Shown here piece after piece: positions 1-61,202 of a stretch of DNA of 61,202 nucleotides. This stretch comes from Chloroflexota bacterium. GTDB taxonomy: Bacteria > Chloroflexota > Anaerolineae > Anaerolineales > DRMV01. Position numbers and translations under genes: made by a program. The stretch covers positions 1 to 61,202 of the forward strand of contig DRMV01000010.1 of assembly GCA_011322445.1 (NCBI GenBank), read 5' to 3'. How positions within the stretch are numbered: position 1 is the stretch's first letter; every line of letters starts with the position of its first letter. The notes beneath the pieces are model-generated. The model was not told where the DNA came from. It saw only the letters and a program-made list of their open reading frames with translations, and did no database searches.

Positions 1-50
1 ACACGAAAATAGTCCGGGCTGGCTGGTTTTGTGTTAGGATTTCTGCGCAT

Positions 51-110
51 GGCGTAACCTCGCTAAAGTGGTTTTGGGACACCCTTTTTAGCAGGTTACG
101 CCTTCTTTTT
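51..110 (+). terminator. Rho-independent terminator of an upstream gene
   Basis: GGCGTAACCT (51-60) pairs perfectly with AGGTTACGCC (93-102). The stem extends with GCTAAA/TTTAGC across a one-base bulge, and it is followed by the T-rich TTCTTTTT. It would end a plus-strand transcript that enters the window from the left; that gene lies outside the window. Confidence 0.6.
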
Positions 111-250
111 CAACTCCTTTCCGATTTTTCGGATAGAGTCTAAGTCTTTTAGGGGTAGTTGTCAAGCAAGGCAACTGGCAGGGGAGCACTCAGATGTTGT
201 ATTTTGAATGCTTCCCCTTCCAAGCGGGCAAGCAACGGCCCCCGCTTTTC

Positions 251-259
251 TGTTATACT
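251..259 (+). promoter_or_regulatory. Extended -10 promoter of hisB
   Basis: TG-T-TATACT is an extended -10 element 37 bases before the hisB start. No good -35 is visible at 16-18 bases. The predicted start of transcription near 266 leaves about a 30-base leader carrying a GAGGTG ribosome site at 287-292. The call rests on sequence match only. Confidence 0.4.
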
Positions 260-296
260 CAGCCCACGCCAATCTTCCTCAATGATGAGGTGCCCT

Positions 297-884
297 ATGC
301 GCCAATCTACCCTCCAACGCCAGACCAGCGAAACCACCATCGCCGTCACCCTGAACCTGGACGGCACAGGTCAGCACGCCATTGCCACCGGGCTGCCCTT
401 CCTCGACCACATGCTGCGCCATGTGGCCGTGCACGGGCTGTTCGACCTCACCGTCGAGGCCCAGGGCGACCTGGAAATCGACCCCCATCACACCGTGGAA
501 GACATCGCCCTCACCCTGGGCGCGGCTTTCGACCAAGCCCTGGGCGACCGCCGGGGCATCGTGCGCACGGGCCACGCCTACGTGCCCATGGACGAAGCCT
601 TAGCCTTCGTGGCCGTGGATCTTTCCGGGCGGCCTTACCCTGTGGTGCGGGCCAAATGGCACGCGCCCGCAGTCGGCGGCATTCCCAACAGTTTGTGGCG
701 GCATTTTCTGGAATCCTTCGCCGTAACCGCCCGCTGCAACCTGCACGCCCGCGTGCTCTATGGCCGGGATGACCACCATCAGGCCGAAGCCCTGTTCAAA
801 GCCCTGGCCCGCGCGCTCGACGCCGCCACTATGATGGACCCTCGCCGGGGAGGAGCCATCCCTTCTACTAAAGGTGTGTTGTAA
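297..884 (+). CDS. hisB: Imidazoleglycerol-phosphate dehydratase HisB
   Basis: HisB dehydrates imidazole glycerol phosphate to imidazole acetol phosphate in histidine synthesis, in the cytoplasm. The 195-residue product is the usual length of the monofunctional enzyme. It carries the Mn-binding His-rich motifs [13 protein letters not shown] and [12 protein letters not shown] and a C-terminal [19 protein letters not shown] chose ATG 297 because GAGGTG lies 5 bases upstream and the family N-terminus begins at that point; the open frame continues upstream to 159 but the extra residues have no family resemblance. A small membrane-protein gene starts 1 base after the stop. hisH and hisA occur downstream on the same strand, separated by unrelated genes. 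Confidence 0.96.
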
Positions 885-885
885 A

Positions 886-1335
886 ATGCCCCCAAGCGCG
901 TGGCTGTTTTGGCTGGCAGGCCTGTTGATTTTGGCGGTGATATTCCCCATCGTCATCTCTTTCCTTGCCCCCTTTTCCGGTTGGGAACGGTTGGCCAACC
1001 GCTACCCTTTAACCGGCGCCTTCCCCAAAGGGGGGCACCGCTTTCAAAGCATGTGGCTCAACAACATCGCCTACCGCCGTGTTCTGCGAATGGTCGAGAC
1101 GCCAGAGGGGGTTTACATTGTGCCGATGAGCCTCTTTCGCCTTAACCATCCACCCTTGTTCATCCCCTGGCACGCGATTCAGGTAGAAGAACACCCCACG
1201 TGGTGGGGGTGGTACCGGGGACACATTCAATCCACTCCCAGGGAAGAATTCCACATTCCCGCCGGGGTGAAAAAACGATGGGCCTCTTTCTTGAAAAACG
1301 CCTCATCCTTGCCTCTGGAGCCAAAGGTACCCTGA
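886..1335 (+). CDS. Small membrane-anchored protein of unknown function
   Basis: This 149-residue protein has one strong N-terminal transmembrane helix (about residues 5-30). A soluble domain follows, in which VYIVPMSLFRLNHPPLFIPW and the next IQVEE resemble the strand pattern of small bacterial PH-like domains. No catalytic motif is visible. ATG 886 lies 1 base after the hisB stop, so translation is probably coupled; an in-frame GTG at 874 is the alternative start. The last 33 bases overlap the convergent EamA-type transporter gene. I do not recognise the family with confidence. Confidence 0.6.
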   Translation: MPPSAWLFWLAGLLILAVIFPIVISFLAPFSGWERLANRYPLTGAFPKGGHRFQSMWLNNIAYRRVLRMVETPEGVYIVPMSLFRLNHPPLFIPWHAIQVEEHPTWWGWYRGHIQSTPREEFHIPAGVKKRWASFLKNASSLPLEPKVP

Positions 1336-2247
1336 CACCGTCGCCAGCACGAGGAACGCCCCCAGCCATTGCAACGGCGTGGTCAGGCGTTCCCCCAAAA
1401 GCCACCACCCCAAGGCAATGGCCGAAACCAATCGCAAAGGCATCATGCTGGTAATCAGGGCGGCATTGGCACCGCTAAGGGCTGTGATCTGCACGAAATT
1501 TCCCAAAGCAAAAATGCCGCCAACCACCCACGCGATGACCAGCCATCCTTCCCAAGAAACATGCAGCCATGCGCCCCAATCCTCGCCAGCGAACACACTA
1601 ATGACGGCATAAGTCACCGTCATCGCCAGGCCCTGTTGAAACATGATCAGCCCTCGCCCTGCATTCTGCCGGCTGCTACGGCGCACCACCTGAAAATAAA
1701 CCGCCAGCGAAAGCATAGAAAGCCCCGCCACACCCAGGCCAACGAAATCCCGCGTCGAAAATCCCGCTAAAACATCTGACCAATCGGTCACCAAGGTGAG
1801 CACAGCCCCCAACGTCGAAAGCGCCAGGGCTTCATAGGTGTATCGTGGCGCTGGCTCCCCAAAAAGCCCTACACCCAACAATGCCACCATAAAAGGGGTC
1901 ATCAAATAAACCAGTTGCACCCACGTCGCCCGGGTAAGCGAAATCGCAGAGATGTTGGTCACCGAGCGCAGCACGACGAAAAAGGCCAACGCCCAAAGCG
2001 CCTTCTCATGCCACAAAAACGCGACGACCTCCCGGGCCGAACGCTGCTCTTCCCGCCACATAACCCCTAAACCCACCAGGGTGGTGGCAGCCGTAGCAAA
2101 CAACAACAAAGAAAACTTGGGCACTTCCATCAAAGCCCGCTTAGCCATCGGCGGGTAACTCCCCCAAATCAACTGGCCCAACAATCCCAGGCCCACATAC
2201 CACGAGATTGCAGGCCGCCGCTTGAGTGTTCTCAATTTGGTTGCCAT
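1303..2247 (-). CDS. EamA/DMT-family membrane transporter
   Basis: The protein is about 314 residues with roughly ten hydrophobic helices in two repeats, the layout of drug/metabolite (EamA) exporters. Typical features are the early WGSYPPMAKRAL segment, a central VYFQVVRRSS loop, and a second repeat ending with the GWWLLGERLTTPLQWLGA signature near the C-terminus. Substrate cannot be told from sequence. I use ATG 2247 rather than the in-frame codon at 2259, because an extended -10 (TGC-TATGAT, minus strand) ends 7 bases before 2247, which would give a leaderless message. It is convergent with, and overlaps by 33 bases, the small protein gene at 886-1335. Confidence 0.85.
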   Translation of the reverse strand: MATKLRTLKRRPAISWYVGLGLLGQLIWGSYPPMAKRALMEVPKFSLLLFATAATTLVGLGVMWREEQRSAREVVAFLWHEKALWALAFFVVLRSVTNISAISLTRATWVQLVYLMTPFMVALLGVGLFGEPAPRYTYEALALSTLGAVLTLVTDWSDVLAGFSTRDFVGLGVAGLSMLSLAVYFQVVRRSSRQNAGRGLIMFQQGLAMTVTYAVISVFAGEDWGAWLHVSWEGWLVIAWVVGGIFALGNFVQITALSGANAALITSMMPLRLVSAIALGWWLLGERLTTPLQWLGAFLVLATVSGYLWLQRQG

Positions 2248-2254
2248 GCCCCCC

Positions 2255-2263
2255 ATCATAGCA
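2255..2263 (-). promoter_or_regulatory. Extended -10 promoter of the EamA gene, leaderless
   Basis: On the minus strand TGC-TATGAT occupies 2263-2255 and the start codon ATG begins at 2247, only 7 bases further on. Transcription from the usual distance would begin at or next to the start codon. Confidence 0.45.
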
Positions 2264-2363
2264 TACCCTCCCCCAAAATACGGAGAGCAAAGGCGGCATC
2301 TCTCTCATCTCGCCTGACTTTGCAGTACAATGGAGACACCCATCCCGGCCACGGAGAAAAACC

Positions 2364-2969
2364 ATGCTTTCGCTCAAACCCCTTTTTGCCCGTCTACCCA
2401 TGGCGCGCTCTACCAAGGCCTACGCTTTCGGCCTGGAGCGCCTGCCCCCCCTGAGCGCCGGTCCGGTTCTGGAAATCGGCACCGGTCAAGGCTTTAGCAC
2501 CGCCTTCCTCAGCCGCGCCCTGCCCAGCCGCCAGATAGTAGGCATCGACATCACCTACCAGTGCTTCAAACCCGAGCGGCTGACCTTTGGGCCACGCCGC
2601 CCCTGGTTTGTGCAGGCCAGTGCGCCCGCGTTGCCCTTCAGCACCAACACATTTGCTCTGGCCACGCTGGTCATGACGTTCCACTGCCTGCCCAAACCTC
2701 AGCAGGTTTTCCGGGAAATCTTCCGCGTGCTCAAGCCCGGGGGGGTGCTGCTCATGGCCGACGTGGACGGTCATCATCGCATTGCGCCGTGGTTTGAGCG
2801 CGTCGAGCACTGGGGTGGCATCAGCCCCATTACGCGAGCCTATACTCCCGAGGAAGTCACCGCCCTGGGGGCTGCGGCTGGTTTCTCGCCGCCGCGCACC
2901 TTCTACCGCAAACCCAACGGTTTCATGATTTGGTATCTCTTCCAAAAGGAGCCAGCAAACCATGAGTGA
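2364..2969 (+). CDS. Class I SAM-dependent methyltransferase
   Basis: This 201-residue protein has a Rossmann methyltransferase core. Motif I is VLEIGTGQGFST (about residues 35-46), the acidic end of strand 2 is VGIDITYQ, and the late motif is LKPGGVLLMADVDG. The substrate is unknown; no extra domain is present. The ATG at 2364 follows GGAGA at suitable spacing, and a TACAAT box lies at 2326-2331. Its last 8 bases overlap the start of hisH (ATGAGTGA), so the two are translationally coupled. It may act with the downstream pteridine/envelope genes, but that is context only. Confidence 0.85.
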   Translation: MLSLKPLFARLPMARSTKAYAFGLERLPPLSAGPVLEIGTGQGFSTAFLSRALPSRQIVGIDITYQCFKPERLTFGPRRPWFVQASAPALPFSTNTFALATLVMTFHCLPKPQQVFREIFRVLKPGGVLLMADVDGHHRIAPWFERVEHWGGISPITRAYTPEEVTALGAAAGFSPPRTFYRKPNGFMIWYLFQKEPANHE

Positions 2970-3588
2970 CGTGGTGCTCATCGACGCCGGAACAGGCAAT
3001 TTGCGCTCGGTGCATAAAGCGTTGGAAGCCGTCGGCGCGCGGGTGACGCGCACGGATGATCCTGCGAAGGTGCGCCAGGGCAAGCGACTGGTGCTGCCCG
3101 GCGTAGGCGCCTTTGGCGACTTCATGGCAGGGCTGCGGCAACGCGGCCTGGAAGACGCCCTGTTGGAAGCCGTTGGCGGCGGGGCGCTCTTGCTGGGCAT
3201 CTGCGTGGGCATGCAGGCGCTCTTCGACATCGGCGAAGAAATGGGGCAGCACCAGGGGCTGGGATTGCTGCCAGGACGCGTGGTAGCCTTCCCGGAAAAC
3301 CTGCGTGCCGAGGGGCTGAAAATTCCCCACACGGGGTGGAACTTTGTGGAATGGGCTCACCCCAACCCCTTGCGCGCAGGGCTGGAAAGCGGCGGCTATG
3401 CCTATTTCAATCACTCTTTCTACTGCCTTCCCGAAAACGCACATGATATCATTGGCTATACCGATTACGGCCTTCGCTTCGCCAGCGCCGTATGGCGCGA
3501 TAATTTACTCGGCGTGCAATTCCACCCCGAAAAAAGCCAGCGCGTTGGCCTGCAAGTGCTGGCAAATTTCCTTTCCTGGCAGCCCTGA
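2962..3588 (+). CDS. hisH: Imidazole glycerol phosphate synthase glutaminase subunit HisH
   Basis: HisH releases ammonia from glutamine for HisF in the fifth step of histidine synthesis. The 208-residue protein is a class I amidotransferase: nucleophile Cys81 in GICVGMQ, and His188 and Glu190 in QFHPEKS, complete the triad. The N-terminal VLIDAGTGNLRSV is characteristic of HisH. It overlaps the methyltransferase gene by 8 bases. hisF, its obligate partner, is not in this window, so the subunits are encoded apart. Confidence 0.96.
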   Translation: MSDVVLIDAGTGNLRSVHKALEAVGARVTRTDDPAKVRQGKRLVLPGVGAFGDFMAGLRQRGLEDALLEAVGGGALLLGICVGMQALFDIGEEMGQHQGLGLLPGRVVAFPENLRAEGLKIPHTGWNFVEWAHPNPLRAGLESGGYAYFNHSFYCLPENAHDIIGYTDYGLRFASAVWRDNLLGVQFHPEKSQRVGLQVLANFLSWQP

Positions 3589-3615
3589 GCGACTGCTCCC
3601 TCCCCCGAGGAAGCC

Positions 3616-4119
3616 ATGAACGATTATATTAAAATCCCCCTTCGCGCGCACAAACACATCGGGCTGGTTGCCCACGACGGACGCAAACGCGACCTGCTCG
3701 AATGGATTGCCTTCAACAAGGGCACCTTGAGCCGCCATCGCCTCTACGCCACCGGCACGACCGGTCTCCTCATTCAGAAGGAAACCGGGCTGCGGGTGAT
3801 TCGCCTGAAAAGCGGCCCCTTCGGCGGCGACCAGCAAATGGGCGCACTCATTGCCGATGGGGAAATCGACATCCTGATTTTCTTCTGGGACCCGCTGGAA
3901 CCCCAGCCCCACGACCCCGACGTCAAAGCCCTGCTGCGAATTGCCGTGCTCTACAACATCCCCACAGCCTCAAACCGGGCGACTGCCGATTTCCTCATCT
4001 CGTCTCCCCTCCTCGATGAGCCTTATGCGCGGCTGATTCCCAACTACCGGCAGCGCATCAAACGCGCACCTTTCATCGAAGCCGCCTTGCGTGAAACCTC
4101 TCACGACGAGCAGCCCTAA
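3616..4119 (+). CDS. mgsA: Methylglyoxal synthase
   Basis: MgsA converts dihydroxyacetone phosphate to methylglyoxal plus phosphate, a bypass of lower glycolysis. The 167-residue protein has the catalytic Asp72 in [12 protein letters not shown], and His99 and Asp102 in [16 protein letters not shown], matching the catalytic Asp/His/Asp of the E. coli enzyme. The N-terminal [16 protein letters not shown] is also typical. GAGGAAG sits just upstream of ATG 3616. It follows hisH after 27 bases and probably shares its transcript. Confidence 0.95.
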
Positions 4120-4230
4120 ACGAACCGTTTGAACAAGCGCGTGGCGGCAGCCTCGCTGCTTTGGAGCCGCGCGTGGCGCCTGCGCGCCCGGGGCGCTACG
4201 ACGCCATCGCGCCGAACTTTGCCCAAACTC

Positions 4231-4259
4231 TTGGTCAGAAAAGTAAAAGCGGGTATAAT
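4231..4259 (+). promoter_or_regulatory. Promoter of the membrane sulfatase gene, leaderless
   Basis: TTGGTC (4231-4236), a 17-base spacer, then a perfect TATAAT (4254-4259). The start codon is at 4268, 8 bases after the -10 box, so the transcript should start within 1-2 bases of the ATG. No ribosome site can fit. Confidence 0.7.
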
Positions 4260-4267
4260 CACCGCCG

Positions 4268-6070
4268 ATGAAATATTTATCATCGCTACAAAACAAGAAT
4301 AATTTCATTTTCTGGCTGGCGTTTTTAGGGGGCAACCTGGTGCTGTTCGCGCCCATGTATATCCTGACCGCGCAAGGCAGCGCCTTCTTCCCCAGCCTGC
4401 ACAGTTGGGCTGCGCTACAAGCGCGGGAAAACTACGACCTCTGGCGGCTGGGGCTGGAATGGGTGCTTCTCTTTGCCGTGTGGGTTGCCTTCCCTCGTTT
4501 GTGGACGGTGCGCGGACGGCGGGCTTTCCGGTGGGCAGCGTTTGCCCTGTTGCTGGTTTTCCTCATCTACCAGATTTACGAGGCCGTTGACGTTGCGCTC
4601 TACCACAACACGCCCAATTTTTATAACGACTGGGCTTTCCTGGGCGGTGGCATTGGGTTTGTCCTCGATAGCCTGACCCTGCCCTGGTGGGCCTATCCCG
4701 CTGGCGTGGTTGGGCTGATCGTTGCCGTGTGGCTCATTTATCAGATTGCCACCACACCGTTTACTCGCGTGGTTCCCAACCGACTGCACCCCCTCACGCG
4801 TGGGGGCATCCTCGTGTTGGCCGCAGCGGCGCTGGCTTTCACCGTGGCTTTCCCCGCAGAAGCCGCTACCCCCGAAGGCGAAGTTGCCAGCCTGAGCCTT
4901 AAACTCGCTGCGAACATCCGGCAAGCGCGCCTCACGCAAGAGCGCGTGCAAGCGATGCAACAGGTTTCGCCTTACAAAGTGTATGACTACCGCCGCTACA
5001 CTCTTGCAGAGCACCCCAACGTTTACCTCTTTTTCCTGGAATCCTATGGCAGCGTGCTGATCAACGACCCGGTCTTCCACTCGCGCTATGAAGCGCTCAT
5101 GGACGCGGTGCAGCAGGAACTAAGCGCCGCTGGCTGGCACATGGCTTCAGGATTGAGCCGCTCGCCGGTATGGGGCGGGGGTTCCTGGATGGCCTACACC
5201 AGCGCCCTGTGCGGCGTGCGAATTGCCCAACAACCGCAATACCTCACCTTGAAATACAGTTTCCAAAATACGCCCTACCCCAACCTGGGGCGCTACATGC
5301 AAAGCCAGGGCTATCGGTTCACCTGGGTGGTTCCCATTGACCGCGAACTTTCTGCATACCTCTGGAAAACCAACCGCCGCTTTTACGGCCCCGATGTCTG
5401 GCTCACTTTTTCCGACCTGAACTACCACGGGCCGGAATACAGTTGGGGGCCCTCGCCGCCCGACCAGTACACGCTGGGTTTCCTGCGCGCCTGGCTTGCC
5501 AAGCAGCCCCCCAAACCCAACTTCGTCTTCTTCCTCACGCAAAACACCCACTACCCCTTTGCCCCTGTGCCGCCCATCGTGAAAGACTGGCGGGAACTCA
5601 ACGACCCCAACATCGACCACCCAGACGCCCGGCCCAAGCCTCGCGCCGTCGAAGCCTATATGGAAGCCGTCACGTACGATTGGCAAGTGCTGGCCGACTT
5701 CATCCGCACAGCCGGGAAGAACGACGTCTTCATTCTGGTCGGCGACCACCAACCCCCGGCCGTTTCCGGCCCGTGGGATGGTTACGAGACCATCATGCAC
5801 GTCATCGCGCGCGACCCTGCCTTCGTCGAAAGCTTCACAACCTACGGTCTGGTGCCCGGCATGCTGCCCGACCCCCATGCCGCGCCGCTGCACCACGAAG
5901 GGCTGTATTCGTTGCTGGTACGTCAGTTAGTCGCTCGGTGGGGCACCAACCCTAACGACCTGCCAGCCTACCATCCGCAGGGCATTCGCATTCCGGGCAT
6001 TCTGCCCAAAGTGCGTTCCATTTACCACAAAGCCCAAAAATTCAAACCCCACGCGACGGAGCAGCCCTGA
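4268..6070 (+). CDS. Membrane sulfatase/LTA-synthase-like phosphotransferase
   Basis: The 600-residue protein begins with about five transmembrane helices (residues 13-200). A large extracytoplasmic domain of the alkaline-phosphatase/sulfatase superfamily follows. That domain opens with NVYLFFLESYGSVLI, contains a candidate nucleophile region SPVWGGGSWMAYTSALCG and ends its core with FILVGDHQPP, the metal-binding Asp-His motif. This layout matches lipoteichoic-acid-synthase-like enzymes, which transfer or remove headgroups on the outer face. Substrate is unknown. The next gene, a CDP-alcohol phosphatidyltransferase, starts 1 base after its stop, supporting a joint role in lipid headgroup chemistry. 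Confidence 0.8.
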   Translation: MKYLSSLQNKNNFIFWLAFLGGNLVLFAPMYILTAQGSAFFPSLHSWAALQARENYDLWRLGLEWVLLFAVWVAFPRLWTVRGRRAFRWAAFALLLVFLIYQIYEAVDVALYHNTPNFYNDWAFLGGGIGFVLDSLTLPWWAYPAGVVGLIVAVWLIYQIATTPFTRVVPNRLHPLTRGGILVLAAAALAFTVAFPAEAATPEGEVASLSLKLAANIRQARLTQERVQAMQQVSPYKVYDYRRYTLAEHPNVYLFFLESYGSVLINDPVFHSRYEALMDAVQQELSAAGWHMASGLSRSPVWGGGSWMAYTSALCGVRIAQQPQYLTLKYSFQNTPYPNLGRYMQSQGYRFTWVVPIDRELSAYLWKTNRRFYGPDVWLTFSDLNYHGPEYSWGPSPPDQYTLGFLRAWLAKQPPKPNFVFFLTQNTHYPFAPVPPIVKDWRELNDPNIDHPDARPKPRAVEAYMEAVTYDWQVLADFIRTAGKNDVFILVGDHQPPAVSGPWDGYETIMHVIARDPAFVESFTTYGLVPGMLPDPHAAPLHHEGLYSLLVRQLVARWGTNPNDLPAYHPQGIRIPGILPKVRSIYHKAQKFKPHATEQP

Positions 6071-6071
6071 A

Positions 6072-7187
6072 ATGGTCAAAGCGCCACGCGATTTCATCGG
6101 CTGGTTGGGCCTTAGTGTGGCCGCCTTAGGTGCGGGATTCCTCTGGCAACGCGCCTACGCCCCTTCGGGGGCATGGTGCTGGTTAGCCCTGAGCGGGGCT
6201 GGGGTTGCCTATGTTGCCTTTTATGCCTGGCGGCACCTGGGCGAGAACCGCCCAACCCTCGAAGCCTCGCCCTACCCCTCTTTAGGCCCTGCCAACATGC
6301 TGACGCTCACCCGCGGCCTGGCGGTGGCGTTGATGCTGGGCTTCTTCTGCCCCCACACGGCCACAGGGTGGGGGCCGGGGCTGCTTTACACTTTCGTGGC
6401 GCTGACCGACTGGTGGGACGGGCTTCTGGCGCGCCTCACCGGCCACACCTCCCTCCTGGGACAACGCCTGGACATGCTGGTAGACAGCGTGGGGGTGCTC
6501 GCTGCGTCGGGGCTGGCCGTAGCCCTTGGCCGCCTGCCGTGGTGGTACCTCAGTGTAGGCCTGGCCCGCTACGCCTTCCTGGGGTGGGAAGCCCTGCTAC
6601 GCGCGCGCGGACGCACCCCGCGGCCTATCCCTCCCGACCCGCAGCGGCGGGCCAACGCCGGCTTGATGATGAGTTTCCTGGCCGCGGCCTTGTGGCCGCT
6701 TTTCTCACCGCGTGCCCTTGCCCTGGTCGGCGTCTGGTTTCTCATTCCCTTCCTGGCGCTTTTCCTGCGCGACGGCGCCTGGGAAGCCGGGCTTGGCAAG
6801 GCCCCCTCTCCCACCACCGACGCCACGCAGCGCGGCTGGCATAAAGCCCAAGCGCTCCTCCGCCTGCTGGCAGCCCTTGTTTTCCTCATCACCCTGCAAC
6901 ACCCCACGGTAGAGCCTGCCGCCCGCTGGGCGGGCACGCTACTGGCCGCGCTTCTGGTGCTGGGCATCCTCCCCCGCCTGGCCGCGCTGGGCAGCCTGCT
7001 GACACTGGGCGCTGCATGGACGGGGGGGCTTCCCCTGGAAGCCGCTGGCATGCTGAGCGCGGCCATGCTCACTACGGTAGCGTTTTACGGCGGCGGCGCG
7101 GCCTGCCTCTGGGCCCCCGACGACCGCATTTTCCTCACCCATGTAGGGCCGCGCGCCTCGACGGCGCCACCACAAACGACCGACTGA
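6072..7187 (+). CDS. CDP-alcohol phosphatidyltransferase family protein
   Basis: This integral membrane enzyme should displace CMP from a CDP-activated lipid with an alcohol acceptor. The family signature D-x2-DG-x2-AR-x8-G-x3-D-x3-D is complete: DWWDGLLAR, eight residues, then GQRLDMLVD. About nine helices are visible over 371 residues. The C-terminal 160 residues add four more helices beyond the usual family core of about 200, with no recognised function. It directly follows the sulfatase-like gene, one base after its stop, so the two are co-translated. The acceptor cannot be told from sequence. Confidence 0.85.
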   Translation: MVKAPRDFIGWLGLSVAALGAGFLWQRAYAPSGAWCWLALSGAGVAYVAFYAWRHLGENRPTLEASPYPSLGPANMLTLTRGLAVALMLGFFCPHTATGWGPGLLYTFVALTDWWDGLLARLTGHTSLLGQRLDMLVDSVGVLAASGLAVALGRLPWWYLSVGLARYAFLGWEALLRARGRTPRPIPPDPQRRANAGLMMSFLAAALWPLFSPRALALVGVWFLIPFLALFLRDGAWEAGLGKAPSPTTDATQRGWHKAQALLRLLAALVFLITLQHPTVEPAARWAGTLLAALLVLGILPRLAALGSLLTLGAAWTGGLPLEAAGMLSAAMLTTVAFYGGGAACLWAPDDRIFLTHVGPRASTAPPQTTD

Positions 7188-7200
7188 TACCCCCCACCCT

Positions 7201-7230
7201 TTGAGATTACCCTCTAAGAAGAAGTAAAAT
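7201..7230 (+). promoter_or_regulatory. Promoter of msrAB, leaderless
   Basis: TTGAGA (7201-7206), 18-base spacer, TAAAAT (7225-7230). The ATG follows after only 4 bases (7235), so transcription should start essentially on the start codon. Confidence 0.6.
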
Positions 7231-7234
7231 ACTT

Positions 7235-8389
7235 ATGCCCTCCTCAACCCGCCGCGTTTTCACGGCCCTTGCACTTCTCACCCTCATCGTCGGCGCCGCG
7301 CTGTTCTTGCTCAAACCCGCCTCTTCTGGAGACACTGCCATGCTGCCCCCCACCTCTGCTGCTGAGCCCAATTACACCCCCGAAACCATCTGCGAAGCCA
7401 TCTTCGCCGGGGGCTGCTTCTGGTGCATGGAAGCCCACTTCGAAGCACTGCCCGGCGTGCTGGAAGTGACTTCCGGCTACACCGGCGGCGACGTGCCTAA
7501 CCCCACCTACGAACAGGTTTCCACCGGCACCACAGGACACTTCGAGGCCGTGCGGGTGCGCTACGACCCCAACCGCATCACCTACCGCCGCCTGCTGGAA
7601 GCCTTTTGGCAACCCATTGACCCTACCGACCCCGGCGGGCAATTCTACGACCGCGGCCCTCAATACCGCACCGCTATTTTCTACCTCGACGACGAGCAAA
7701 AACGTCTGGCCGAGGAATCCAAGCAGGCCCTGGAAGCCTCAGGCATCTTCAAAAAGCCCATCGCCACCCTCATTCTGCCAGCCAAACCCTTTTACCCTGC
7801 CGAAAACTATCACCAGGGCTACTACAAAAAGAACCCCGCGCATTACCAGCGTTATGTCATGGCCTCGGGCAAGGAAACCTTTGCCGAACTCACCTGGCGA
7901 GACTACCCAAATTTCGACTTCTTTCCCAACGAAAACAAGCCCTGGAAACACTTTCAAAAGCCCTCAGACGCGGTGCTGCGCCGCAAGTTAACGCCGCTGC
8001 AATACGAAGTGACCCAGCAAAACGGCACCGAACTGCCTTTCGACAACCCGTACTGGAACCAGCAACACCCCGGCATCTACGTCGACCTCCTTTCCGGGGA
8101 ACCGCTGTTCAGCACCCTCGACCAATACGATTCGGGCACCGGTTGGCCCAGTTTTACCCGCCCGCTGGAACCCGACAACTTAGTCGAGCGCCTCGACACC
8201 AGCCACGGGATGCAACGCATTGAAGTTCGCAGCCGTTATGCAGATTCTCATCTCGGGCATCTCTTCTTCGATGGGCCACCACCCACTCACTTGCACTATT
8301 GCATTGACTCAGCCGCGCTGCGCTTCATTCCCGTGGAAGACCTCCAACGGGAAGGCTACGGCGAATATCTGCCCTTGTTCCAGAAATAG
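7235..8389 (+). CDS. msrAB: Exported MsrA-MsrB fusion methionine sulfoxide reductase
   Basis: The 384-residue protein repairs oxidised methionine in proteins outside the cytoplasm. An N-terminal hydrophobic anchor (about residues 8-27) leads to an MsrA domain with catalytic Cys61 in GCFWC, then an MsrB domain from about residue 245. The MsrB part has [26 protein letters not shown] and the catalytic Cys in [11 protein letters not shown]. The CxxC zinc sites found in many MsrB proteins are absent, so this is the zinc-free type. Fusions of this order are known in several bacteria. It has its own promoter and sits inside the envelope gene run. An internal ATG at 7340 would give a cytoplasmic form but lacks support. 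Confidence 0.95.
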
Positions 8390-8450
8390 GTTCGCAACGG
8401 CTGGGCACGCCAGCCCTCTCTCGCCACACACAGTGGCTGCCTTTCGGCCG

Positions 8451-10106
8451 ATGAGATCCTTTCTCAAAACCCTCAGCTGGCTGCTCCTGGCGGCATTGCT
8501 GGGCTGGGCAGCCACTAAAGTGCCGTGGAGCGCAACCTGGGCCACGCTGCGACGCTTTCCCGTAAGCACGCTGCTGGGGCTCATTGCACTCAACGTGCTC
8601 ATTCTGTGGCTGTTTGCCCTTCGGTGGTGGTGGCTGCTGCGGGTGGCGGGGCATCCCGTCCCGTGGGGGCACCTCACGGCCTACCGGGTTGCCGCTTTCA
8701 GCGTCAGTTATTTCACCCCCGGCTCGCAGTTCGGCGGCGAACCGTTGCAGGTTTGGGCGCTCTGGCGGCAAGAAAACGTTCCCACCGCCACAGCATTAGC
8801 CAGCGTAGGGCTGGATAAACTGCTCGAACTCGTGGGCAATTTCGGCTTCCTACTGGTCGGCGCGGCAGCCCTTGCTCACCTTGGTCTGCTCTCGCCCGCA
8901 ATGCGGCGCAGCCTGCCGCTGGGGGCTGGCGGGCTGGCCTTGCTCACCGTGCTCTACCTCGTAGTGGTCTGCCGCGGGGTCAGCCCCCTTCAGCGGCTAT
9001 CTTCCCACCTACCGCGTTTCCTGCGCCGGGCCGCCCACCACGGGGCAGCCGCCGAAGCCACCGCAGCCAGTCTCTGCCGCCGCCGCCCCGCCCTGGCGCT
9101 GATCGGTCTGGCCCTCGCGCTCCCTACCTGGGTCGCTCTGTGGGGCGAATATGCCCTGATGACCCACGGCCTGGGCATGCACCTGACCTTCGCTCAAACC
9201 CTGGTGCTGATGACCGCCGCCCGACTGGCTTTCCTGCTGCCCCTCTTGCCCGGAGGGTTGGGGGCGCTGGAAGCCGGGCTGGTCCTGACCCTCGGCACGC
9301 TGGGCTATGGGCCTTCCTACGGATTAGCCCTCGCTCTCATCATCCGCCTGCGCGATCTAACCGTCGGCGCGGTGGGGCTGTTCATTGCTCATCGGCTTGG
9401 TGTTCAAACCCTGGGCTCCCCCCCACCGCCTTCCTCACCCCAAAAAACCAACACCTCGGAGGTTCCTATGAAAGTCAAAGTTCAACGCATGGTCTGCGCT
9501 CGCATTCCCACCCAGGAAGGCACCTTCCAACTCTGCCTCTACCACAACAACAAAGACCAGAAAGAGCATCTCGCCCTGGTGGTCGGCGACGTGGCCGGAG
9601 AAGGCGTGCTGGTGCGCATCCATTCCGAATGCTTCACCGGCGACGTGCTCGGCTCGCGGCGCTGCGACTGCGGTGAGCAACTGCACCTCGCCATGCAACA
9701 CATCGCCGAAAAAGGCCGTGGCGTGGTCGTCTACCTGCGGCAGGAAGGCCGCGGCATCGGCCTGCTGGAAAAACTCAAGGCTTACAACCTGCAAGACCAG
9801 GGCTACGACACCGTCGAAGCCAACCTCGCGCTGGGGCATCAGGCCGACGAGCGGGAATACGATGTCGGCGTCGCCATTTTGCGCGACCTTGGAGTGCAAT
9901 CGGTGCGTCTGCTGACCAACAACCCCAAGAAAATCGAATCGCTGGAAGCCTTGGGCATGCCGGTGGTGGAACGCGTGCCGGTGGTGGCTACCATCCATGA
10001 CGACAACCGCGCCTACCTCGAAACCAAAGCCCGCCGAATGCACCATCTGCTGGACATGGGTTCCCTGACCTTGCACGCGCAGGAAAAGCCGACCGATGAA
10101 TCCTGA
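8451..10106 (+). CDS. Flippase-like membrane domain fused in frame to RibA
   Basis: One uninterrupted frame of about 551 residues from ATG 8451. Residues 1-325 are a polytopic membrane protein of the lysylphosphatidylglycerol-flippase/UPF0104 (YbhN) type: about eight helices, with SYFTPGSQFGGEPLQVWALW and a late LLPLLPGGLGALEAG. A Pro/Ser-rich linker (GSPPPPSSPQ) leads straight into a complete GTP cyclohydrolase II with no stop codon between. A strong GGAGG site precedes the internal ATG at 9468, so both a fusion and free RibA may be made. The frame opens further upstream at 8220, but that part overlaps msrAB and is not family-like. Confidence 0.75.
   Translation: MRSFLKTLSWLLLAALLGWAATKVPWSATWATLRRFPVSTLLGLIALNVLILWLFALRWWWLLRVAGHPVPWGHLTAYRVAAFSVSYFTPGSQFGGEPLQVWALWRQENVPTATALASVGLDKLLELVGNFGFLLVGAAALAHLGLLSPAMRRSLPLGAGGLALLTVLYLVVVCRGVSPLQRLSSHLPRFLRRAAHHGAAAEATAASLCRRRPALALIGLALALPTWVALWGEYALMTHGLGMHLTFAQTLVLMTAARLAFLLPLLPGGLGALEAGLVLTLGTLGYGPSYGLALALIIRLRDLTVGAVGLFIAHRLGVQTLGSPPPPSSPQKTNTSEVPMKVKVQRMVCARIPTQEGTFQLCLYHNNKDQKEHLALVVGDVAGEGVLVRIHSECFTGDVLGSRRCDCGEQLHLAMQHIAEKGRGVVVYLRQEGRGIGLLEKLKAYNLQDQGYDTVEANLALGHQADEREYDVGVAILRDLGVQSVRLLTNNPKKIESLEALGMPVVERVPVVATIHDDNRAYLETKARRMHHLLDMGSLTLHAQEKPTDES
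9468..10106 (+). CDS. ribA: GTP cyclohydrolase II RibA (internal start in the fused frame)
   Basis: RibA opens GTP to 2,5-diamino-6-ribosylamino-4(3H)-pyrimidinone 5'-phosphate, formate and pyrophosphate. The 212-residue domain is full length. The zinc ligands are in SECFTGDVLGSRRCDCG, the catalytic Tyr/Arg are in VYLRQEGRGIGLL, the substrate loop is LQDQGYDTVEAN, and the phosphate site is LLTNNPKK. GGAGG at 9458-9462 is 5 bases from ATG 9468, so this start is probably used. No DHBP synthase (RibB) is attached. The stop overlaps the RibD-type reductase gene by 11 bases, coupling steps one and the later reductase. Confidence 0.92.
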   Translation: MKVKVQRMVCARIPTQEGTFQLCLYHNNKDQKEHLALVVGDVAGEGVLVRIHSECFTGDVLGSRRCDCGEQLHLAMQHIAEKGRGVVVYLRQEGRGIGLLEKLKAYNLQDQGYDTVEANLALGHQADEREYDVGVAILRDLGVQSVRLLTNNPKKIESLEALGMPVVERVPVVATIHDDNRAYLETKARRMHHLLDMGSLTLHAQEKPTDES

Positions 10107-10851
10107 AAGCGGTGCTGCGCCAGACCCGGTAGCAGACATTCGGGGCACCGTCAAGGCCATTTGCGCCTCGGGGCGGCCGCTGGTGACGCTGACCTACGCC
10201 CAGAGCCTGGACGGCAGCATCAGCCATCGCCCCGAGGCGCCATTGGCGCTGAGCGGCCCCGAGACCAAATACCTCACCCACCGCTTACGGGCCGCCCACG
10301 ATGCCATTCTGGTCGGCGTGGGCACCGTGCTGGCCGACGACCCCAAACTGACAGCCCGGCAGGTGGGCGGCCCCCACCCGCGCCCCGTCGTGTTAGACTC
10401 GCGGCTGCGCACCCCGCCCACCGCGCGGGTGCTGCAACACCCCCGCGGCTGCATCATTGCGGCTGCCGAAGACGCCCCCCAAGAACGCGAGGCCGTTTTA
10501 GCCACCGCCGGGGCCCACGTGGTGCGTCTGCCGCGAGGAGCCACCGGCGTTTCCCTACCTGCTTTGCTTTCATGGCTATACGAAGCGCAGGTGTGCAGCC
10601 TGATGGTCGAAGGCGGACGGCAAGTACTCACCGCTTTCCTTCAGGCGGGGCTGGTCGATTGGGTCTTGCTGACCATTGTGCCTTACTTCGTCGGCGGCGT
10701 GCCCGCCCTGGCCCCGCTTTTGCCCCGCTCGCCCCAGCCGGACAGCGTGGAAGCCTTCCCCGGCCTGGCCCCGGGCTGGCAAGTGATGCGCCTGGGCCGC
10801 GACCTGGTGCTCTGGGGGCAGATGCCGCCTGCCAACCCGGCCAGCCGCTGA
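10096..10851 (+). CDS. RibD C-terminal-type pyrimidine reductase
   Basis: The 251-residue protein is a dihydrofolate-reductase-fold enzyme of the RibD_C family. The nucleotide/substrate motifs are LVTLTYAQSLDGSIS (start of the fold), AILVGVGTVLADDPKLTAR, RPVVLDSRLRTP and MVEGGRQVL. It has no deaminase domain, unlike bifunctional RibD. By family it should reduce the ribosylamino sugar of a RibA-derived pyrimidine with NADPH to the ribityl form. Its start overlaps the ribA stop by 11 bases. It may serve riboflavin, or a dedicated side pathway given the neighbours. The remaining rib genes are not in the window. Confidence 0.85.
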   Translation: MNPESGAAPDPVADIRGTVKAICASGRPLVTLTYAQSLDGSISHRPEAPLALSGPETKYLTHRLRAAHDAILVGVGTVLADDPKLTARQVGGPHPRPVVLDSRLRTPPTARVLQHPRGCIIAAAEDAPQEREAVLATAGAHVVRLPRGATGVSLPALLSWLYEAQVCSLMVEGGRQVLTAFLQAGLVDWVLLTIVPYFVGGVPALAPLLPRSPQPDSVEAFPGLAPGWQVMRLGRDLVLWGQMPPANPASR

Positions 10852-10902
10852 CCGCCCTCTCATTACCGCACCGCTTCTTCCTTCCCCCTCCTCACTCCCA
10901 CC

Positions 10903-11931
10903 ATGCAAAATCTCGCGCTCTATTTCACCGCTCCCCGCCAAGTTGAACTGCGCACCGAAGCCTGCCCGTCCCCCGGCCCCGGCCAGGTGCGCGTGCACAC
11001 GCGGATTTCGGCCATCAGCCCCGGCACCGAAATGCTCATCTACCGTGGGCAAATGCCCCAGGGGCTGGCCGCCGACGAAGCACTGGAATCCCTCGCCGGG
11101 GCGTTAGCCTACCCCCTCAAATACGGCTACGCCGCCGTGGGGCAGGTCACCGACCTGGGCCCGGGGGTGGATGCCGGCTGGAAGCACCGGCTGGTTTTCG
11201 CCTTCCAACCCCACCAGCGGTGCTTCGTAACCAGCGTGGAAAGCCTGTTGCCCGTGCCGGACGGCCTCCCGCCGGAGCGCGCGGCCTTTTTGCCCAACAT
11301 GGAAACCGCGGTCAACTTCCTGATGGACGGCGCGCCCCTCATCGGCGAACAAGTGGCCGTGCTGGGGCAAGGCGTGGTGGGGCTGCTTACCACGGCGCTG
11401 CTGAGCCGCTTTCCGCTGGCCGCGCTGGCGGTCTTCGACCGTTACCCCCGGCGGCGAGAGGCCGCCCAACGCCTGGGCGCCACCTTAGCCCTCGACCCCG
11501 CCACGCCCGACGCGCTGGAAGCCGCCCGCGCCCATCTTCACGCTCGCGACCTTTACGACGGCGTTGACCTGGCCTTCGAACTTTCTGGCAACCCCGCAGC
11601 CCTCGATTTCGCCCTGGCCCTGACAGGCTTCGCCGGGCGGGTGGTCATCGGCTCATGGTACGGCAGCAAACGCGCCCCCCTCGATTTGGGCGGGCGCTTC
11701 CACCGCAGCCGCATCCGCCTGCTGAGCAGCCAGGTCAGCACCCTGGCGCCCGAACACGCCGCCCGGTGGAATAAAGCCCGCCGCCTGCGCACGGCCTGGG
11801 ATATGCTCCGCACTTTCCCAGCAGAGCGCCTGATCACCCACCGCTTTGCCTTTGCCCAGGCCGCCGAAGCCTATCGGCTGCTGGATGAGCGTGCAGGGGA
11901 AGCAATACAGGTGATTTTCACCTACGAATGA
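10903..11931 (+). CDS. BchC-like medium-chain dehydrogenase
   Basis: This 342-residue MDR-family oxidoreductase has an N-terminal GroES-like part and a Rossmann part with VAVLGQGVVGLLTTALL (about residues 147-163). The usual catalytic-zinc Cys region is replaced by SPGTEMLIYRGQMP, the pattern seen in BchC-like and related zinc-free members. No structural-zinc Cys cluster is visible. It probably oxidises or reduces a polyol or side chain on a larger ring substrate, but the substrate is unknown. It lies 51 bases after the RibD-type reductase and before the PTPS-fold gene. Confidence 0.8.
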   Translation: MQNLALYFTAPRQVELRTEACPSPGPGQVRVHTRISAISPGTEMLIYRGQMPQGLAADEALESLAGALAYPLKYGYAAVGQVTDLGPGVDAGWKHRLVFAFQPHQRCFVTSVESLLPVPDGLPPERAAFLPNMETAVNFLMDGAPLIGEQVAVLGQGVVGLLTTALLSRFPLAALAVFDRYPRRREAAQRLGATLALDPATPDALEAARAHLHARDLYDGVDLAFELSGNPAALDFALALTGFAGRVVIGSWYGSKRAPLDLGGRFHRSRIRLLSSQVSTLAPEHAARWNKARRLRTAWDMLRTFPAERLITHRFAFAQAAEAYRLLDERAGEAIQVIFTYE

Positions 11932-11936
11932 GCGGG

Positions 11937-11985
11937 TTGCGAATAGTGACTTGCGAATGGCAATTTGCGATTAGCAATTAGCGGC
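11937..11985 (+). repeat. 7-bp tandem array after the dehydrogenase gene
   Basis: Seven units of 7 bp with drift: TTGCGAA, TAGTGAC, TTGCGAA, TGGCAAT, TTGCGAT, TAGCAAT, TAGCGGC. It begins 5 bases after the stop codon. Confidence 0.7.
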
Positions 11986-12006
11986 GCAACCACACGCATG
12001 GAACCA

Positions 12007-12058
12007 CCAGGCAACCAGCCAACCCGGTAACCAGGCAGCCAGGCAACCAAGTAACCAC
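12007..12058 (+). repeat. 8-bp tandem array upstream of the PTPS-fold gene
   Basis: Six full units in perfect 8-base register: CCAGGCAA, CCAGCCAA, CCCGGTAA, CCAGGCAG, CCAGGCAA, CCAAGTAA, then CCAC. It ends shortly before the ribosome site of the gene at 12082. Confidence 0.8.
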
Positions 12059-12081
12059 TCCCCCCTCACGAGGTAACCACC

Positions 12082-12468
12082 ATGTACCAACTCACCGTCA
12101 TCCGCGATTTCATCGCCCAACACTATCTCATCGGCGGCGACTGGGGCGCCGAAAACAACCCCCACAGCCACCACTACCGCGCCGAAGTGCAACTGGAAGG
12201 CGAAAGCCTGGATCAGCACGGCTATCTGGTCGATATTGTGGCCGTAGAAGCCGCCTTAGAGCGCCTCATCGCCCGCTACCGCGACCACACCCTCAACGAC
12301 CTGCCCGAATTTGCCGGGCTGAACCCCAGCCTGGAGCACTTCGCCCGCATTTTCGCGCAGGCGTTAGCGCCCGACATCGCCGCGCCCAACCTCACCCGCC
12401 TCACCGTGCGCTTGTGGGAACACGAAACCGCCTGGGCAGCATACACCCTGCCGCTGAACGCGGCCTGA
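12082..12468 (+). CDS. PTPS/QueD-fold protein with Glu in place of catalytic Cys
   Basis: The 128-residue protein is of the 6-pyruvoyl-tetrahydropterin synthase / 6-carboxytetrahydropterin synthase fold. Zinc ligands are His14, His28 and His30 (PHSHHY). DHTLND is the acid/base motif, and a late Glu in LWEHETAWAAY is the pterin anchor. The catalytic Cys of the family's C-x3-H-x-H motif is Glu24 here (E-N-N-P-H-S-H). In PTPS-III enzymes a Glu replaces this Cys and the product shifts to 6-hydroxymethyl-dihydropterin, so this is unlikely to be a plain QueD. It lies between a dehydrogenase and a glycosyltransferase. Confidence 0.85.
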   Translation: MYQLTVIRDFIAQHYLIGGDWGAENNPHSHHYRAEVQLEGESLDQHGYLVDIVAVEAALERLIARYRDHTLNDLPEFAGLNPSLEHFARIFAQALAPDIAAPNLTRLTVRLWEHETAWAAYTLPLNAA

Positions 12469-12542
12469 AGGCGCCTTCGCAGCGGTTGCGGTCATCTGAG
12501 CACACGCAAAACGTGCAGAAACGCAACCGTGCTTACGGAAAG

Positions 12543-12658
12543 CGCCCTCACCCCTCAAGCCGTCCCCTTCGACTCCGCTCAGGGAGCGGCTTTCTCCCCT
12601 CTCCCAGTGGGAGAGGGGAGAAATGGCGAGCGAAGCGAGCCAAAGTAGGGTGAGGGCG
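12543..12658. repeat. 116-bp nested palindromic repeat element
   Basis: The outer 11-bp inverted repeat CGCCCTCACCC (12543-12553) / GGGTGAGGGCG (12648-12658) encloses a perfect 15-bp hairpin (12591-12605 with 12609-12623, loop AGT). It also contains CCTTCGACTCCGCTCAGGG, a motif related to one at 57616. It fills most of the gap between the PTPS-fold and glycosyltransferase genes and resembles REP/MITE-type elements. Confidence 0.75.
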
Positions 12659-12727
12659 GAGCACCGCTTCAACAACTTTTGCTTGCCCTCAGCCTCCCCT
12701 TTCCTTGTCCTCGGCTATACGAAATCC

Positions 12728-13822
12728 ATGTTCCCTTCGCTTCGCATCGGCCTTGTCATCTACGGCTCGTTAGACACCCTCTCCGGCGGCTATCTTTACG
12801 ACCGCCTGCTGGTGCACCACCTGGAAGCCCACGGCCATCGTGTCACCGTGCTCTCCCTGCCGTGGCGCGACTACCCGCGCCACTTGGCCGACAACTTTTC
12901 AACCAGCCTCGCCCGGCGCATCCTGACCACGCCGGTTGACCTCTGGCTGCAGGACGAACTCAACCACCCTTCGCTCTTCTGGCTCAACCGCCGGGCGCGG
13001 CCTGCCGTTCCCATCGTGAGCATCGTCCACCACCTGCGCAGCGACGAGCGCCATCCACGCCCCTGGCTTCCGCTATATCGCGCCGTGGAACGCGCTTACC
13101 TGCGCAGCGCGGATGCCTTCATCTTCAACAGCCGCACCACCCAGGCCGCGGTCGCCAGCCTGCGGGGCGAACCGCTGCCGCCCCACATCGTGGCCTACCC
13201 CGGCGGCGACCGCCTGCACCCCCAGGCCGATGCCGCCCTCATCTGCACCCGCGCCCACGAACCCGGGCCCCTGCGCGTCCTCTTCCTGGGCAACCTCATC
13301 CCGCGCAAGGGGCTGCACGTGCTCTTGCAGGCCCTCGCCCGCCTGAACCCCGCCAAAGCCGTGCTGGACGTGGTGGGCGGCGAAACTTTCGCCCCCGCCT
13401 ACGCCCGCCAGATGCGCCGCCTGGCACAACGCCCCGGCCTGCAGGGGCGGGTGCGTTTCCACGGCAGGCAGGACGATGAAGCCCTGCGCCGCCTGCTCAG
13501 CCGCGCCCACGTGTTGACCGTGCCTTCCCGCTATGAAGGTTTTGGCATCGTGTATCTGGAAGCCATGGGCTTCGGCCTGCCGGTGATCGCCGGCGAGCGC
13601 GGCGCGGCGTGGGAATTCGTAACGCCCGGGGAAAACGGCTTCCTGCTGCCCGCCAACGAAACCGCCGCCATTGCAGCGTTAGCGAAGCACCTGCGCGCCC
13701 TGCATCGGGACCGGGAGCGGCTGGCTGCCATGGGGCTGGCCGCCCGGCAACGTTACGAGCAACACCCCACCTGGGAAGCCAGCATGGCGCGCATTCGGGG
13801 TTTCCTGGAAAGCCTGCTCTGA
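12728..13822 (+). CDS. GT4-family glycosyltransferase
   Basis: This 364-residue GT-B retaining glycosyltransferase has an N-terminal acceptor domain (LVIYGSLDTLSGGYLYDRLL) and a GT4 C-terminal domain. That domain holds VLFLGNLIPRKGLHVLLQAL and the E-x7-E nucleotide-sugar motif in SRYEGFGIVYLEAMGFGLPV. It is cytosolic or peripheral with no membrane helix. ATG 12728 fits the family N-terminus; upstream codons lie in the palindromic repeat. A weak TATACG box lies 6 bases before it. As the last gene of the putative pteridine/envelope set, it may glycosylate that product; donor and acceptor are unknown. Confidence 0.88.
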   Translation: MFPSLRIGLVIYGSLDTLSGGYLYDRLLVHHLEAHGHRVTVLSLPWRDYPRHLADNFSTSLARRILTTPVDLWLQDELNHPSLFWLNRRARPAVPIVSIVHHLRSDERHPRPWLPLYRAVERAYLRSADAFIFNSRTTQAAVASLRGEPLPPHIVAYPGGDRLHPQADAALICTRAHEPGPLRVLFLGNLIPRKGLHVLLQALARLNPAKAVLDVVGGETFAPAYARQMRRLAQRPGLQGRVRFHGRQDDEALRRLLSRAHVLTVPSRYEGFGIVYLEAMGFGLPVIAGERGAAWEFVTPGENGFLLPANETAAIAALAKHLRALHRDRERLAAMGLAARQRYEQHPTWEASMARIRGFLESLL

Positions 13823-13856
13823 CCACTTCCTTACCCCCACTTTCAGGAAGGCGCTG

Positions 13857-14588
13857 ATGTTCACCCTTTACCCTGCCATCGACCTCCACCAGGGGCAAGT
13901 GGTGCGCCTGAAGCAAGGCGACCTTGCCCGCCAAACCCGCTACGCCACCAACCCGGCTGTCGTTGCCCGCCGATGGCTCGCCGAAGGCGCCCAGTGGCTG
14001 CACGTGGTCAACCTCGATGGCGCATTCGGCCAGGACGACGCGGCCAACCGCGCCGCATTGCAAGCCATTCTGCAAGAAGCCGCCACCCATCAGGCCCGCG
14101 TCCAGTTCGGCGGCGGCCTGCGCAGCCTGAAAGCCGTAGGCGAGGCCCTGCGGCTGGGCGTCAGCCGGGTCGTGCTGGGCACCTTAGCCGCCCGCCAGCC
14201 TGAAGCCGTGGCCGAAGCCCTGCGCCGCTGGGGGCCGGAACGCGTTGCCGTGGGCATCGACGCCCGCGGGAGGCGCGTGCAGGTGAGCGGCTGGGCCGAA
14301 GCCACCGACCTGGAAGCCACCACCTTCGCCCGCCGTCTGGCCGCAATGGGGCTGCGCACCGTGATTTTCACCGATATTGCCCGCGACGGCCTGCAAACCG
14401 GCCTGGCGCTGGAAGCCACCGCCGCCCTGCAAGCCGCCAGCGGGCTGGAAGTCATCGCCTCGGGCGGCGTGGCCTCGCTGGACGACCTGCGTGCCGCCCA
14501 AGCCACCGGGCTGGCAGGGGTGATTGTGGGGCGGGCGCTTTACGAGGGGGCGTTTACCGTGGCCGAGGCGCTGCGGGCGCTGACCTGA
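13857..14588 (+). CDS. hisA: HisA phosphoribosylformimino-AICAR-phosphate isomerase
   Basis: HisA isomerises ProFAR to PRFAR, the substrate of HisF-HisH. The 243-residue (beta/alpha)8 barrel has Asp9 in PAIDLHQGQVVRL and a second Asp at 135 in VAVGIDARGRRV. The two phosphate-binding repeats are VQFGGGLRS and VIASGGVASLDDL. AGGAAG precedes ATG 13857. It follows the glycosyltransferase by 34 bases and ends only 15 bases from the convergent SDR gene. A dual HisA/TrpF (PriA) role cannot be excluded from sequence alone. Confidence 0.93.
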   Translation: MFTLYPAIDLHQGQVVRLKQGDLARQTRYATNPAVVARRWLAEGAQWLHVVNLDGAFGQDDAANRAALQAILQEAATHQARVQFGGGLRSLKAVGEALRLGVSRVVLGTLAARQPEAVAEALRRWGPERVAVGIDARGRRVQVSGWAEATDLEATTFARRLAAMGLRTVIFTDIARDGLQTGLALEATAALQAASGLEVIASGGVASLDDLRAAQATGLAGVIVGRALYEGAFTVAEALRALT

Positions 14589-14603
14589 CCCCCCGCCTTT
14601 CGC

Positions 14604-15467
14604 CTACGCCAGGCCGGTCAACCTCTCACTGACTTCCCAAAGCCGCCGCGCCAGGGCATCGTCGCGCGCCGCCTCCGAAGGCTCTACCTGCTTGCACTCG
14701 ACGAAATAGTGACCGCTGACCGACACCACTTCCGGCGACGTCGCGAGATAAAGGATCGTATCGGCGCCTTCTTCGGGCGTCAGGGCAAAACGGGCCACCA
14801 CCCACTGCGCCAGGCGGTCGAGGGGCGCAAAACCCGCCTTCCAGATGCCGGTCGCTACCATGCCGGGGTGCATGGCGTTGACCGTAAGCGGCGTTCCGGC
14901 TTCTCGCCGCGCCAGTTCACGCGTAAAGAGGATGTTCGCCAGTTTTGAGCGCCCATAGGCCTTCATGCCCGAATAGCCGTGCTCAAACGCCAGGTCGTCC
15001 CAATCGAGCGTGCCGGTGCGGTGCATGGACGAAGCCACGTTGATCACACGCCCGGCCGGTGCGGCCCGAAGCATATCCAAAACCAGATTGGTCAGCAGGA
15101 AGGGGGCCAAGTGGTTGACCAAAAAAGTCTTTTCCACGCCGTAGGGGGTCATCTCGCGGCGGAGGAAGAAGGCGCCAGCGTTGTTGACCAGCACGTCCAG
15201 GCGGTCGAAGCGCGCATGCACCGCCGCAGCCAGCCGCCGCACTTGCTCCAGGTCGGAAAAATCGGCCAGGAAGGCCGCCACGCGCGCATTACCGCTTTCC
15301 GTGCGAATTTTCGCCACCACGCGCTCGGTTTTGGCTGGATTGCGCCCCACCACGCCCACTTCCGCACCCAATGCTGCCAGCGTCGCCGCGGTCACCTGCC
15401 CAATGCCCGAAGTCGCCCCGGTGACCAGGCAAATTTTGCCATCCATACGGGGGAAATCGCCCATCAT
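14604..15467 (-). CDS. Short-chain dehydrogenase/reductase
   Basis: A 287-residue NAD(P)-dependent SDR of the retinol-dehydrogenase-like type. The cofactor motif TGATSGIG lies near the N-terminus, followed by VLVNNAGAF, catalytic Ser in INVASSMH and the YGRSK Tyr-x3-Lys pair. Among the clustered start codons I prefer ATG 15467, because GAGGAG lies 7 bases upstream; ATG 15464 and 15473 are alternatives. The ribosome site overlaps the stop of the upstream acylase gene, so the two form an operon. Substrate is unknown. Confidence 0.88.
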   Translation of the reverse strand: MMGDFPRMDGKICLVTGATSGIGQVTAATLAALGAEVGVVGRNPAKTERVVAKIRTESGNARVAAFLADFSDLEQVRRLAAAVHARFDRLDVLVNNAGAFFLRREMTPYGVEKTFLVNHLAPFLLTNLVLDMLRAAPAGRVINVASSMHRTGTLDWDDLAFEHGYSGMKAYGRSKLANILFTRELARREAGTPLTVNAMHPGMVATGIWKAGFAPLDRLAQWVVARFALTPEEGADTILYLATSPEVVSVSGHYFVECKQVEPSEAARDDALARRLWEVSERLTGLA

Positions 15468-15478
15468 GCTCATTCTCC

Positions 15479-18061
15479 TCACGGTTCCAGCCGCAAATGG
15501 TCGGCAGCGTGGGCTTCCACAGCCGGTCGGGTCCACCACATGGGGTAGTACTTTCCCCCCGCCCAGAGCGTCATCATATCGTCGTAGTGGGGGTGGTAGG
15601 CATGGCCGGATTCCCCGGTGGTGTGCACGGTCAAAGAAGCGTCCAGGTTGCTCAAGTCCACGATCATCCGCATGGAAGGCAGCCAATAGACCTCGAAGGA
15701 ATGCCCTACCTTCCAGCCAGTGGCGTTGACCAGCCCTTTGCTGCCCGTGGTGCGCACGGGGCCGCGGTTGAACATCGCCTCAATCGGCCCAATGCCCGAC
15801 TCACCGAGGGTCTGGTTGCGGAACACGGCGACATGCAGGTCGCCCCAGCGCGGCCACTTTGCCATATCCTTTCCGTACTTTGCACGCATCTGTGCCACCG
15901 TTTCCTGCCACGCCCGCAGGAAAATGTCGTCACGGCTTTCCACCGCGGGGGTGGCTTTATCATCCCAGAAGAAGTTGTGGGGATCGTCATCCAGATTGCG
16001 CATGACTTCCATCCAGCGCTCGCCGCCGGTCGGCCAGTAGGCTTTCGGGAGGTCGTCTTTGAACGTATCCAGCAACAGGTTTTGCCAGAAATAGGCGAAC
16101 ACTGCCGCCGGCTGAGAATTAGCATCGTAGCGGTCATCCCAGTTTTGCAGAAAACGGTCGCGGGCAGCAGTCAGGTCAGCGTCCTTCATGGGCAAGCCCA
16201 GCAAAATATGCACCTGCCTGGCCGCGTTGGTGCTGTAAGCGTCGAACTGCATGGATTCCAGCGTGGTTTTGTCGATTTTGCCGGGGGCCTCTTTGAGCAT
16301 CTCGATGATGCGCTCGGCACGGAAGCCGTATGTCCAATCGGTGGTGATGAGGTAGGGGTAATTCCACGGCGGCACCCGGTTGTTGGCCGTGACGATGTAG
16401 CCTTCCGGCGGGTTGAAGGCATAGGGCAATTCCTCGAGAGGCACGTAGCCCACCCAATCATAATCGCCCGTCCAGCCCGGCACCGGCAGCCGCCCATCGC
16501 CCGCTTTCCGAATGGGAATCAGCCCCGGCATTTGGTAGCCGATATTGCCGTCCACATCAGCATACACCAGGTTTTGAGCGGGAACGTAGAACTTCAACGC
16601 CGCAGCGCGAAATTCCTCCCAATTTTGGGCAGTATCCATGCCCCAAATAGACGCGAAGGGTGTGGAGGGCGAGAGCGCCGTCCAGGCCAGGGCAATAGCA
16701 TAATGCTCCGGCAGGGAAATGCCGGCGCGATCTTTGAAGGGTGTGGCCTCGGGATGTTTTTCGGGGTCAATGTTATCTTTGAGAGGGCCGTAAGTATCCG
16801 AAATGATAGGCCCATGCCGCGAGATGCGCACGGTAATCGTAACCGGTTCACCACCCGCGACGTTGATGGTTTCCTGGCGGGTTTCGAAGTTCACCCACTT
16901 GCCTTTGTATTCGTATTGCATGGGGTTGTCAGGGTTCACCTTTTCGATGAACAAATCCATGACATCAGGCCCCACGTTGGTAAAGCCCCATGCGATGCGG
17001 TCGTTGTGTCCAATGACGATGCCTGGCACACCGGCAAAGGAGAACCCGCCGACGGAGAAGGGGCACGCGGCGTTCACCGGCTGGCAGTGCAAGGACATCT
17101 GGAACCAAATCGAGGGCATCTGGATGCCCAAATGAGGGTCGTTGGCTAAATACGGCTTTCCGGTATCGGTCAGCGCGCCGGAAACCACCCACGAGTTGGA
17201 ACCCACCCCCATACCCGTTTCACCGATAAGGGCATCCACCGCCCGGAAGCGGTCGGCCACCGTCAACCAGGCGCTGGCGGGCAGGTCACGCGCCGCAGCC
17301 AAAGGCGGGCTTCCCTCGCTGCCACTGCTGGCGCCGCTGAAAGGCTGCGTCACAATGGTCGGCTCATCCTTGGGGTAAGGCGGAAACAGTGTGCCCACCT
17401 GCTCTGGCGTGAGATGGGCAAGCAGCACGGCACGCTCGATTTCCGCGCCAATGTTGCCGCGCAAGTCCCACGCCATCGCCTTGCCCCACACCAACGAATC
17501 CACCGGCGTCCAGGGGGCAATCTGGTAGCCGCGGTTGAGAATGCCCTTCAGAATCAGGTATTCCAGGCTCAACTCGGTCGGCTGGCGGTCGGCGATGTAA
17601 GCGTTGACGCCCTCCGTGTAGGCTTCCAGAATGGCTTTGGATTGCGGGGAAAGTTGTTCATATTCCTGCTCGGCGACCTCCCGCCACCCCATCGTGCGCA
17701 GGAATTCGTCGGTTGCCAGTTGCGACTTCCCAAACATCTCCGAAAGTCGCCCGCTGCCGACGTGCCGCCAGAAATCCATTTGCCAGAAGCGTTCTTGCGC
17801 ATGGATATATCCCTGCGCAAAGAAGAGGTCATGGAGATTGGAAGCATACACACTCGGCACGCCCATCGCGTCGCGGTAAACATCCACCGGCGCGCGCAAT
17901 CCTTTGAGGTGCAGCGTGCCCGTGGTTTGCGGAAACGACTTGGGGGCAACCACCCGCGGCACATACACCTTGAGCCAGAAAGCGCCGCCCGCCGCCACGG
18001 CCACAACCACTACCACGACGGCCAATACCACATATTTCAAAACCCGCGCCCACTTGTTCAT
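15479..18061 (-). CDS. Penicillin acylase (S45) family hydrolase
   Basis: This 860-residue Ntn-hydrolase precursor cleaves amide bonds (beta-lactam side chains, acyl-homoserine lactones or similar). An N-terminal membrane/signal helix is followed by the alpha chain. The self-cleavage site GMGVGSNSWVVSG lies near residue 288, where the Ser becomes the N-terminal nucleophile of the beta chain. Later HGPI and NNRV segments are typical of the family. The frame includes a TTG at 18064, but ATG 18061 is preferred, with GAGGAG 8-9 bases upstream. It is followed closely by the SDR gene. Natural substrate is not deducible. Confidence 0.92.
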   Translation of the reverse strand: MNKWARVLKYVVLAVVVVVVAVAAGGAFWLKVYVPRVVAPKSFPQTTGTLHLKGLRAPVDVYRDAMGVPSVYASNLHDLFFAQGYIHAQERFWQMDFWRHVGSGRLSEMFGKSQLATDEFLRTMGWREVAEQEYEQLSPQSKAILEAYTEGVNAYIADRQPTELSLEYLILKGILNRGYQIAPWTPVDSLVWGKAMAWDLRGNIGAEIERAVLLAHLTPEQVGTLFPPYPKDEPTIVTQPFSGASSGSEGSPPLAAARDLPASAWLTVADRFRAVDALIGETGMGVGSNSWVVSGALTDTGKPYLANDPHLGIQMPSIWFQMSLHCQPVNAACPFSVGGFSFAGVPGIVIGHNDRIAWGFTNVGPDVMDLFIEKVNPDNPMQYEYKGKWVNFETRQETINVAGGEPVTITVRISRHGPIISDTYGPLKDNIDPEKHPEATPFKDRAGISLPEHYAIALAWTALSPSTPFASIWGMDTAQNWEEFRAAALKFYVPAQNLVYADVDGNIGYQMPGLIPIRKAGDGRLPVPGWTGDYDWVGYVPLEELPYAFNPPEGYIVTANNRVPPWNYPYLITTDWTYGFRAERIIEMLKEAPGKIDKTTLESMQFDAYSTNAARQVHILLGLPMKDADLTAARDRFLQNWDDRYDANSQPAAVFAYFWQNLLLDTFKDDLPKAYWPTGGERWMEVMRNLDDDPHNFFWDDKATPAVESRDDIFLRAWQETVAQMRAKYGKDMAKWPRWGDLHVAVFRNQTLGESGIGPIEAMFNRGPVRTTGSKGLVNATGWKVGHSFEVYWLPSMRMIVDLSNLDASLTVHTTGESGHAYHPHYDDMMTLWAGGKYYPMWWTRPAVEAHAADHLRLEP

Positions 18062-18195
18062 CAATTGCGCTCCTCGTCTTACTCAATCTGTTGACAACTT
18101 ACGCCCATTATACTCATGCCTTCATCAACCACCGCCTCCAAACCCCCATTTTCGCCAAATTCCCCCACTGCACCTGCGAGCGCTGCCGGCGCGCG

Positions 18196-19044
18196 TCACG
18201 ACGTCCCAGCCAGGGCTTCCCGCAACTCTGGTAAAACCTCTTTTGCTGCCTCTCGCCCCAACGCGATGAGTTCCGCCGCGTGGTCATAACCCGAAATCAC
18301 CGTGATCTGCGGGGGGATAGGCGGCTTGAGGAAGAAATCGGGGGGATACTTCTCAAACCGCTCAACGCTGTGGGCGCGAATGACGAGGTTCAGCGCATCG
18401 CCCAGGTTGGCGATGATGCCGCCAAAGGTGCTCGCAATCAGCCGCTTGTGCGCCAAATACTGCCAAAACGAGGCTGCATTGTCGGAATAGACATCCACCC
18501 CAATGACCACGTCGGCGCCCATTTTGCGGACCACATCCACTGGCAGGTTGTTCAACAAGCCGCCATCGACCAGCCGCATACCGTCCCGCGTCACAGGGGC
18601 CAACAAGCCAGGGATTGACATCGTCGCCCGCACTGCCGGCGCCAGGCACCCCTCCGTGAGCCACACCTCTCGCCCTGCATTCAAGTCGGTTGCCATCAGG
18701 GTGAGGGGAATGCGCAAATCGGCAAAGGTCTTGCGCCCCAGCACGCCGCGCACCCACGCCTCGATTTCCTCCCCCCGAATCAGCCCCTGACGATTGCGGC
18801 CTAAATCGAAAAAGCGCCACAGCGAGCGCAGCCGCAAGCCATGCGTTTGCGCCATTTCTGCCATCTCGTCGGCCGAGAGGCCCGCGGCGTAGCCTGCGGC
18901 AATCAGCCCCCCCATGCTGGTTCCTGCAAGAAAATCCACGGGCAGTCCCGCTTCGTCGAGCACTTGCAACACGCCAATATGCACCAGGCCTCGCGCGCCC
19001 CCTCCACTCAGCGCGATGCCTAACCGTTTCCGTTGGATTTCCAT
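18196..19044 (-). CDS. Patatin-like phospholipase
   Basis: The 282-residue patatin-family lipid acyl hydrolase carries the oxyanion motif LSGGGARG, nucleophile Ser43 in GTSMGG, and Asp160 in the DGG motif (LVDGGLLNNLP), the complete Ser-Asp dyad. It has no signal peptide, resembling the small NTE-like bacterial proteins. ATG 19044 is preceded by GGGAGG; upstream codons in the frame run into the TetR operator region and are unlikely. It is transcribed divergently from the TetR gene, and the palindromic operator lies between them, so it may be a regulatory target. Confidence 0.92.
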   Translation of the reverse strand: MEIQRKRLGIALSGGGARGLVHIGVLQVLDEAGLPVDFLAGTSMGGLIAAGYAAGLSADEMAEMAQTHGLRLRSLWRFFDLGRNRQGLIRGEEIEAWVRGVLGRKTFADLRIPLTLMATDLNAGREVWLTEGCLAPAVRATMSIPGLLAPVTRDGMRLVDGGLLNNLPVDVVRKMGADVVIGVDVYSDNAASFWQYLAHKRLIASTFGGIIANLGDALNLVIRAHSVERFEKYPPDFFLKPPIPPQITVISGYDHAAELIALGREAAKEVLPELREALAGTS

Positions 19045-19077
19045 CACCACAGCCTCCCGGGAAAAACATCTCGCGCA

Positions 19078-19083
19078 ATTATA
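19078..19083 (-). promoter_or_regulatory. -10 box of the patatin gene
   Basis: TATAAT on the minus strand, 33 bases before ATG 19044. Position -35 has only a weak TGTTGG (plus coordinates 19101-19106). The TetR-type operator begins about 37 bases upstream of this box. Confidence 0.45.
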
Positions 19084-19095
19084 CCGCCCACAACC

Positions 19096-19124
19096 TTGCG
19101 CCAACACCCCACCCGCGGTAAAAT
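19096..19124 (+). promoter_or_regulatory. Promoter of the TetR gene, overlapping its operator
   Basis: TTGCGC (19096-19101), 17-base spacer, TAAAAT (19119-19124). The 30-bp operator palindrome starts at 19120, so a bound repressor would cover the -10 box and the transcription start, the layout of autorepression. Confidence 0.55.
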
Positions 19125-19149
19125 CATACCGACCAGTCGGTATGATTTT
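19120..19149. promoter_or_regulatory. 30-bp palindromic TetR-type operator
   Basis: Perfect inverted repeat: AAAATCATACCGAC (19120-19133), centre CA, then its exact complement to 19149. The core ACCGACCAGTCGGT is of the kind bound by TetR/AcrR-family dimers. It lies between the divergent patatin and TetR genes. Confidence 0.8.
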
Positions 19150-19267
19150 GAGCCTTCCCACAAAAAGGGAAGCCACACGAACAAAACCTTTCGCACGGCC
19201 CAAGGCAGGCCGCAAGCACATCGCCAAAGGGCGAAAGCCTTCCCTGAGATTTCCTCTGGAGCACATC

Positions 19268-19867
19268 ATGCCCAAACAAGCCCGCAGCGAAGCCACCCGC
19301 CGCGCCTTGCTGGAAGCCGCCGAGCGCCTGTTCGCCGCCCGCGGCTACCTCGCCGTGAGCGTGGATGAAATCTGCCGCGCGGCAGGCGTGAGCAAAGGCG
19401 CTTTCTACCACCACTTTGCCTCCAAGCAAGCGGTCTTCCTGGCACTGCTGGAAGCCTGGCTGCAACGGTTGCAGAACGCGCTGGAAGCCGAGCGCGCCGC
19501 GACGCCCTCCCTGCCGGAAGCCCTGCAGGCCATGAGCCGCCAACTGGCCCCCATTTGGGAGACAGGCCGCGCCCAGTGGCCGCTGCTGCTGGATTTCTGG
19601 AGCCAGGCCATCCGCGACCCCGCCGTATGGCAGGCGACCGTCGCCCCTTACCGCCGCTTCGAAAACCTGTTTGCCGAATGGCTGGGCGAGGCCGCCCAAC
19701 AGGGTGCGCCCCTGAACACCGACCCGCTCACCGCCGCCCGCATTTTACTTGCCTTTGCCACCGGCGTGCTGCTGCAGGGGCTGTTGCTCCCCGGCGATGC
19801 CGACTGGCCGCAGGTGGCGCAGCAGGGTGTGCTGACCATGCTGCAGGGGTGGGGAATGCAGAGATAG
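19268..19867 (+). CDS. TetR/AcrR-family transcriptional regulator
   Basis: A 199-residue repressor with an N-terminal TetR helix-turn-helix: TRRALLEAAERLFAARGYLA, then VSVDEICRAAGVSKGAFYHH, the canonical recognition helix ending in FYHHFASKQAVF. The C-terminal ligand domain is all-helical and has no identifying motif. A 118-base leader separates it from its promoter and the 30-bp palindrome, which it probably binds. Likely targets are itself, the divergent patatin gene and the downstream epimerase gene. Its TAG stop is the first triplet of a 7-bp tandem repeat. Confidence 0.92.
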   Translation: MPKQARSEATRRALLEAAERLFAARGYLAVSVDEICRAAGVSKGAFYHHFASKQAVFLALLEAWLQRLQNALEAERAATPSLPEALQAMSRQLAPIWETGRAQWPLLLDFWSQAIRDPAVWQATVAPYRRFENLFAEWLGEAAQQGAPLNTDPLTAARILLAFATGVLLQGLLLPGDADWPQVAQQGVLTMLQGWGMQR

Positions 19868-19892
19868 CGATTAGCGATTGGCGATTAGCGAA
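19865..19892 (+). repeat. 7-bp tandem array starting at the TetR stop codon
   Basis: Four units: TAGCGAT, TAGCGAT, TGGCGAT, TAGCGAA. The first TAG is the TetR stop codon. The array runs into the AAAGGAG ribosome site of the next gene. Confidence 0.7.
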
Positions 19893-19903
19893 AGGAGTTC
19901 AAG

Positions 19904-20896
19904 ATGAAAGTGCTCGTTACCGGTGCGATGGGCAACATTGGGCGGGCCGCGGTGGAAGCCCTGCTCGCCCACGGTCACCGCGTCACCACCTTCGACGCTC
20001 CCACCCGGCGCAACCGCCGCGCCGCCCGCCGCTTCCGCCGCGAGGCCCGCCTGCTGTGGGGCGACATTCGCGACCCGCAGGCCGTTGCCGCCGCCGTGGA
20101 AGGCCAGGACGTCGTTGTCCACCTTGCCTTCGTCATCCCGCGGCTTTCGGCCACGGGGCAGGGCAGCGAAGAAGCCCCCGAATGGGCATGGGAAGTCAAC
20201 GTCGGCGGCACCCGCAACCTCATCGCCGCGCTGGAAGCCCAGCCCCGCCCGCCGCGGCTGCTGTTCACCTCCTCCCTGCACGTCTACGGCGCCACCCAGC
20301 ACCTCCCTCCGCCCCGCCGGGTGGACGAAAAGCCCCATCCCATGGAGCATTATTCCCGCCACAAGGTGGAAGCCGAAGCACTGGTGCGCGCCTCGGGGCT
20401 CCAATGGGTCATCTTCCGCTTGGCCGCGGCGCTGCCAGTGAGTTTGATTCTGGATGCCGGCATGTTCGACGTGCCCCTCGACAACCGCATCGAGTTCGTG
20501 CACCGCAAGGATGTGGCCCAGGCCATCGCCCACGCGGTGGTGAGCGACGCGGTGTGGGGCAAAACCCTGCACATCGGCGGCGGCCCGCGCTGCCAGTTCC
20601 GCTACCGGGAAGTCGCCGCCCGCATTCTGGAAACCGTGGGCATCGGCATGTTGCCCGAAGCCGCCTTCAGCCGCGAACCTTACCCCGTGGACTGGTTAGA
20701 CACCGAGGAAAGCGAGCGCCTGCTGCGCTTCCAGCAGCGCACGCTGGACGATTACCTGGAAGACCTGCGGCGGCTGATGGGCTGGCGGCTGCCGCTGGTG
20801 CGGCTGTTCCGCCCGTGGGTGCGGTGGCATCTCCTGCGCCGCTCGCCCCACCTCGACCGCCGCACCGCCTGGCGGCTGGCATGGCAAGCCATCTAA
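19904..20896 (+). CDS. NAD-dependent epimerase/dehydratase family protein
   Basis: A 330-residue extended SDR. The N-terminal Rossmann motif is MKVLVTGAMGNIGRAA (TGxxGxxG), with LLWGDIRD, a TSS segment (LLFTSSLHVYG) and the catalytic Tyr-x3-Lys in HYSRHKVEAE. The substrate domain is unremarkable, and the C-terminus is Arg/Trp-rich. It may act on a nucleotide sugar or a polyketide-like substrate; sequence does not say. It lies 36 bases after the TetR gene, separated only by the repeat array, and probably shares its transcript. It ends at a strong terminator. Confidence 0.85.
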   Translation: MKVLVTGAMGNIGRAAVEALLAHGHRVTTFDAPTRRNRRAARRFRREARLLWGDIRDPQAVAAAVEGQDVVVHLAFVIPRLSATGQGSEEAPEWAWEVNVGGTRNLIAALEAQPRPPRLLFTSSLHVYGATQHLPPPRRVDEKPHPMEHYSRHKVEAEALVRASGLQWVIFRLAAALPVSLILDAGMFDVPLDNRIEFVHRKDVAQAIAHAVVSDAVWGKTLHIGGGPRCQFRYREVAARILETVGIGMLPEAAFSREPYPVDWLDTEESERLLRFQQRTLDDYLEDLRRLMGWRLPLVRLFRPWVRWHLLRRSPHLDRRTAWRLAWQAI

Positions 20897-20901
20897 CGCC
20901 A

Positions 20902-20929
20902 AAAGGCGACCGGTTTCCCGGTCGCCTTT
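20902..20929. terminator. Bidirectional terminator between the epimerase gene and ppdK
   Basis: AAAGGCGACCG (20902-20912) pairs perfectly with CGGTCGCCTTT (20919-20929), loop GTTTCC. The A/T ends give a usable U-tract in both directions, so it can serve the convergent genes on both sides. Confidence 0.85.
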
Positions 20930-20951
20930 GCATTTAAGCCTGTGGGCTTTC

Positions 20952-23696
20952 CTATGCCCGGTGCTTGAGTGCCGCCTGCGCCGCGGCCAGGCGAGCAATG
21001 GGCACCCGGTACGGCGAGCAACTCACATAGTTCTGGCCGATGAGGTGACAGAACTCGATGGTCGCGGGGTCGCCGCCGTGTTCGCCGCAGATGCCCACTT
21101 CCAGTTCGGTGCGGGTGCTGCGGCCTTCTTCCACCGCAATCTTCATCAGGCGGCCGACGCCGTCCTGGTCCACGGTCTGGAAGGGGTTGGCAGGCAAAAT
21201 ACCCTGCTCGACATACAGCGCCAGGAAGTTGCGCTCAGCATCGTCGCGGCTGTAGCCGAAGGTCATCTGCGTCAGGTCGTTGGTGCCGAAGGAGAAGAAC
21301 TGCGCGACCTCGGCGATTTCCTTGGCGGTCAGCGCGGCCCGCGGAATTTCGATCATCGTGCCGAACTTGTATTCCACGGTGACGCCCTTCTCTTCCATCA
21401 CCTTTTTGGCAATTTCCTCCAGCCGCGGCTGGATGCGCTTCAACTCGTTGACGTGGCTGGTGAGCGGAATCATCACCTCGGGCTTGGGCGTGCCGCCGGC
21501 GGCTTTGCGGTTGCAGGCGGCCTCGAAAATCGCCCGTACCTGCATTTCCACGATTTCGGGCATCACGATGCTCAAACGCACGCCGCGCAAGCCCATCATC
21601 GGGTTGCTTTCGTGCAGGGCGCGCACTTTCTCCAACAGCGCCTCTTTCTCCGCCAGCCCTTCGGTTTCGCCCTTCGCCTTCATCGTGGCGACTTCCTCGA
21701 TGAGGCTTTCCAGCGAGGGCAGGAACTCGTGCAGCGGCGGGTCGATCAGGCGGATGATCACGGGCAGCCCATCCATCGCCTCGAACAGACCCTCGAAGTC
21801 TTCCCGCTGGAAGGGCAGCAGTTCGTCTAAGGCAGCCTTACGTTCCTCGGCGCTTTCAGCCAGAATCATGCGCTGCACGATGGGCAGGCGCTCCTGCTCG
21901 AAGAACATGTGCTCGGTGCGGGCCAGGCCGATGCCCTTGGCACCGTAAGCGCGGGCGCGACGGGCGTCTTCGGGGTAATCGGCGTTTGCCCAGACCTGCA
22001 AGCCGGTGGTCGGCCAGCCTTCCGGCGCCTTGCGAATGCCGGGGGTGGCGGCAATTTCGTCGGCCCATTCCAGCAGGGTGAGCAGTTCGGTTTGCTCTTC
22101 CAGGCTGGGTGCCACGGTGGGCATCTGGCCGAGGAAGATTTCGCCCGTGGTGCCGTCAATAGACACCCATTCGCCTTCCTTGATGACGGTGTCGCCGATG
22201 GTCATCTGGCGCTTGTCGAGGTCAATGCGCACCGCGGAAGCACCCACCACCGCGGGAATGCCGAACTGGCGGGCAACCACCGCAGCGTGGGAAGTCGCGC
22301 CGCCTTCGCTGGTGAGAATGCCCTGGGAAGCAATCATGCCGTGGACGTCATCGGGCTTGGTGAACGGGCGCACCATGATGACCTTTTCGCCGTGTTCCTT
22401 TGCCATCTTCTCGGCGGTGTCGGCGTCGAAGTAAACCTTGCCCACGGCAGCGCCGGGCGAAGCGTTCACGCCCTTGGCGAGCAAACGGCCATCTTTCTTG
22501 GCCTTTTCCACCTCGGCGTGGTCGAACTGCGGGTGCAGCAGGGTATCCACCTGGGTGGGGGTGATGCGCATCACGGCTTCCTCTTTGGAAATCAAGCCTT
22601 CACCCACCATATCCACCGCGATTTTGACCGCAGCCTTGGCCGTGCGCTTGCCGGTGCGGGTCTGCAGCATCCACAGTTTGCCCCGCTCAATGGTGAATTC
22701 CACGTCCTGCATATCGCGGTAGTGCTTTTCCAGTTTCTGGGTGATGTCCACAAACTGCTTGTAGGCCTCAGGCAGTTCTTCGGCCATCTTCTCGATGGGG
22801 GAAGGCGTGCGGATGCCCGCGACCACATCTTCACCCTGAGCGTTGAGCAGGTATTCGCCCCAGAGTTTCTTCTCGCCCGTGCTGGGGTTGCGGGTGAAGG
22901 CCACGCCGGTACCGCTATCCCAGCCCATGTTGCCGAACACCATGGTCACGATGTTGACCGCAGTACCCAGGTCGTGGGGGATGCCCGCCGCGTTGCGGTA
23001 GTCAATGGCGCGCTTGCTGTTCCACGAGCGGAACACGGCTTCAATGGCCAGGCGCATCTGTTCGATGGGCTCCTGCGGGAATTCGAAGCCCTTGTGTTCC
23101 TTGACCACCTTCTTGAAGCGTTCCACCAGTTCTTTCAGGTCGTCGGCGGTGAGGTCGGTGTCTTCCTTTGCGCCGCGTTCCTCTTTCATGGCTTCCAGCA
23201 CGTCTTCGAAAGCCTCGTCGGGAATATCCAGCACCACCGAGCCGTACATCTGAATCAGGCGACGGTAAGCGTCGTACACGAAGCGCTCGTTTTGGGTCAG
23301 GGCTACCATGCCCTTGGCGGTCTCGTCGTTGAGGCCAACGTTGAGCACGGTATCCATCATGCCGGGCATGGAAAACTTGGCGCCGGAGCGCACAGAAACC
23401 AGCAAGGGGTTCTTCGGGTCGCCGAATTTCTTGCCGGTCTGCTGCTCGACGTCTTTCAGGGCTGCCAGCGCCTGCTCCCACATGCCCTCGGGGAACTTGC
23501 CGCCGCTTTCGTAATAGGCATTGCACGCCTCGGTCGTGATGGTGAAGCCGGGGGGCACAGGCACGCCGATGCGGGTCATTTCGGCCAGGTTGGCGCCCTT
23601 ACCGCCCAAAAGGCCGCGCACGCCGTCCCAACTGCCGCCGACGTATTTCTCGGCTTCTTCAACCTCTTTGAACAAATACACCCATTTCTTGCTCAT
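20952..23696 (-). CDS. ppdK: Pyruvate, phosphate dikinase
   Basis: PPDK interconverts pyruvate + ATP + Pi with phosphoenolpyruvate + AMP + PPi, in glycolysis or gluconeogenesis. The 914-residue protein has all three domains: an N-terminal ATP-grasp part (LLGGKGANLAEM), the phosphohistidine domain with His470 in TSEGGATSHAAVVARQFG, and the PEP barrel with GTNDLTQMTFGYSRDD and catalytic Cys870 in GICGEHGGDP. AAGGAGG before ATG 23696 fixes the start; the frame extends 12 codons further without support. A small hairpin plus T-run lies just before the ribosome site. Large plus-strand frames opposite are shadows. Confidence 0.97.
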   Translation of the reverse strand: MSKKWVYLFKEVEEAEKYVGGSWDGVRGLLGGKGANLAEMTRIGVPVPPGFTITTEACNAYYESGGKFPEGMWEQALAALKDVEQQTGKKFGDPKNPLLVSVRSGAKFSMPGMMDTVLNVGLNDETAKGMVALTQNERFVYDAYRRLIQMYGSVVLDIPDEAFEDVLEAMKEERGAKEDTDLTADDLKELVERFKKVVKEHKGFEFPQEPIEQMRLAIEAVFRSWNSKRAIDYRNAAGIPHDLGTAVNIVTMVFGNMGWDSGTGVAFTRNPSTGEKKLWGEYLLNAQGEDVVAGIRTPSPIEKMAEELPEAYKQFVDITQKLEKHYRDMQDVEFTIERGKLWMLQTRTGKRTAKAAVKIAVDMVGEGLISKEEAVMRITPTQVDTLLHPQFDHAEVEKAKKDGRLLAKGVNASPGAAVGKVYFDADTAEKMAKEHGEKVIMVRPFTKPDDVHGMIASQGILTSEGGATSHAAVVARQFGIPAVVGASAVRIDLDKRQMTIGDTVIKEGEWVSIDGTTGEIFLGQMPTVAPSLEEQTELLTLLEWADEIAATPGIRKAPEGWPTTGLQVWANADYPEDARRARAYGAKGIGLARTEHMFFEQERLPIVQRMILAESAEERKAALDELLPFQREDFEGLFEAMDGLPVIIRLIDPPLHEFLPSLESLIEEVATMKAKGETEGLAEKEALLEKVRALHESNPMMGLRGVRLSIVMPEIVEMQVRAIFEAACNRKAAGGTPKPEVMIPLTSHVNELKRIQPRLEEIAKKVMEEKGVTVEYKFGTMIEIPRAALTAKEIAEVAQFFSFGTNDLTQMTFGYSRDDAERNFLALYVEQGILPANPFQTVDQDGVGRLMKIAVEEGRSTRTELEVGICGEHGGDPATIEFCHLIGQNYVSCSPYRVPIARLAAAQAALKHRA

Positions 23697-23822
23697 GGCT
23701 ACCTCCTTAAAAAACGCAAAAGGCGTTGACAATCATCGCTTGCAACCACCGGCAAGTTTACCACAATTGGCCTTGGGCGGATGGTGGTTCCTGCCCGAAT
23801 TGCAGCGTTTTCTTCTTTCTCT

Positions 23823-23850
23823 TTGTGTTTCTCTCTCACCGTGGTATAAT
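23823..23850 (+). promoter_or_regulatory. Promoter of rplS
   Basis: TTGTGT (23823-23828), 16-base spacer ending in TGG, then a perfect TATAAT (23845-23850), an extended -10. The leader to the rplS start is about 103 bases. Confidence 0.65.
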
Positions 23851-23959
23851 CGGCGCGCCGCCTTTCCGGGCGGCGCTCTTGTGCCCGGCGAATGTGTCTG
23901 GCAACGCAGCACGGCACCGCTTCGTCAGGGCTGAATTTCACTTACGGAAGGTAAGCGCC
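23851..23959 (+). other. rplS 5' leader with a 5'-end hairpin
   Basis: An 8-bp stem GCGCCGCC/GGCGGCGC (23855-23862 with 23869-23876) would form at the extreme 5' end of the message. GGAAGG precedes the start. L19 autoregulatory leaders are known in other phyla; no match to those is claimed here. Confidence 0.35.
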
Positions 23960-24328
23960 ATGAACTCCGAACTGTTAAAGGCTGTGGAAGCCCCCAAGAA
24001 CCCCAATGTGCCCGACCTGCGGCCTGGGGACATCGTCAGTGTGTTCCTGCGGATTAAAGAAGGCAATCGTGAACGCGTGCAAGAGTTCCGCGGCACGGTC
24101 ATTCGCGTGCGCGGCGGCGGCAACGATGCCACCTTCACCGTGCGCCGCATCGCCAGCCACGGCATCGGCGTGGAACGCACTTTCCTGCAGCGTTCCCCCC
24201 GCATCGAAAAAGTAGTGGTGCAGCGTCATTCCAAAGTGCGCCGCGCCCGCCTGTACTTCCTGCGCGAGCGCCGCGGCAAGAAAGCACGCCTCAAGCAAAA
24301 GTTCGTCCGTCGCGCCGAGGAAAAGTAA
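23960..24328 (+). CDS. rplS: 50S ribosomal protein L19
   Basis: L19 sits at the 30S-50S interface. The 122-residue protein carries the family signature VPDLRPGDIVSVFLRIKEGN, then RVQEFRGTVIRVRGGG and a basic tail RRARLYFLRERRGKKARLKQ. ATG 23960 follows GGAAGG; the frame is open to 23726 but the extra residues are not L19-like. It is monocistronic here: its own promoter with an extended -10, a 100-base leader, and a strong terminator 20 bases after the stop. The usual neighbours trmD and rimM are absent. Confidence 0.97.
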   Translation: MNSELLKAVEAPKNPNVPDLRPGDIVSVFLRIKEGNRERVQEFRGTVIRVRGGGNDATFTVRRIASHGIGVERTFLQRSPRIEKVVVQRHSKVRRARLYFLRERRGKKARLKQKFVRRAEEK

Positions 24329-24347
24329 CTTCCCCACCCGGCCCCCG

Positions 24348-24383
24348 AAAGGTGCAGTCCGCTTCGCGCGCTGCACCTTTTTT
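24348..24383 (+). terminator. rplS terminator
   Basis: AAAGGTGCAG (24348-24357) pairs with CTGCACCTTT (24371-24380), and more T follows to 24383. The loop contains a small CGC/GCG stem. Confidence 0.85.
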
Positions 24384-24442
24384 GTTAGCCCTGGCGTCAT
24401 GCCGGGAACCAAATCCCAGCGCCCTTGCGAAAGGACTCCCCC

Positions 24443-25177
24443 ATGCCTCACCTTCCCCCTCGCATTGGCCTGACGGCCACCTTTTGCACCCACCCCACCT
24501 ACGACATGCGCATGGCCGCGTTAGGGCAACGCTACATCAGCGCCGTACGCGCCGCGGGCGGTTTGCCGGTGCTCATTCCCAGCGACACCCCCCCCGAAGA
24601 CGTGCCAGCCCTGCTGGACACTTTCGACGGCCTGCTGCTGACCGGCGGCGGCGACATCGCCCCTGAACGCTACGGCGGCTCCCCGCACCCGGCGGTCTAC
24701 GGCCTGCGCCCCAGCCGCGACGCGCTGGAAATCGCCCTGGTTCGGGAAGCCATCACGCGCGGCAAACCTTTCTTCGGCATTTGCCGCGGCGTGCAGGTGC
24801 TCAACGTCGCGCTGGGCGGCACCCTCTACGAAGACCTGCCCAGCCAATACCCTCATGCCTTGCGGCACCGCAGCGATGCCAAAACCGAGCGCGAAATGCT
24901 GGCCCACGGCGTCCGTCTGGCGGCAGGCAGCCGCCTGGCCCGCCTGTTCGGCACCGAGCGGCTGGAAGTCAACAGCCTGCACCACCAGGGCGTGCGCGAT
25001 GTGGCCGCCGGCCTGCAAGCCACCGCATGGGCCGACGACGGCCTGGTCGAAGTGCTGGAAGTCCCCGGCCACCCCTTCGGCCTCGCCGTGCAGTGGCACC
25101 CCGAGTGGCTCTACCAGAAATACCCTCAGCACGCGGTGGTCTTCCGCGCGTTGGTGGAAGCCGCCCAGGAGGCATAA
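24443..25177 (+). CDS. Peptidase C26 / PuuD-like class I glutamine amidotransferase
   Basis: A 244-residue protein of the gamma-glutamyl-GABA hydrolase family, which frees glutamate from gamma-glutamyl compounds. It has the oxyanion region LLLTGGGDIAPERYGG, nucleophile Cys in FFGICRGVQVLNVALGG, and His/Glu in AVQWHPEWLY. VNSLHHQGVR is a family hallmark. ATG 24443 has GAAAGGA upstream; an in-frame TTG at 24425 is less likely. murI begins 2 bases after its stop, with its ribosome site inside this gene. A GABA/putrescine role is only by family; no putrescine genes are near. Confidence 0.88.
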   Translation: MPHLPPRIGLTATFCTHPTYDMRMAALGQRYISAVRAAGGLPVLIPSDTPPEDVPALLDTFDGLLLTGGGDIAPERYGGSPHPAVYGLRPSRDALEIALVREAITRGKPFFGICRGVQVLNVALGGTLYEDLPSQYPHALRHRSDAKTEREMLAHGVRLAAGSRLARLFGTERLEVNSLHHQGVRDVAAGLQATAWADDGLVEVLEVPGHPFGLAVQWHPEWLYQKYPQHAVVFRALVEAAQEA

Positions 25178-25179
25178 CG

Positions 25180-26010
25180 GTGGCCGATACGCGGCCGATT
25201 GGTGTGTTCGATTCCGGTGTGGGGGGGCTTTCGGTATTACGGGCCTTGCGCGCTCACTTACCCAACGAGCACTTCATCTACATCGCCGACCAGGCGCACG
25301 TGCCCTACGGCTCCCGTTCCCTCGACGAAGTGCGCCGCTTTGCCGAGGGCATCACCCGCTTCCTGCTCACCCGCGAAGCCAAAGCCGTGGTGGTGGCCTG
25401 CAACACGGCCTCCGCGGCAGCCCTGCACGCCCTGCGGGAAGCCTTCCCCGAAACGCCCTTCGTGGGCATGGAGCCGGCCGTCAAACCGGCTGCCGAAACC
25501 ACCCAGAGCGGTGTGGTTGGGGTGCTGGCCACCCCGGCCACCTTCCAGGGGGCGCTCTATGCCTCGGTGGTGGAACGCTTTGCCCACGGCACTCGCCTGC
25601 TGGAACACACCTGCGACGGTCTGGTGCAGTGCATCGAAAGCGGTGACCTGCACGGCGAGGCCCCGCGGCGCATTCTGGAAACCGCCCTCCGCCCCATGCT
25701 CGCCGAAGGCATGGACACCGTGGTCCTGGGCTGCACCCACTACCCCTTCGTGATTCCCCTCATTCAGGATATTGTCGGGCCGAGCGTGCGAGTCATCGAC
25801 CCCGCGCCGGCCATTGCCCGCCAAACGCGGCGCGTGCTGGAAGCCCGCCACAGCCGCAACGCGCTTCAGGCCCCAGGGGGCGTGACTTACTACACCACCG
25901 GCAACCCTGCCGAAGCCGCGGCCGTCATGGCCCGGCTTTCAGGGAAACCCGTGAAGGTGGGCGCACTCACGTGGGAAGGGCCTACCCTCCAGGAGCGCCC
26001 AACCCCTTAG
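25180..26010 (+). CDS. murI: Glutamate racemase
   Basis: MurI supplies D-glutamate for peptidoglycan. The 276-residue protein has N-terminal IGVFDSGVGGLSVLRAL with Asp11, catalytic Cys74 in VACNTASA and the second catalytic Cys184 in VLGCTHYPF. The start is GTG 25180, with AGGAGG about 8 bases upstream overlapping the previous gene's end; no ATG fits the family N-terminus. It forms a pair with the C26 amidotransferase. A long hairpin with a T-run follows. Confidence 0.96.
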   Translation: MADTRPIGVFDSGVGGLSVLRALRAHLPNEHFIYIADQAHVPYGSRSLDEVRRFAEGITRFLLTREAKAVVVACNTASAAALHALREAFPETPFVGMEPAVKPAAETTQSGVVGVLATPATFQGALYASVVERFAHGTRLLEHTCDGLVQCIESGDLHGEAPRRILETALRPMLAEGMDTVVLGCTHYPFVIPLIQDIVGPSVRVIDPAPAIARQTRRVLEARHSRNALQAPGGVTYYTTGNPAEAAAVMARLSGKPVKVGALTWEGPTLQERPTP

Positions 26011-26039
26011 GGCCGGACGCTACTTCCCCAACCCCGGCG

Positions 26040-26092
26040 CCCCTTGGCCTCAGGCGTTCCCCCGCTCGCGGCGCGAGGCGGCAAGGGGTTTT
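26040..26092 (+). terminator. murI terminator
   Basis: CCCCTTG (26040-26046) pairs with CAAGGGG (26082-26088), with an inner GCCTC/GAGGC pairing, then TTTT. Confidence 0.55.
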
Positions 26093-26103
26093 CCAAAACA
26101 GGG

Positions 26104-26138
26104 GAAAAAACAAACAGGGCGGCCGGAAATGGCCGCCC
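26104..26138 (-). terminator. Terminator of the acyl-CoA synthetase gene
   Basis: On the minus strand GGGCGGCC pairs with GGCCGCCC (26138-26131 with 26124-26117) and is followed by TGTTTGTTTTTT. Confidence 0.75.
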
Positions 26139-26159
26139 CGCACGGCATTAAGGGGAAGG

Positions 26160-27923
26160 CTACCGCCGCTGCCCCAGCCCAAGTTCTTCCTTGAATTCCT
26201 TTTCCCAAAATTCATATTCGCCGCGCTCGCCCTTCTTCCGCATCTCACGGTCGTAGGCCCGCAACTCGCGGCGCATCACTTTCATGCTGACGGTCTTGGG
26301 GAAGGCCTCGAGGAATTCGATCACCCGTGGGCGCTTGTAAGGCGCCATGTTGTCGCGGATGAAGCGGAAGATATCCAGCGCGGCCTCGCGCGAAGGCTTG
26401 TAGTCAGGCTTGAGCACGATGAACGCCTTGGGCACAATGCGGTCACGGTCGTCCACCGTGGGCACCACCGCGGCTTCCATCACCGGCTCGGCGACCATCA
26501 GTTCGCTTTCCACCTCGAAGGGGCTGATGCGGTAGTCCAGGCTCTTGAAGACATCGTCCGTGCGCCCGACGAAGTAGAAGTAGCCATCTTCGTCCTGATA
26601 GGCCGTATCGCCGGTGAAGTACCAGCCCGCCTTGAAAATCTGGGCATTGCGCTCGGGGTCGTCATACCCTTTCATCAACCCGAGGGGATAGATGGGGTAC
26701 ACTTCGACGGAAATCTGGCCGTCCTGCCCGGTCGGCACAGGGTTCAACTGCTCATCCAGCAAGGCCACATTGTAGCCAGGGGCCACCTTGCCCATCGAGC
26801 CTTCCCGGCGCTCCATGCCTTTGAACGTGCCTACCAGCGCCGTGGTTTCGGTCTGGCCGTAACCCTCGCGCACCTTCACCCCAAAAGCGGCTTCGATCTT
26901 GCGCACGACCTCGGGGTTGAGGGGTTCACCGGCACTGACGAAGTCGTGAAGGGCAAACTTGTACTGGCTCAAGTCTTCCAGCAAGAAGAGCTTCAACACG
27001 CTCAGCGGCGCGCAGAGGGTATTGACCTGATATTTCTCGATGGCGGCCAACACCTTCCTGGCATCGAACTTGGTGTAGCGGAAGGTGAAAATCGTGGCGC
27101 CAGCGTTCCAGGGAGCGAAGAACGAACTCCACGCATACTTGGCCCAGCCGGGGGCGCTGATGTTGAAGTGGACGTCGCCAGGCTGCACCCCCACCCAATA
27201 CATGGTGGTCAAGTGCCCCACAGGGTAGGAAGTGTGGGTGTGGATGACCAGTTTGGGCTTCGAAGTGGTGCCGGAGGTGAAGAAGAGGAACAGTTCATCG
27301 GTCGAGTAAGTGATAAAAGGCACGTGATACGCTTCGGGGTATTTCTGCGATTCGGCGAAGCGAATCCAGCACTTCTCGGCTTCGGCTTCCTCATCGCATT
27401 GCTGGGAAAACTCGTCGCCAACGACGATGCGTGCCTTGAGGCCCTCCAAAGCCGACCCGGCCTTGTTGAATTTCTCAACAAAAGGTGCGTGCACCACGGC
27501 GAACTTGACATCACCGCGCTGGATGCGGTCGGCAATGTCGTTGGGCGGCAACGACGTTGCGGCAGGGATGATCGCCCCACCCGCTTTCATAATGCCCAAC
27601 ATCAATTCATACAGTTCGACCGAGGTCTCCATCATAATGATGACACGGTCGCCTTTGGTGAGCCCCAAATCACGCAGGAAGTTGGCTACCTGGTTAGAAC
27701 GGCGATACATCTCGTCGAAAGTGACTTTACGCTCGTTGCCGTTTTCATCGGCCCAAATGAGCGCCAGTTGATCGTTGCCCTTCGCCATGCCGTCGAAATA
27801 ATCCAGCGCCCAGTTGAACTTGGTCAGGTGGGGCCACTGGAAGCCAGCGCGAGCCTCTTCATAACTGGTCACTTTCAGCAGGAAGTCACGAGCAGCAAGG
27901 AACTTTTCAAGATCGGTCGTCAT
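26160..27923 (-). CDS. AMP-forming acyl-CoA synthetase
   Basis: This 587-residue adenylate-forming enzyme activates a carboxylic acid with ATP and couples it to CoA. Motifs in order: P-loop LFFTSGTTSKPKLV, GYGQTET, WYFTGD, and the hinge/A8 region VGRTDDVFKSLDYRISPFEV. In the C-terminal A10 segment the catalytic Lys is kept, but the usual SGK is SMK (KTVSMKVMRREL). It is of the acetyl/medium-chain class; chain length cannot be fixed. AAGGAGGAAG precedes ATG 27923, and a TTGACA promoter lies about 90 bases upstream. Confidence 0.92.
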   Translation of the reverse strand: MTTDLEKFLAARDFLLKVTSYEEARAGFQWPHLTKFNWALDYFDGMAKGNDQLALIWADENGNERKVTFDEMYRRSNQVANFLRDLGLTKGDRVIIMMETSVELYELMLGIMKAGGAIIPAATSLPPNDIADRIQRGDVKFAVVHAPFVEKFNKAGSALEGLKARIVVGDEFSQQCDEEAEAEKCWIRFAESQKYPEAYHVPFITYSTDELFLFFTSGTTSKPKLVIHTHTSYPVGHLTTMYWVGVQPGDVHFNISAPGWAKYAWSSFFAPWNAGATIFTFRYTKFDARKVLAAIEKYQVNTLCAPLSVLKLFLLEDLSQYKFALHDFVSAGEPLNPEVVRKIEAAFGVKVREGYGQTETTALVGTFKGMERREGSMGKVAPGYNVALLDEQLNPVPTGQDGQISVEVYPIYPLGLMKGYDDPERNAQIFKAGWYFTGDTAYQDEDGYFYFVGRTDDVFKSLDYRISPFEVESELMVAEPVMEAAVVPTVDDRDRIVPKAFIVLKPDYKPSREAALDIFRFIRDNMAPYKRPRVIEFLEAFPKTVSMKVMRRELRAYDREMRKKGERGEYEFWEKEFKEELGLGQRR

Positions 27924-28012
27924 GGTTACTTCCTCCTTACGAGAATGGGATGGGTATCAAAGGGAGCCACACAAACGCTTTGCAAGCAACCGCCGCCGCT
28001 CCCGCCCACCAT

Positions 28013-28040
28013 GATATATCCGCCGCGGCGGGAATGTCAA
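28013..28040 (-). promoter_or_regulatory. Promoter of the acyl-CoA synthetase gene
   Basis: On the minus strand a perfect TTGACA (28040-28035), 16-base spacer, TATATC (28018-28013). The remaining leader of about 80 bases contains the ribosome site. The gap 27924-28297 holds otherwise only the terminator at its right end. Confidence 0.7.
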
Positions 28041-28129
28041 CAGGGTTTCTCGGGGTTTTGAAAAATTGGTCGCGCTTACTTTTCCCCGCTGTTGCACCCA
28101 GGCCACGCGGCAAGGGCACCATCTCCCTA

Positions 28130-28173
28130 AAAAACACAGCCTGCCGTGAGACGAAATGCTCACGGCAGGCTGT
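28130..28173 (-). terminator. Strong terminator of the SPW-type gene
   Basis: A perfect 15-bp stem (28136-28150 with 28159-28173), 8-base loop. On the minus strand it is followed by a run of T from 28135 down, so it ends the minus-strand gene at 28298-28666. Confidence 0.85.
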
Positions 28174-28297
28174 ATTTACCCTCAGTGTCAGCGCTTACAG
28201 CGTTTCGCGCTGTGCTCAGCGCCGCTACTTTGGCGAGGCCCCACCCACTCAGTGCGTCAAAGCAAGGACACACTGATGAGAAATTTCCAGGAAGGCG

Positions 28298-28666
28298 CTA
28301 ATGATGCGCCGCAGGCGCAGCGGGTGCCGAGGCAGGCGCGTTAAAGGCAGCCCACATGCCAAACACAATCCCCAAAAAACCTACCAGGACGTCGTTCCAA
28401 AAAGCCACCCCCAACGCCTCGTAGCCCAAAAAGGCAGGGGCTACAACCAGCCCCAACCCCAGCAACGCGCTGAGCCAGCCCAGCAGTTTAATGGCTTCGC
28501 CTTTGTCGGTCAGCGCAATCCAGAGGCCAAAAGCCACCCAGGCGAGGCCCAACACCACGTCTCGCACGAGGGCACTGCTGCCCGCGCAGCCCCACACGAA
28601 AGGAGCGGCGACTTCCCACGCTCCCAACACAAAAAGCACCCATCCAAGAGTCTTTGCCCTCTTCAT
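28298..28666 (-). CDS. Small four-helix SPW-repeat-like membrane protein
   Basis: A 122-residue protein with four hydrophobic helices in two similar halves. Each has a Trp-containing motif (WEVAAPFVWG and VAFWNDVLVGFLGIVFGMW) like SPW-repeat proteins. The tail is short, Ala/Pro-rich and ends in His-His. Function unknown. GGAGGTGA lies before ATG 28666, and a TAAAAT box (minus strand) at 28718-28713 may be its -10. It stands alone, between its own terminator and the response-regulator gene. Confidence 0.7.
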   Translation of the reverse strand: MKRAKTLGWVLFVLGAWEVAAPFVWGCAGSSALVRDVVLGLAWVAFGLWIALTDKGEAIKLLGWLSALLGLGLVVAPAFLGYEALGVAFWNDVLVGFLGIVFGMWAAFNAPASAPAAPAAHH

Positions 28667-28781
28667 TGTTCACCTCCAATGTGCCGTAGCAGCGGTCGAA
28701 GTTGCTACCTCAATTTTACAACGTTTTCGCGCGGAAGTTCTTTCCCGTCGCGCCAGGTCGCGCAATTGATGACAACCAGCA

Positions 28782-29564
28782 CTATTGCGAGCGTTCCAAC
28801 AAATAGCCCACCCCGCGCACGTTGACCAACCACCCTCTGCCACCCGGAATATGCCCTAACTTGGAACGCAGCCGACTGACCAGGGGGCGCAACATCTCTG
28901 AGGCTTCGGCGGCTTCCACCTCGTAACCCTGGACCAGCCGCACGAGTTCCTGATGGGGAATGACCTCCCCTTCGCGCGCGAGCAAAATCTTCAACAAGCG
29001 GGCTTCCGTGGGCGAAAGAGGCACTTCTTCTCCCCCGACGTGCAACTGACGCCGTTTAAAGTCCACCCATGCATCGGCGGCCAAAGAGATACGGTCAGCC
29101 GGTTGATGTTCACCCGACTTCACACGGCCAGCCTCTTCGCCGTGCATCGTGCGCATCAGTTCTTCCAACAAATGCCGTTGTTTCAAACGCTGACGGCGGC
29201 GCTCCAACGCCTTGCTGACCGCTGCCCGAATTTCGTCAGGGTGTGCAGGTTTGATAAGGTAATCTGCCGCACCATGCCGCAACGCGCCAATCGCCGACTC
29301 GACCGAACTGTGCGCCGTCAGTAAAACCACCTCCACATCCCACCCTGCTTGCCTGACGCGCGCCAACACCTCCAAGCCGCCCATGCCCGGCATTCTCAAA
29401 TCGAGCAGCATGACGTCGTATTCCTGCTGGCTTAGTTGCTCCAATGCCGCCAGGCCATCGGCCACCGGCACCACGGTATAGCCTTCCAACCGCAGAATAT
29501 CGGCCAGTGTCGCGCGCGTCGTGCGCTCATCATCTACCACCAATACACTACCCCGACTGTCCAT
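28782..29564 (-). CDS. OmpR/PhoB-family response regulator
   Basis: A 260-residue regulator. The receiver domain (1-120) has acidic pocket Asp11/Asp12, phospho-acceptor Asp55 in VMLLDLRMPGMGG, and Lys in DYLIKPA. A winged-helix DNA-binding domain follows (about 170-258, VPLSPTEARLLKILLAREGE, then SRLRSKLGHIPGGRGWLVNV). ATG 29564 has GGAGGGAGG upstream and overlaps the kinase gene by 17 bases; the longer frame is not used by the family. The partner kinase is the gene directly upstream. Target genes are unknown. Confidence 0.93.
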   Translation of the reverse strand: MDSRGSVLVVDDERTTRATLADILRLEGYTVVPVADGLAALEQLSQQEYDVMLLDLRMPGMGGLEVLARVRQAGWDVEVVLLTAHSSVESAIGALRHGAADYLIKPAHPDEIRAAVSKALERRRQRLKQRHLLEELMRTMHGEEAGRVKSGEHQPADRISLAADAWVDFKRRQLHVGGEEVPLSPTEARLLKILLAREGEVIPHQELVRLVQGYEVEAAEASEMLRPLVSRLRSKLGHIPGGRGWLVNVRGVGYLLERSQ

Positions 29565-31173
29565 CACGACCTCCCTCCGTCTCTGGCGACGCCTTTTCAT
29601 CCCACACAGGCAACACAATGCGGAAAGCCGCGCCGCTTCCGCGCGTGGGCTCACTCAGTTCCAGTTGCCCCCCGTGGTCAGCGATGATATTGTAACTCAC
29701 CGCCAGCCCTAACCCCGTGCCGCTTTCTTTGGTGCTGACCAGTGGCTCGAAAAGCCGGTCGCGGACTTCCGAAGCAATGCCCGGCCCGGTATCTTCCACT
29801 GCCAGCACCACTTTCTCACCCATAGCCCAGCCCAGCACAAACAACCGCCCTCCTTCCGGCATGGCTTCCATCGCGTTCAGCACCAGGTTCAACACCACCT
29901 GCTGCAACTGGTCTTCCACGCCATACACCGGCGGCAGCGTGGCCGGCACATCGAGCGTGACCTCGATGTGATGCTTTTCCAACTGGGCAGCCAACAGGCC
30001 AACCACCCGCTTCGCCAGCCCAGCCAGCGAAACCGCCTGACGCTCCACCTTCCCCGGGCGGTAGAAATTCAGCATCCGGTGCACCAGCGCCGAAAGACGC
30101 TCGATTTCCTCGGTTGCCAAATGCAGATATTGCTGCCGCCGGTCCTCCTCAATTTCAGGGTGTGTTGCCAGGTAAAGGCTGTTGCGCACAGCCTGGATAG
30201 GGTTGTTGACCTCGTGCGCCAACGAACCGGTCAACCGCCCCACCGCGGCCATTTTTTCAGCCTGGGCCAGGGCCTGTTGAGAACGCCGCAGTTCTTCCAA
30301 CGAGTGATGCAAATCTTCGTAGAGACGGGCGCTTTCCAGCGCCGTGGCCGCCAGCCGTGCCAGAATGCCCAACGCCGTGGCGTCCACCTCGTCGTGGAAA
30401 AAGGGCATTTGCTCCCGGGCAACCAGCAAGGCATAACGGCGTTCTTCGCGAGGCACCACAGCCAGCAATACACTGCTCCAGCCGTAGGCTTCCAGCAATG
30501 CCCGCTCCTCACCTTCGCTGCTCTGGATATCCAACCGCACAGGATGCCGATGCGGTGGCACGTTCTTCCACAAAGGGGCGTTGGCTGGCAACACTTTCCC
30601 AATAGAAGCCAACACACAGCCTTCATCGCTATCCCGTGTCCACAAATACAGGCCCACGGCAGAACTGGGCAGCACTTCCTGCACTTTTTCTACCACAAGG
30701 GCTTGCAACGGCTTGAGGCGCCGCTCGGAGATAAGCGCCTCGGCCACATCGAACAACGGCCGCAGGGCAGCCATGCGAGCCGTCTCTTCCTGCCGCTGGC
30801 GGTGGGCCACCGCGCGCCACACACTTTCTACAAGGGCCATCCGCTCAAAGGGCTTAAGCAACAAGCCATTGGCGCCTTGATTGAGCGCCATTACGGCATT
30901 TTCTATCGTATCGTAACGGCTCATGATGACCACGGCGAGATTAGGTTGCAATAATCGCGCCTGCTCCATCAAAGCAAAGCCGCTCATCGCAGGGGTGTCT
31001 GAGTCGGCAATGAGCACATCGGCCATCCTCTGCTCTAAGTAATCCAGAGCATCATAAGCCTGATCGAAAACAGCCACTTCGAAACCGGCGCGTTCCAACA
31101 CCCGCTGGCACAAGCGCAATACACCTTCGTCAGGGTCCACCACAACAACCCGCCGTGGGGGGCGTCCTGCCAT
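29548..31173 (-). CDS. REC-GAF hybrid sensor histidine kinase
   Basis: A 541-residue soluble kinase. An N-terminal receiver domain carries Asp57 in VLIADSDTPAMSG. A GAF-like domain (about 140-290) and a linker helix follow, then HisKA with His320 in GSLAHEVNNPIQ. The HATPase domain is intact: N-box VVLNLVLNAMEAMP, G1 VEDTGPGIASE, G2 SGTGLGLAVSYN. No membrane helix is present, so the signal is cytoplasmic or comes through other proteins. It overlaps its response regulator by 17 bases, and GAGGAGG precedes the start. The input receiver suggests a phosphorelay with another kinase. Confidence 0.93.
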   Translation of the reverse strand: MAGRPPRRVVVVDPDEGVLRLCQRVLERAGFEVAVFDQAYDALDYLEQRMADVLIADSDTPAMSGFALMEQARLLQPNLAVVIMSRYDTIENAVMALNQGANGLLLKPFERMALVESVWRAVAHRQRQEETARMAALRPLFDVAEALISERRLKPLQALVVEKVQEVLPSSAVGLYLWTRDSDEGCVLASIGKVLPANAPLWKNVPPHRHPVRLDIQSSEGEERALLEAYGWSSVLLAVVPREERRYALLVAREQMPFFHDEVDATALGILARLAATALESARLYEDLHHSLEELRRSQQALAQAEKMAAVGRLTGSLAHEVNNPIQAVRNSLYLATHPEIEEDRRQQYLHLATEEIERLSALVHRMLNFYRPGKVERQAVSLAGLAKRVVGLLAAQLEKHHIEVTLDVPATLPPVYGVEDQLQQVVLNLVLNAMEAMPEGGRLFVLGWAMGEKVVLAVEDTGPGIASEVRDRLFEPLVSTKESGTGLGLAVSYNIIADHGGQLELSEPTRGSGAAFRIVLPVWDEKASPETEGGRDGQSG

Positions 31174-31496
31174 GCTGCCTCCTCGGAATCCTGCCGCGAA
31201 TTACCGTGAACTCACTTTGACTTCGGGCAAAGCAGAAGCCAATTTTAACGCGGGCGAAAGGCCCTTCAACCTCGCTTTCGCCCTGCCCGGCTTCCTGCTC
31301 AACGGCGAAGCGGTCTTCCACCAGGTTGGGGAAACCGCCTTCACAGGCGCCTCGGCGCTAAATCGCGCCAGCGGCACCCTGGAACGCTCAGGCAGGCACT
31401 CAACCGTGCGCGACACGGCCTCCGCCTGCTGAACAAGCCTTCACTCCGGCGCAAAAGGCTGTTGGGCGCTTCTCCGAAACTGAGGTTGTCATCGCC
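31174..31496. other. 323-bp gap between two signalling genes, no clear gene
   Basis: Short frames exist on both strands (for example plus 31172-31432, 86 codons), but none has a ribosome site, a recognisable domain or biased codon use distinct from its shadows. It may hold the promoter of the REC-GAF kinase; a TTAAAAT-like box is present on the minus strand near 31240, without a good -35. Confidence 0.4.
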
Positions 31497-34400
31497 TTAC
31501 ATTGCCGGTAAATATACCGCAAACACATTACCTAACGGTTCCCGCTCCGCGTCGCCCACTGTGAACGTGCTTCGGTCTTCCTGCACTACACCATAACTCA
31601 TCGCCGTCCGGCGTCCCTGGCGGTCCTTGGGCGCCACATAAAAAGGCTCAAAAAGTTTCTCCATTTGCTCAGGCTTGATGGCCTCCCCCGTATCGGCAAC
31701 TCGCACCACCACCCAGCGGCCGGTGTCATCCTCTTCGACCGAGGTTGTAATATACAACCGGCCACCGTGGGGCATGGTCTGAAGCAAAGTGTGGATCAGG
31801 TTGAGGAAGACATATTTCACTTCGCCCGGATCAACCACCACGAAAGGCAAATCGTCTTGCAAGGAAAGGTGCAGCGCCACGCCCCGTGAGGCCATATATT
31901 GGGAAACAAGCGACAACGTCTCTTTCAAAAGCGTGTTGGCATCAGCCACAATCTGGTATGGCTCGGGGTAACGCGCGAAGTCCAAAAGTTCCTGCACTGC
32001 ATCGCGCGCCCGGCGGGCTTCCCGAAGAATGATCCGCAAATCTTCGCGGGCGGCGCTTTCAGGGGGGGCGTCTTCCAAAAGAAGTTCGGCAAAGCCTAAC
32101 ACGGTGGTCAGGGGAGCGTTGAGTTTGTGGGCAATGGAAATGGCCGTCTCGCCCATGGCTGCCAAACGCCCTGCTTTCATCAATTCCTCTTCCGCGCGCC
32201 GTTGCCTCGCCATCTGGTCAGAAAGTTCACGGTAAAGGCGTGCGTTCCGCAACGCCACCGCGATTTGCGGGGCCAGGGCTTCCAGCAGCCGCACCTCGTC
32301 AGGGGCAAACTGACGTGCCGGGTCATCATCGTACACCGTCAACACCCCCAACACTTCATCGGCAAACTTCAGCGGCACACTCGCTGCGGCACGGAAAACC
32401 CCGGTGTTTTGCCCTTCCTCGCGCCCTGACCACCTCGCGTAATCATCCACCACCAGCGTCTGACCGCGAACGGCCACCCACCCGCCAATGCCCCGCCCCA
32501 AAGGCATGCTGACATGGTCGCATTCCCCTTGCGGCGTCTCGGCTGCTGCAATGCGCAGTTCGCCCTTTTCCCGGTCCACCAAGCCAATTTCCACCCCGCG
32601 CACCCGCAGCAGATGTTTCACGCGCTTGACAATCCGCTGCAACAGGGTTTCCATTTCCAAATCGGAAATGATATCCAGCGCCGTCTGGCGCGTGGCTTCC
32701 AGGTGGCGAATGGTGCTTTCCAATTGTTGATAGCGGAAAGCACTGCTCAAAACGGCAGAAAGCGCGCCGGCAATGGCTTCCATCGCCATTTTGTCTTCTT
32801 CGGTGAAGGCATATTTGCGCGCCCGCTCGATGTTGATGAAACCGACCACCGTGCCCCCGCCTTCGTGGGAAAACAGCGGCACGCACAGTTCCGAGCCAGC
32901 CTCAAAGCCGGGGACAGAGCGATAAAGCGGCTCGGCCTCGGTATCTACCACCAGCCGGCTGCGCCCGCTTTTCAACACATGGGCAATGACCCCGTCCGGG
33001 GGCCACGTAGCCGCCTCGGCAGCAGGTGCAAACTGTTCGGCCTTCACCCCTGCCACGCCGTAGAACAAGGGGCGTTTCAGTTGTTCATCGGCTACGACGA
33101 CCATCGCGATTTCATAGCCGAAATAAGCCGCAATCCGGCGCGCTGCCACCTCGACCACCTGCTGGGCATCCAGCAGCCCAATCACCTCTTTGATCACCTG
33201 GTGCACCAGTTCCATCCGCTGGGCGCGCGCCGCCGTTTCTTCCCGCAAGCGCAACACTTCCAGCATCAGCGCCAAATGCCCGGCCACGGCCATCAACAGG
33301 CGCTGGTCTTCTTCGGTAAACGCATCCGGTCGGGTGCTTTCCAGGTTCAACACCCCAATCACCCCGGTTTTGCTCTTCAACGGCACACATAGTTCTGAGC
33401 AAATATCCTCAGAAAAAGGGAAATAAGGCGTCACCTGGTGCACATCCCCCACACGCACGGCCTGGCCGGTTTGCAGCGTATGCCCACACAGCGAAGCGTC
33501 AATCGGCACGGGGGCCGGAAGGGGCCCCGCCGGGCACATGCCGACCGGCTCTAACACGCCATCGGCTGTGGGAAGCATGACCATGGCGACATCGGCCTGC
33601 AACACCCGCCGCAAATAGCGAGTCGCGCTCTGAACAGCCTCTTCGACATCGTCGCTGGAAAGCATGGCCAGCAAGACATCGTTCAACACCGCCTTGCGTC
33701 GCAAGTGCTCCGTGGTCTGCTCAAAAGCCAACGCCTGTTCCAACAGCCACACGACGCGGTGCGCGAAGGTCGTCAATGTCCTCTCCAGCGCGGGCGACAG
33801 CGAAGCCTGGGGCTTCAGCCTGATGCCCAGGAAGCCAATCAGCCGCCGCCCCTGCCGCAAAGGGATGCCAACCCACAGCCCTCCAACAAGCTGCGGCCCC
33901 TGCGGCCACGGCTCGTCCTCCAGGACCACCAGACTGCCTTCTCTCAAAGGCTCTAACACAGAAAGGTGTTCACACGTCGTGCTCTGGGGAACCCACTTTT
34001 CTAACAGCGCCCCATCCGCGGCCAGCACGCGCCAACTGCGCCCTTCCAGCACCGCGAGATAAGCATACAAAGAAGGGGCTTTTTCGCGCGCTGTTTCGAC
34101 AACCGCCTCCGCCACCTGCGCCACCTGGCCTTTGCTTTCCGAAAGCCGGCTGATGAACTGCTCACAAATGGGCTCTGCCGCGTCGGGAGAAGCCTTCTCA
34201 GGCGCGCCCAACGCCACCACGCGCCACATCTGTCGCGCCGCGGCATCCAGGGCTTCCGCGCCCACGAGCAAAACTCCCCGCTGCTCCAAAGGGAAGGCGT
34301 GTATGCGCGGCCCCAACACATCCACATCGCCCTTGAGCACGGCGCGGCTGCGCCTTCTCCCCTGCACCAGGGCGCCGCTTAGCCAGGCGCGCCACCGCTC

Positions 34401-34565
34401 GGTTTCCAGGTAAGGCGTCAAAACCGCCCGGCGCTGCGCTGTGAGCCCCCACGCGACCTCGATCTGCCACTGCCCCCTTGAAGGCACCACCCAGGCAGCC
34501 CATTTTGCTGCTGTCAAACGCCCGACGCGCCGCAATTGTTCCCGAAATCGACCCTTTGCGTCCAT
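31497..34565 (-). CDS. Multi-GAF protein with a degenerate histidine-kinase domain
   Basis: The 1,022-residue soluble protein has an N-terminal region, then about four GAF domains in series, then a HisKA-like helix pair with His813 in SIAHKLNAPL. The ATPase domain keeps its overall length but has lost its motifs. The N-box reads NLIHTLLQTMP (second Asn to Thr), G1 reads ADTGEAI (second Gly to Ala), and the G2 lid reads QGRRTAMSYG in place of GTGLGL. It therefore probably cannot bind ATP and may act as a sensor scaffold for the neighbouring kinase. ATG 34565 has GGGAGG 8 bases upstream; TTG 34568 is the frame's edge. Confidence 0.85.
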   Translation of the reverse strand: MDAKGRFREQLRRVGRLTAAKWAAWVVPSRGQWQIEVAWGLTAQRRAVLTPYLETERWRAWLSGALVQGRRRSRAVLKGDVDVLGPRIHAFPLEQRGVLLVGAEALDAAARQMWRVVALGAPEKASPDAAEPICEQFISRLSESKGQVAQVAEAVVETAREKAPSLYAYLAVLEGRSWRVLAADGALLEKWVPQSTTCEHLSVLEPLREGSLVVLEDEPWPQGPQLVGGLWVGIPLRQGRRLIGFLGIRLKPQASLSPALERTLTTFAHRVVWLLEQALAFEQTTEHLRRKAVLNDVLLAMLSSDDVEEAVQSATRYLRRVLQADVAMVMLPTADGVLEPVGMCPAGPLPAPVPIDASLCGHTLQTGQAVRVGDVHQVTPYFPFSEDICSELCVPLKSKTGVIGVLNLESTRPDAFTEEDQRLLMAVAGHLALMLEVLRLREETAARAQRMELVHQVIKEVIGLLDAQQVVEVAARRIAAYFGYEIAMVVVADEQLKRPLFYGVAGVKAEQFAPAAEAATWPPDGVIAHVLKSGRSRLVVDTEAEPLYRSVPGFEAGSELCVPLFSHEGGGTVVGFINIERARKYAFTEEDKMAMEAIAGALSAVLSSAFRYQQLESTIRHLEATRQTALDIISDLEMETLLQRIVKRVKHLLRVRGVEIGLVDREKGELRIAAAETPQGECDHVSMPLGRGIGGWVAVRGQTLVVDDYARWSGREEGQNTGVFRAAASVPLKFADEVLGVLTVYDDDPARQFAPDEVRLLEALAPQIAVALRNARLYRELSDQMARQRRAEEELMKAGRLAAMGETAISIAHKLNAPLTTVLGFAELLLEDAPPESAAREDLRIILREARRARDAVQELLDFARYPEPYQIVADANTLLKETLSLVSQYMASRGVALHLSLQDDLPFVVVDPGEVKYVFLNLIHTLLQTMPHGGRLYITTSVEEDDTGRWVVVRVADTGEAIKPEQMEKLFEPFYVAPKDRQGRRTAMSYGVVQEDRSTFTVGDAEREPLGNVFAVYLPAM

Positions 34566-34582
34566 CAACGCCTCCCACCCCC

Positions 34583-34588
34583 ATTATA
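34583..34588 (-). promoter_or_regulatory. -10 box of the multi-GAF gene
   Basis: A perfect TATAAT on the minus strand, preceded by TG, 17 bases before ATG 34565. No good -35 is visible. It is divergent from the recG promoter about 75 bases away. Confidence 0.45.
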
Positions 34589-34662
34589 CAGGAAATTGCT
34601 CCAAAGGCCACCCGCTTCACCAGGGCAACCTGCAAGATGCCAGCGCCCCGCGCCCCTGCACA

Positions 34663-34671
34663 TGGTAAAAT
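34663..34671 (+). promoter_or_regulatory. Extended -10 promoter of recG, leaderless
   Basis: TGG-TAAAAT ends 8 bases before ATG 34680. No -35 match. The position implies a leaderless or nearly leaderless transcript. Confidence 0.5.
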
Positions 34672-34679
34672 ACTTCCCT

Positions 34680-37208
34680 ATGAGCATTCAACCCAGTGTG
34701 GAAAAACTGCATAAATTCTTCAGCCTGGAAGCCCAACGCGGCTACGACAATGGCGCGGTGATGGGCGGGCTGGGGCGCATGTTGGAAAACTGGGAAGCCG
34801 AGGCACGCGCCGATGGCTTGCCAGAAGACCTGATTCGCGCCGTAAGCGCCCGCCTGCGCGATTATGGCCGCCTTTCGCCCGCTTCACGCGCCGAAGTGCT
34901 TCATGGGCTATGGGCGCGCATCCGCCGCACGCTGGAACTGGAAAACGGGATGAGCCTGGGGGCAGCAGCGCCGCCCGCCGCAGCCACAACAGCCCAAGCC
35001 CAGCAGCACCAGGCCGCCCCCGCCCGCCAGGCGCAGCCTGCCCCGGCAGCCTCACCACCGCCCGCGGCCGCCAGCGCGCCCCCCGCGGCGCGGTTGCCTT
35101 CCCGCGCAGCGGCAGAACCCGTCTCGCCGGAAACGCTACAAAAGCCCGTCACGGTGGTGCCCGATGTCGGCCCGCGACGAGCCAAAACCCTTGCCCGGCT
35201 GAACATCGCCACCCTCGAAGACTTGCTCTATCACCTGCCGCGGCGCTACGACGATTACAGCCAGTGCAAGCCTATCCGCCAGTTGCGCTACGGTGAGCAA
35301 GTGACAGTGCTCGGCACGGTCGACAAAATCATGGTGCGCTCACTGCACGGCGGCAAGCGAAAGATGGTCGAAGCCATCGTTTCCGATGGCAGCGGCGCGC
35401 TGCGGGTGACCTGGTTCAACCAGGTGTGGGTGGCCGATCGGCTGCGCAAAGGCATGGCTGTGGCACTGGCCGGGAAAATCGACCAATACCTGGGCCGACT
35501 GGTGCTCACCAACCCGGAATGGGAGCCGCTGGACGCGGAGCAGTTGAGCACCAAGCGCATTGTGCCGGTGTATCCGCTGACGGCCAAAATCACCCAGCGG
35601 TGGATGCGTCGCGTGATGCACCAGGTGGTGAGCCAGTGGGCGCCGCGCGTGCCCGACCCGCTGCCGCCGGCGCTGCGAGAAGAAGCCGCATTGCCCGACC
35701 TGCCCACTGCCCTCCAACAGGTGCATTTCCCCGATTCGTGGGAAGCCCTGCGGGCGGCGCAACGGCGTCTGGCCTTCGACGAAGTCTTCCTCTTGCAGTT
35801 GGGCGTGCTTCGACAGCGAGAAGCCTGGCGCCAGCGGACGGCGCGCACCTTCCCGGTGGACGATGCCTGGCTGGAAAGCCGCCTGGCCCGCCTGCCCTTT
35901 AGCCTGACAGGTGCCCAGCAGCGCGCCCTCGACGAAATCCGGCGCGATCTCACCTCCGGCCATCCGATGAACCGCTTGCTGCAAGGCGACGTCGGCTCAG
36001 GCAAGACGGTGGTCGCCGCGCTCGCGGTGGCCATGGTGGTGCAACATGGTGCCCAGGCTGCCATGATGGCGCCCACAGCCATTTTGGCCGAGCAGCACTA
36101 CCGCAGTTTACAACGCCTTCTGGCCGAAGAAGAAGGCGTGCTTGCCCCAGAGCAAATTCGCCTGCTGGTCGGCAGCACACCAGCCGCGGCGCGGCGGGAA
36201 ATTCTCGCCGGGCTGGCCTCTGGCGAGGTCAAAGTGCTGGTAGGCACCCACGCCTTGCTGGAAGACCCCGTCGCGTTTGCCGACCTGCAACTGGCGGTCA
36301 TCGACGAACAACACCGCTTTGGGGTGCGGCAGCGCGCCCGTCTGCGCGCCAAAGGGGAAAACGTCCACATCCTCGTGATGACAGCCACCCCCATTCCGCG
36401 CTCGCTGGCACTGACCATCTACGGCGATCTGGACCTGACCGTGATGGACGAAATGCCGCCCGGACGCCAGCCAGTGGGCACCTATTTGCTCATGCCCCGC
36501 GAGCGGGAACGCGCTTATCGCCTCATCCGCCGCGAGGTGGAAGCCGGTCACCAGGCCTTCATCATTTACCCCCTCATTGAAAGCAGCGAAGTCCTGGAAA
36601 ACACCCCCGCTGCGGTGGAAGCCCATCGTCGTTTGCAAGAAGAGGTGTTCCCCGACCTGAAAGTAGGGCTGCTGCACGGGAAGATGACGCCCGCGGAGAA
36701 AGACGAGGTCATGGCACGCTTTCGTAACGGTGCGTTCCACATTCTGGTCTCCACCGCGGTGGTGGAAGTTGGCGTTGATGTGCCCAACGCCACGGTGATG
36801 ATCATCGAGGGGGCCAACCGCTTCGGGCTGGCGCAACTGCATCAATTCCGCGGGCGCGTGGGCCGCGGCGGAGAACAAGCCTACTGCATTCTGATTCCCG
36901 AAACCGAAAACGCCGCCGAGGAAAACGAGCGCCTGAAGGCGCTGGTGGAAACCACCGACGGCTTCGTGCTCGCCGAGAAAGACTTGCAACAGCGCGGGCC
37001 GGGCGAGTTCTTCGGCACCCGGCAGGCCGGCTTCGAAGATGCCCGCCTGCGGATGGCCAACCTACTCGATGTTCACCTCATCGAGCAGGCGCGCAATCTT
37101 TCGCAGAAAGTCATTGCCGCCGACCCCGACCTGAACGCACCCGAACACCGCTTGCTTGCCGAGCGCCTGGCGCGCTTTTGGCGCTCTGGCGAGGGAGAGA
37201 TGAGTTAA
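34680..37208 (+). CDS. recG: ATP-dependent DNA helicase RecG
   Basis: RecG remodels stalled forks and Holliday junctions. The 842-residue protein contains the wedge/OB domain (DDYSQCKPIRQLRYGEQVTV), Walker A in LLQGDVGSGKTVVAALA (about residue 437), DEQH box, TATPIPRSL, and motif VI QLHQFRGRVGRGG. The N-terminus carries an extra 150 residues: a helical part (1-95) and a low-complexity Ala/Pro/Gln-rich linker (about 96-155), before a helix-hairpin-helix-like VPDVGPRRAKTLARLNI. ATG 34680 is supported by the promoter position; the upstream frame is not family-like. coaD follows after 2 bases. Confidence 0.95.
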   Translation: MSIQPSVEKLHKFFSLEAQRGYDNGAVMGGLGRMLENWEAEARADGLPEDLIRAVSARLRDYGRLSPASRAEVLHGLWARIRRTLELENGMSLGAAAPPAAATTAQAQQHQAAPARQAQPAPAASPPPAAASAPPAARLPSRAAAEPVSPETLQKPVTVVPDVGPRRAKTLARLNIATLEDLLYHLPRRYDDYSQCKPIRQLRYGEQVTVLGTVDKIMVRSLHGGKRKMVEAIVSDGSGALRVTWFNQVWVADRLRKGMAVALAGKIDQYLGRLVLTNPEWEPLDAEQLSTKRIVPVYPLTAKITQRWMRRVMHQVVSQWAPRVPDPLPPALREEAALPDLPTALQQVHFPDSWEALRAAQRRLAFDEVFLLQLGVLRQREAWRQRTARTFPVDDAWLESRLARLPFSLTGAQQRALDEIRRDLTSGHPMNRLLQGDVGSGKTVVAALAVAMVVQHGAQAAMMAPTAILAEQHYRSLQRLLAEEEGVLAPEQIRLLVGSTPAAARREILAGLASGEVKVLVGTHALLEDPVAFADLQLAVIDEQHRFGVRQRARLRAKGENVHILVMTATPIPRSLALTIYGDLDLTVMDEMPPGRQPVGTYLLMPRERERAYRLIRREVEAGHQAFIIYPLIESSEVLENTPAAVEAHRRLQEEVFPDLKVGLLHGKMTPAEKDEVMARFRNGAFHILVSTAVVEVGVDVPNATVMIIEGANRFGLAQLHQFRGRVGRGGEQAYCILIPETENAAEENERLKALVETTDGFVLAEKDLQQRGPGEFFGTRQAGFEDARLRMANLLDVHLIEQARNLSQKVIAADPDLNAPEHRLLAERLARFWRSGEGEMS

Positions 37209-37210
37209 CC

Positions 37211-37735
37211 ATGGTCAAAGCCATTTTCCCCGGCAGTTTCGACCCCATTCACTACGGCCACATAGATATCGCCCTGCGGGCAGCCCAACTGTTCGACGAG
37301 GTCATTGTGGCCGTGTACGACCGCCCACTCAAGAATTTAATTTTCTCCCCCGCAGAACGCATTGCTCTGGTCGAAGAAGCCTTTCACGGGCAAAAGCGCA
37401 TTCGCGTGATGGGCTACAGCGGCCTGACGGTAGACTTCTGCCACCAGGTCGGCGCGCAAGTGATTGTGCGCGGCCTGCGGGTATTCTCAGACTTCGAGAA
37501 CGAGTTCCGCATGGCCCTGGCAAACCGTCGGCTGGCGCCCGACATTGAAATGGTGATGCTCATCACCAACGAGGAACACACCTTCCTCTCTTCCACCACG
37601 GTGCGGGAAATCGCCTCGCTGGGCGGCGATGTGAGCACGATGGTGCCGCCACATGTGGATGCAGCCCTGAAAGCCCGCTTCGCCCAGATGAGCGAAAGCC
37701 AGCAAATGAACCACATGAAATCCCTGCGCGATTGA
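37211..37735 (+). CDS. coaD: Phosphopantetheine adenylyltransferase
   Basis: CoaD joins AMP from ATP to 4'-phosphopantetheine, the penultimate CoA step. The 174-residue protein has the nucleotidyltransferase motif GSFDPIHYGH (His14, His17), RGLRVFSDFENEF for pantetheine binding, and the C-terminal FLSSTTVREIA. ATG 37211 follows the recG stop by 2 bases, with GAGGGAGAG upstream. A C-terminal extension of about 15 residues past the usual end is Ser/Gln/Met-rich. A hairpin terminator follows. Confidence 0.95.
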   Translation: MVKAIFPGSFDPIHYGHIDIALRAAQLFDEVIVAVYDRPLKNLIFSPAERIALVEEAFHGQKRIRVMGYSGLTVDFCHQVGAQVIVRGLRVFSDFENEFRMALANRRLAPDIEMVMLITNEEHTFLSSTTVREIASLGGDVSTMVPPHVDAALKARFAQMSESQQMNHMKSLRD

Positions 37736-37774
37736 TCTCGCGGGCCAATGCCCCACAATCCCCAAAACACCAAC

Positions 37775-37813
37775 ACCGCTCACGGCCAGACGCTTTCCTC
37801 GCCCGTGAGCGGT
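37775..37813. terminator. Hairpin between convergent coaD and the M1-like peptidase gene
   Basis: ACCGCTCACGG (37775-37785) pairs perfectly with CCGTGAGCGGT (37803-37813). T-tracts are weak on both sides but present on the minus strand (GTGTTTTGG), so it may terminate both genes. Confidence 0.5.
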
Positions 37814-37827
37814 ATTGCTTTCCCCGG

Positions 37828-39351
37828 TCAGGGGGCAAAATAACGCGCCACGATGTCCTGATAAGACTTGGTGGTGTGGGTATCGAGAATGCGGAAGAAA
37901 TCTTGCGGTGTGGCAATGCGCCCCTGCATTTGGGTATAGTAATCGCGCAAGAAAGCAAAGAAAGCCTGGTCGCCAATGCGTCGGCGAAGGGCTTCCATAA
38001 ACCGCGCTCCCTGCAAATAAGTGGCATTGACGTAAGGACGGAACGAGGGATAATCGTAAATGCTGCGGTTGATGTAGCCCTGCGGCTGGAAGTAATTGAC
38101 CCGGAACCCCCACCACAGCCGCACATCGGCGGGATAGTTTCGCTGATAAAACAGCCATTCGCTGTAAACCGCCAGCGCCTCGTCCATCCAGGGGTGCAAC
38201 GCCTGGTCGTTCCCCACCTGGTCATACCACCACTGATGCGAAAGTTCATGCACCCCCAAACTAACCAGGTTGCTAACAAGCGCCTGGTTGTAGGTGCGGT
38301 AGAAATTAGCACTCAGGAAGACCAGTCCGCTGTATTCCATGCCGTCGGGGGCATCGGTGGCGACAATCGCGAGGTGCCGCCGCGGCAACGCGCCATAAAC
38401 CTGAGTGTACGTCGCGACGGCTTGCGAAGCATACGTGGGCAAGGCTTTGCCCCCCGCAGCCAAATCCGGGAAATAATAACTGGTGATGGTGATGTCGCCA
38501 GCCTTCGCGGTGGCAGTTTGGAAATAAGGGCTGAGAGAAAAAACAAACGTCCGCGCCGCCCGGAGCCGATAATGTCCATTGGCATCTGGCGGCGCGCTGG
38601 CCGCGATGCGGGTGCCCGCGGCGGCATGTTTGAGCGTCAAAACAATGTCGTAATCAGCCGAAGGATAAACCAGATGGTCGCCAAAAGGCCACGGTTTCTG
38701 CCACAGCCACCCTTGTTTGGGGTCATAAGGCACCACGAAAGGATACCAATCGACCAAATTGGTCTGCCGGGCGTCCATCCCGAAAATGCGGCTACCGGTA
38801 CGGTAAGGGAGCACAAGCCGGTAATGGATTTCCAGCACAAGGCTTTGCCCCGGGCGTAGCGGCTGGGGAAGCGGCAGGACCCAGCGGGTGCCGTTGAGGG
38901 TACCGCGCACAGGTTGACCGTCGAGGGTCACCGACTCCAGGTGAAAAACGTTGGGCCACTGGGCCGGTTCCACATTGAGCACCAGTCGGTCGAGCGCGCT
39001 GGGGCTGGCGTTGGGGTAGACAATGCGCTCATCGACCGTCAGGGTACGGGCCCAAAAATCGAGCACGGCGGTAAAGTCGTAACGCGGCCGTGCGGGAGGC
39101 CGGGAAGTTGCCGTGGGGGAAGGGGTGGGCGACGCAAGAGGCGTGGCCGTCGCGGCAGGCGTATTCGAGGGTGTCATGGTGGGGGGGAACGGCGTATTGG
39201 TCACCGGTGCAAAAGGCGTGGCCGTTGCCGTAGCCGGGGGTGTTGCCGTGACTGGCGCCGTAATTGGGCGCGCGGCATAAACACAGCCCCCCAGCCAAAG
39301 GCTCAGGGCCGCCATAACCAATCCCACCAGGTCGTAACGCAATCTTCGCAT
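37828..39351 (-). CDS. M1-like zinc metallopeptidase lipoprotein
   Basis: The 507-residue exported peptidase has a basic n-region and hydrophobic core ending in the lipobox LGGC, so it is lipid-anchored outside. A Thr/Pro/Ala-rich linker of about 70 residues (TATPPATATATPF type) follows, then a beta-rich M1 N-domain. The gluzincin active site is HELSHQWWYDQ, with a Glu 18 residues on in WMDEALAVYSE; a GMEYSG motif stands for GAMEN. ATG 39351 follows a terminator T-run by one base and has no ribosome site, which is odd. The lipoprotein signal nonetheless demands this start. Confidence 0.88.
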   Translation of the reverse strand: MRRLRYDLVGLVMAALSLWLGGCVYAARPITAPVTATPPATATATPFAPVTNTPFPPTMTPSNTPAATATPLASPTPSPTATSRPPARPRYDFTAVLDFWARTLTVDERIVYPNASPSALDRLVLNVEPAQWPNVFHLESVTLDGQPVRGTLNGTRWVLPLPQPLRPGQSLVLEIHYRLVLPYRTGSRIFGMDARQTNLVDWYPFVVPYDPKQGWLWQKPWPFGDHLVYPSADYDIVLTLKHAAAGTRIAASAPPDANGHYRLRAARTFVFSLSPYFQTATAKAGDITITSYYFPDLAAGGKALPTYASQAVATYTQVYGALPRRHLAIVATDAPDGMEYSGLVFLSANFYRTYNQALVSNLVSLGVHELSHQWWYDQVGNDQALHPWMDEALAVYSEWLFYQRNYPADVRLWWGFRVNYFQPQGYINRSIYDYPSFRPYVNATYLQGARFMEALRRRIGDQAFFAFLRDYYTQMQGRIATPQDFFRILDTHTTKSYQDIVARYFAP

Positions 39352-39352
39352 G

Positions 39353-39384
39353 AAAAAAAGCGCCCGCGCTGGGGGCGCGGGCGC
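39353..39384 (-). terminator. Terminator abutting the peptidase start codon
   Basis: On the minus strand GCGCCCGCGC pairs with GCGCGGGCGC (39384-39375 with 39369-39360), followed by seven T (39359-39353), one C, then the ATG at 39351. It ends the GNAT-like gene upstream. Confidence 0.85.
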
Positions 39385-39397
39385 GAGCAAGGAGAGC

Positions 39398-40531
39398 TTA
39401 AATGGCCTTTCGGAACACGCGATGGTTCTTGTATTCTTTCGCCCCGATGTTGATGAGATCCTTCCGCATCTGGCGGGCAGTCTCGGCCACCTGCGTCAGT
39501 TCGGCGTGTTCATAGCGGCCTTCCGATTTGACCGTCTGGTACATCTCTTCGTAAAGCAGCACATTCGCGCCGCGCCCGTGATATTTCGGCAGCACCCCTG
39601 CGCCGTTGAGCGAGATCCAGTTCGTGCGGGCACGCTCGATGAGCAAGTCGGCGATGCTCCAGGGGTAAAGATGGCCCTTGGCGCGTTGCATGGCTTTCGA
39701 CACATCGGGGAAGCCGAACAGGAAACCAATGATCTCATCATCGCCGTGCAGAATGACCTTGATGTAACGCGGCACCGCCACCAGCACCAGGGTATCCACG
39801 ATGTATTTGATTTCCCGCTCGGTCAGCGGGTAGTATTCCCAGTTGTTGACAAAGGTGTTGTTGTAGGTTTCGCCGATTTTGTTTGCCCAGCGGCGAATTT
39901 CGCGGGTGCTCTTGAAGGTGTGCACCCGGAAGGTGCCGCGTTCCTGCACACGCCGGGCAATGCGGTGGATGCGTTCCGGCAATTCGTAATCGGGGGCATG
40001 CACATAGGTCGAGACGAAATCCACTTCCTTTTCAAACCCCATTGCTTCCATGAACCTGGGGTAGTAAGGGAAGTTGTAGTTCATCATGTCCATCATCTGA
40101 CGATGCTCAAAGCCCTCAATTTGAATGCCATAACCGTTGAAGGCGCTAAACCCTTTCGGCCCAACCAGCGTATCCAGGCCGCGCTTGTGAGCCCACTCCT
40201 CCACACGGGCAAAGAGCGCCTTGGCGACTTCCAAATCTTCAATCACATCGAAGAAATAAAAACTGGCAGTCTTCTTGCCGTGGTATTTGTTGTAGGGCTT
40301 GATTTCCAGCGCCGAAATGCGCCCCACAACTTCGCCATCGCGCTCGGCAATGAAGAAATCGGCATCGGAATGTTCGTAGAAGGGGTGCTTTTGCTTGTTG
40401 AGGGCAAACTCGATGTCACGGATAAAAGGAGGCACCCACTGCGGCGTACCGCGATAAAGGTCGTAGTGAAACTTGACGAACTTGCGCACGTCGGCGCGAT
40501 TGGTGGTATCGATCTGACGGACGGTGAGCAT
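39398..40531 (-). CDS. GNAT-fold family protein of unknown substrate
   Basis: The 377-residue protein resembles large GNAT-type acyltransferases. An N-terminal half contains YRGTPQWVPPF, FFIAERDGEVVGRISALE (the acetyl-CoA-strand pattern) and VGPKGFSAFNGYG. A C-terminal half contains IIGFLFGFPD and a second acceptor-like region, LPKYHGRGANVLLYEEMY. No transmembrane helix. The substrate is unknown. AAGGAG lies before ATG 40531, and a TATACT box (minus strand, 40576-40571) may be its -10. It ends at the terminator that abuts the peptidase gene. Confidence 0.65.
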   Translation of the reverse strand: MLTVRQIDTTNRADVRKFVKFHYDLYRGTPQWVPPFIRDIEFALNKQKHPFYEHSDADFFIAERDGEVVGRISALEIKPYNKYHGKKTASFYFFDVIEDLEVAKALFARVEEWAHKRGLDTLVGPKGFSAFNGYGIQIEGFEHRQMMDMMNYNFPYYPRFMEAMGFEKEVDFVSTYVHAPDYELPERIHRIARRVQERGTFRVHTFKSTREIRRWANKIGETYNNTFVNNWEYYPLTEREIKYIVDTLVLVAVPRYIKVILHGDDEIIGFLFGFPDVSKAMQRAKGHLYPWSIADLLIERARTNWISLNGAGVLPKYHGRGANVLLYEEMYQTVKSEGRYEHAELTQVAETARQMRKDLINIGAKEYKNHRVFRKAI

Positions 40532-40692
40532 AAGAACACTCCTTGAATGGGAATAAGAACCACGCTAATAAGTATACACCTTTCCGCGCCCTGCGTTGCG
40601 GTGGAAGATGGGCGACCACCCTCCCCTGCGCGCATCCAGCGGCCACCGCGCGCCCCAAGATACGCTTCGTCGCGCCAGCCATCGCCAACTTG

Positions 40693-40701
40693 TGCTAAAA
40701 T
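40693..40701 (+). promoter_or_regulatory. Extended -10 promoter of the adenosyltransferase gene, leaderless
   Basis: TGC-TAAAAT ends 7 bases before ATG 40709, implying a leaderless transcript. Confidence 0.5.
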
Positions 40702-40708
40702 TCCTCCC

Positions 40709-41263
40709 ATGAGCATCCAAAAATTCTACACCACCACCGGCGACGATGGCTCAACCGGCCTGTTGGGGGCAGGGCGTGTGCCCAAAGACCATCCTCGGCT
40801 GGAAGCCATCGGCACCATCGACGAAGCCGGGGCGTGCCTGGGGCTGGCCCGGGCCCATGCTCGCGCTCCCCAAACGCGCGCCTTCCTCGAAGAAGTGCAG
40901 CGCCACCTTTACCAATTGATGGCCGAAGTCGCCGCCACGCCCGAAAACGCGGCGCAGTTCCGCAGCATTGGCAGCGAGCAGGTGGCCTGGGTGGAAGCCC
41001 GCATCGCCGAAATTGGCGAAATCGTGCCGCCTCCGAAAGCATTCATCCTCCCTGGCGACACGGTAGGCGGGGCTTACCTCGACCTGGCGCGCACGGTGGT
41101 GCGCCGCGCTGAGCGCCGCCTTGCGACCCTCGTGCGCAGCGGTGAGGTCGAGAACCGCGAACTGCTCCGCTATCTCAACCGTCTTTCTTCCCTGTGCTAC
41201 GCCCTGGAACTGCTGGAAAACCACACCGCGGGCGTCACCCCCACCAAAGCCAAAGAAGGCTGA
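40709..41263 (+). CDS. PduO-type cob(I)alamin adenosyltransferase
   Basis: The enzyme transfers the adenosyl group of ATP to cob(I)alamin, making coenzyme B12. The 184-residue protein has the ATP-binding N-terminal loop YTTTGDDGSTGLLG, IGTIDEAGACLGLARA, and the helix with RTVVRRAERRL, typical of the PduO family; LNRLSSLCYALELL is the C-terminal signature. ATG 40709 is supported by the promoter and the family start. It is first in a tight operon with DUF554 and FemX-like genes. No other B12 gene is near. Confidence 0.92.
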   Translation: MSIQKFYTTTGDDGSTGLLGAGRVPKDHPRLEAIGTIDEAGACLGLARAHARAPQTRAFLEEVQRHLYQLMAEVAATPENAAQFRSIGSEQVAWVEARIAEIGEIVPPPKAFILPGDTVGGAYLDLARTVVRRAERRLATLVRSGEVENRELLRYLNRLSSLCYALELLENHTAGVTPTKAKEG

Positions 41264-41264
41264 A

Positions 41265-41996
41265 ATGACGGGCACCCTCATCAACATTGCCACCATCATT
41301 CTCGGGAGCACCTTAGGGCTGTTCATCGGCGAGCGGCTGTCGCAACGCACGCGCGACACCGTGGTGGCCGGGCTGGGGCTATTCACCGCGGCCATTGGCC
41401 TCCAAATGTTCTTCAAAACCGAGAATGCCATCATCGTCTTGCTCAGCCTGTTGTTCGGTGGGCTGCTGGGCGAGTGGTGGCGTCTCGAAAGCCGCTTAGA
41501 GCACCTGGGCGCATGGTTGGAAGCCCGCTTTGCCGGCAATGGCGATAGCGCCCGCTTCATTCAGGGCTTCCTTACCGCGTCGCTGCTGTTTTGCGTTGGC
41601 CCGATGAGCATTTTAGGCTCCATTCAAGACGGCTTGCTCGGCGATTACAAACTGCTGGCCATCAAAGCGGTGCTCGATGGCTTTGCTTCCCTGGCCTTTG
41701 CCTCTACACTGGGCATTGGGGTGATGTTCTCTATCATCGTGGTGCTGGTGTATCAGGGCGGCATCAGCCTGGCAGCCGCGCAACTGCACGGCTTGCTCAA
41801 CCAACCCGCAATGATCAACGAACTCACGGCGGCTGGCGGCATCATCCTGCTGGGGCTGGCTATCAGCAGCCTGCTGGAAATCAAACCCATCCGCAGTGGC
41901 AACCTCTTGCCCGCCCTTGCCATTGCCCCGCTGCTGGTGTGGCTGGTCGGCGCTGCGCCTCACTGGTGGGCGCTTTTCGTGCAGGTGGTGCGGTGA
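41265..41996 (+). CDS. DUF554 (YdfK-like) membrane protein
   Basis: A 243-residue polytopic membrane protein with about seven helices. The family-typical start is TLINIATIILGSTLGLFIGE, with later GFLTASLLFCVGPMSILGSI and a Gly-rich helix pair. Function is not known for the family; some members are proposed transporters. ATG 41265 lies 1 base after the previous stop, so it is co-translated. The 3' end overlaps the next gene by 4 bases (GTGA). The longer frame from 41121 lies inside the adenosyltransferase gene and is a shadow. Confidence 0.88.
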   Translation: MTGTLINIATIILGSTLGLFIGERLSQRTRDTVVAGLGLFTAAIGLQMFFKTENAIIVLLSLLFGGLLGEWWRLESRLEHLGAWLEARFAGNGDSARFIQGFLTASLLFCVGPMSILGSIQDGLLGDYKLLAIKAVLDGFASLAFASTLGIGVMFSIIVVLVYQGGISLAAAQLHGLLNQPAMINELTAAGGIILLGLAISSLLEIKPIRSGNLLPALAIAPLLVWLVGAAPHWWALFVQVVR

Positions 41997-42985
41997 ACTA
42001 CACAACGAAAATCGATGCCGAAGTGGATGCCGTCGCGTGGGAAGCCTTCCTGCAGGCCCATCCCGATGCCCACATCTTGCAAACAGCGGCCTGGGGCACG
42101 CTCAAGTCGGCTTTCGGCTGGTACGCTTTTCGCCTGATCGCGGGCGAAGCCGGCGCGCAAGTGCTCTTCCGCCCGCTGCCAGGGGGCTTTACGGTGGCTT
42201 ACATCCCCAAAGGGCCAGTTGGCCCCCCCGAAGCATGGGAAACCCTCTGGCCCGAGGTGGATGCGCTCTGCAAGCGGGAACGTGCCGTTTTCCTGAAAGT
42301 GGAGCCCGACCTGTGGGAAGACACCCCCACCGCGAAAACGCCACGCGGTTTCCGGGAAAGCCCTCATGCCATCCAGCCCCGCCGCACCCTCGTGGTGTCT
42401 CTGACGGGCGACGAAGACGCCATTTTGGCGCGCATGAAACAAAAAACGCGCTACAACATCCGCCTTGCGGCGCGCAAGGGCGTCACCGTGCGCCCCTGGG
42501 AAGACATTCAAGCCTTCTACCGCCTCATGGCCGAAACCGGCGCGCGGGATGGCTTTGGCGTACACGCGGCGAGATATTATCAAAAAGCCTATGAACTTTT
42601 TCACGCAGAGGGGGCTGTTGAACTCCTGGTCGCCGAGTACGAAGGTGAGCCGCTCGCTGCGCTCATGGTTTTCGCTCGCGGCCAACGCGCGTGGTATTTT
42701 TACGGGGCTTCCACCGGAAAACAGCGAAACAAAATGCCCACCTACCTGCTGCAATGGGAAGCCATGCGATGGGCCCGCAGCCGCGGCTGCAGCGAATATG
42801 ACCTCTGGGGCGTGCCCGACGCCGACGAGGCTACCTTAGAGGCCGAGTTCACCACACGGCGGGAAGGGCTGTGGGGCGTGTATCGCTTCAAGCGCGGTTT
42901 TGGCGGGGTGCTGCGCCGCGCCCCGGTCTGGGACCGGGTGTACCGGCCGGTGCTTTACAGCCTCTACCGGGCCTGGCGCTCGTAA
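41993..42985 (+). CDS. FemX/FemAB-like aminoacyl or acyl transferase
   Basis: A 330-residue double-GNAT protein of the FemABX type, which adds amino acids from aminoacyl-tRNA to peptidoglycan stems, or is a related GNAT. It begins with AFLQAHPDAHILQTAAWGTL, has MKQKTRYNIRLAARKGVTV (the Fem lipid-II binding signature) and AWYFYGASTGKQRNKMPTYL. The DLWGVPD motif near the C-terminus is also typical. The start is GTG 41993, overlapping the DUF554 stop by 4 bases with AGGTGG upstream. It could alter cell-wall crosslinks, though exact chemistry is unknown. Confidence 0.85.
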   Translation: MNYTTKIDAEVDAVAWEAFLQAHPDAHILQTAAWGTLKSAFGWYAFRLIAGEAGAQVLFRPLPGGFTVAYIPKGPVGPPEAWETLWPEVDALCKRERAVFLKVEPDLWEDTPTAKTPRGFRESPHAIQPRRTLVVSLTGDEDAILARMKQKTRYNIRLAARKGVTVRPWEDIQAFYRLMAETGARDGFGVHAARYYQKAYELFHAEGAVELLVAEYEGEPLAALMVFARGQRAWYFYGASTGKQRNKMPTYLLQWEAMRWARSRGCSEYDLWGVPDADEATLEAEFTTRREGLWGVYRFKRGFGGVLRRAPVWDRVYRPVLYSLYRAWRS

Positions 42986-43002
42986 ACCACGGCAGCGGCG
43001 GC

Positions 43003-43131
43003 TCAGAAAGTCGTGAGCACATTGCTATATAAATTGCCCGTGCTCTGCCCAAACAAATAAACCACCGCGATCACAATCAGCGCCACCAGCATGAGAATGA
43101 GGGCGTATTCCAGCAAGCCTTGACCTTTCAT
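43003..43131 (-). CDS. Flp/Fap-type pilin, 42 residues
   Basis: A short gene not found by length-limited gene calling. The product opens MKG then QGLLEYALILMLVALIVI, a class IVb Flp prepilin. Cleavage after Gly3 puts Glu at +5 and Tyr at +6, as the family requires, followed by a 20-residue hydrophobic helix and a short polar tail. GAAGGAG lies 8 bases before ATG 43131. Tad/Cpa assembly genes are not in the window, so it is an orphan here; the machinery would have to be elsewhere. Confidence 0.88.
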   Translation of the reverse strand: MKGQGLLEYALILMLVALIVIAVVYLFGQSTGNLYSNVLTTF

Positions 43132-43232
43132 GGCAATCGCTCCTTCAAACAATAGGCGTCTCTCTGAACCCGGGTTTTGGATTAGCGCGTTCCCACGAAG
43201 TATTACGCAGGGGGCATAGGGGCGCGGCGGCC

Positions 43233-44954
43233 CTATAATCGGGCAATCTTGGCCTTCAACTGTTCCATTGCCGCGAGAATTTCCTTCAGGCGCTGGTGCA
43301 GTTCAGCGGCGCGTTTGTGCTCAGCACGCACGAAGCGCGTGTAGGGGGCCATGGCTTCGCGAATTTGTTCCAGGTTGTTTTCCATCGTGGTTTCGAACTG
43401 CTGACGCAATGCGTGGGAAAGGGAGCGCCGCAACTGGGTCACTTTGCGGTGCATTTCGGCGGTGGCTTGTTTGCGTCGCGCCGGAATGACGAACAAACCC
43501 AACACCGCCACAAACGTGGCGGCGGCAATGCCGGTAATATCGGCCGTCATGGTCGTGGCGATAGCGGTAATCACTGCCCCCAGGCCAATGGCGCCGACTT
43601 CCAGCGCCGCCGCGGCCGCCACCGCGGCTTGCGTGCCTTCGGCGAGCGCGCGGGCCTCCTTTTCCTTGTCGTAACTTTCCACCACTGCCTGCGCCCGCTG
43701 CCCCACCGTCTCCACCAGTCGGTCGCGGTCATAGCGAAAGCCGGTCGGGGCTTCCAGCATCTTGCCCTGATATTTCTCGCGGTGCCGGGCAAGGTATTCG
43801 TGCACCGCCTGCCATTGCCGCAGGTCGTTTTCCACCAGCCAGTCAATGAGTTTTTCCACCCGCTCTTCAATTTGCTCCGGCACATTGCCGATGACATGCG
43901 TCTGAAATTCCTCTTGCAGGCGCTTCTTGCGGAAGAGATCAACCACCCTCCCCAGCCGGATAGTTTCCTCAAAGTAATCACGCGCCCGTTCTTCCATTTG
44001 CAGCAAAATGTTATCAATTTCGGCCATGCGCAGTTCAAACCCGCGCTGCATGTCGGCCTTGTACTCTTCCAACTGGCGCTCAACATGGGCTATCACTTCC
44101 AAATCGCCGGAAAGCACCTCCAGTTCACGCTCCAGCGCGGCGGCGTGTTCTTCCGCGAGGCGCATGCCCACCCCCAGGGGGTTGAGCAGTTTCAGCCGGA
44201 TGCGCTCGGTCTGGTCGAGCGTGTCGCGGATGTAGGTTTCCAGCGGCTCGAAGTGGCTGGCTTCCCAGAGCGGCTTTTCGCCCTGCTTCGCCCGTAACGC
44301 CAGTTTGGCGCTCACAGGGAAAACCTCGGGCGTGGTGCCCAGCAAAAGGCGCGCGTTGTCGCTCACAAAGGAAATCACCTGCTCCAGGTCTTCAGGGCGT
44401 TCCAGCAGGTCGGCCTTGTTGATGACCAGCACGATTTTCTTGCCCCAGGCGCGCAGTTTCTCGAGGAAGGCGCGCTCGCTTTCGCTAAAGGGGCGGTCAG
44501 CAGAGGTGACGAAAAGCACCAAATCGGCGCGCGGCGCAAAGCGCTGGGTGATGAGTTCGTGCTCGCGGATGATCGCGTTGGTGCCGGGGGTATCCACAAT
44601 GCTCAGGTCACGCAGCAATTCCACCGGCGCGGTGATTTCCAGCAAATGCTCACCGAGCGGTTTCTGGCCTATCATCTCGCCATAGCGCAAGATGTTGACC
44701 TGGGTAGTGGTGGGGGTCACGCCTTCCTGAAGCACCGATTGCCCCAAGAGGGCATTGATGAGCGCGCTCTTACCCGCGTTGAACTCACCCACCACCACAA
44801 TGAGAAAGAAGTCGTCCAGTTGCAGAATGGACTCTTCGAGCGTCCGGCGCGCTTCAGCGTCAATGCCTGCCTGTTGTAAGGTTTCGCGCAAGTTACTGAG
44901 CAAAGTGCGCTCTTCCTGCAGCAGCGCATCGGGTTTGTGTTTGAAGAAAGGCAT
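43233..44954 (-). CDS. Dynamin-family GTPase
   Basis: A 573-residue bacterial dynamin-like protein, expected to bind and remodel membrane. The GTPase domain (45-270) has P-loop GEFNAGKSALINALLG, switch Thr in TPTTTQ, DTPGTNAI and the base motif NKADLLE. Long coiled-coil helices follow (about 280-400), then a paired hydrophobic paddle (about 440-500, GAIGLGAVITAIATTM) and a C-terminal coiled coil. Bacterial members often occur as tandem pairs; only one is present here. The start ATG 44954 fits the family, though its ribosome site is weak. Confidence 0.9.
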   Translation of the reverse strand: MPFFKHKPDALLQEERTLLSNLRETLQQAGIDAEARRTLEESILQLDDFFLIVVVGEFNAGKSALINALLGQSVLQEGVTPTTTQVNILRYGEMIGQKPLGEHLLEITAPVELLRDLSIVDTPGTNAIIREHELITQRFAPRADLVLFVTSADRPFSESERAFLEKLRAWGKKIVLVINKADLLERPEDLEQVISFVSDNARLLLGTTPEVFPVSAKLALRAKQGEKPLWEASHFEPLETYIRDTLDQTERIRLKLLNPLGVGMRLAEEHAAALERELEVLSGDLEVIAHVERQLEEYKADMQRGFELRMAEIDNILLQMEERARDYFEETIRLGRVVDLFRKKRLQEEFQTHVIGNVPEQIEERVEKLIDWLVENDLRQWQAVHEYLARHREKYQGKMLEAPTGFRYDRDRLVETVGQRAQAVVESYDKEKEARALAEGTQAAVAAAAALEVGAIGLGAVITAIATTMTADITGIAAATFVAVLGLFVIPARRKQATAEMHRKVTQLRRSLSHALRQQFETTMENNLEQIREAMAPYTRFVRAEHKRAAELHQRLKEILAAMEQLKAKIARL

Positions 44955-44985
44955 GGAAGGCTCCCAGAAGGGGGGATAGGCTGTC

Positions 44986-45006
44986 GTGTCAGGTGTCAGG
45001 TGTCAA
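44986..45006 (-). repeat. 7-bp tandem array holding the PolX stop codon
   Basis: GTGTCAG, GTGTCAG, GTGTCAA on the plus strand. On the minus strand the TGA of PolX (45005-45003) lies in the first unit. Confidence 0.6.
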
Positions 45007-46685
45007 ACGGTGTGACGGTGGCGTAGCCACGCCAGCAGGCGGTCGGTTTCCCAGGTGTTGATGATGTTTTCAGGGGAAGCCCAGCCGCGGCGGGCCGTCA
45101 GCACACCATAGAAGAGGTAGTCGAAGTCGGCAGGGCGGTGAGCGTCGGTATTGATGCTGATGAGAATGCCGCGCCCAATGGCCTGCTGCACCAGATGGTC
45201 GGCCAGGTCCAGACGGCGGGGGTGGGCGTTGATTTCCAGCGCAACGCCATGCTCCGCCGCGGCGGTGAGCACGGCTTCCCAATCCAAATCCGCGCCGGGG
45301 CGGTAGGGTAACAGGCGGCCCGAGGGGTGGCCGATGATGTGCACGTGGGGATTGCAGATGGCGCGCAGCAGGCGCGCGGTGATTTGCTCACGCGGCTGGC
45401 GCAGCGAGGTGTGCAGCGAGGCCACCACCACGTCCAGTTCGGCCAGGACGTCGTCAGGGTAATCCAAACGGCCGTCGGCCAAAATTTCCACTTCCGCGCC
45501 TTGCAAAAGCAGAATGCGGTCGCCCAGTTCGGCCTGCACGCGGCGGATTTCTTCCCGCTGGGCGCGCAGGCGTTCCGGCGTGAGGCCGTGCGCGACGCCC
45601 AGGCTTTGGGAATGATCGGTAATCGCCAGCACCTGCAACCCGCGGGCAAGAGCGGCCTCGGCCATCTGGCGAATGGTGGAATGCCCGTCGCTCCATTCGG
45701 AATGGTTGTGCAGGTCGGCGCGAATTTGCCCGGCGCGCACCAGCACAGGCAAACGCCCCGCGCGGGCGGCTTCCACTTCACCGCGGCCTTCTCGCAGTTC
45801 GGGGGGAATCCACGGCAGGCCCAGGGCCTGGTAAAAGGCGGCTTCGGTGGGCGCATCGTTGGGCAGCGCGGCGCTACCACCGAGGGCCTGCAAATGCCCG
45901 GCACTGCCCGTGCTCAACACCCACGCGCTGCCCCAGCGTTCCGGGCGGGCAGCGATGAGGTGCAGTGGGAAGCCATCGGCCAGGCGGGTTTCGGTTTCGG
46001 CGTAATCGGCATGCAGCACCACCTCGCCTTGCAGTCCCAGATGCTCCAGTGCTGCTTGCAGGGCTTCGGCGGGCTGCTCCGCGGCGAGAAGCAGGTCCAT
46101 ATCACCAACCAGCGCCCTTCCCCGACGGGTGCTGCCTGCCAGTTCGGCGCGCCCAACCAGCGGCAGGCGGCGCAGGCGCTCCAGCACCTGCTGCGCTCGC
46201 GGGTAAACCTCACCCAGCAAGAACCCCGTGGGCTGCTCGCGCCGCGTCTGGATGGCTTCCAAAATGCGGGTTTCGGTCTTGGCCCCAAAACCAGGCAAGG
46301 CGCGCAAGCGGCTCTCGCGGGCGGCTTGCTCCAAGCCGGCAACATCTTCAATGCCGAGTTCCTGCCAAAGCCGCCGGACTTTCTTCACGCCCAGGCCGGG
46401 CAGCGAGAGGATTTCCAACAACGACGGCGGCACTTCGGCTTCCAGGCGCTCAAGGAAGCCCAACTGCCCCGTGCGCAGATATTCGTCGATTTTCTTGGCG
46501 ATGGCCGCCCCCACGCCCGGAATTTCGGTCAGCCGCCCCGCTTGCCAAAGGGCCTCAATGGGTTCTTCCAACGTCTCGATGGCATCGGCGGCACGGCGGT
46601 AAGCGCGCGTCTTGTAAGCCGACTCGCCTTTGAGTTCCAACAGCGTCGCAATGCGACGGAAAAGTTGTGCCACAGCCCGGTTCAT
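45003..46685 (-). CDS. polX: PolX-family protein with PHP domain, polymerase site altered
   Basis: A 560-residue PolX. Helix-hairpin-helix motifs (ALPGFGAKTE among them) come first, then the nucleotidyltransferase core with Asp195 and Asp197 in ALVGDMDLLL, then a PHP metal-dependent nuclease domain from about 335. The PHP ligands are intact: ADLHNHSEWSDGH, ITDHSQ, GAEVEI, HIIGHPSGR, NTDAHRPAD. In the core the third catalytic Asp (VDLRVV in typical PolX) is His242 (GFPLHLIAAR), so DNA synthesis is probably lost while nuclease action may remain. ATG 46685 has a TACAAT box only 6 bases upstream, so it is leaderless. Its stop lies in a tandem repeat. Confidence 0.88.
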   Translation of the reverse strand: MNRAVAQLFRRIATLLELKGESAYKTRAYRRAADAIETLEEPIEALWQAGRLTEIPGVGAAIAKKIDEYLRTGQLGFLERLEAEVPPSLLEILSLPGLGVKKVRRLWQELGIEDVAGLEQAARESRLRALPGFGAKTETRILEAIQTRREQPTGFLLGEVYPRAQQVLERLRRLPLVGRAELAGSTRRGRALVGDMDLLLAAEQPAEALQAALEHLGLQGEVVLHADYAETETRLADGFPLHLIAARPERWGSAWVLSTGSAGHLQALGGSAALPNDAPTEAAFYQALGLPWIPPELREGRGEVEAARAGRLPVLVRAGQIRADLHNHSEWSDGHSTIRQMAEAALARGLQVLAITDHSQSLGVAHGLTPERLRAQREEIRRVQAELGDRILLLQGAEVEILADGRLDYPDDVLAELDVVVASLHTSLRQPREQITARLLRAICNPHVHIIGHPSGRLLPYRPGADLDWEAVLTAAAEHGVALEINAHPRRLDLADHLVQQAIGRGILISINTDAHRPADFDYLFYGVLTARRGWASPENIINTWETDRLLAWLRHRHTV

Positions 46686-46691
46686 GTCGGT

Positions 46692-46697
46692 ATTGTA
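46692..46697 (-). promoter_or_regulatory. -10 box of polX, leaderless
   Basis: TACAAT on the minus strand ends 6 bases before ATG 46685. The -35 region is poor. Confidence 0.4.
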
Positions 46698-46748
46698 CCC
46701 GATTTTGGCACGGGTTGAAGGGCCTGGCCCCCCGGCGTCGGCGCGCCT

Positions 46749-48329
46749 CTACACGACCGTGATCTGACCGTAATGGTCTGCCGCCATTGCCGCGCCGTGC
46801 TGACGCAGATGGCGCAGGGCATGGGGCAGGTAGGCCAGGATGTCGCCCGCGACCACACCGTCTTCGCCCAGGCTGGCGGCGGCCAAATCACCTGCGAGGC
46901 CGTGCACGAACACGCCCATGCGAGTGGCTTCGGGCAGAGGGAAGCCGTGGGCGGTGTGCATGGCCGCGATGGTGCCGGTAAGCACGTCGCCGCTGCCCGC
47001 GGTGCCCATGCCGGGGTTGCCGCTCAGGTTGATGAACACCTGCGCTTCGGGCGTGCCGATGAGGGAATGGGCACCCTTGAGCACGATGGTGGCCTGCCAT
47101 TGGGCCACGGCGGCTTGCAGCGCAGCAATGCGATCGGCCTGGATTTCAGCAGTGGCTCGACCAGTCAGGCGCGCCATCTCGCCCGGGTGAGGCGTGAGCG
47201 CGGTGGGCGCCGTGCGGCTTCGCACCAGTTCAGGGTGTCCGGCAAGGGCGGTCAGGCCGTCGCCGTCAACCAACAACGGCTTCTCCAACTGTTGGGTGAG
47301 GCGGCGGGCCAGTGCCTGGCTTTCGGGGTGCAGGGAAAGCCCGGGGCCGAGCACCACCATATCCATCGGCGCAGCGGCTTCCAACAGGCCGTCGAGGGCT
47401 TCCAGGGCAAGGGTGCCTTCATCGGTCGCGGGCTGCGGCAGGACCACGATTTCGCTGCCTTTGCTGGCGATGAACGGCGCTGCCGGGGCCGCCGTCGCGA
47501 GGTAGGCCAACCCGCCGCCCGCCTTCAGGAAAGCCATCGCGGCGAAATAGGGCGCGCCGAGGTAGCGGCTGCCGCCCGCGATGAAGAGCACTTTGCCAAA
47601 AGTGCCTTTGTGGCCGTCGCGCGGGCGCGGCGGCAGGGGCAGGGGGTCGTTGACGGCCAGGTTGAGGCTTTCCTGGGTGTAGAGTTCCAGCGGGAAGGAA
47701 ATGTGGGTCACGAAAAGTTTGCCGCCGTAGCGAAAGCCGGGGTAGAGGAGGTTGCCTGGTTTGGGCAGACCAAACGTGATGGTCGCGGCGGCTTCCACGG
47801 CAACGCCGAGCACTTGCCCTGTATCACCAGCAATGCCCGAAGGAATATCGAGGCTGAACACCGGCTTGCCGCTGGCGTTGAGCAGCCGAATGGCTTCAGC
47901 ATAACGCCCGGCAACCGGGCGGCTCAAACCGGTGCCAAAAATAGCATCGACGGCGGCATCGGCAGTGGCAAGGGCGCTCCGCAAGGGCGTGAGGTCATCG
48001 CCCAAGGTGGTGAAGGGCAGGCCGATATGGGCCAGCATCTCGTAATGGAAACGGACGGTGTCGTCGAATTTCTGCGGGCTTCCCAGGCAAAAAACATGCA
48101 CCCGCGCGCCGGTGGAATGCAGTTTGCGGGCGACCACCAGCCCGTCGCCGCCGTTGTGCCCGTTACCGCACACCACGACGAACGTTTTGCCGCGCACGCC
48201 GAGTTCCTGCAGAATAACGTGGTAAGCGGCCCCTCCGGCGTTTTCCATCAGGATAGTGCCAGGAATGGCGTATTTTTCGATGGCGGTGCGGTCAAGTTGG
48301 CGCATTTCAGCCACGCGAGAGACTTTCAT
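46749..48329 (-). CDS. nnr: Bifunctional NAD(P)H-hydrate epimerase/dehydratase
   Basis: The enzyme repairs hydrated NADH and NADPH: the N-terminal domain epimerises NAD(P)HX, and the C-terminal domain dehydrates the S form with ADP or ATP. The 526-residue protein has the epimerase part VVVCGNGHNGGDGLVVAR and DAIFGTGLSRPV. The dehydratase part has LTPHPGEMARLTG and the GSGDVLTG motif (NPGMGTAGSGDVLTG). GGAGG lies before ATG 48329. The frame extends upstream into the tandem repeat and the next gene; those residues are not family-like. Confidence 0.94.
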   Translation of the reverse strand: MKVSRVAEMRQLDRTAIEKYAIPGTILMENAGGAAYHVILQELGVRGKTFVVVCGNGHNGGDGLVVARKLHSTGARVHVFCLGSPQKFDDTVRFHYEMLAHIGLPFTTLGDDLTPLRSALATADAAVDAIFGTGLSRPVAGRYAEAIRLLNASGKPVFSLDIPSGIAGDTGQVLGVAVEAAATITFGLPKPGNLLYPGFRYGGKLFVTHISFPLELYTQESLNLAVNDPLPLPPRPRDGHKGTFGKVLFIAGGSRYLGAPYFAAMAFLKAGGGLAYLATAAPAAPFIASKGSEIVVLPQPATDEGTLALEALDGLLEAAAPMDMVVLGPGLSLHPESQALARRLTQQLEKPLLVDGDGLTALAGHPELVRSRTAPTALTPHPGEMARLTGRATAEIQADRIAALQAAVAQWQATIVLKGAHSLIGTPEAQVFINLSGNPGMGTAGSGDVLTGTIAAMHTAHGFPLPEATRMGVFVHGLAGDLAAASLGEDGVVAGDILAYLPHALRHLRQHGAAMAADHYGQITVV

Positions 48330-48362
48330 GGCAACCTCCGGGAAATGGCAAGTGATGCAGGA

Positions 48363-48425
48363 TGCAAAGATGCAAGTTGCGTCTTGCATCTTGCAACTTG
48401 CAACTTGCAACTTGCAACTTGCTAC
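48363..48425 (-). repeat. 7-bp tandem array between nnr and the APH-like gene
   Basis: Nine units in 7-base register on the plus strand, from TGCAAAG to TTGCAAC (four perfect copies, 48391-48418) and TTGCTAC. The CTA at 48422-48424 is the stop codon (TAG, minus strand) of the APH-like gene. Confidence 0.85.
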
Positions 48426-49558
48426 AATCCCCACCCCTCCATCGCCCGTTTGGCGGCGCGTTCCAGGCCGGCCACGGCTTTGTCGAAATGGCGGAAGCGC
48501 TCGTCGCGGGTTTGGCCGTGGTAGTAGCGGTAGTAAATCTGCTGGGCAATGCCCGCGAGGCGGAAAAGGCCGTACACGAAATAGAAGCGCAGGTCGTCGG
48601 GGGTGAGGTCGGTGTCGGCAATGTAACGCGCCACCACCTCGCGGCGGGTGAACGCGCCGGGCAAATGGGTTGGCCCAAGGCGGATGGCCTGCATCTCCGG
48701 CGGGTCGTCGGCCTGCACCCAATAGGCCAACGACGCGCCCAAATCCATCAGCGGGTCGCCCACGGTTGCCAGTTCCCAGTCCAGCACACCGACGACGCGG
48801 AAGGAGCTCTCCCCACCCCCCGCCCCCCTCCCCTCCCTTACTAAGGGAGGGGAGGGGGTGTCAGGCGCTTGCGCCGGACGGGGGAGGGGTGAGATCTCAA
48901 AGACGACATTGTCGAACCGATAGTCGTTGTGGATGAGCGCCGCACCGCGTTCCGGCGGAAGGTTGGCCTCCAGCCATGCGATGACGTCCTCGAAATCCGG
49001 CACGTTGGGGGTGCGCGCATCGCGATAGCGCCGCGCCCAGCCCTGCACCTGCCGCTGGACGTAGCCTTCCGGGTGGCCGAAATCGCCAAGGCCGAGGGTG
49101 CGGTAATCGAGCGCGTGCAGGCGGCGGTGAGTGTCGATGAGCCGTTCGCACAGCAGGCGGACGCGTTCCGGCGGCAGGTCGAGGTCGGGCGGTGGTTCGC
49201 GGCGCAAAATCAGGCCGTGGAGCCGCTCCATCACATAGAAAGGCGCGCCCAGCACCGCGGGGTCGTCGCAATAGGCCAGCGGCCGCGGCACGGGGAAAGC
49301 GCCGTAAAGGGCGTTGAGCAGTACCCACTCGCGGTGCATGTCGTGGCCGCTCTTGGGCTTCTTGCCACGCGGCGGGCGGCGGAGCACCATTTCAGTTTCA
49401 CCCATACGCAGCAAATAGGTCAGGTTGGAGTGGCCGGAAGGGAATTGCAGGACTTCCAGCCTGCCCTCCAGGCCCGGGATGGCTTCCTTGAGGTAGGCTT
49501 CCAGGCGGGCGAGGTCGAGTTCCTCGCCGGGGCGGGGCGGGCGGACAGCGTCGCTCAT
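48422..49558 (-). CDS. APH-family kinase, 4-hydroxyacyl-CoA-kinase-like, with inserted repeat
   Basis: A 378-residue aminoglycoside-phosphotransferase-fold kinase. It has the N-lobe (FPSGHSNLTYLLRMG), the catalytic loop HNDYRFDN and the metal-binding LDWELATVGDP. Its start overlaps the acyl-CoA dehydrogenase stop by 4 bases. APH plus ACAD pairs (LvaA/LvaC in Pseudomonas, fused in ACAD10/11) phosphorylate 4-hydroxyacyl-CoA and then eliminate phosphate, so that role is likely here. Between the catalytic loop and LDWE about 35 extra residues (PLPRPAQAPDTPSPPLVREG and on) are encoded by a palindromic repeat inserted in frame. The TAG stop lies in a tandem array. Confidence 0.85.
   Translation of the reverse strand: MSDAVRPPRPGEELDLARLEAYLKEAIPGLEGRLEVLQFPSGHSNLTYLLRMGETEMVLRRPPRGKKPKSGHDMHREWVLLNALYGAFPVPRPLAYCDDPAVLGAPFYVMERLHGLILRREPPPDLDLPPERVRLLCERLIDTHRRLHALDYRTLGLGDFGHPEGYVQRQVQGWARRYRDARTPNVPDFEDVIAWLEANLPPERGAALIHNDYRFDNVVFEISPLPRPAQAPDTPSPPLVREGRGAGGGESSFRVVGVLDWELATVGDPLMDLGASLAYWVQADDPPEMQAIRLGPTHLPGAFTRREVVARYIADTDLTPDDLRFYFVYGLFRLAGIAQQIYYRYYHGQTRDERFRHFDKAVAGLERAAKRAMEGWGL
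48824..48858. repeat. Palindromic repeat inserted in frame in the APH-like gene
   Basis: A perfect 17-bp inverted repeat around a single C (48841): CCCCCTCCCCTCCCTTA and its complement. Weaker flanking pairing (GAGCTCTCCCC near 48804, GGGGTGAGATCTC ending 48898) suggests a longer element. Confidence 0.85.
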
Positions 49559-50778
49559 TGCAGCACCTTCCTTCCGGCTTCCATGACGTCGCGATAAGGG
49601 CGCAGCAGCCGCTTAGCAAGGGAAACCTTGTGCACTTCGTCCGCGCCGTCGTAGATGCGGGCCGCGCGCTCGTGGCGGTAAAAATAGGCCAAGATGGTGT
49701 CGTCGGTCATGCCCAGGCCACCGTGCACCTGCAGGGCGCGGTCAACCACCTTTTGCATGGTGTTTGCCACGAGGAACTTGATCATGGAAATTTCCTGGCG
49801 GGTTTCCTTCCAGCCCAGATGCTCGATGCGCCAGGCGGTTTGCAACGTGAGCGCGCGGGCGGCCTCGATTTCGGCGGCGCTTTCGGCAATCCACGCCTGG
49901 ATGATTTCCTTGTCGGCCAGCACCTGGCCGGGAGCGATGGGACGGCGGGCGGCGTATTCAATCATCAAATTCAGCGCGCGGCGGGCGACGCCCAGCCAGC
50001 GCATGGTGTGGTGAATGCGCCCTGGCCCTAAGCGTTCCTGCGCAATGCGGAAACCGGCGCCTTCCGGCCCCAGCAAGTTGCTTTGAGGCACGCGACAGGA
50101 ATGGTAAAGGATTTCGGCATGGCTGAAATAGCCGCCGCCTTTGTGCCCCATGATGTTGATGTTGCGCACGATGTCGAAGCCGGGCGTGTCGGCGGGCACG
50201 ATGATCATGCTGGCGCGCTGGTAAGGCGGCGCGTCGGGGTCGGTCACGGCCATCACAATGGCAAAAGCGGCTCCGTCCGCGGCGGTGGTGTACCATTTCT
50301 GGCCGTTGATGACGTAATCATCGCCGTCCTTGACCGCGGTGGTTTCCATGTAAACCGGGTTGGAGCCAGGCATTTCCACCTCGGTCATGGAAAAGCAACT
50401 GCGAATTTTGCCTTCCACCAGCGGGCGCAGCCAACGCTCCTTCTGTTCCGGCGTGCCGTATTTATGCAGAATTTCGATGTTGCCCGCGTCGGGAGCCTGG
50501 GTGCCAAAGATGTAGTGCCCCAGGGGGCTGGCGCCCAGAATTTCGGAAACCAGCGCAAAATCGGTCAGTGGCAGTTCCATGCCGCCATATGCCTTGGGCT
50601 GGGCAGGCCCCCATAGCCCCATTTGCTTGACCTTCTCGCGCAGAGCGTCGAGGCGGGGCTGGAAAACGTCAGGCGGCTCGTTGAGGAAGTGCTGCTCCAG
50701 CGGGTAGACCTCTTTTTCCATGAATTCCCGAATAAGGTTGAGCATCAGTTGCGTGTCGTGAGGAATGGTGAAGTCCAT
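49555..50778 (-). CDS. Acyl-CoA dehydrogenase, ACAD10/11-like
   Basis: A 407-residue FAD-dependent acyl-CoA dehydrogenase. The substrate/FAD loop is CFSMTEVEMPGSNP, then YVINGQKWYTTAADGA, ALQVHGGLGMTDD, and ARIYDGADEVHKVSLAKRLL near the C-terminus. The Asp-Gly in place of Glu-Gly in that last motif is seen in the ACAD10/11-like group. That group works with an APH-type kinase on 4-hydroxyacyl-CoA; the kinase gene overlaps this one by 4 bases. ATG 50778 has only a weak ribosome site (GGAGCCCC), but the family start and promoter fit. The longer frame upstream is not family-like. Confidence 0.93.
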   Translation of the reverse strand: MDFTIPHDTQLMLNLIREFMEKEVYPLEQHFLNEPPDVFQPRLDALREKVKQMGLWGPAQPKAYGGMELPLTDFALVSEILGASPLGHYIFGTQAPDAGNIEILHKYGTPEQKERWLRPLVEGKIRSCFSMTEVEMPGSNPVYMETTAVKDGDDYVINGQKWYTTAADGAAFAIVMAVTDPDAPPYQRASMIIVPADTPGFDIVRNINIMGHKGGGYFSHAEILYHSCRVPQSNLLGPEGAGFRIAQERLGPGRIHHTMRWLGVARRALNLMIEYAARRPIAPGQVLADKEIIQAWIAESAAEIEAARALTLQTAWRIEHLGWKETRQEISMIKFLVANTMQKVVDRALQVHGGLGMTDDTILAYFYRHERAARIYDGADEVHKVSLAKRLLRPYRDVMEAGRKVLQ

Positions 50779-50829
50779 GCGGGGGCTCCTGAATGGGATT
50801 GGGCGCGATGGCCGCAGACTCGCACGTTT

Positions 50830-50858
50830 GTTATAGCACATTCGTGAAGGCTGGTCAA
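50830..50858 (-). promoter_or_regulatory. Promoter of the ACAD-APH operon
   Basis: On the minus strand TTGACC (50858-50853), 17-base spacer ending TGC, TATAAC (50835-50830). The leader is about 45 bases. Confidence 0.7.
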
Positions 50859-50888
50859 AGGGCGTGGGCATTGCACGGCCGCGGAAGG

Positions 50889-50922
50889 CAAAAAAAAGCC
50901 CCTCCGCGCGGTGGCGGAGGGG
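50889..50922 (-). terminator. Terminator of the MarR operon
   Basis: CCCCTCCGC (50899-50907) pairs with GCGGAGGGG (50914-50922). On the minus strand the stem is followed by G, C and a run of T (50897-50890 are A on plus). Confidence 0.85.
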
Positions 50923-50956
50923 TAACGGAGAGGGGAAGCAACGGTGCCCGGCAGCG

Positions 50957-51331
50957 TCAGGCCTTGCGCAGAAAATGCTGATCAACGATGAGAATGCCCA
51001 CAATCACCACCCAGGTGACCGTGCGCACCGTCATCGCGCGCAGGCTTTCCCCCGCGACAACCTGGTGATAGGCCGTTTGGAGGATGATATACACTGTGGA
51101 ATGGGCTGCCAGGGTTGCCAGCGCCAGTTTGGGCGCAATGGGCCGGTCTTGCCACAGCAACACGGATGTGACGACCACGGTCAGAATCCCCATGGTGAGG
51201 TTGTAAACCGGTAACCAACTGATGACGTAGTAATCGACGGGCTCGTGGAGGATGACCACTTTGGTGCCTGCAAAGACAGCCATACCGCCGATGATGAAAG
51301 CCAGAACGGCAGCGATCTTATTGAGTTTCAT
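50957..51331 (-). CDS. Four-helix membrane protein of the MarR operon
   Basis: A 124-residue protein with four transmembrane helices: residues 5-25, 38-60, 68-88 and 100-118. The first loop contains HEPVDYYVISW, and a mid-helix AHSTVYIILQTAYHQV carries two His residues. I do not recognise the family. GAGGAG lies before ATG 51331; the upstream part of the frame is not membrane-like. It is the last gene of a three-gene unit with a MarR regulator and another small membrane protein, and is followed by a terminator. Confidence 0.7.
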   Translation of the reverse strand: MKLNKIAAVLAFIIGGMAVFAGTKVVILHEPVDYYVISWLPVYNLTMGILTVVVTSVLLWQDRPIAPKLALATLAAHSTVYIILQTAYHQVVAGESLRAMTVRTVTWVVIVGILIVDQHFLRKA

Positions 51332-51357
51332 GTTTTGCTCCTCGTTGAACGTGAAGG

Positions 51358-51636
51358 TCAGGAAGACTGTGAAGCCTTGGTGGTACGACGGCGGCCAGCG
51401 TCGCGCCGCGTGCGGCGACGGCGCTGCCACTTTGCCAGGTAAGGCAAAAAGTAAAGATAGGCACCGCTAATCGCCAGCAAGAGAATCAGCAAAGATTGAA
51501 TTTGCTCGAATTGCGGGGGAAGCAGTTTAACACCCATCACGAGTTTCGCCGTCACCGCGACGGGAATGATGATAAGGGTGGGCACTGCTAACCAACGGTG
51601 GAGAATGCGGGCCCATTTGTTGAAGAATTTGCTCAT
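51358..51636 (-). CDS. Small two-helix membrane protein of the MarR operon
   Basis: A 92-residue protein with two helices (about 15-33 and 45-68) and a strongly basic, Arg-rich tail (WQRRRRTRRDAGRRR). The N-terminal ARILHRWLAVPTL resembles the first helix of some haem-binding or PepSY-type membrane proteins, but no firm family call is possible. GAGGAA precedes ATG 51636, which overlaps the MarR gene stop by 4 bases. Expression is therefore coupled to the regulator. Confidence 0.65.
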   Translation of the reverse strand: MSKFFNKWARILHRWLAVPTLIIIPVAVTAKLVMGVKLLPPQFEQIQSLLILLLAISGAYLYFLPYLAKWQRRRRTRRDAGRRRTTKASQSS

Positions 51637-52100
51637 GGGTTTTTCCTCGAAGAAGATTGGTCCGAGGCAGGGGGCACCTCGGCTGCTTGCAGCGTGCGTT
51701 CCAGCAGGGTGAGCAAAGTGTTTCGCTCGGTGGGCGTCAGCCCTTGCAACAGCCGCTCGAATTTACGGCGGTGCGTCGCCACAGCCTGCTGGTAAACTTT
51801 CCGGCCTTCTGCGGTCAGATAGCACTGGAAGGCCCGCCGGTCTTGCGGGTGAGGGCGTCGCTCCACCCACCCCGTGCTTTCCATCTGGCGGATGGCAATG
51901 CTCACGGTAGGCGGGGAAAGCCGGAGGGCATCGGCAATGTGTTGGAGGTTGCTGCCCGGCATCTCGGCAATGGCTTCCAGCAAAGTAAAGTGGGAAGGTG
52001 TAACAGCGATTTCCTGGGCTGGACTGCGGTCACCTAAACGGCGCAGTCGCGTTGCCAGTTGCAGAAAACGCTGGGCATCATCGGTTAGCGATTGCTCCAA
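51633..52100 (-). CDS. MarR-family transcriptional regulator
   Basis: A 155-residue winged-helix repressor. The recognition part is SNLQHIADALRLSPPTVSIA, and the wing is GWVERRPHPQDRRAFQCYLT, where the DRR motif is the MarR hallmark. Dimer helices flank the domain. The start is TTG 52100, with AAAGGAG 6-7 bases upstream; no ATG fits. A 25-bp perfect palindrome lies over its own promoter, so it is probably autoregulated. It heads an operon with two small membrane proteins. The inducer is unknown; MarR proteins often sense phenolic or oxidising compounds. Confidence 0.92.
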   Translation of the reverse strand: MEQSLTDDAQRFLQLATRLRRLGDRSPAQEIAVTPSHFTLLEAIAEMPGSNLQHIADALRLSPPTVSIAIRQMESTGWVERRPHPQDRRAFQCYLTAEGRKVYQQAVATHRRKFERLLQGLTPTERNTLLTLLERTLQAAEVPPASDQSSSRKNP

Positions 52101-52124
52101 AGGTGTTCTCCTTTCGCGTCGCGA

Positions 52125-52149
52125 ATATTTAGTTAACCTAACTAAATAT
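52125..52149. promoter_or_regulatory. 25-bp palindromic MarR operator
   Basis: ATATTTAGTTA (52125-52135), centre ACC, TAACTAAATAT (52139-52149): a perfect inverted repeat, AT-rich against the GC-rich background. It overlaps the -10 box and start region of the MarR promoter. Confidence 0.85.
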
Positions 52150-52173
52150 ACCGCGCGACCAGAAAGGCGTCAA
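52145..52173 (-). promoter_or_regulatory. Promoter of the MarR operon
   Basis: On the minus strand TTGACG (52173-52168), 17-base spacer, TATATT (52150-52145). The operator covers the -10 and downstream bases. Confidence 0.75.
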
Positions 52174-52203
52174 GGTTTAAAGCAAACTCGAAAGCCCCAC
52201 TCT

Positions 52204-52212
52204 TGGTATAAT
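52204..52212 (+). promoter_or_regulatory. Extended -10 promoter of the UbiA-family gene, leaderless
   Basis: TGG-TATAAT ends 6 bases before ATG 52219. No -35 match. The transcript should be leaderless. Confidence 0.55.
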
Positions 52213-52218
52213 CTCTCC

Positions 52219-53094
52219 ATGCGCATCCTTTGGGCTTTCATCCGTGCACTGCGGCCACGACAGTGGACCAAAAACGCTTTTGTATTTGCCGCCCTGGTCT
52301 TCGACCGGCAACTGACCCATCCCCAGGCCTTTGCCCGCACCCTGGCAGGCTTCGGGCTGTTTTGCCTGCTTTCGGGGGCAGTTTACCTCATCAACGACAT
52401 TGCCGACCGGGAAAGCGACCGTAAGCACCCCGAGAAGCGCCACCGTCCCATCGCCAGCGGCGCGCTGCCCGTCTCGATCGCTGCCGGCGGTGCCAGCGCG
52501 CTTTTGGTCTTTGCTTTGGGGGTCTCGTGGTTGCTCTCCCCCGCCTTTTTCCTCGTTGCGGCTTCATACCTGCTTCTCAATCTGGCCTACTCCTTCTACC
52601 TGAAACACATTCCCATCATTGACGTGCTCATCATTGCTGCGGGTTTCGTGCTGCGGGTGCAGGCAGGGGTTGTGCTTATCCATGTGCAGCGGTTTTCGCC
52701 CTGGCTGTATGTGGTCACCACGCTGCTGGCGTTGTTCATCGGCTTTGGCAAACGCCGCGCCGAACTTAGCCTGCTGGCCGAAGGTGCAGGCCGCCATCGC
52801 CGCGTGCTGGATGGCTACACCATTCCGTTTTTAGACCAGCTCATCACCATCACCTCAGCCACGACCATCATTGCTTACAGCCTTTACACCTTCTCCGCGC
52901 CCAACCTGCCGGCCAACCACGCGATGATGCTTTCCATTCCTTTCGTACTGTATGGCATCTTCCGCTACCTTTATCTGGTGCAGGTGGAAGGCCGCGGCGG
53001 CGCGCCGGAAGAGGCCCTGCTGACCGACCTGCCCCTTCAGATGACCTTGCTGCTGTGGGGGGTGACCATCCTGCTCATCTTTTACATCTACTGA
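52219..53094 (+). CDS. UbiA-family prenyltransferase, DPPR-synthase-like
   Basis: A 291-residue membrane prenyltransferase with about nine helices. The first Asp-rich motif is INDIADRESDRKHPEKRHRP, following RPRQWTKNAFVFAALVF. This N-terminus and the ADRESDRKHPEK motif are those of decaprenyl-phosphate phosphoribosyltransferase (Rv3806c-like), which starts synthesis of polyprenyl-phosphate pentoses for cell envelopes. Donor and acceptor here are inferred only. ATG 52219 is set by the promoter 6 bases upstream and the family start. Mevalonate kinase follows 5 bases after its stop, linking isoprenoid supply to prenyl use. Confidence 0.85.
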   Translation: MRILWAFIRALRPRQWTKNAFVFAALVFDRQLTHPQAFARTLAGFGLFCLLSGAVYLINDIADRESDRKHPEKRHRPIASGALPVSIAAGGASALLVFALGVSWLLSPAFFLVAASYLLLNLAYSFYLKHIPIIDVLIIAAGFVLRVQAGVVLIHVQRFSPWLYVVTTLLALFIGFGKRRAELSLLAEGAGRHRRVLDGYTIPFLDQLITITSATTIIAYSLYTFSAPNLPANHAMMLSIPFVLYGIFRYLYLVQVEGRGGAPEEALLTDLPLQMTLLLWGVTILLIFYIY

Positions 53095-53099
53095 CGGGG

Positions 53100-54077
53100 G
53101 TGCGCGTGCCTGCCACAACTGCCACTGCACCGGGCAAAATCATCCTGTTTGGGGAACACGCCGTCGTGTACGGCCAGCCCGCGCTGGCCGTGCCGGTGCC
53201 CGCGGTGCGCGCCCGCACCGTGGTTTCGCCCGCGCCTGACCTGCCCGCAGGGGAAATCCGCATCACCGCCCCCGCCGTGGCGCTGGAAAACGCCCCACTG
53301 GAAAGCCTGCCGCCCGAGCATCCGTTGGCGAAAGCCGTGGCGCTGACTTTAGAGGCCATTGGCGTTCCTCACCCTCCTGCCCTGCGCCTGCGGTTGAGTT
53401 CCACCATTCCGGTCGCGGCGGGGTTGGGCAGCGGTGCAGCCGTGACGGTGGCCCTCGCCCGGGCGCTGAGCGCCTTCCTGGGGCGCCCCTTGGGCAACGA
53501 CACCGTCAACGCCATTGCCTACGAGGTGGAAAAAATCCACCACGGCACACCCTCGGGCATCGACAACACCGTCGTTACCTACAACCTGCCGGTGTATTTC
53601 GTGCGCGGCCAGCCGTTGCGCACGTTTCGGGTCAGGTGTCCCTTCACCGTGGTCATCGCCGACAGTGGCATTCCGGCCCCGACCGCGCAGGCCGTGAGCG
53701 ATGTGCGCCGGGCCGCGCAGGCTGAGCCGGAACGCTTCCAGGCGCTCTTTGCCGCTGTCGGCCGGGTGGTGGAAGCCGCCTACCGCGCCATCACCACGGG
53801 AACGCCGGAAGCCTTAGGCCCGCTGATGGACGAGAACCACGCCCTGCTGCAACAAATGGGCGTTTCGTGTCCCACGCTGGACCGGCTGGTGACGGCCGCG
53901 CGGCAGGCAGGCGCATTAGGGGCCAAACTTTCCGGCGGCGGCCGCGGCGGGAACCTCATTGCGCTGGTGCCTCCTGATGCCCCTGAGGCTGCTGAAGCCA
54001 TCGCCCGCGTGCTGGAAGCCGCCGGTGCCGTCCGCACCATCGTCGCGACTATCGCCCCCGCGCACCGTAACCCCTGA
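53100..54077 (+). CDS. mvk: Mevalonate kinase
   Basis: A 325-residue GHMP kinase that phosphorylates mevalonate in the mevalonate route to isoprenoids. Motif 1 is APGKIILFGEHAVVYGQP, motif 2 is PVAAGLGSGAAVTVALARAL, motif 3 is KLSGGGRGG, and HHGTPSGIDN carries the catalytic Asp. The start is GTG; 53100 or 53106 both fit, neither with a good ribosome site, and coupling to the upstream UbiA gene is likely. A mevalonate route is unusual among bacteria but known in Chloroflexota. Confidence 0.92.
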   Translation: MRVPATTATAPGKIILFGEHAVVYGQPALAVPVPAVRARTVVSPAPDLPAGEIRITAPAVALENAPLESLPPEHPLAKAVALTLEAIGVPHPPALRLRLSSTIPVAAGLGSGAAVTVALARALSAFLGRPLGNDTVNAIAYEVEKIHHGTPSGIDNTVVTYNLPVYFVRGQPLRTFRVRCPFTVVIADSGIPAPTAQAVSDVRRAAQAEPERFQALFAAVGRVVEAAYRAITTGTPEALGPLMDENHALLQQMGVSCPTLDRLVTAARQAGALGAKLSGGGRGGNLIALVPPDAPEAAEAIARVLEAAGAVRTIVATIAPAHRNP

Positions 54078-54129
54078 CCGAGCACCGGCGCACAGGGCAC
54101 CCATCTTTCGCCCATTTTTTCACCAAAGG

Positions 54130-54158
54130 TTGACAGTACAGCCTCCCTTTGGTATAAA
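54130..54158 (+). promoter_or_regulatory. Consensus promoter of the argG leader
   Basis: A perfect TTGACA (54130-54135), 17-base spacer, TATAAA (54153-54158). This is the best promoter in the window. The leader-peptide ATG (54167) is 8 bases beyond the -10, so the leader ORF is itself leaderless. Confidence 0.85.
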
Positions 54159-54166
54159 CGCCGCCA

Positions 54167-54250
54167 ATGGAAACCAAGCCGTTTGTTGCCCGTCGTAGCC
54201 GTCGTGCTTACGCCCCCCATGCGGAGGGCGCTCGCGGGCGCGCGGCTTAG
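54167..54250 (+). CDS. Arg-rich leader peptide of the argG attenuator
   Basis: A 27-codon ORF with six Arg codons: four CGT in the cluster VARRSRRAY (codons 7-15), then two CGC near the end, stop TAG 54248-54250. It begins at the expected transcription start of a consensus promoter and ends 26 bases before a terminator. Ribosome stalling at codons 9-13 would leave GCGGAGGGC (54221-54229) free to pair with the terminator's 5' arm. It has no ribosome site and no known protein role; its translation is the sensor. Confidence 0.8.
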
Positions 54251-54276
54251 CACCACCCCATCCATTCCTTGCGCTC

Positions 54277-54305
54277 AAAAGCCCTCCCATAGCGGAGGGC
54301 TTTTT
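54277..54305 (+). terminator. Attenuator terminator upstream of argG
   Basis: AAAAGCCCTCC (54277-54287), loop CATAGC, GGAGGGCTTTTT (54294-54305): an 11-bp stem with T-run. Its 3' arm GCGGAGGGC (54292-54300) is an exact copy of leader bases 54221-54229, so GCCCTCC (54281-54287) can pair with either one. Confidence 0.85.
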
Positions 54306-54336
54306 GCGTACCCATCCCCCTCAAGGAGTTGCCCCC

Positions 54337-55605
<1,269 letters not shown>

Positions 55606-55615
55606 CGCAAAAGCG

Positions 55616-55675
55616 AACCGCAGATTTCGCAGATGACGCAGAAAAAATCTGTGAAATCTGCGTAACCTGTGGTTT
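55616..55675. repeat. 60-bp imperfect palindromic repeat between argG and argH
   Basis: AACCGCAGATTTCGCAGATG and onward pairs imperfectly with its other half, ending CTGTGGTTT. It is the uninterrupted relative of the split copy at 57451-57737. It lies in the argG-argH spacer just before the argH ribosome site. Confidence 0.8.
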
Positions 55676-55699
55676 CCAGCGGTTTTCAAGGAGCATCCG

Positions 55700-57094
55700 A
55701 TGACGAAATCGGCAGGCAACACCCTCTGGGGCGGGCGCTTTAGCGGCGGCACCGACCCGCAAATGTGGGCACTCAACGCGTCCATCATGACCGACCGGCG
55801 GCTGGCGTTCCACGACATCCGCGGCAGCAAAGCCTGGGTGCGTGCGCTGCAGCGCGCCGGCGTGCTTACCGAGGCCGAAGCCCAAACCCTGCTCGACGGC
55901 CTCACGCAGGTCGCCACCGAGTTTGCCGAGGGGCAGTTCGTCTTCGCCCCCACCGACGAAGACATCCACACCGCGGTGGAACGCCGCCTGCGCGAACTGG
56001 TGGGCGAGGTGGCCGGAAAACTGCACACAGGCCGCAGCCGCAACGACCAGGTCGCCACCGATTTCCGCCTGTGGATGTTGGACGCCATCGACCACCTCAC
56101 CGCCGCCCTCGCCGACCTGCAAAGCGCCCTGCTCGCCCGCGCCGAAGCCGATTTCGGCACCGTGATGCCCGGCTACACCCACCTGCAGCAGGCCCAGCCC
56201 ATTTTGCTGAGCCACTGGTGGCTGAGCCACTTCTGGCCCCTCCAGCGCGACCGCGAACGCCTCGCCCAGGTGCGGGAACGCACCGCCGCCCTGCCCCTGG
56301 GCGCGGCTGCCCTCGCGGGCACGGCCTACCCCATCGACCGGCAAGCCCTCGCCGCCGACCTCGGCTTCCTCTCGGTCATCCCCAACAGCATCGACGCGGT
56401 CTCCGACCGCGACTTTGCCGCCGAATTCCTCTTTGCCGCCGCGCTGCTGGGCGTGCACCTCAGCCGCTTAGCCGAGGGCGTGATCCTGTTTTCCAGCGCG
56501 GAGTTCGGCTTCCTCACCCTGAGCGACGCCTACAGCACCGGCTCCAGCCTGATGCCGCAGAAGAAGAACCCCGATGCCTTTGAACTGACCCGCGGCAAGA
56601 GCGGTGCGCTCATTGGCACGCTCACCGGCCTGCTGGCGACCCTCAAGGGGCTGCCCTCGGCTTACGACAAGGATTTGCAGGAAGACAAAGCGCCGGTGTT
56701 TCGGGCGTTTGACGACCTCGCGGCGCTGCTACCTGTGCTGGCGAATGCCCTCCGCACCCTGGAAGTCCACCCCGAGCGCACCGCGGCGGCCATCGGCGCG
56801 GGCACGTTAGCCACCGACCTGGCCGACTTCCTCGTGAAGCAGGGCGTGCCTTTTCGGGAAGCCCACCACATCGTCGGCCACTTAGTGCGGGAAGCCGAGC
56901 AGCGCAGCGTGGGGCTGGACGCGCTGCCCACCGAAACCTACCGTGCCGCGCACCCGGCCTTCACCGCCGAAGCCCTGGAAAGCCTGCTTTCCCCGCAGGC
57001 CAGCCTCGCCCACCGCGCCGTGGAAGGCGGCACCGCCCCCGAAGCCGTGAAAGCGCAAATGGCGCTGGCGAGGGAGGCGTTGAAGAGCGAATAG
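55700..57094 (+). CDS. argH: Argininosuccinate lyase
   Basis: ArgH splits argininosuccinate to arginine and fumarate. The 464-residue protein carries LWGGRFSGGTDP at the start, HTGRSRNDQVATDFRLW, TVMPGYTHLQQAQPI and the fumarase-superfamily signature GSSLMPQKKNPDAFE. AAGGAG lies before ATG 55700. The last codons and the TAG stop (57092-57094) are already part of the 7-bp tandem array that follows. It probably shares the attenuated argG transcript. Confidence 0.97.
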   Translation: MTKSAGNTLWGGRFSGGTDPQMWALNASIMTDRRLAFHDIRGSKAWVRALQRAGVLTEAEAQTLLDGLTQVATEFAEGQFVFAPTDEDIHTAVERRLRELVGEVAGKLHTGRSRNDQVATDFRLWMLDAIDHLTAALADLQSALLARAEADFGTVMPGYTHLQQAQPILLSHWWLSHFWPLQRDRERLAQVRERTAALPLGAAALAGTAYPIDRQALAADLGFLSVIPNSIDAVSDRDFAAEFLFAAALLGVHLSRLAEGVILFSSAEFGFLTLSDAYSTGSSLMPQKKNPDAFELTRGKSGALIGTLTGLLATLKGLPSAYDKDLQEDKAPVFRAFDDLAALLPVLANALRTLEVHPERTAAAIGAGTLATDLADFLVKQGVPFREAHHIVGHLVREAEQRSVGLDALPTETYRAAHPAFTAEALESLLSPQASLAHRAVEGGTAPEAVKAQMALAREALKSE

Positions 57095-57159
57095 CGAGTG
57101 GCGAATTGCGAATGAGGAATTGCGAGTTGCGAGTTGCGATTTAGGATTTGCGATTTGCG
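57087..57159 (+). repeat. 7-bp tandem array overlapping the argH stop codon
   Basis: Ten units in strict 7-base register from GCGAATA (which includes the start of the TAG stop) through GCGAATT, AGGAATT, GCGAGTT (twice), GCGATTT, AGGATTT, GCGATTT, then GCG. Confidence 0.85.
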
Positions 57160-57166
57160 CCACAGC

Positions 57167-57198
57167 CCTCAATACCCCAATACCTCAATTTCCCAACC
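57167..57198 (+). repeat. 8-bp tandem array upstream of lysW
   Basis: CCTCAATA, CCCCAATA, CCTCAATT, TCCCAACC. Same unit family as the array at 59829-59868. Confidence 0.65.
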
Positions 57199-57225
57199 AA
57201 CCAATCCCCCCTCAGGAGGTCTCCC

Positions 57226-57399
57226 ATGTCTCAAACCGTCACCTGCCCTGAATGTGCTGCCGAATTCGAACTCGACCCCGGCACCGAAGTGAACGAAATC
57301 GTGGTCTGCCCCGACTGCGGCGTGGAACTGGAAGTGGTTTCCCTCGACCCGCCCGCGGTGGAACTCGCGCCGATGGAAGAGGAAGACTGGGGCGAGTAA
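57226..57399 (+). CDS. lysW: LysW amino-group carrier protein
   Basis: LysW is a small acidic protein. The side-chain carboxylate of its C-terminal Glu is joined to the amino group of alpha-aminoadipate or glutamate, protecting and carrying it through lysine or ornithine synthesis. The 57-residue product has a zinc ribbon (CPEC and CPDC) and the diagnostic C-terminus EEEDWGE. AGGAGG lies before ATG 57226. It is the first gene of the lysW-lysX-lysY-lysZ run and lies directly after argH. A 12-bp hairpin and a repeat insertion separate it from lysX. Confidence 0.95.
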
Positions 57400-57408
57400 G
57401 CAGCCTCA

Positions 57409-57441
57409 AGCCCTGTCAGGTCTTTGGGGCCTGACAGGGCT
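57409..57441. repeat. 12-bp perfect hairpin after lysW
   Basis: AGCCCTGTCAGG (57409-57420) pairs exactly with CCTGACAGGGCT (57430-57441), loop of 9. It has no T-run, so it looks like a palindromic repeat or a processing site more than a terminator. Confidence 0.6.
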
Positions 57442-57450
57442 CTCAAAAAC

Positions 57451-57737
57451 AAACCGCAGATTTCACAGATGACGCAGAAAAATCGTAATTACTTACCCCG
57501 AAGCACCGCGGATGGCCCTGTGCCTGTAAATGCTCACAGAGGGAACACGGAGAATGTTTCCCTTTGCAAGCGCTTTTTGGAGTGCGGTGCCTTGGCACCG
57601 CTTTGGAAAGCGGCCCTTCGATGCACTCAGGACAGGCGACTCGTCGCCGCACTCCAAAGAAAAACTGCCGCCAGAGGTGTTTTGCCACCACGTAGGTAAT
57701 TACGAAAAATCTGTGAAATCTGCGTCATCTGTGGTTT
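57451..57737. mobile_element. Split palindromic repeat with a 203-bp insertion
   Basis: The left half (57451-57484, AACCGCAGATTTCACAGATG and on) and the right half (57704-57737, ending CATCTGTGGTTT) match the continuous repeat at 55616-55675. Between them lies 203 bp (57493-57695), flanked by GTAATTAC at 57485-57492 and 57696-57703. The inner sequence has a 12-bp inverted repeat TTTGGAGTGCGG/CCGCACTCCAAA (57576-57587, 57647-57658) and three more small palindromes. No ORF is convincing. It separates lysW from lysX. Confidence 0.7.
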
Positions 57738-57753
57738 TTTCTCGGAGATTGCC

Positions 57754-58620
57754 ATGCCCCACAAACGCTATCGCATCGGCGTGCTCTATTCCCGCGTGCG
57801 GGTGGAAGAAAAGTGGATTTTCGCGGCCATGGAAACCCGCGGCGTGGACTACGAGCGCCTGGACGACCGCCAGATTCATTTCGACCCGCAAAACCCCGCC
57901 CCGTGGCAGCGCTTTGATGCCGTACTCTCCCGCAACATCAGCGCCACGCGCGGCCTTTACGCCCTGCGCACCCTCGAAGCCCTCGGCATCCCCACGGTCA
58001 ACACCTTCCGCGTGGCCGAAACCTGCGGCGACAAACTGGCCACCACCTTAGCCCTCGCCCAGGCCGACCTGCCCCAGCCCCGCACCCGCGTGGCCTTCAC
58101 CCCCGCCGCGGCGCTGGAAGCCATTGAGGAACTCGGCTACCCGGTGGTGCTCAAGCCCGTGGTCGGCTCGTGGGGGCGGCTGCTGGCGAAAATCAACGAC
58201 CGCGACGCCGCCGAAGCCATTTTAGAGCACCGCGCCACCTTGGGTTCCCCCCAGCAGGCCGTGTTCTACATCCAGGAATACATCGCCAAGCCCGGGCGCG
58301 ACATTCGGGCGTTGGTCATCGGCGACAAGGTCATCGCCGCCATCTACCGCAAATCCGAACACTGGATCACCAACACGGCCCGCGGCGGCGCAGGCGAGGT
58401 CTGCCCCCTAACGCCGGAGTTGGAAAGCCTCTGCCTGCAGGCAGCCCAGGCCGTGGGCGGCGGCGTGCTCGCGGTAGATATTCTGGAGCACCCCGACCGC
58501 GGCTACCTGGTCAACGAAATCAACCACACCATGGAATTCCACACCGCCCAGCCCACCACCGGCGTGGACATCGCGGGCGAAATTGTGGAATATGTGCTCC
58601 GCGTCGCCGCCGGGCAATAA
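57754..58620 (+). CDS. lysX: LysX/ArgX ATP-grasp ligase
   Basis: The enzyme joins alpha-aminoadipate or glutamate to the C-terminal Glu of LysW with ATP. The 288-residue protein has the RimK-like ATP-grasp fold: [33 protein letters not shown], then [13 protein letters not shown] and [12 protein letters not shown] for metal and substrate. CGGAGA lies before ATG 57754. Its amino-acid substrate cannot be fixed here; the adjoining argG/argH point to glutamate (ornithine branch), but lysine or dual use is possible. Confidence 0.93.
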
Positions 58621-58629
58621 CCGCGCCCC

Positions 58630-58697
58630 TGACACCGGAACACTTGACACTGAAACACTTGCCCCGGGCATCTGAGCATCCGGGCATCCAAGCACCC
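58630..58697 (+). repeat. 7/8-bp tandem arrays upstream of lysY
   Basis: A dimer of 15-base units (CCGGAACACTTGACA, CTGAAACACTTGCCC) is followed by four 8-base units: GGGCATCT, GAGCATCC, GGGCATCC, AAGCACCC (58666-58697). Confidence 0.7.
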
Positions 58698-58716
58698 CCT
58701 CACGGAGGAACACCCC

Positions 58717-59760
58717 ATGTCCCCCACCTTCACCGCCAGCATCATCGGCGCGTCCGGCTACACCGGCGGCGAACTGCTCCGCCTGCTGCTCGGACACCCC
58801 GAAATTTCCCTTCAACAAGTCACTTCACGGCGCTATTTGGGGCAATACGTCTATCAAATCCACCCCAACCTGCGCAAGCGCACCCAACTGAAATTCACCG
58901 ACCCCGCTACCTTGGAGCCGGTGGACATCCTTTTCCTTGCCCTGCCCCACGGCGAGGCCCAGAAGCACATCGCCGAATGGGCTTCCCTTGCCCACTACAT
59001 CGTGGACCTCTCCGCCGACTTCCGCCTGCGCGACCCGGCGGCCTACGAAGCGTGGTACGGCAAGCCCCACGCCGCACCCGAATGGCTGGGAAAATTCACC
59101 TACGGCCTCGCCGAATTGCACCGCGACGACCTGGGCAGTGCGAAATACATCAGCGGCGTGGGCTGCAACGCCACGGCCACCAACCTCGCCCTGCTGCCCC
59201 TGCTGCAGGCCGACCTGCTCGATACCGCCCGGCCGGTGATTGCCGAAATCAAGGTCGGCTCTTCGGAAGGCGGTGCGGAGCCCAACCCCGGCTCGCACCA
59301 CCCGGAACGCAGCAGCGTGGCGCGCACCTACGCCCCCTACGGCCACCGCCACACCGCCGAAGTCATCCAGGAAAGCGGCCTGAGCGACGTCGTGCTCACC
59401 ATGACCTCGGTGGACATGGTGCGCGGCGCATTAGCCACCGTGCACGGCTGGGTGAAACCCGGCGTAGCCACCAAAGATCTGTGGAAGGCTTACCGCGCTG
59501 CGGCCAAAGCCAACCCCTTCCTGCGGCTGGTGAAAGAACGCCGCGGTGTCTACCGCGTGCCCGAGCCGAAGATTCTGGCGGGCAGCAACTACGCCGACAT
59601 CGGCTTTGACCTGGACGAGAAAAGCGGCCACGTCGTGAGCATTTGCGCCATCGACAACCTGATGAAAGGCGCGGCCGGTTCGGCGGTGCAAGCCCTCAAC
59701 CTCGCCCTCGGCCTGGACGAAACCACCGGCCTGGACTTCCCCGGCCTGCACCCGATTTAG
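58717..59760 (+). CDS. lysY: LysW-linked semialdehyde dehydrogenase (LysY/ArgC-like)
   Basis: This enzyme reduces LysW-bound acyl phosphate to the semialdehyde with NADPH. The 347-residue ArgC-family protein has the N-terminal Rossmann motif ASIIGASGYTGGELLRLL, catalytic Cys in SGVGCNATATNLALLPL, and the His-bearing GSHHPERSSVARTYAPYGHR. GGAGG lies before ATG 58717. Within a LysW run it is the LysY form and not acetyl-glutamyl-phosphate reductase, by context. It sits between lysX and lysZ. Confidence 0.93.
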   Translation: MSPTFTASIIGASGYTGGELLRLLLGHPEISLQQVTSRRYLGQYVYQIHPNLRKRTQLKFTDPATLEPVDILFLALPHGEAQKHIAEWASLAHYIVDLSADFRLRDPAAYEAWYGKPHAAPEWLGKFTYGLAELHRDDLGSAKYISGVGCNATATNLALLPLLQADLLDTARPVIAEIKVGSSEGGAEPNPGSHHPERSSVARTYAPYGHRHTAEVIQESGLSDVVLTMTSVDMVRGALATVHGWVKPGVATKDLWKAYRAAAKANPFLRLVKERRGVYRVPEPKILAGSNYADIGFDLDEKSGHVVSICAIDNLMKGAAGSAVQALNLALGLDETTGLDFPGLHPI

Positions 59761-59766
59761 AGGAGT

Positions 59767-59868
59767 GAGGCAACTGGGGCAATTGGGGCAACTGAGGGAT
59801 TGAGGCAACTGGGGCCTCCTCCTGCTCCCTCAATACCTCAATACCTCAACACCTCAATACCTCAATAC
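59767..59868 (+). repeat. 9-bp and 8-bp tandem arrays upstream of lysZ
   Basis: First GAGGCAACT, GGGGCAATT, GGGGCAACT, GAGGGATT, GAGGCAACT (59767-59810), then five copies of CTCAATAC, one with a C change (59829-59868). They fill most of the lysY-lysZ gap. Confidence 0.85.
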
Positions 59869-59887
59869 CTTCCTCCTGGAGGTTCCC

Positions 59888-60694
59888 ATGACCCTGGTCA
59901 TCAAACTTGGCGGCACCGAAGGCGTAGATTTCGCCGCCGCCTGCGAAGATATCGCCGCGTTGGTTTCCCAGGGCGAGCGCGTGGTGGTCGTGCACGGCGG
60001 CTCTGCCGAAGCCAACGCCCTCGGCGAAGCCCTCGGCGCCCCGCCGCGCTTCGTCACTTCGCCTTCGGGCTTCACCAGCCGCTACACCGACCGCCCCACT
60101 TTGGAAATTTTTGCCGCGGCGGTCAACGGCAAAGTCAACACCCTTTTGGTGGAACAATTGCAGCAAAACGGTGTTAATGCCTTTGGGTTGAGCGGCCTCG
60201 ATGGCCGCCTGCTGCAAGCCAAACGCAAGGGCAGCATCCGCATCGTGGAAAACGGCAAGCGCAAAATCCTGCGCGGCGATTACACCGGCAAAATTCAGGC
60301 CGTGAACACCGCCCTGCTGGAAACCCTGCTCAGCGCGGGCTACACCCCCGTAGTCGCCCCCCTGGCCGTGAGCGAAAAAGGCGAGGCGCTGAATGTGGAC
60401 GCCGACCGCGCCGCAGCCATGATCGCCGCTGCCCTGCATGCTGACACCCTCATCCTGCTCACCGCCGCGCCGGGGCTGCTGCGGAACTTCCCCGACGAGA
60501 GCAGCCTGATTGCCCACATGCCCGCTGCCCAACTGGAAACCGCCTTAGAGTACGCCCAGGGGCGCATGAAGAAGAAAGTGCTGGGCGCACAGGAAGCCCT
60601 GGCAGGTGGCGCAAAACAGGTCATCATCGCCGACGGGCGCATCCCCCATCCCATCGAGCGCGCCCTGGCCGGCGGCGGCACCCACATCCAATAA
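59888..60694 (+). CDS. lysZ: LysW-linked aminoadipate/glutamate kinase (LysZ/ArgB-like)
   Basis: LysZ phosphorylates the LysW-bound amino acid. The 268-residue amino-acid kinase has the Gly-rich loop VIKLGGTEG, VVVHGGSAEANALGEALG, NVDADRAAAMIAAAL, and the ATP-site TAAPGLLRNFPDESS. RKGSIRIVENGKRKIL carries the basic patch used in this family to dock acidic LysW. GGAGG lies before ATG 59888. It follows lysY after a 127-base gap filled by tandem repeats. The remaining steps (lysJ, lysK) are not in the window. Confidence 0.94.
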   Translation: MTLVIKLGGTEGVDFAAACEDIAALVSQGERVVVVHGGSAEANALGEALGAPPRFVTSPSGFTSRYTDRPTLEIFAAAVNGKVNTLLVEQLQQNGVNAFGLSGLDGRLLQAKRKGSIRIVENGKRKILRGDYTGKIQAVNTALLETLLSAGYTPVVAPLAVSEKGEALNVDADRAAAMIAAALHADTLILLTAAPGLLRNFPDESSLIAHMPAAQLETALEYAQGRMKKKVLGAQEALAGGAKQVIIADGRIPHPIERALAGGGTHIQ

Positions 60695-60700
60695 CCACGC

Positions 60701-60757
60701 GACTGCCCGGACTGCCCGACTACCCGACTACCCGACCACCCGACTACCCCGACTATT
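60701..60757 (+). repeat. 8-bp tandem array upstream of the PfkB-family gene
   Basis: GACTGCCC (twice, with an extra G), GACTACCC (twice), GACCACCC, GACTACCCC, GACTATT. It reaches the start codon at 60758, leaving no room for a ribosome site. Confidence 0.8.
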
Positions 60758-61202
60758 ATGCACACCATCATCGCCGGTAACGTCACCTTAGACGTCCTCT
60801 GCTATCCCGTCGACGAAGTCCCGCGGCACGAATCCATCGCCTTCGAGCAGGCCGCGGTGGGCCCCGGCGGCTGTGCGTCCAACACCGCGGTGGTGCTGGC
60901 TTCCCTGGGCGTGCCCGTCGGCATCGCCGCCTGCATCGGCAACGACGAAGCCGCCCACCTTGCCAGCCGCACCTGGCAGCGTTATGGCGTAGATGCCCGC
61001 TTCGTAGAAACCGTGGAAGCCCCCACCGCGGTCAGCGTTGGCCTGGTGGATAGCGCCTTCCAGCCGCGCTTCATCCACACTTCCGGTGCGAACGCCCACC
61101 TCACCCCCAACCGCCTCCGCCCCGCCGATTACGCCGCTGCGGGGGCGCGCTGGCTGCACATTGGCGGCTATTTCGTGCTCCCCGGCCTGCTCACGCCCGA
61201 CC
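60758..61202 (+). CDS. PfkB-family sugar kinase, truncated by the window edge
   Basis: The first 148 codons of a ribokinase-type kinase. The N-terminal IIAGNVTLDVLCYPVDEVPR, the glycine-rich AAVGPGGCASNTAVVLASLG (PfkB signature 1 region) and IAACIGNDEAA are typical. The catalytic Asp and anion hole lie beyond the window end. Substrate is unknown. No ribosome site precedes ATG 60758; a tandem array abuts it. The minus-strand frame opposite is a shadow. Confidence 0.85.
   Translation, partial: MHTIIAGNVTLDVLCYPVDEVPRHESIAFEQAAVGPGGCASNTAVVLASLGVPVGIAACIGNDEAAHLASRTWQRYGVDARFVETVEAPTAVSVGLVDSAFQPRFIHTSGANAHLTPNRLRPADYAAAGARWLHIGGYFVLPGLLTPD

Follow-up and report, generated by a model that had tools for sequence, protein, structure and literature searches.

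A palindromic repeat of BoxC-like anatomy lies in frame within a Chloroflexota kinase gene, and its family is linked to DUF559 nuclease genes

The stretch of DNA analysed here (the window, 61,202 nt) is one contig of a 2.63 Mb Anaerolineales genome, G000. It carries a gene for an APH-family phosphotransferase, neighboured by an acyl-CoA dehydrogenase-like ORF, and within the kinase gene lies a palindromic element, inserted between the motifs HNDYRFDN and LDWE with the frame kept in both halves (Table 1). The original prediction had placed an insertion at this point and in this frame, and comparison of the ORF with those of congeners bears out its position, coordinates and frame; an insertion of about 35 residues had been estimated, slightly more than the 32 found. 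Between the kinase and an epimerase/dehydratase gene, positions 48372–48425 of the window are made up of head-to-tail CTTGCAA heptamers, and a similar short-repeat insert (ATCCCGC) occurs at the UvrA site of the related genome G002 (L257).

Table 1. Position and strand in the window of the kinase gene, the parts of its insert, the neighbouring ORF and the second element.
Feature	Position	Strand	Description
APH-family phosphotransferase (host gene)	48422..49558	-	ORF, 378 aa; Pfam APH PF01636, E 1.4e-47
Acyl-CoA dehydrogenase-like neighbour of the kinase	49555-51003		ORF
Whole insert relative to the G004 empty site	48803..48898	-	96 nt, residues 221-252, 32 aa
Outer arm GATCTCACCCCTCCCCC	48880..48896	-	purine third strand on opposite strand
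Variable small hairpin GTCCGGCGC-AA-GCGCCTGAC	48860..48879	-	sequence varies by copy, hairpin kept
Central near-invariant 35-nt hairpin CCCCCTCCCCTCCCTTAGTAAGGGAGGGGAGGGGG	48824..48858	.	contains the 17-bp inverted repeat
Purine arm GGGGGGTGGGGAGAGCTC	48804..48821	-	mirror third strand of central hairpin and outer-arm partner
Second element, intergenic	12543..12658	.	same multi-hairpin plan; outer stem CGCCCTCACCCC/GGGTGAGGGCG

Among the congeners, G003 and G005 have the same site filled, with the palindrome present in all three filled copies (G000 included), and G004 lacks the element. The empty site of G004 is 12 nt long, and alignment against it confirms the insertion point. More distant relatives have 12–15 nt here, encoding a turn of 4–5 residues (DPAD, SPRE, EPSDL), the short turn that had been foreseen. 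The insert might instead have turned up as ordinary protein sequence in unrelated species; among the kinase homologues from other phyla that were checked, none was seen to carry it, and all are shorter by about its length; nor was it seen in any other homologue beyond the genus. Both halves of the gene are under purifying selection in comparison with the congeners (dN/dS 0.04–0.12). The insert sits at the tip of a β-hairpin, and the AlphaFold2 model of the kinase (mean pLDDT 86.8) is confident except at residues 226–249, where pLDDT is below 50. The insert is thus predicted to be a disordered, exposed loop between the two strands leading to LDWE, in keeping with the exposed loop that modelling had been proposed to look for. 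Two contigs of G005, C138 (L100) and C117 (L105), stop within or close to the kinase element; the C117 copy has five extra bases that shift the frame, either as an assembly artefact or as a real broken allele.

Read along the coding strand, the element runs from the outer arm GATCTCACCCCTCCCCC through the variable hairpin and the central hairpin CCCCCTCCCCTCCCTTAGTAAGGGAGGGGAGGGGG to the purine arm GGGGGGTGGGGAGAGATC. The perfect 17-bp inverted repeat already described in the kinase is borne out, with arms at 48824–48840 and 48842–48858 and a 1-nt spacer. Perfect, directly neighbouring arms of at least 16 nt form only two pairs in the 61 kb, the other lying at 12591–12623, and for perfect 17-bp arms no more than 10 nt apart the expectation over such a length is ~4e-5, a rough figure for uniform composition that GC-rich sequence raises. 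The 17-bp arms are near-pure pyrimidine and purine, and the purine strand of the central hairpin has its mirror image in the purine arm, with a score of 0.88–0.93, on a background in which shuffled flanks reach 0.75 in 12% of cases. Since each outer arm could serve as a third strand to a palindromic hairpin, a triplex could form on either DNA strand. The small side hairpin differs among the kinase copies of G000, G003 and G005 by changes that mostly preserve pairing; these matching changes are seen in the orthologous APH copies only, template-switch mutation could also cause them, and the variable hairpin is unalignable across copies. The repeat ends in GATCTC. Terminal inverted repeats together with a target-site duplication would mark a MITE of a DDE transposon; the repeat has imperfect inverted ends of 17 nt, and no target-site duplication was found in any filled/empty pair compared. 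Three of the six reading frames are open through the repeat in each of three copies checked, and four of six in a fourth, which would go some way to explaining how genes can tolerate the repeat. The second, intergenic element had been called similar in style and does have the same plan: its hairpin at 12591–12623, with an exact CCCTCTCCC core, is accompanied by two side hairpins. A structured-RNA family was ruled out, as the window has no Rfam match.

BoxC is a repeat of E. coli that has been known since the 1990s, with no known means of movement. The BoxC/PIT/TM intrastrand-triplex motif of that species has the form CCCTCTCCC-loop-GGGAGAGGG-spacer-GGGTGAGGG (Holder et al. 2015, PMC4666352). 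Judged by its sequence anatomy, the kinase insert belongs to this class, its triplex being putative. About ten copies of the repeat family are present in G000 and more in its relatives. The search for the element in other genes of the same genome, proposed at the outset, was productive: in-frame copies lie in long ORFs of G000 identified as APH, Mfd, GlyS, UvrA (two copies) and the GlyA-GcvT junction, and relatives have them in MenD, UvrD and Maf, the host genes being named from their reading frames and not all by profile. Congeners without the insert, or with an alternative allele at the same place, were found for APH, Mfd, GlyS, MenD, UvrD and Maf; at the Mfd site of G003, a palindrome of different build occupies the same position. 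GlyS and MenD are among several sites where ancestral loop codons appear to have been replaced, not merely interrupted. Intergenic copies also occur, notably in G003, and the repeat is not restricted to genes. We regard the repeat of the window as a variant of BoxC/PIT/TM and not as a plain member, because it stands in frame in APH, Mfd, GlyS, GlyA-GcvT and UvrA. At the GlyA-GcvT locus (L002:1-3100, G000:C33:114170-117269), as also in G003 and G002, serine hydroxymethyltransferase and GcvT read as a single uninterrupted frame, and a palindromic element marks the exact point where the two meet. A longer high-copy repeat in G005 (L251–L254; translated ...GVQANVVEALF...) holds the same core palindrome at many places.

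The two copies in UvrA of G000 flank a DUF559 domain (PF04480) that is itself in frame with UvrA. The eight strongest DUF559 matches in 18 genomes of this bacterial family all lie in frame in long ORFs, mostly beside repeats, their hosts being UvrA in six genomes, MetH in one and PyrF in one; a shorter match in the same 18 genomes lies in a restriction enzyme-like ORF. Three more genomes, from another family, have DUF559 at the corresponding place in MetH, and an HsdM-like ORF of Pseudomonadota also carries the domain. The UvrA-embedded domains retain all invariant columns, the active-site residues, and with dN/dS of 0.02–0.13 (0.04–0.19 for UvrA) they are under purifying selection; their synonymous divergence often exceeds that of UvrA itself. 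In G006, the repeats flanking the DUF559 embedded in UvrA (L169/L259, G006:C113) are eroded or missing, which suggests long domestication. The UvrA gene of G002 was considered as a solo remnant of such a composite, but it provides no test, its allele being a different low-complexity insert. Using Foldseek, the predicted DUF559 fold gave TM-scores of 0.78 to the homing endonuclease I-Bth0305I (3r3p) and 0.85 to the DUF559 structure 3hrl, and a profile of the UvrA-embedded domain finds both by sequence (E 2.9e-4 and 1e-47, respectively). The predicted fold is that of the EDxHD/Vsr-like homing endonucleases, in line with the published assignment of DUF559 to that group (PMC9403480). At three loci (L272, L273 and L274, of Chloroflexota genomes G068, G058 and G042), DUF559 lies inside an apparent intein of a DNA methyltransferase, with a C-terminal ...AHSFITEVCVVHNC followed by GSGTTAY. 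These apparent inteins are an independent sign of a homing role.

The association between the repeat and DUF559 extends well beyond UvrA. Counting perfect hairpins with an arm of at least 9 and a loop of 3–12, within 250 bp, we found one upstream of DUF559 at 36/57 Chloroflexota loci, downstream at 31/57 and on both sides at 26/57, so that about half of the loci are not flanked on both sides. By flank this amounts to 67/114, compared with 12/350 control windows elsewhere in the same loci. The Pseudomonadota loci gave 24/30 upstream, 22/30 downstream and 18/30 both, or 46/60 flanks against 6/180 control windows. Flanks of other ORFs are a fairer control, because they are rich in intergenic DNA; against these, the pooled count is 111/172 DUF559 flanks (64.5%) to 5/90 other gene edges of the same loci (5.6%; p 2e-22), a statistic that, like the others on this link, bears the phylogenetic non-independence of the sampled genomes. 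The hairpins at DUF559 flanks have pyrimidine/purine arms in 138/151 cases and a third strand in 110/151, compared with 4/35 and 2/35 at unrelated loci. The link is phylogenetic as well as physical: among 121 Chloroflexota genomes, at least three TM-type hairpins were found in 37 of the 43 with DUF559 and in 22 of the 78 without it, the odds ratio of DUF559 for repeat load is 15.7, and by family the comparison is 19/21 vs. 3/23 (p 4e-7). Seventeen DUF559-free genomes have at least ten TM hairpins, and DUF559 is therefore unneeded for the persistence of the repeats. Inspection by eye of single loci in Neisseria, Klebsiella, Lelliottia and Picosynechococcus also found third-strand repeats beside DUF559. 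The DUF559 gene of E. coli DH1 (K-12) is ycjD, and BoxC copy 9 (PMC4666352) lies 167 bp after its stop codon. This gene is present in 3365 of 5426 complete E. coli genomes; strains without ycjD were ruled out as clean empty sites, as their locus carries an efflux operon or another gene. A search of the openly licensed literature found no paper linking DUF559 or ycjD to palindromic repeats, and as an earlier report elsewhere is possible, the novelty of the link is provisional.

We think it fairly probable that a mobile palindrome of the BoxC/PIT/TM class gave rise to the kinase insert, as a non-autonomous copy, with DUF559 as its likely mobilising partner. The palindromic repeat would have inserted in frame into a loop at the kinase surface, and we propose that it has persisted because it can be read through in that frame and does no harm at that place. 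The complete form would be repeat-DUF559-repeat, as in UvrA of G000. DUF559 would make a cut or nick, either at the structured repeat or at a target that is uninterrupted; repair from a repeat-bearing copy would follow and would leave either the composite or a solo repeat. That DUF559 helps to spread the repeats is the likeliest reading, in which both a cutting activity of DUF559 and its role in moving the repeat are inferred. Against this reading count the repeats of DUF559-free genomes, the DUF559 genes that have no repeats, the Chloroflexota loci without a hairpin on both sides, the eroded or missing repeats of G006, the lack of a target-site duplication, the apparent replacement of loop codons and the relatedness of the genomes sampled.

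The main rival, which we consider rather unlikely, makes DUF559 no more than a passenger. As a homing-endonuclease gene it would either settle in the repeats, where it does no harm, or recombine by way of them, and the repeats themselves would spread otherwise, for example by replication template switching. The occurrence of DUF559 without repeats as an intein endonuclease and the many genomes that retain repeats without it are what a passenger would lead one to expect, as are flanking copies whose direct and inverted orientations are similarly frequent (25 and 17 of 86 loci). However, the co-occurrence of DUF559 and repeats is strong at the level of both genome and family, and since the flanking is seen in two phyla as well as at the Neisseria, Klebsiella, Lelliottia and Picosynechococcus loci, a passenger would have had to rediscover the repeats again and again.

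Movement of the repeat as a REP or REPIN by a RAYT (Y1_Tnp, TnpA-REP) transposase is very improbable. Short high-copy palindromes are typical of REPs, and Y1_Tnp domains were found in G000, but flanks and co-occurrence rule this mobiliser out: 0/22 Chloroflexota Y1_Tnp loci are flanked on both sides, pyrimidine-purine palindromes with a CCCTCTCCC-like core are absent from the hairpins found at such loci, the odds ratio of Y1_Tnp for repeat load is 1.5 (p 0.43; 15.7 for DUF559), and only 2/17 Y1_Tnp-positive, DUF559-free genomes have at least three repeats. Nor do the GATCTC ends correspond to the GTAG or CGTC tags of REPs. Among the Y1-like genes themselves, a 275 aa ORF of G000 with a weak PF01797 match (L264, G000:C18:13000-16500) lies between two methionine-synthase-like ORFs, and a similar ORF is found near MetH in G003. 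In several members of the family, an ORF of 490–610 aa with a Y1_Tnp-like match (L156/L263 in G000:C49; L153–L155, L157) adjoins DNA polymerase I; it has no hairpin flanks and is probably not a transposase gene.

It is hardly credible that selection maintains the insert as an ordinary insertion domain in the kinase, with the palindrome as a by-product: the frame is kept in G000 and G003 and selection is purifying on both sides, but the same DNA recurs in unrelated genes and in intergenic DNA, the inserted segment is disordered in the AlphaFold2 model, and G004 and the homologues checked from other phyla do without it. The likeness to the palindromic elements of Rickettsia drawn in the original prediction holds for behaviour, the insert being palindromic, in frame in unrelated conserved genes and in a surface loop, and finds no support for kinship; that it is such an element is unlikely in the extreme, given a different phylum (Chloroflexota), a different sequence class with the third-strand anatomy of BoxC/TM and a different suspected partner.

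To our knowledge, how protein-coding palindromes move has been a standing question since 2000. BoxC/TM repeats are known from hundreds of bacterial genomes and are associated there with local instability; the DUF559 association supplies a testable candidate mobiliser, present in laboratory E. coli as ycjD. More tentatively, BoxC/TM palindromes and DUF559 may be the two parts of a bacterial mobile element of an unrecognised class, which inserts in frame in essential proteins without splicing. Repeat-nuclease-repeat would be the autonomous form, solo repeats would be derivatives dispersed from it, and the class would range from Chloroflexota to E. coli, with ycjD. Beside introns and inteins, remaining in the protein would be a third way for a homing-type nuclease to reside in a conserved gene.

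The repeat has points in common with four known systems. Like the REP/REPIN-RAYT system (PMC3733652, PMC3116915), in which REPs are mobilised in trans, it is a short palindrome of high copy number, but its partner is not a Y1 transposase and the GTAG/CGTC tag is absent. With the Rickettsia palindromic elements (Ogata et al.; PMC2229807, PMC10969869) it shares a length of ~100 bp and tolerated, in-frame insertion in unrelated conserved proteins, and it differs in sequence class, in phylum and in having a suspected DUF559 partner. The EDxHD/Vsr-like homing endonucleases (I-Bth0305I) match DUF559 in fold, in active-site residues and in having genes inside host genes, and DUF559 too is found in inteins. 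However, the DUF559 copies in UvrA, MetH, PyrF and HsdM are not removed by an intron or intein; the embedded domain stays in the frame of the host protein, with palindromes at its borders. DUF559 also occurs without repeats in Caulobacter, as VsrA, tied to a DNA methyltransferase (PMC12907096). Closest in anatomy is BoxC/PIT/TM, which likewise has a pyrimidine-loop-purine hairpin and, after it, a purine third strand in mirror order, along with many copies per genome, wide distribution and instability at loci; in the second element of the window the CCCTCTCCC-GGGAGAGGG core is exact, and a GGGTGAGGGC arm is present. In E. coli, BoxC copies reportedly lie between genes without exception and away from mobility genes (PMC4666352), whereas in the Anaerolineales there are copies in frame inside housekeeping genes, the arms are longer (16–17 bp), an extra variable hairpin is nested in the repeat, and the class has a nuclease gene at its borders.
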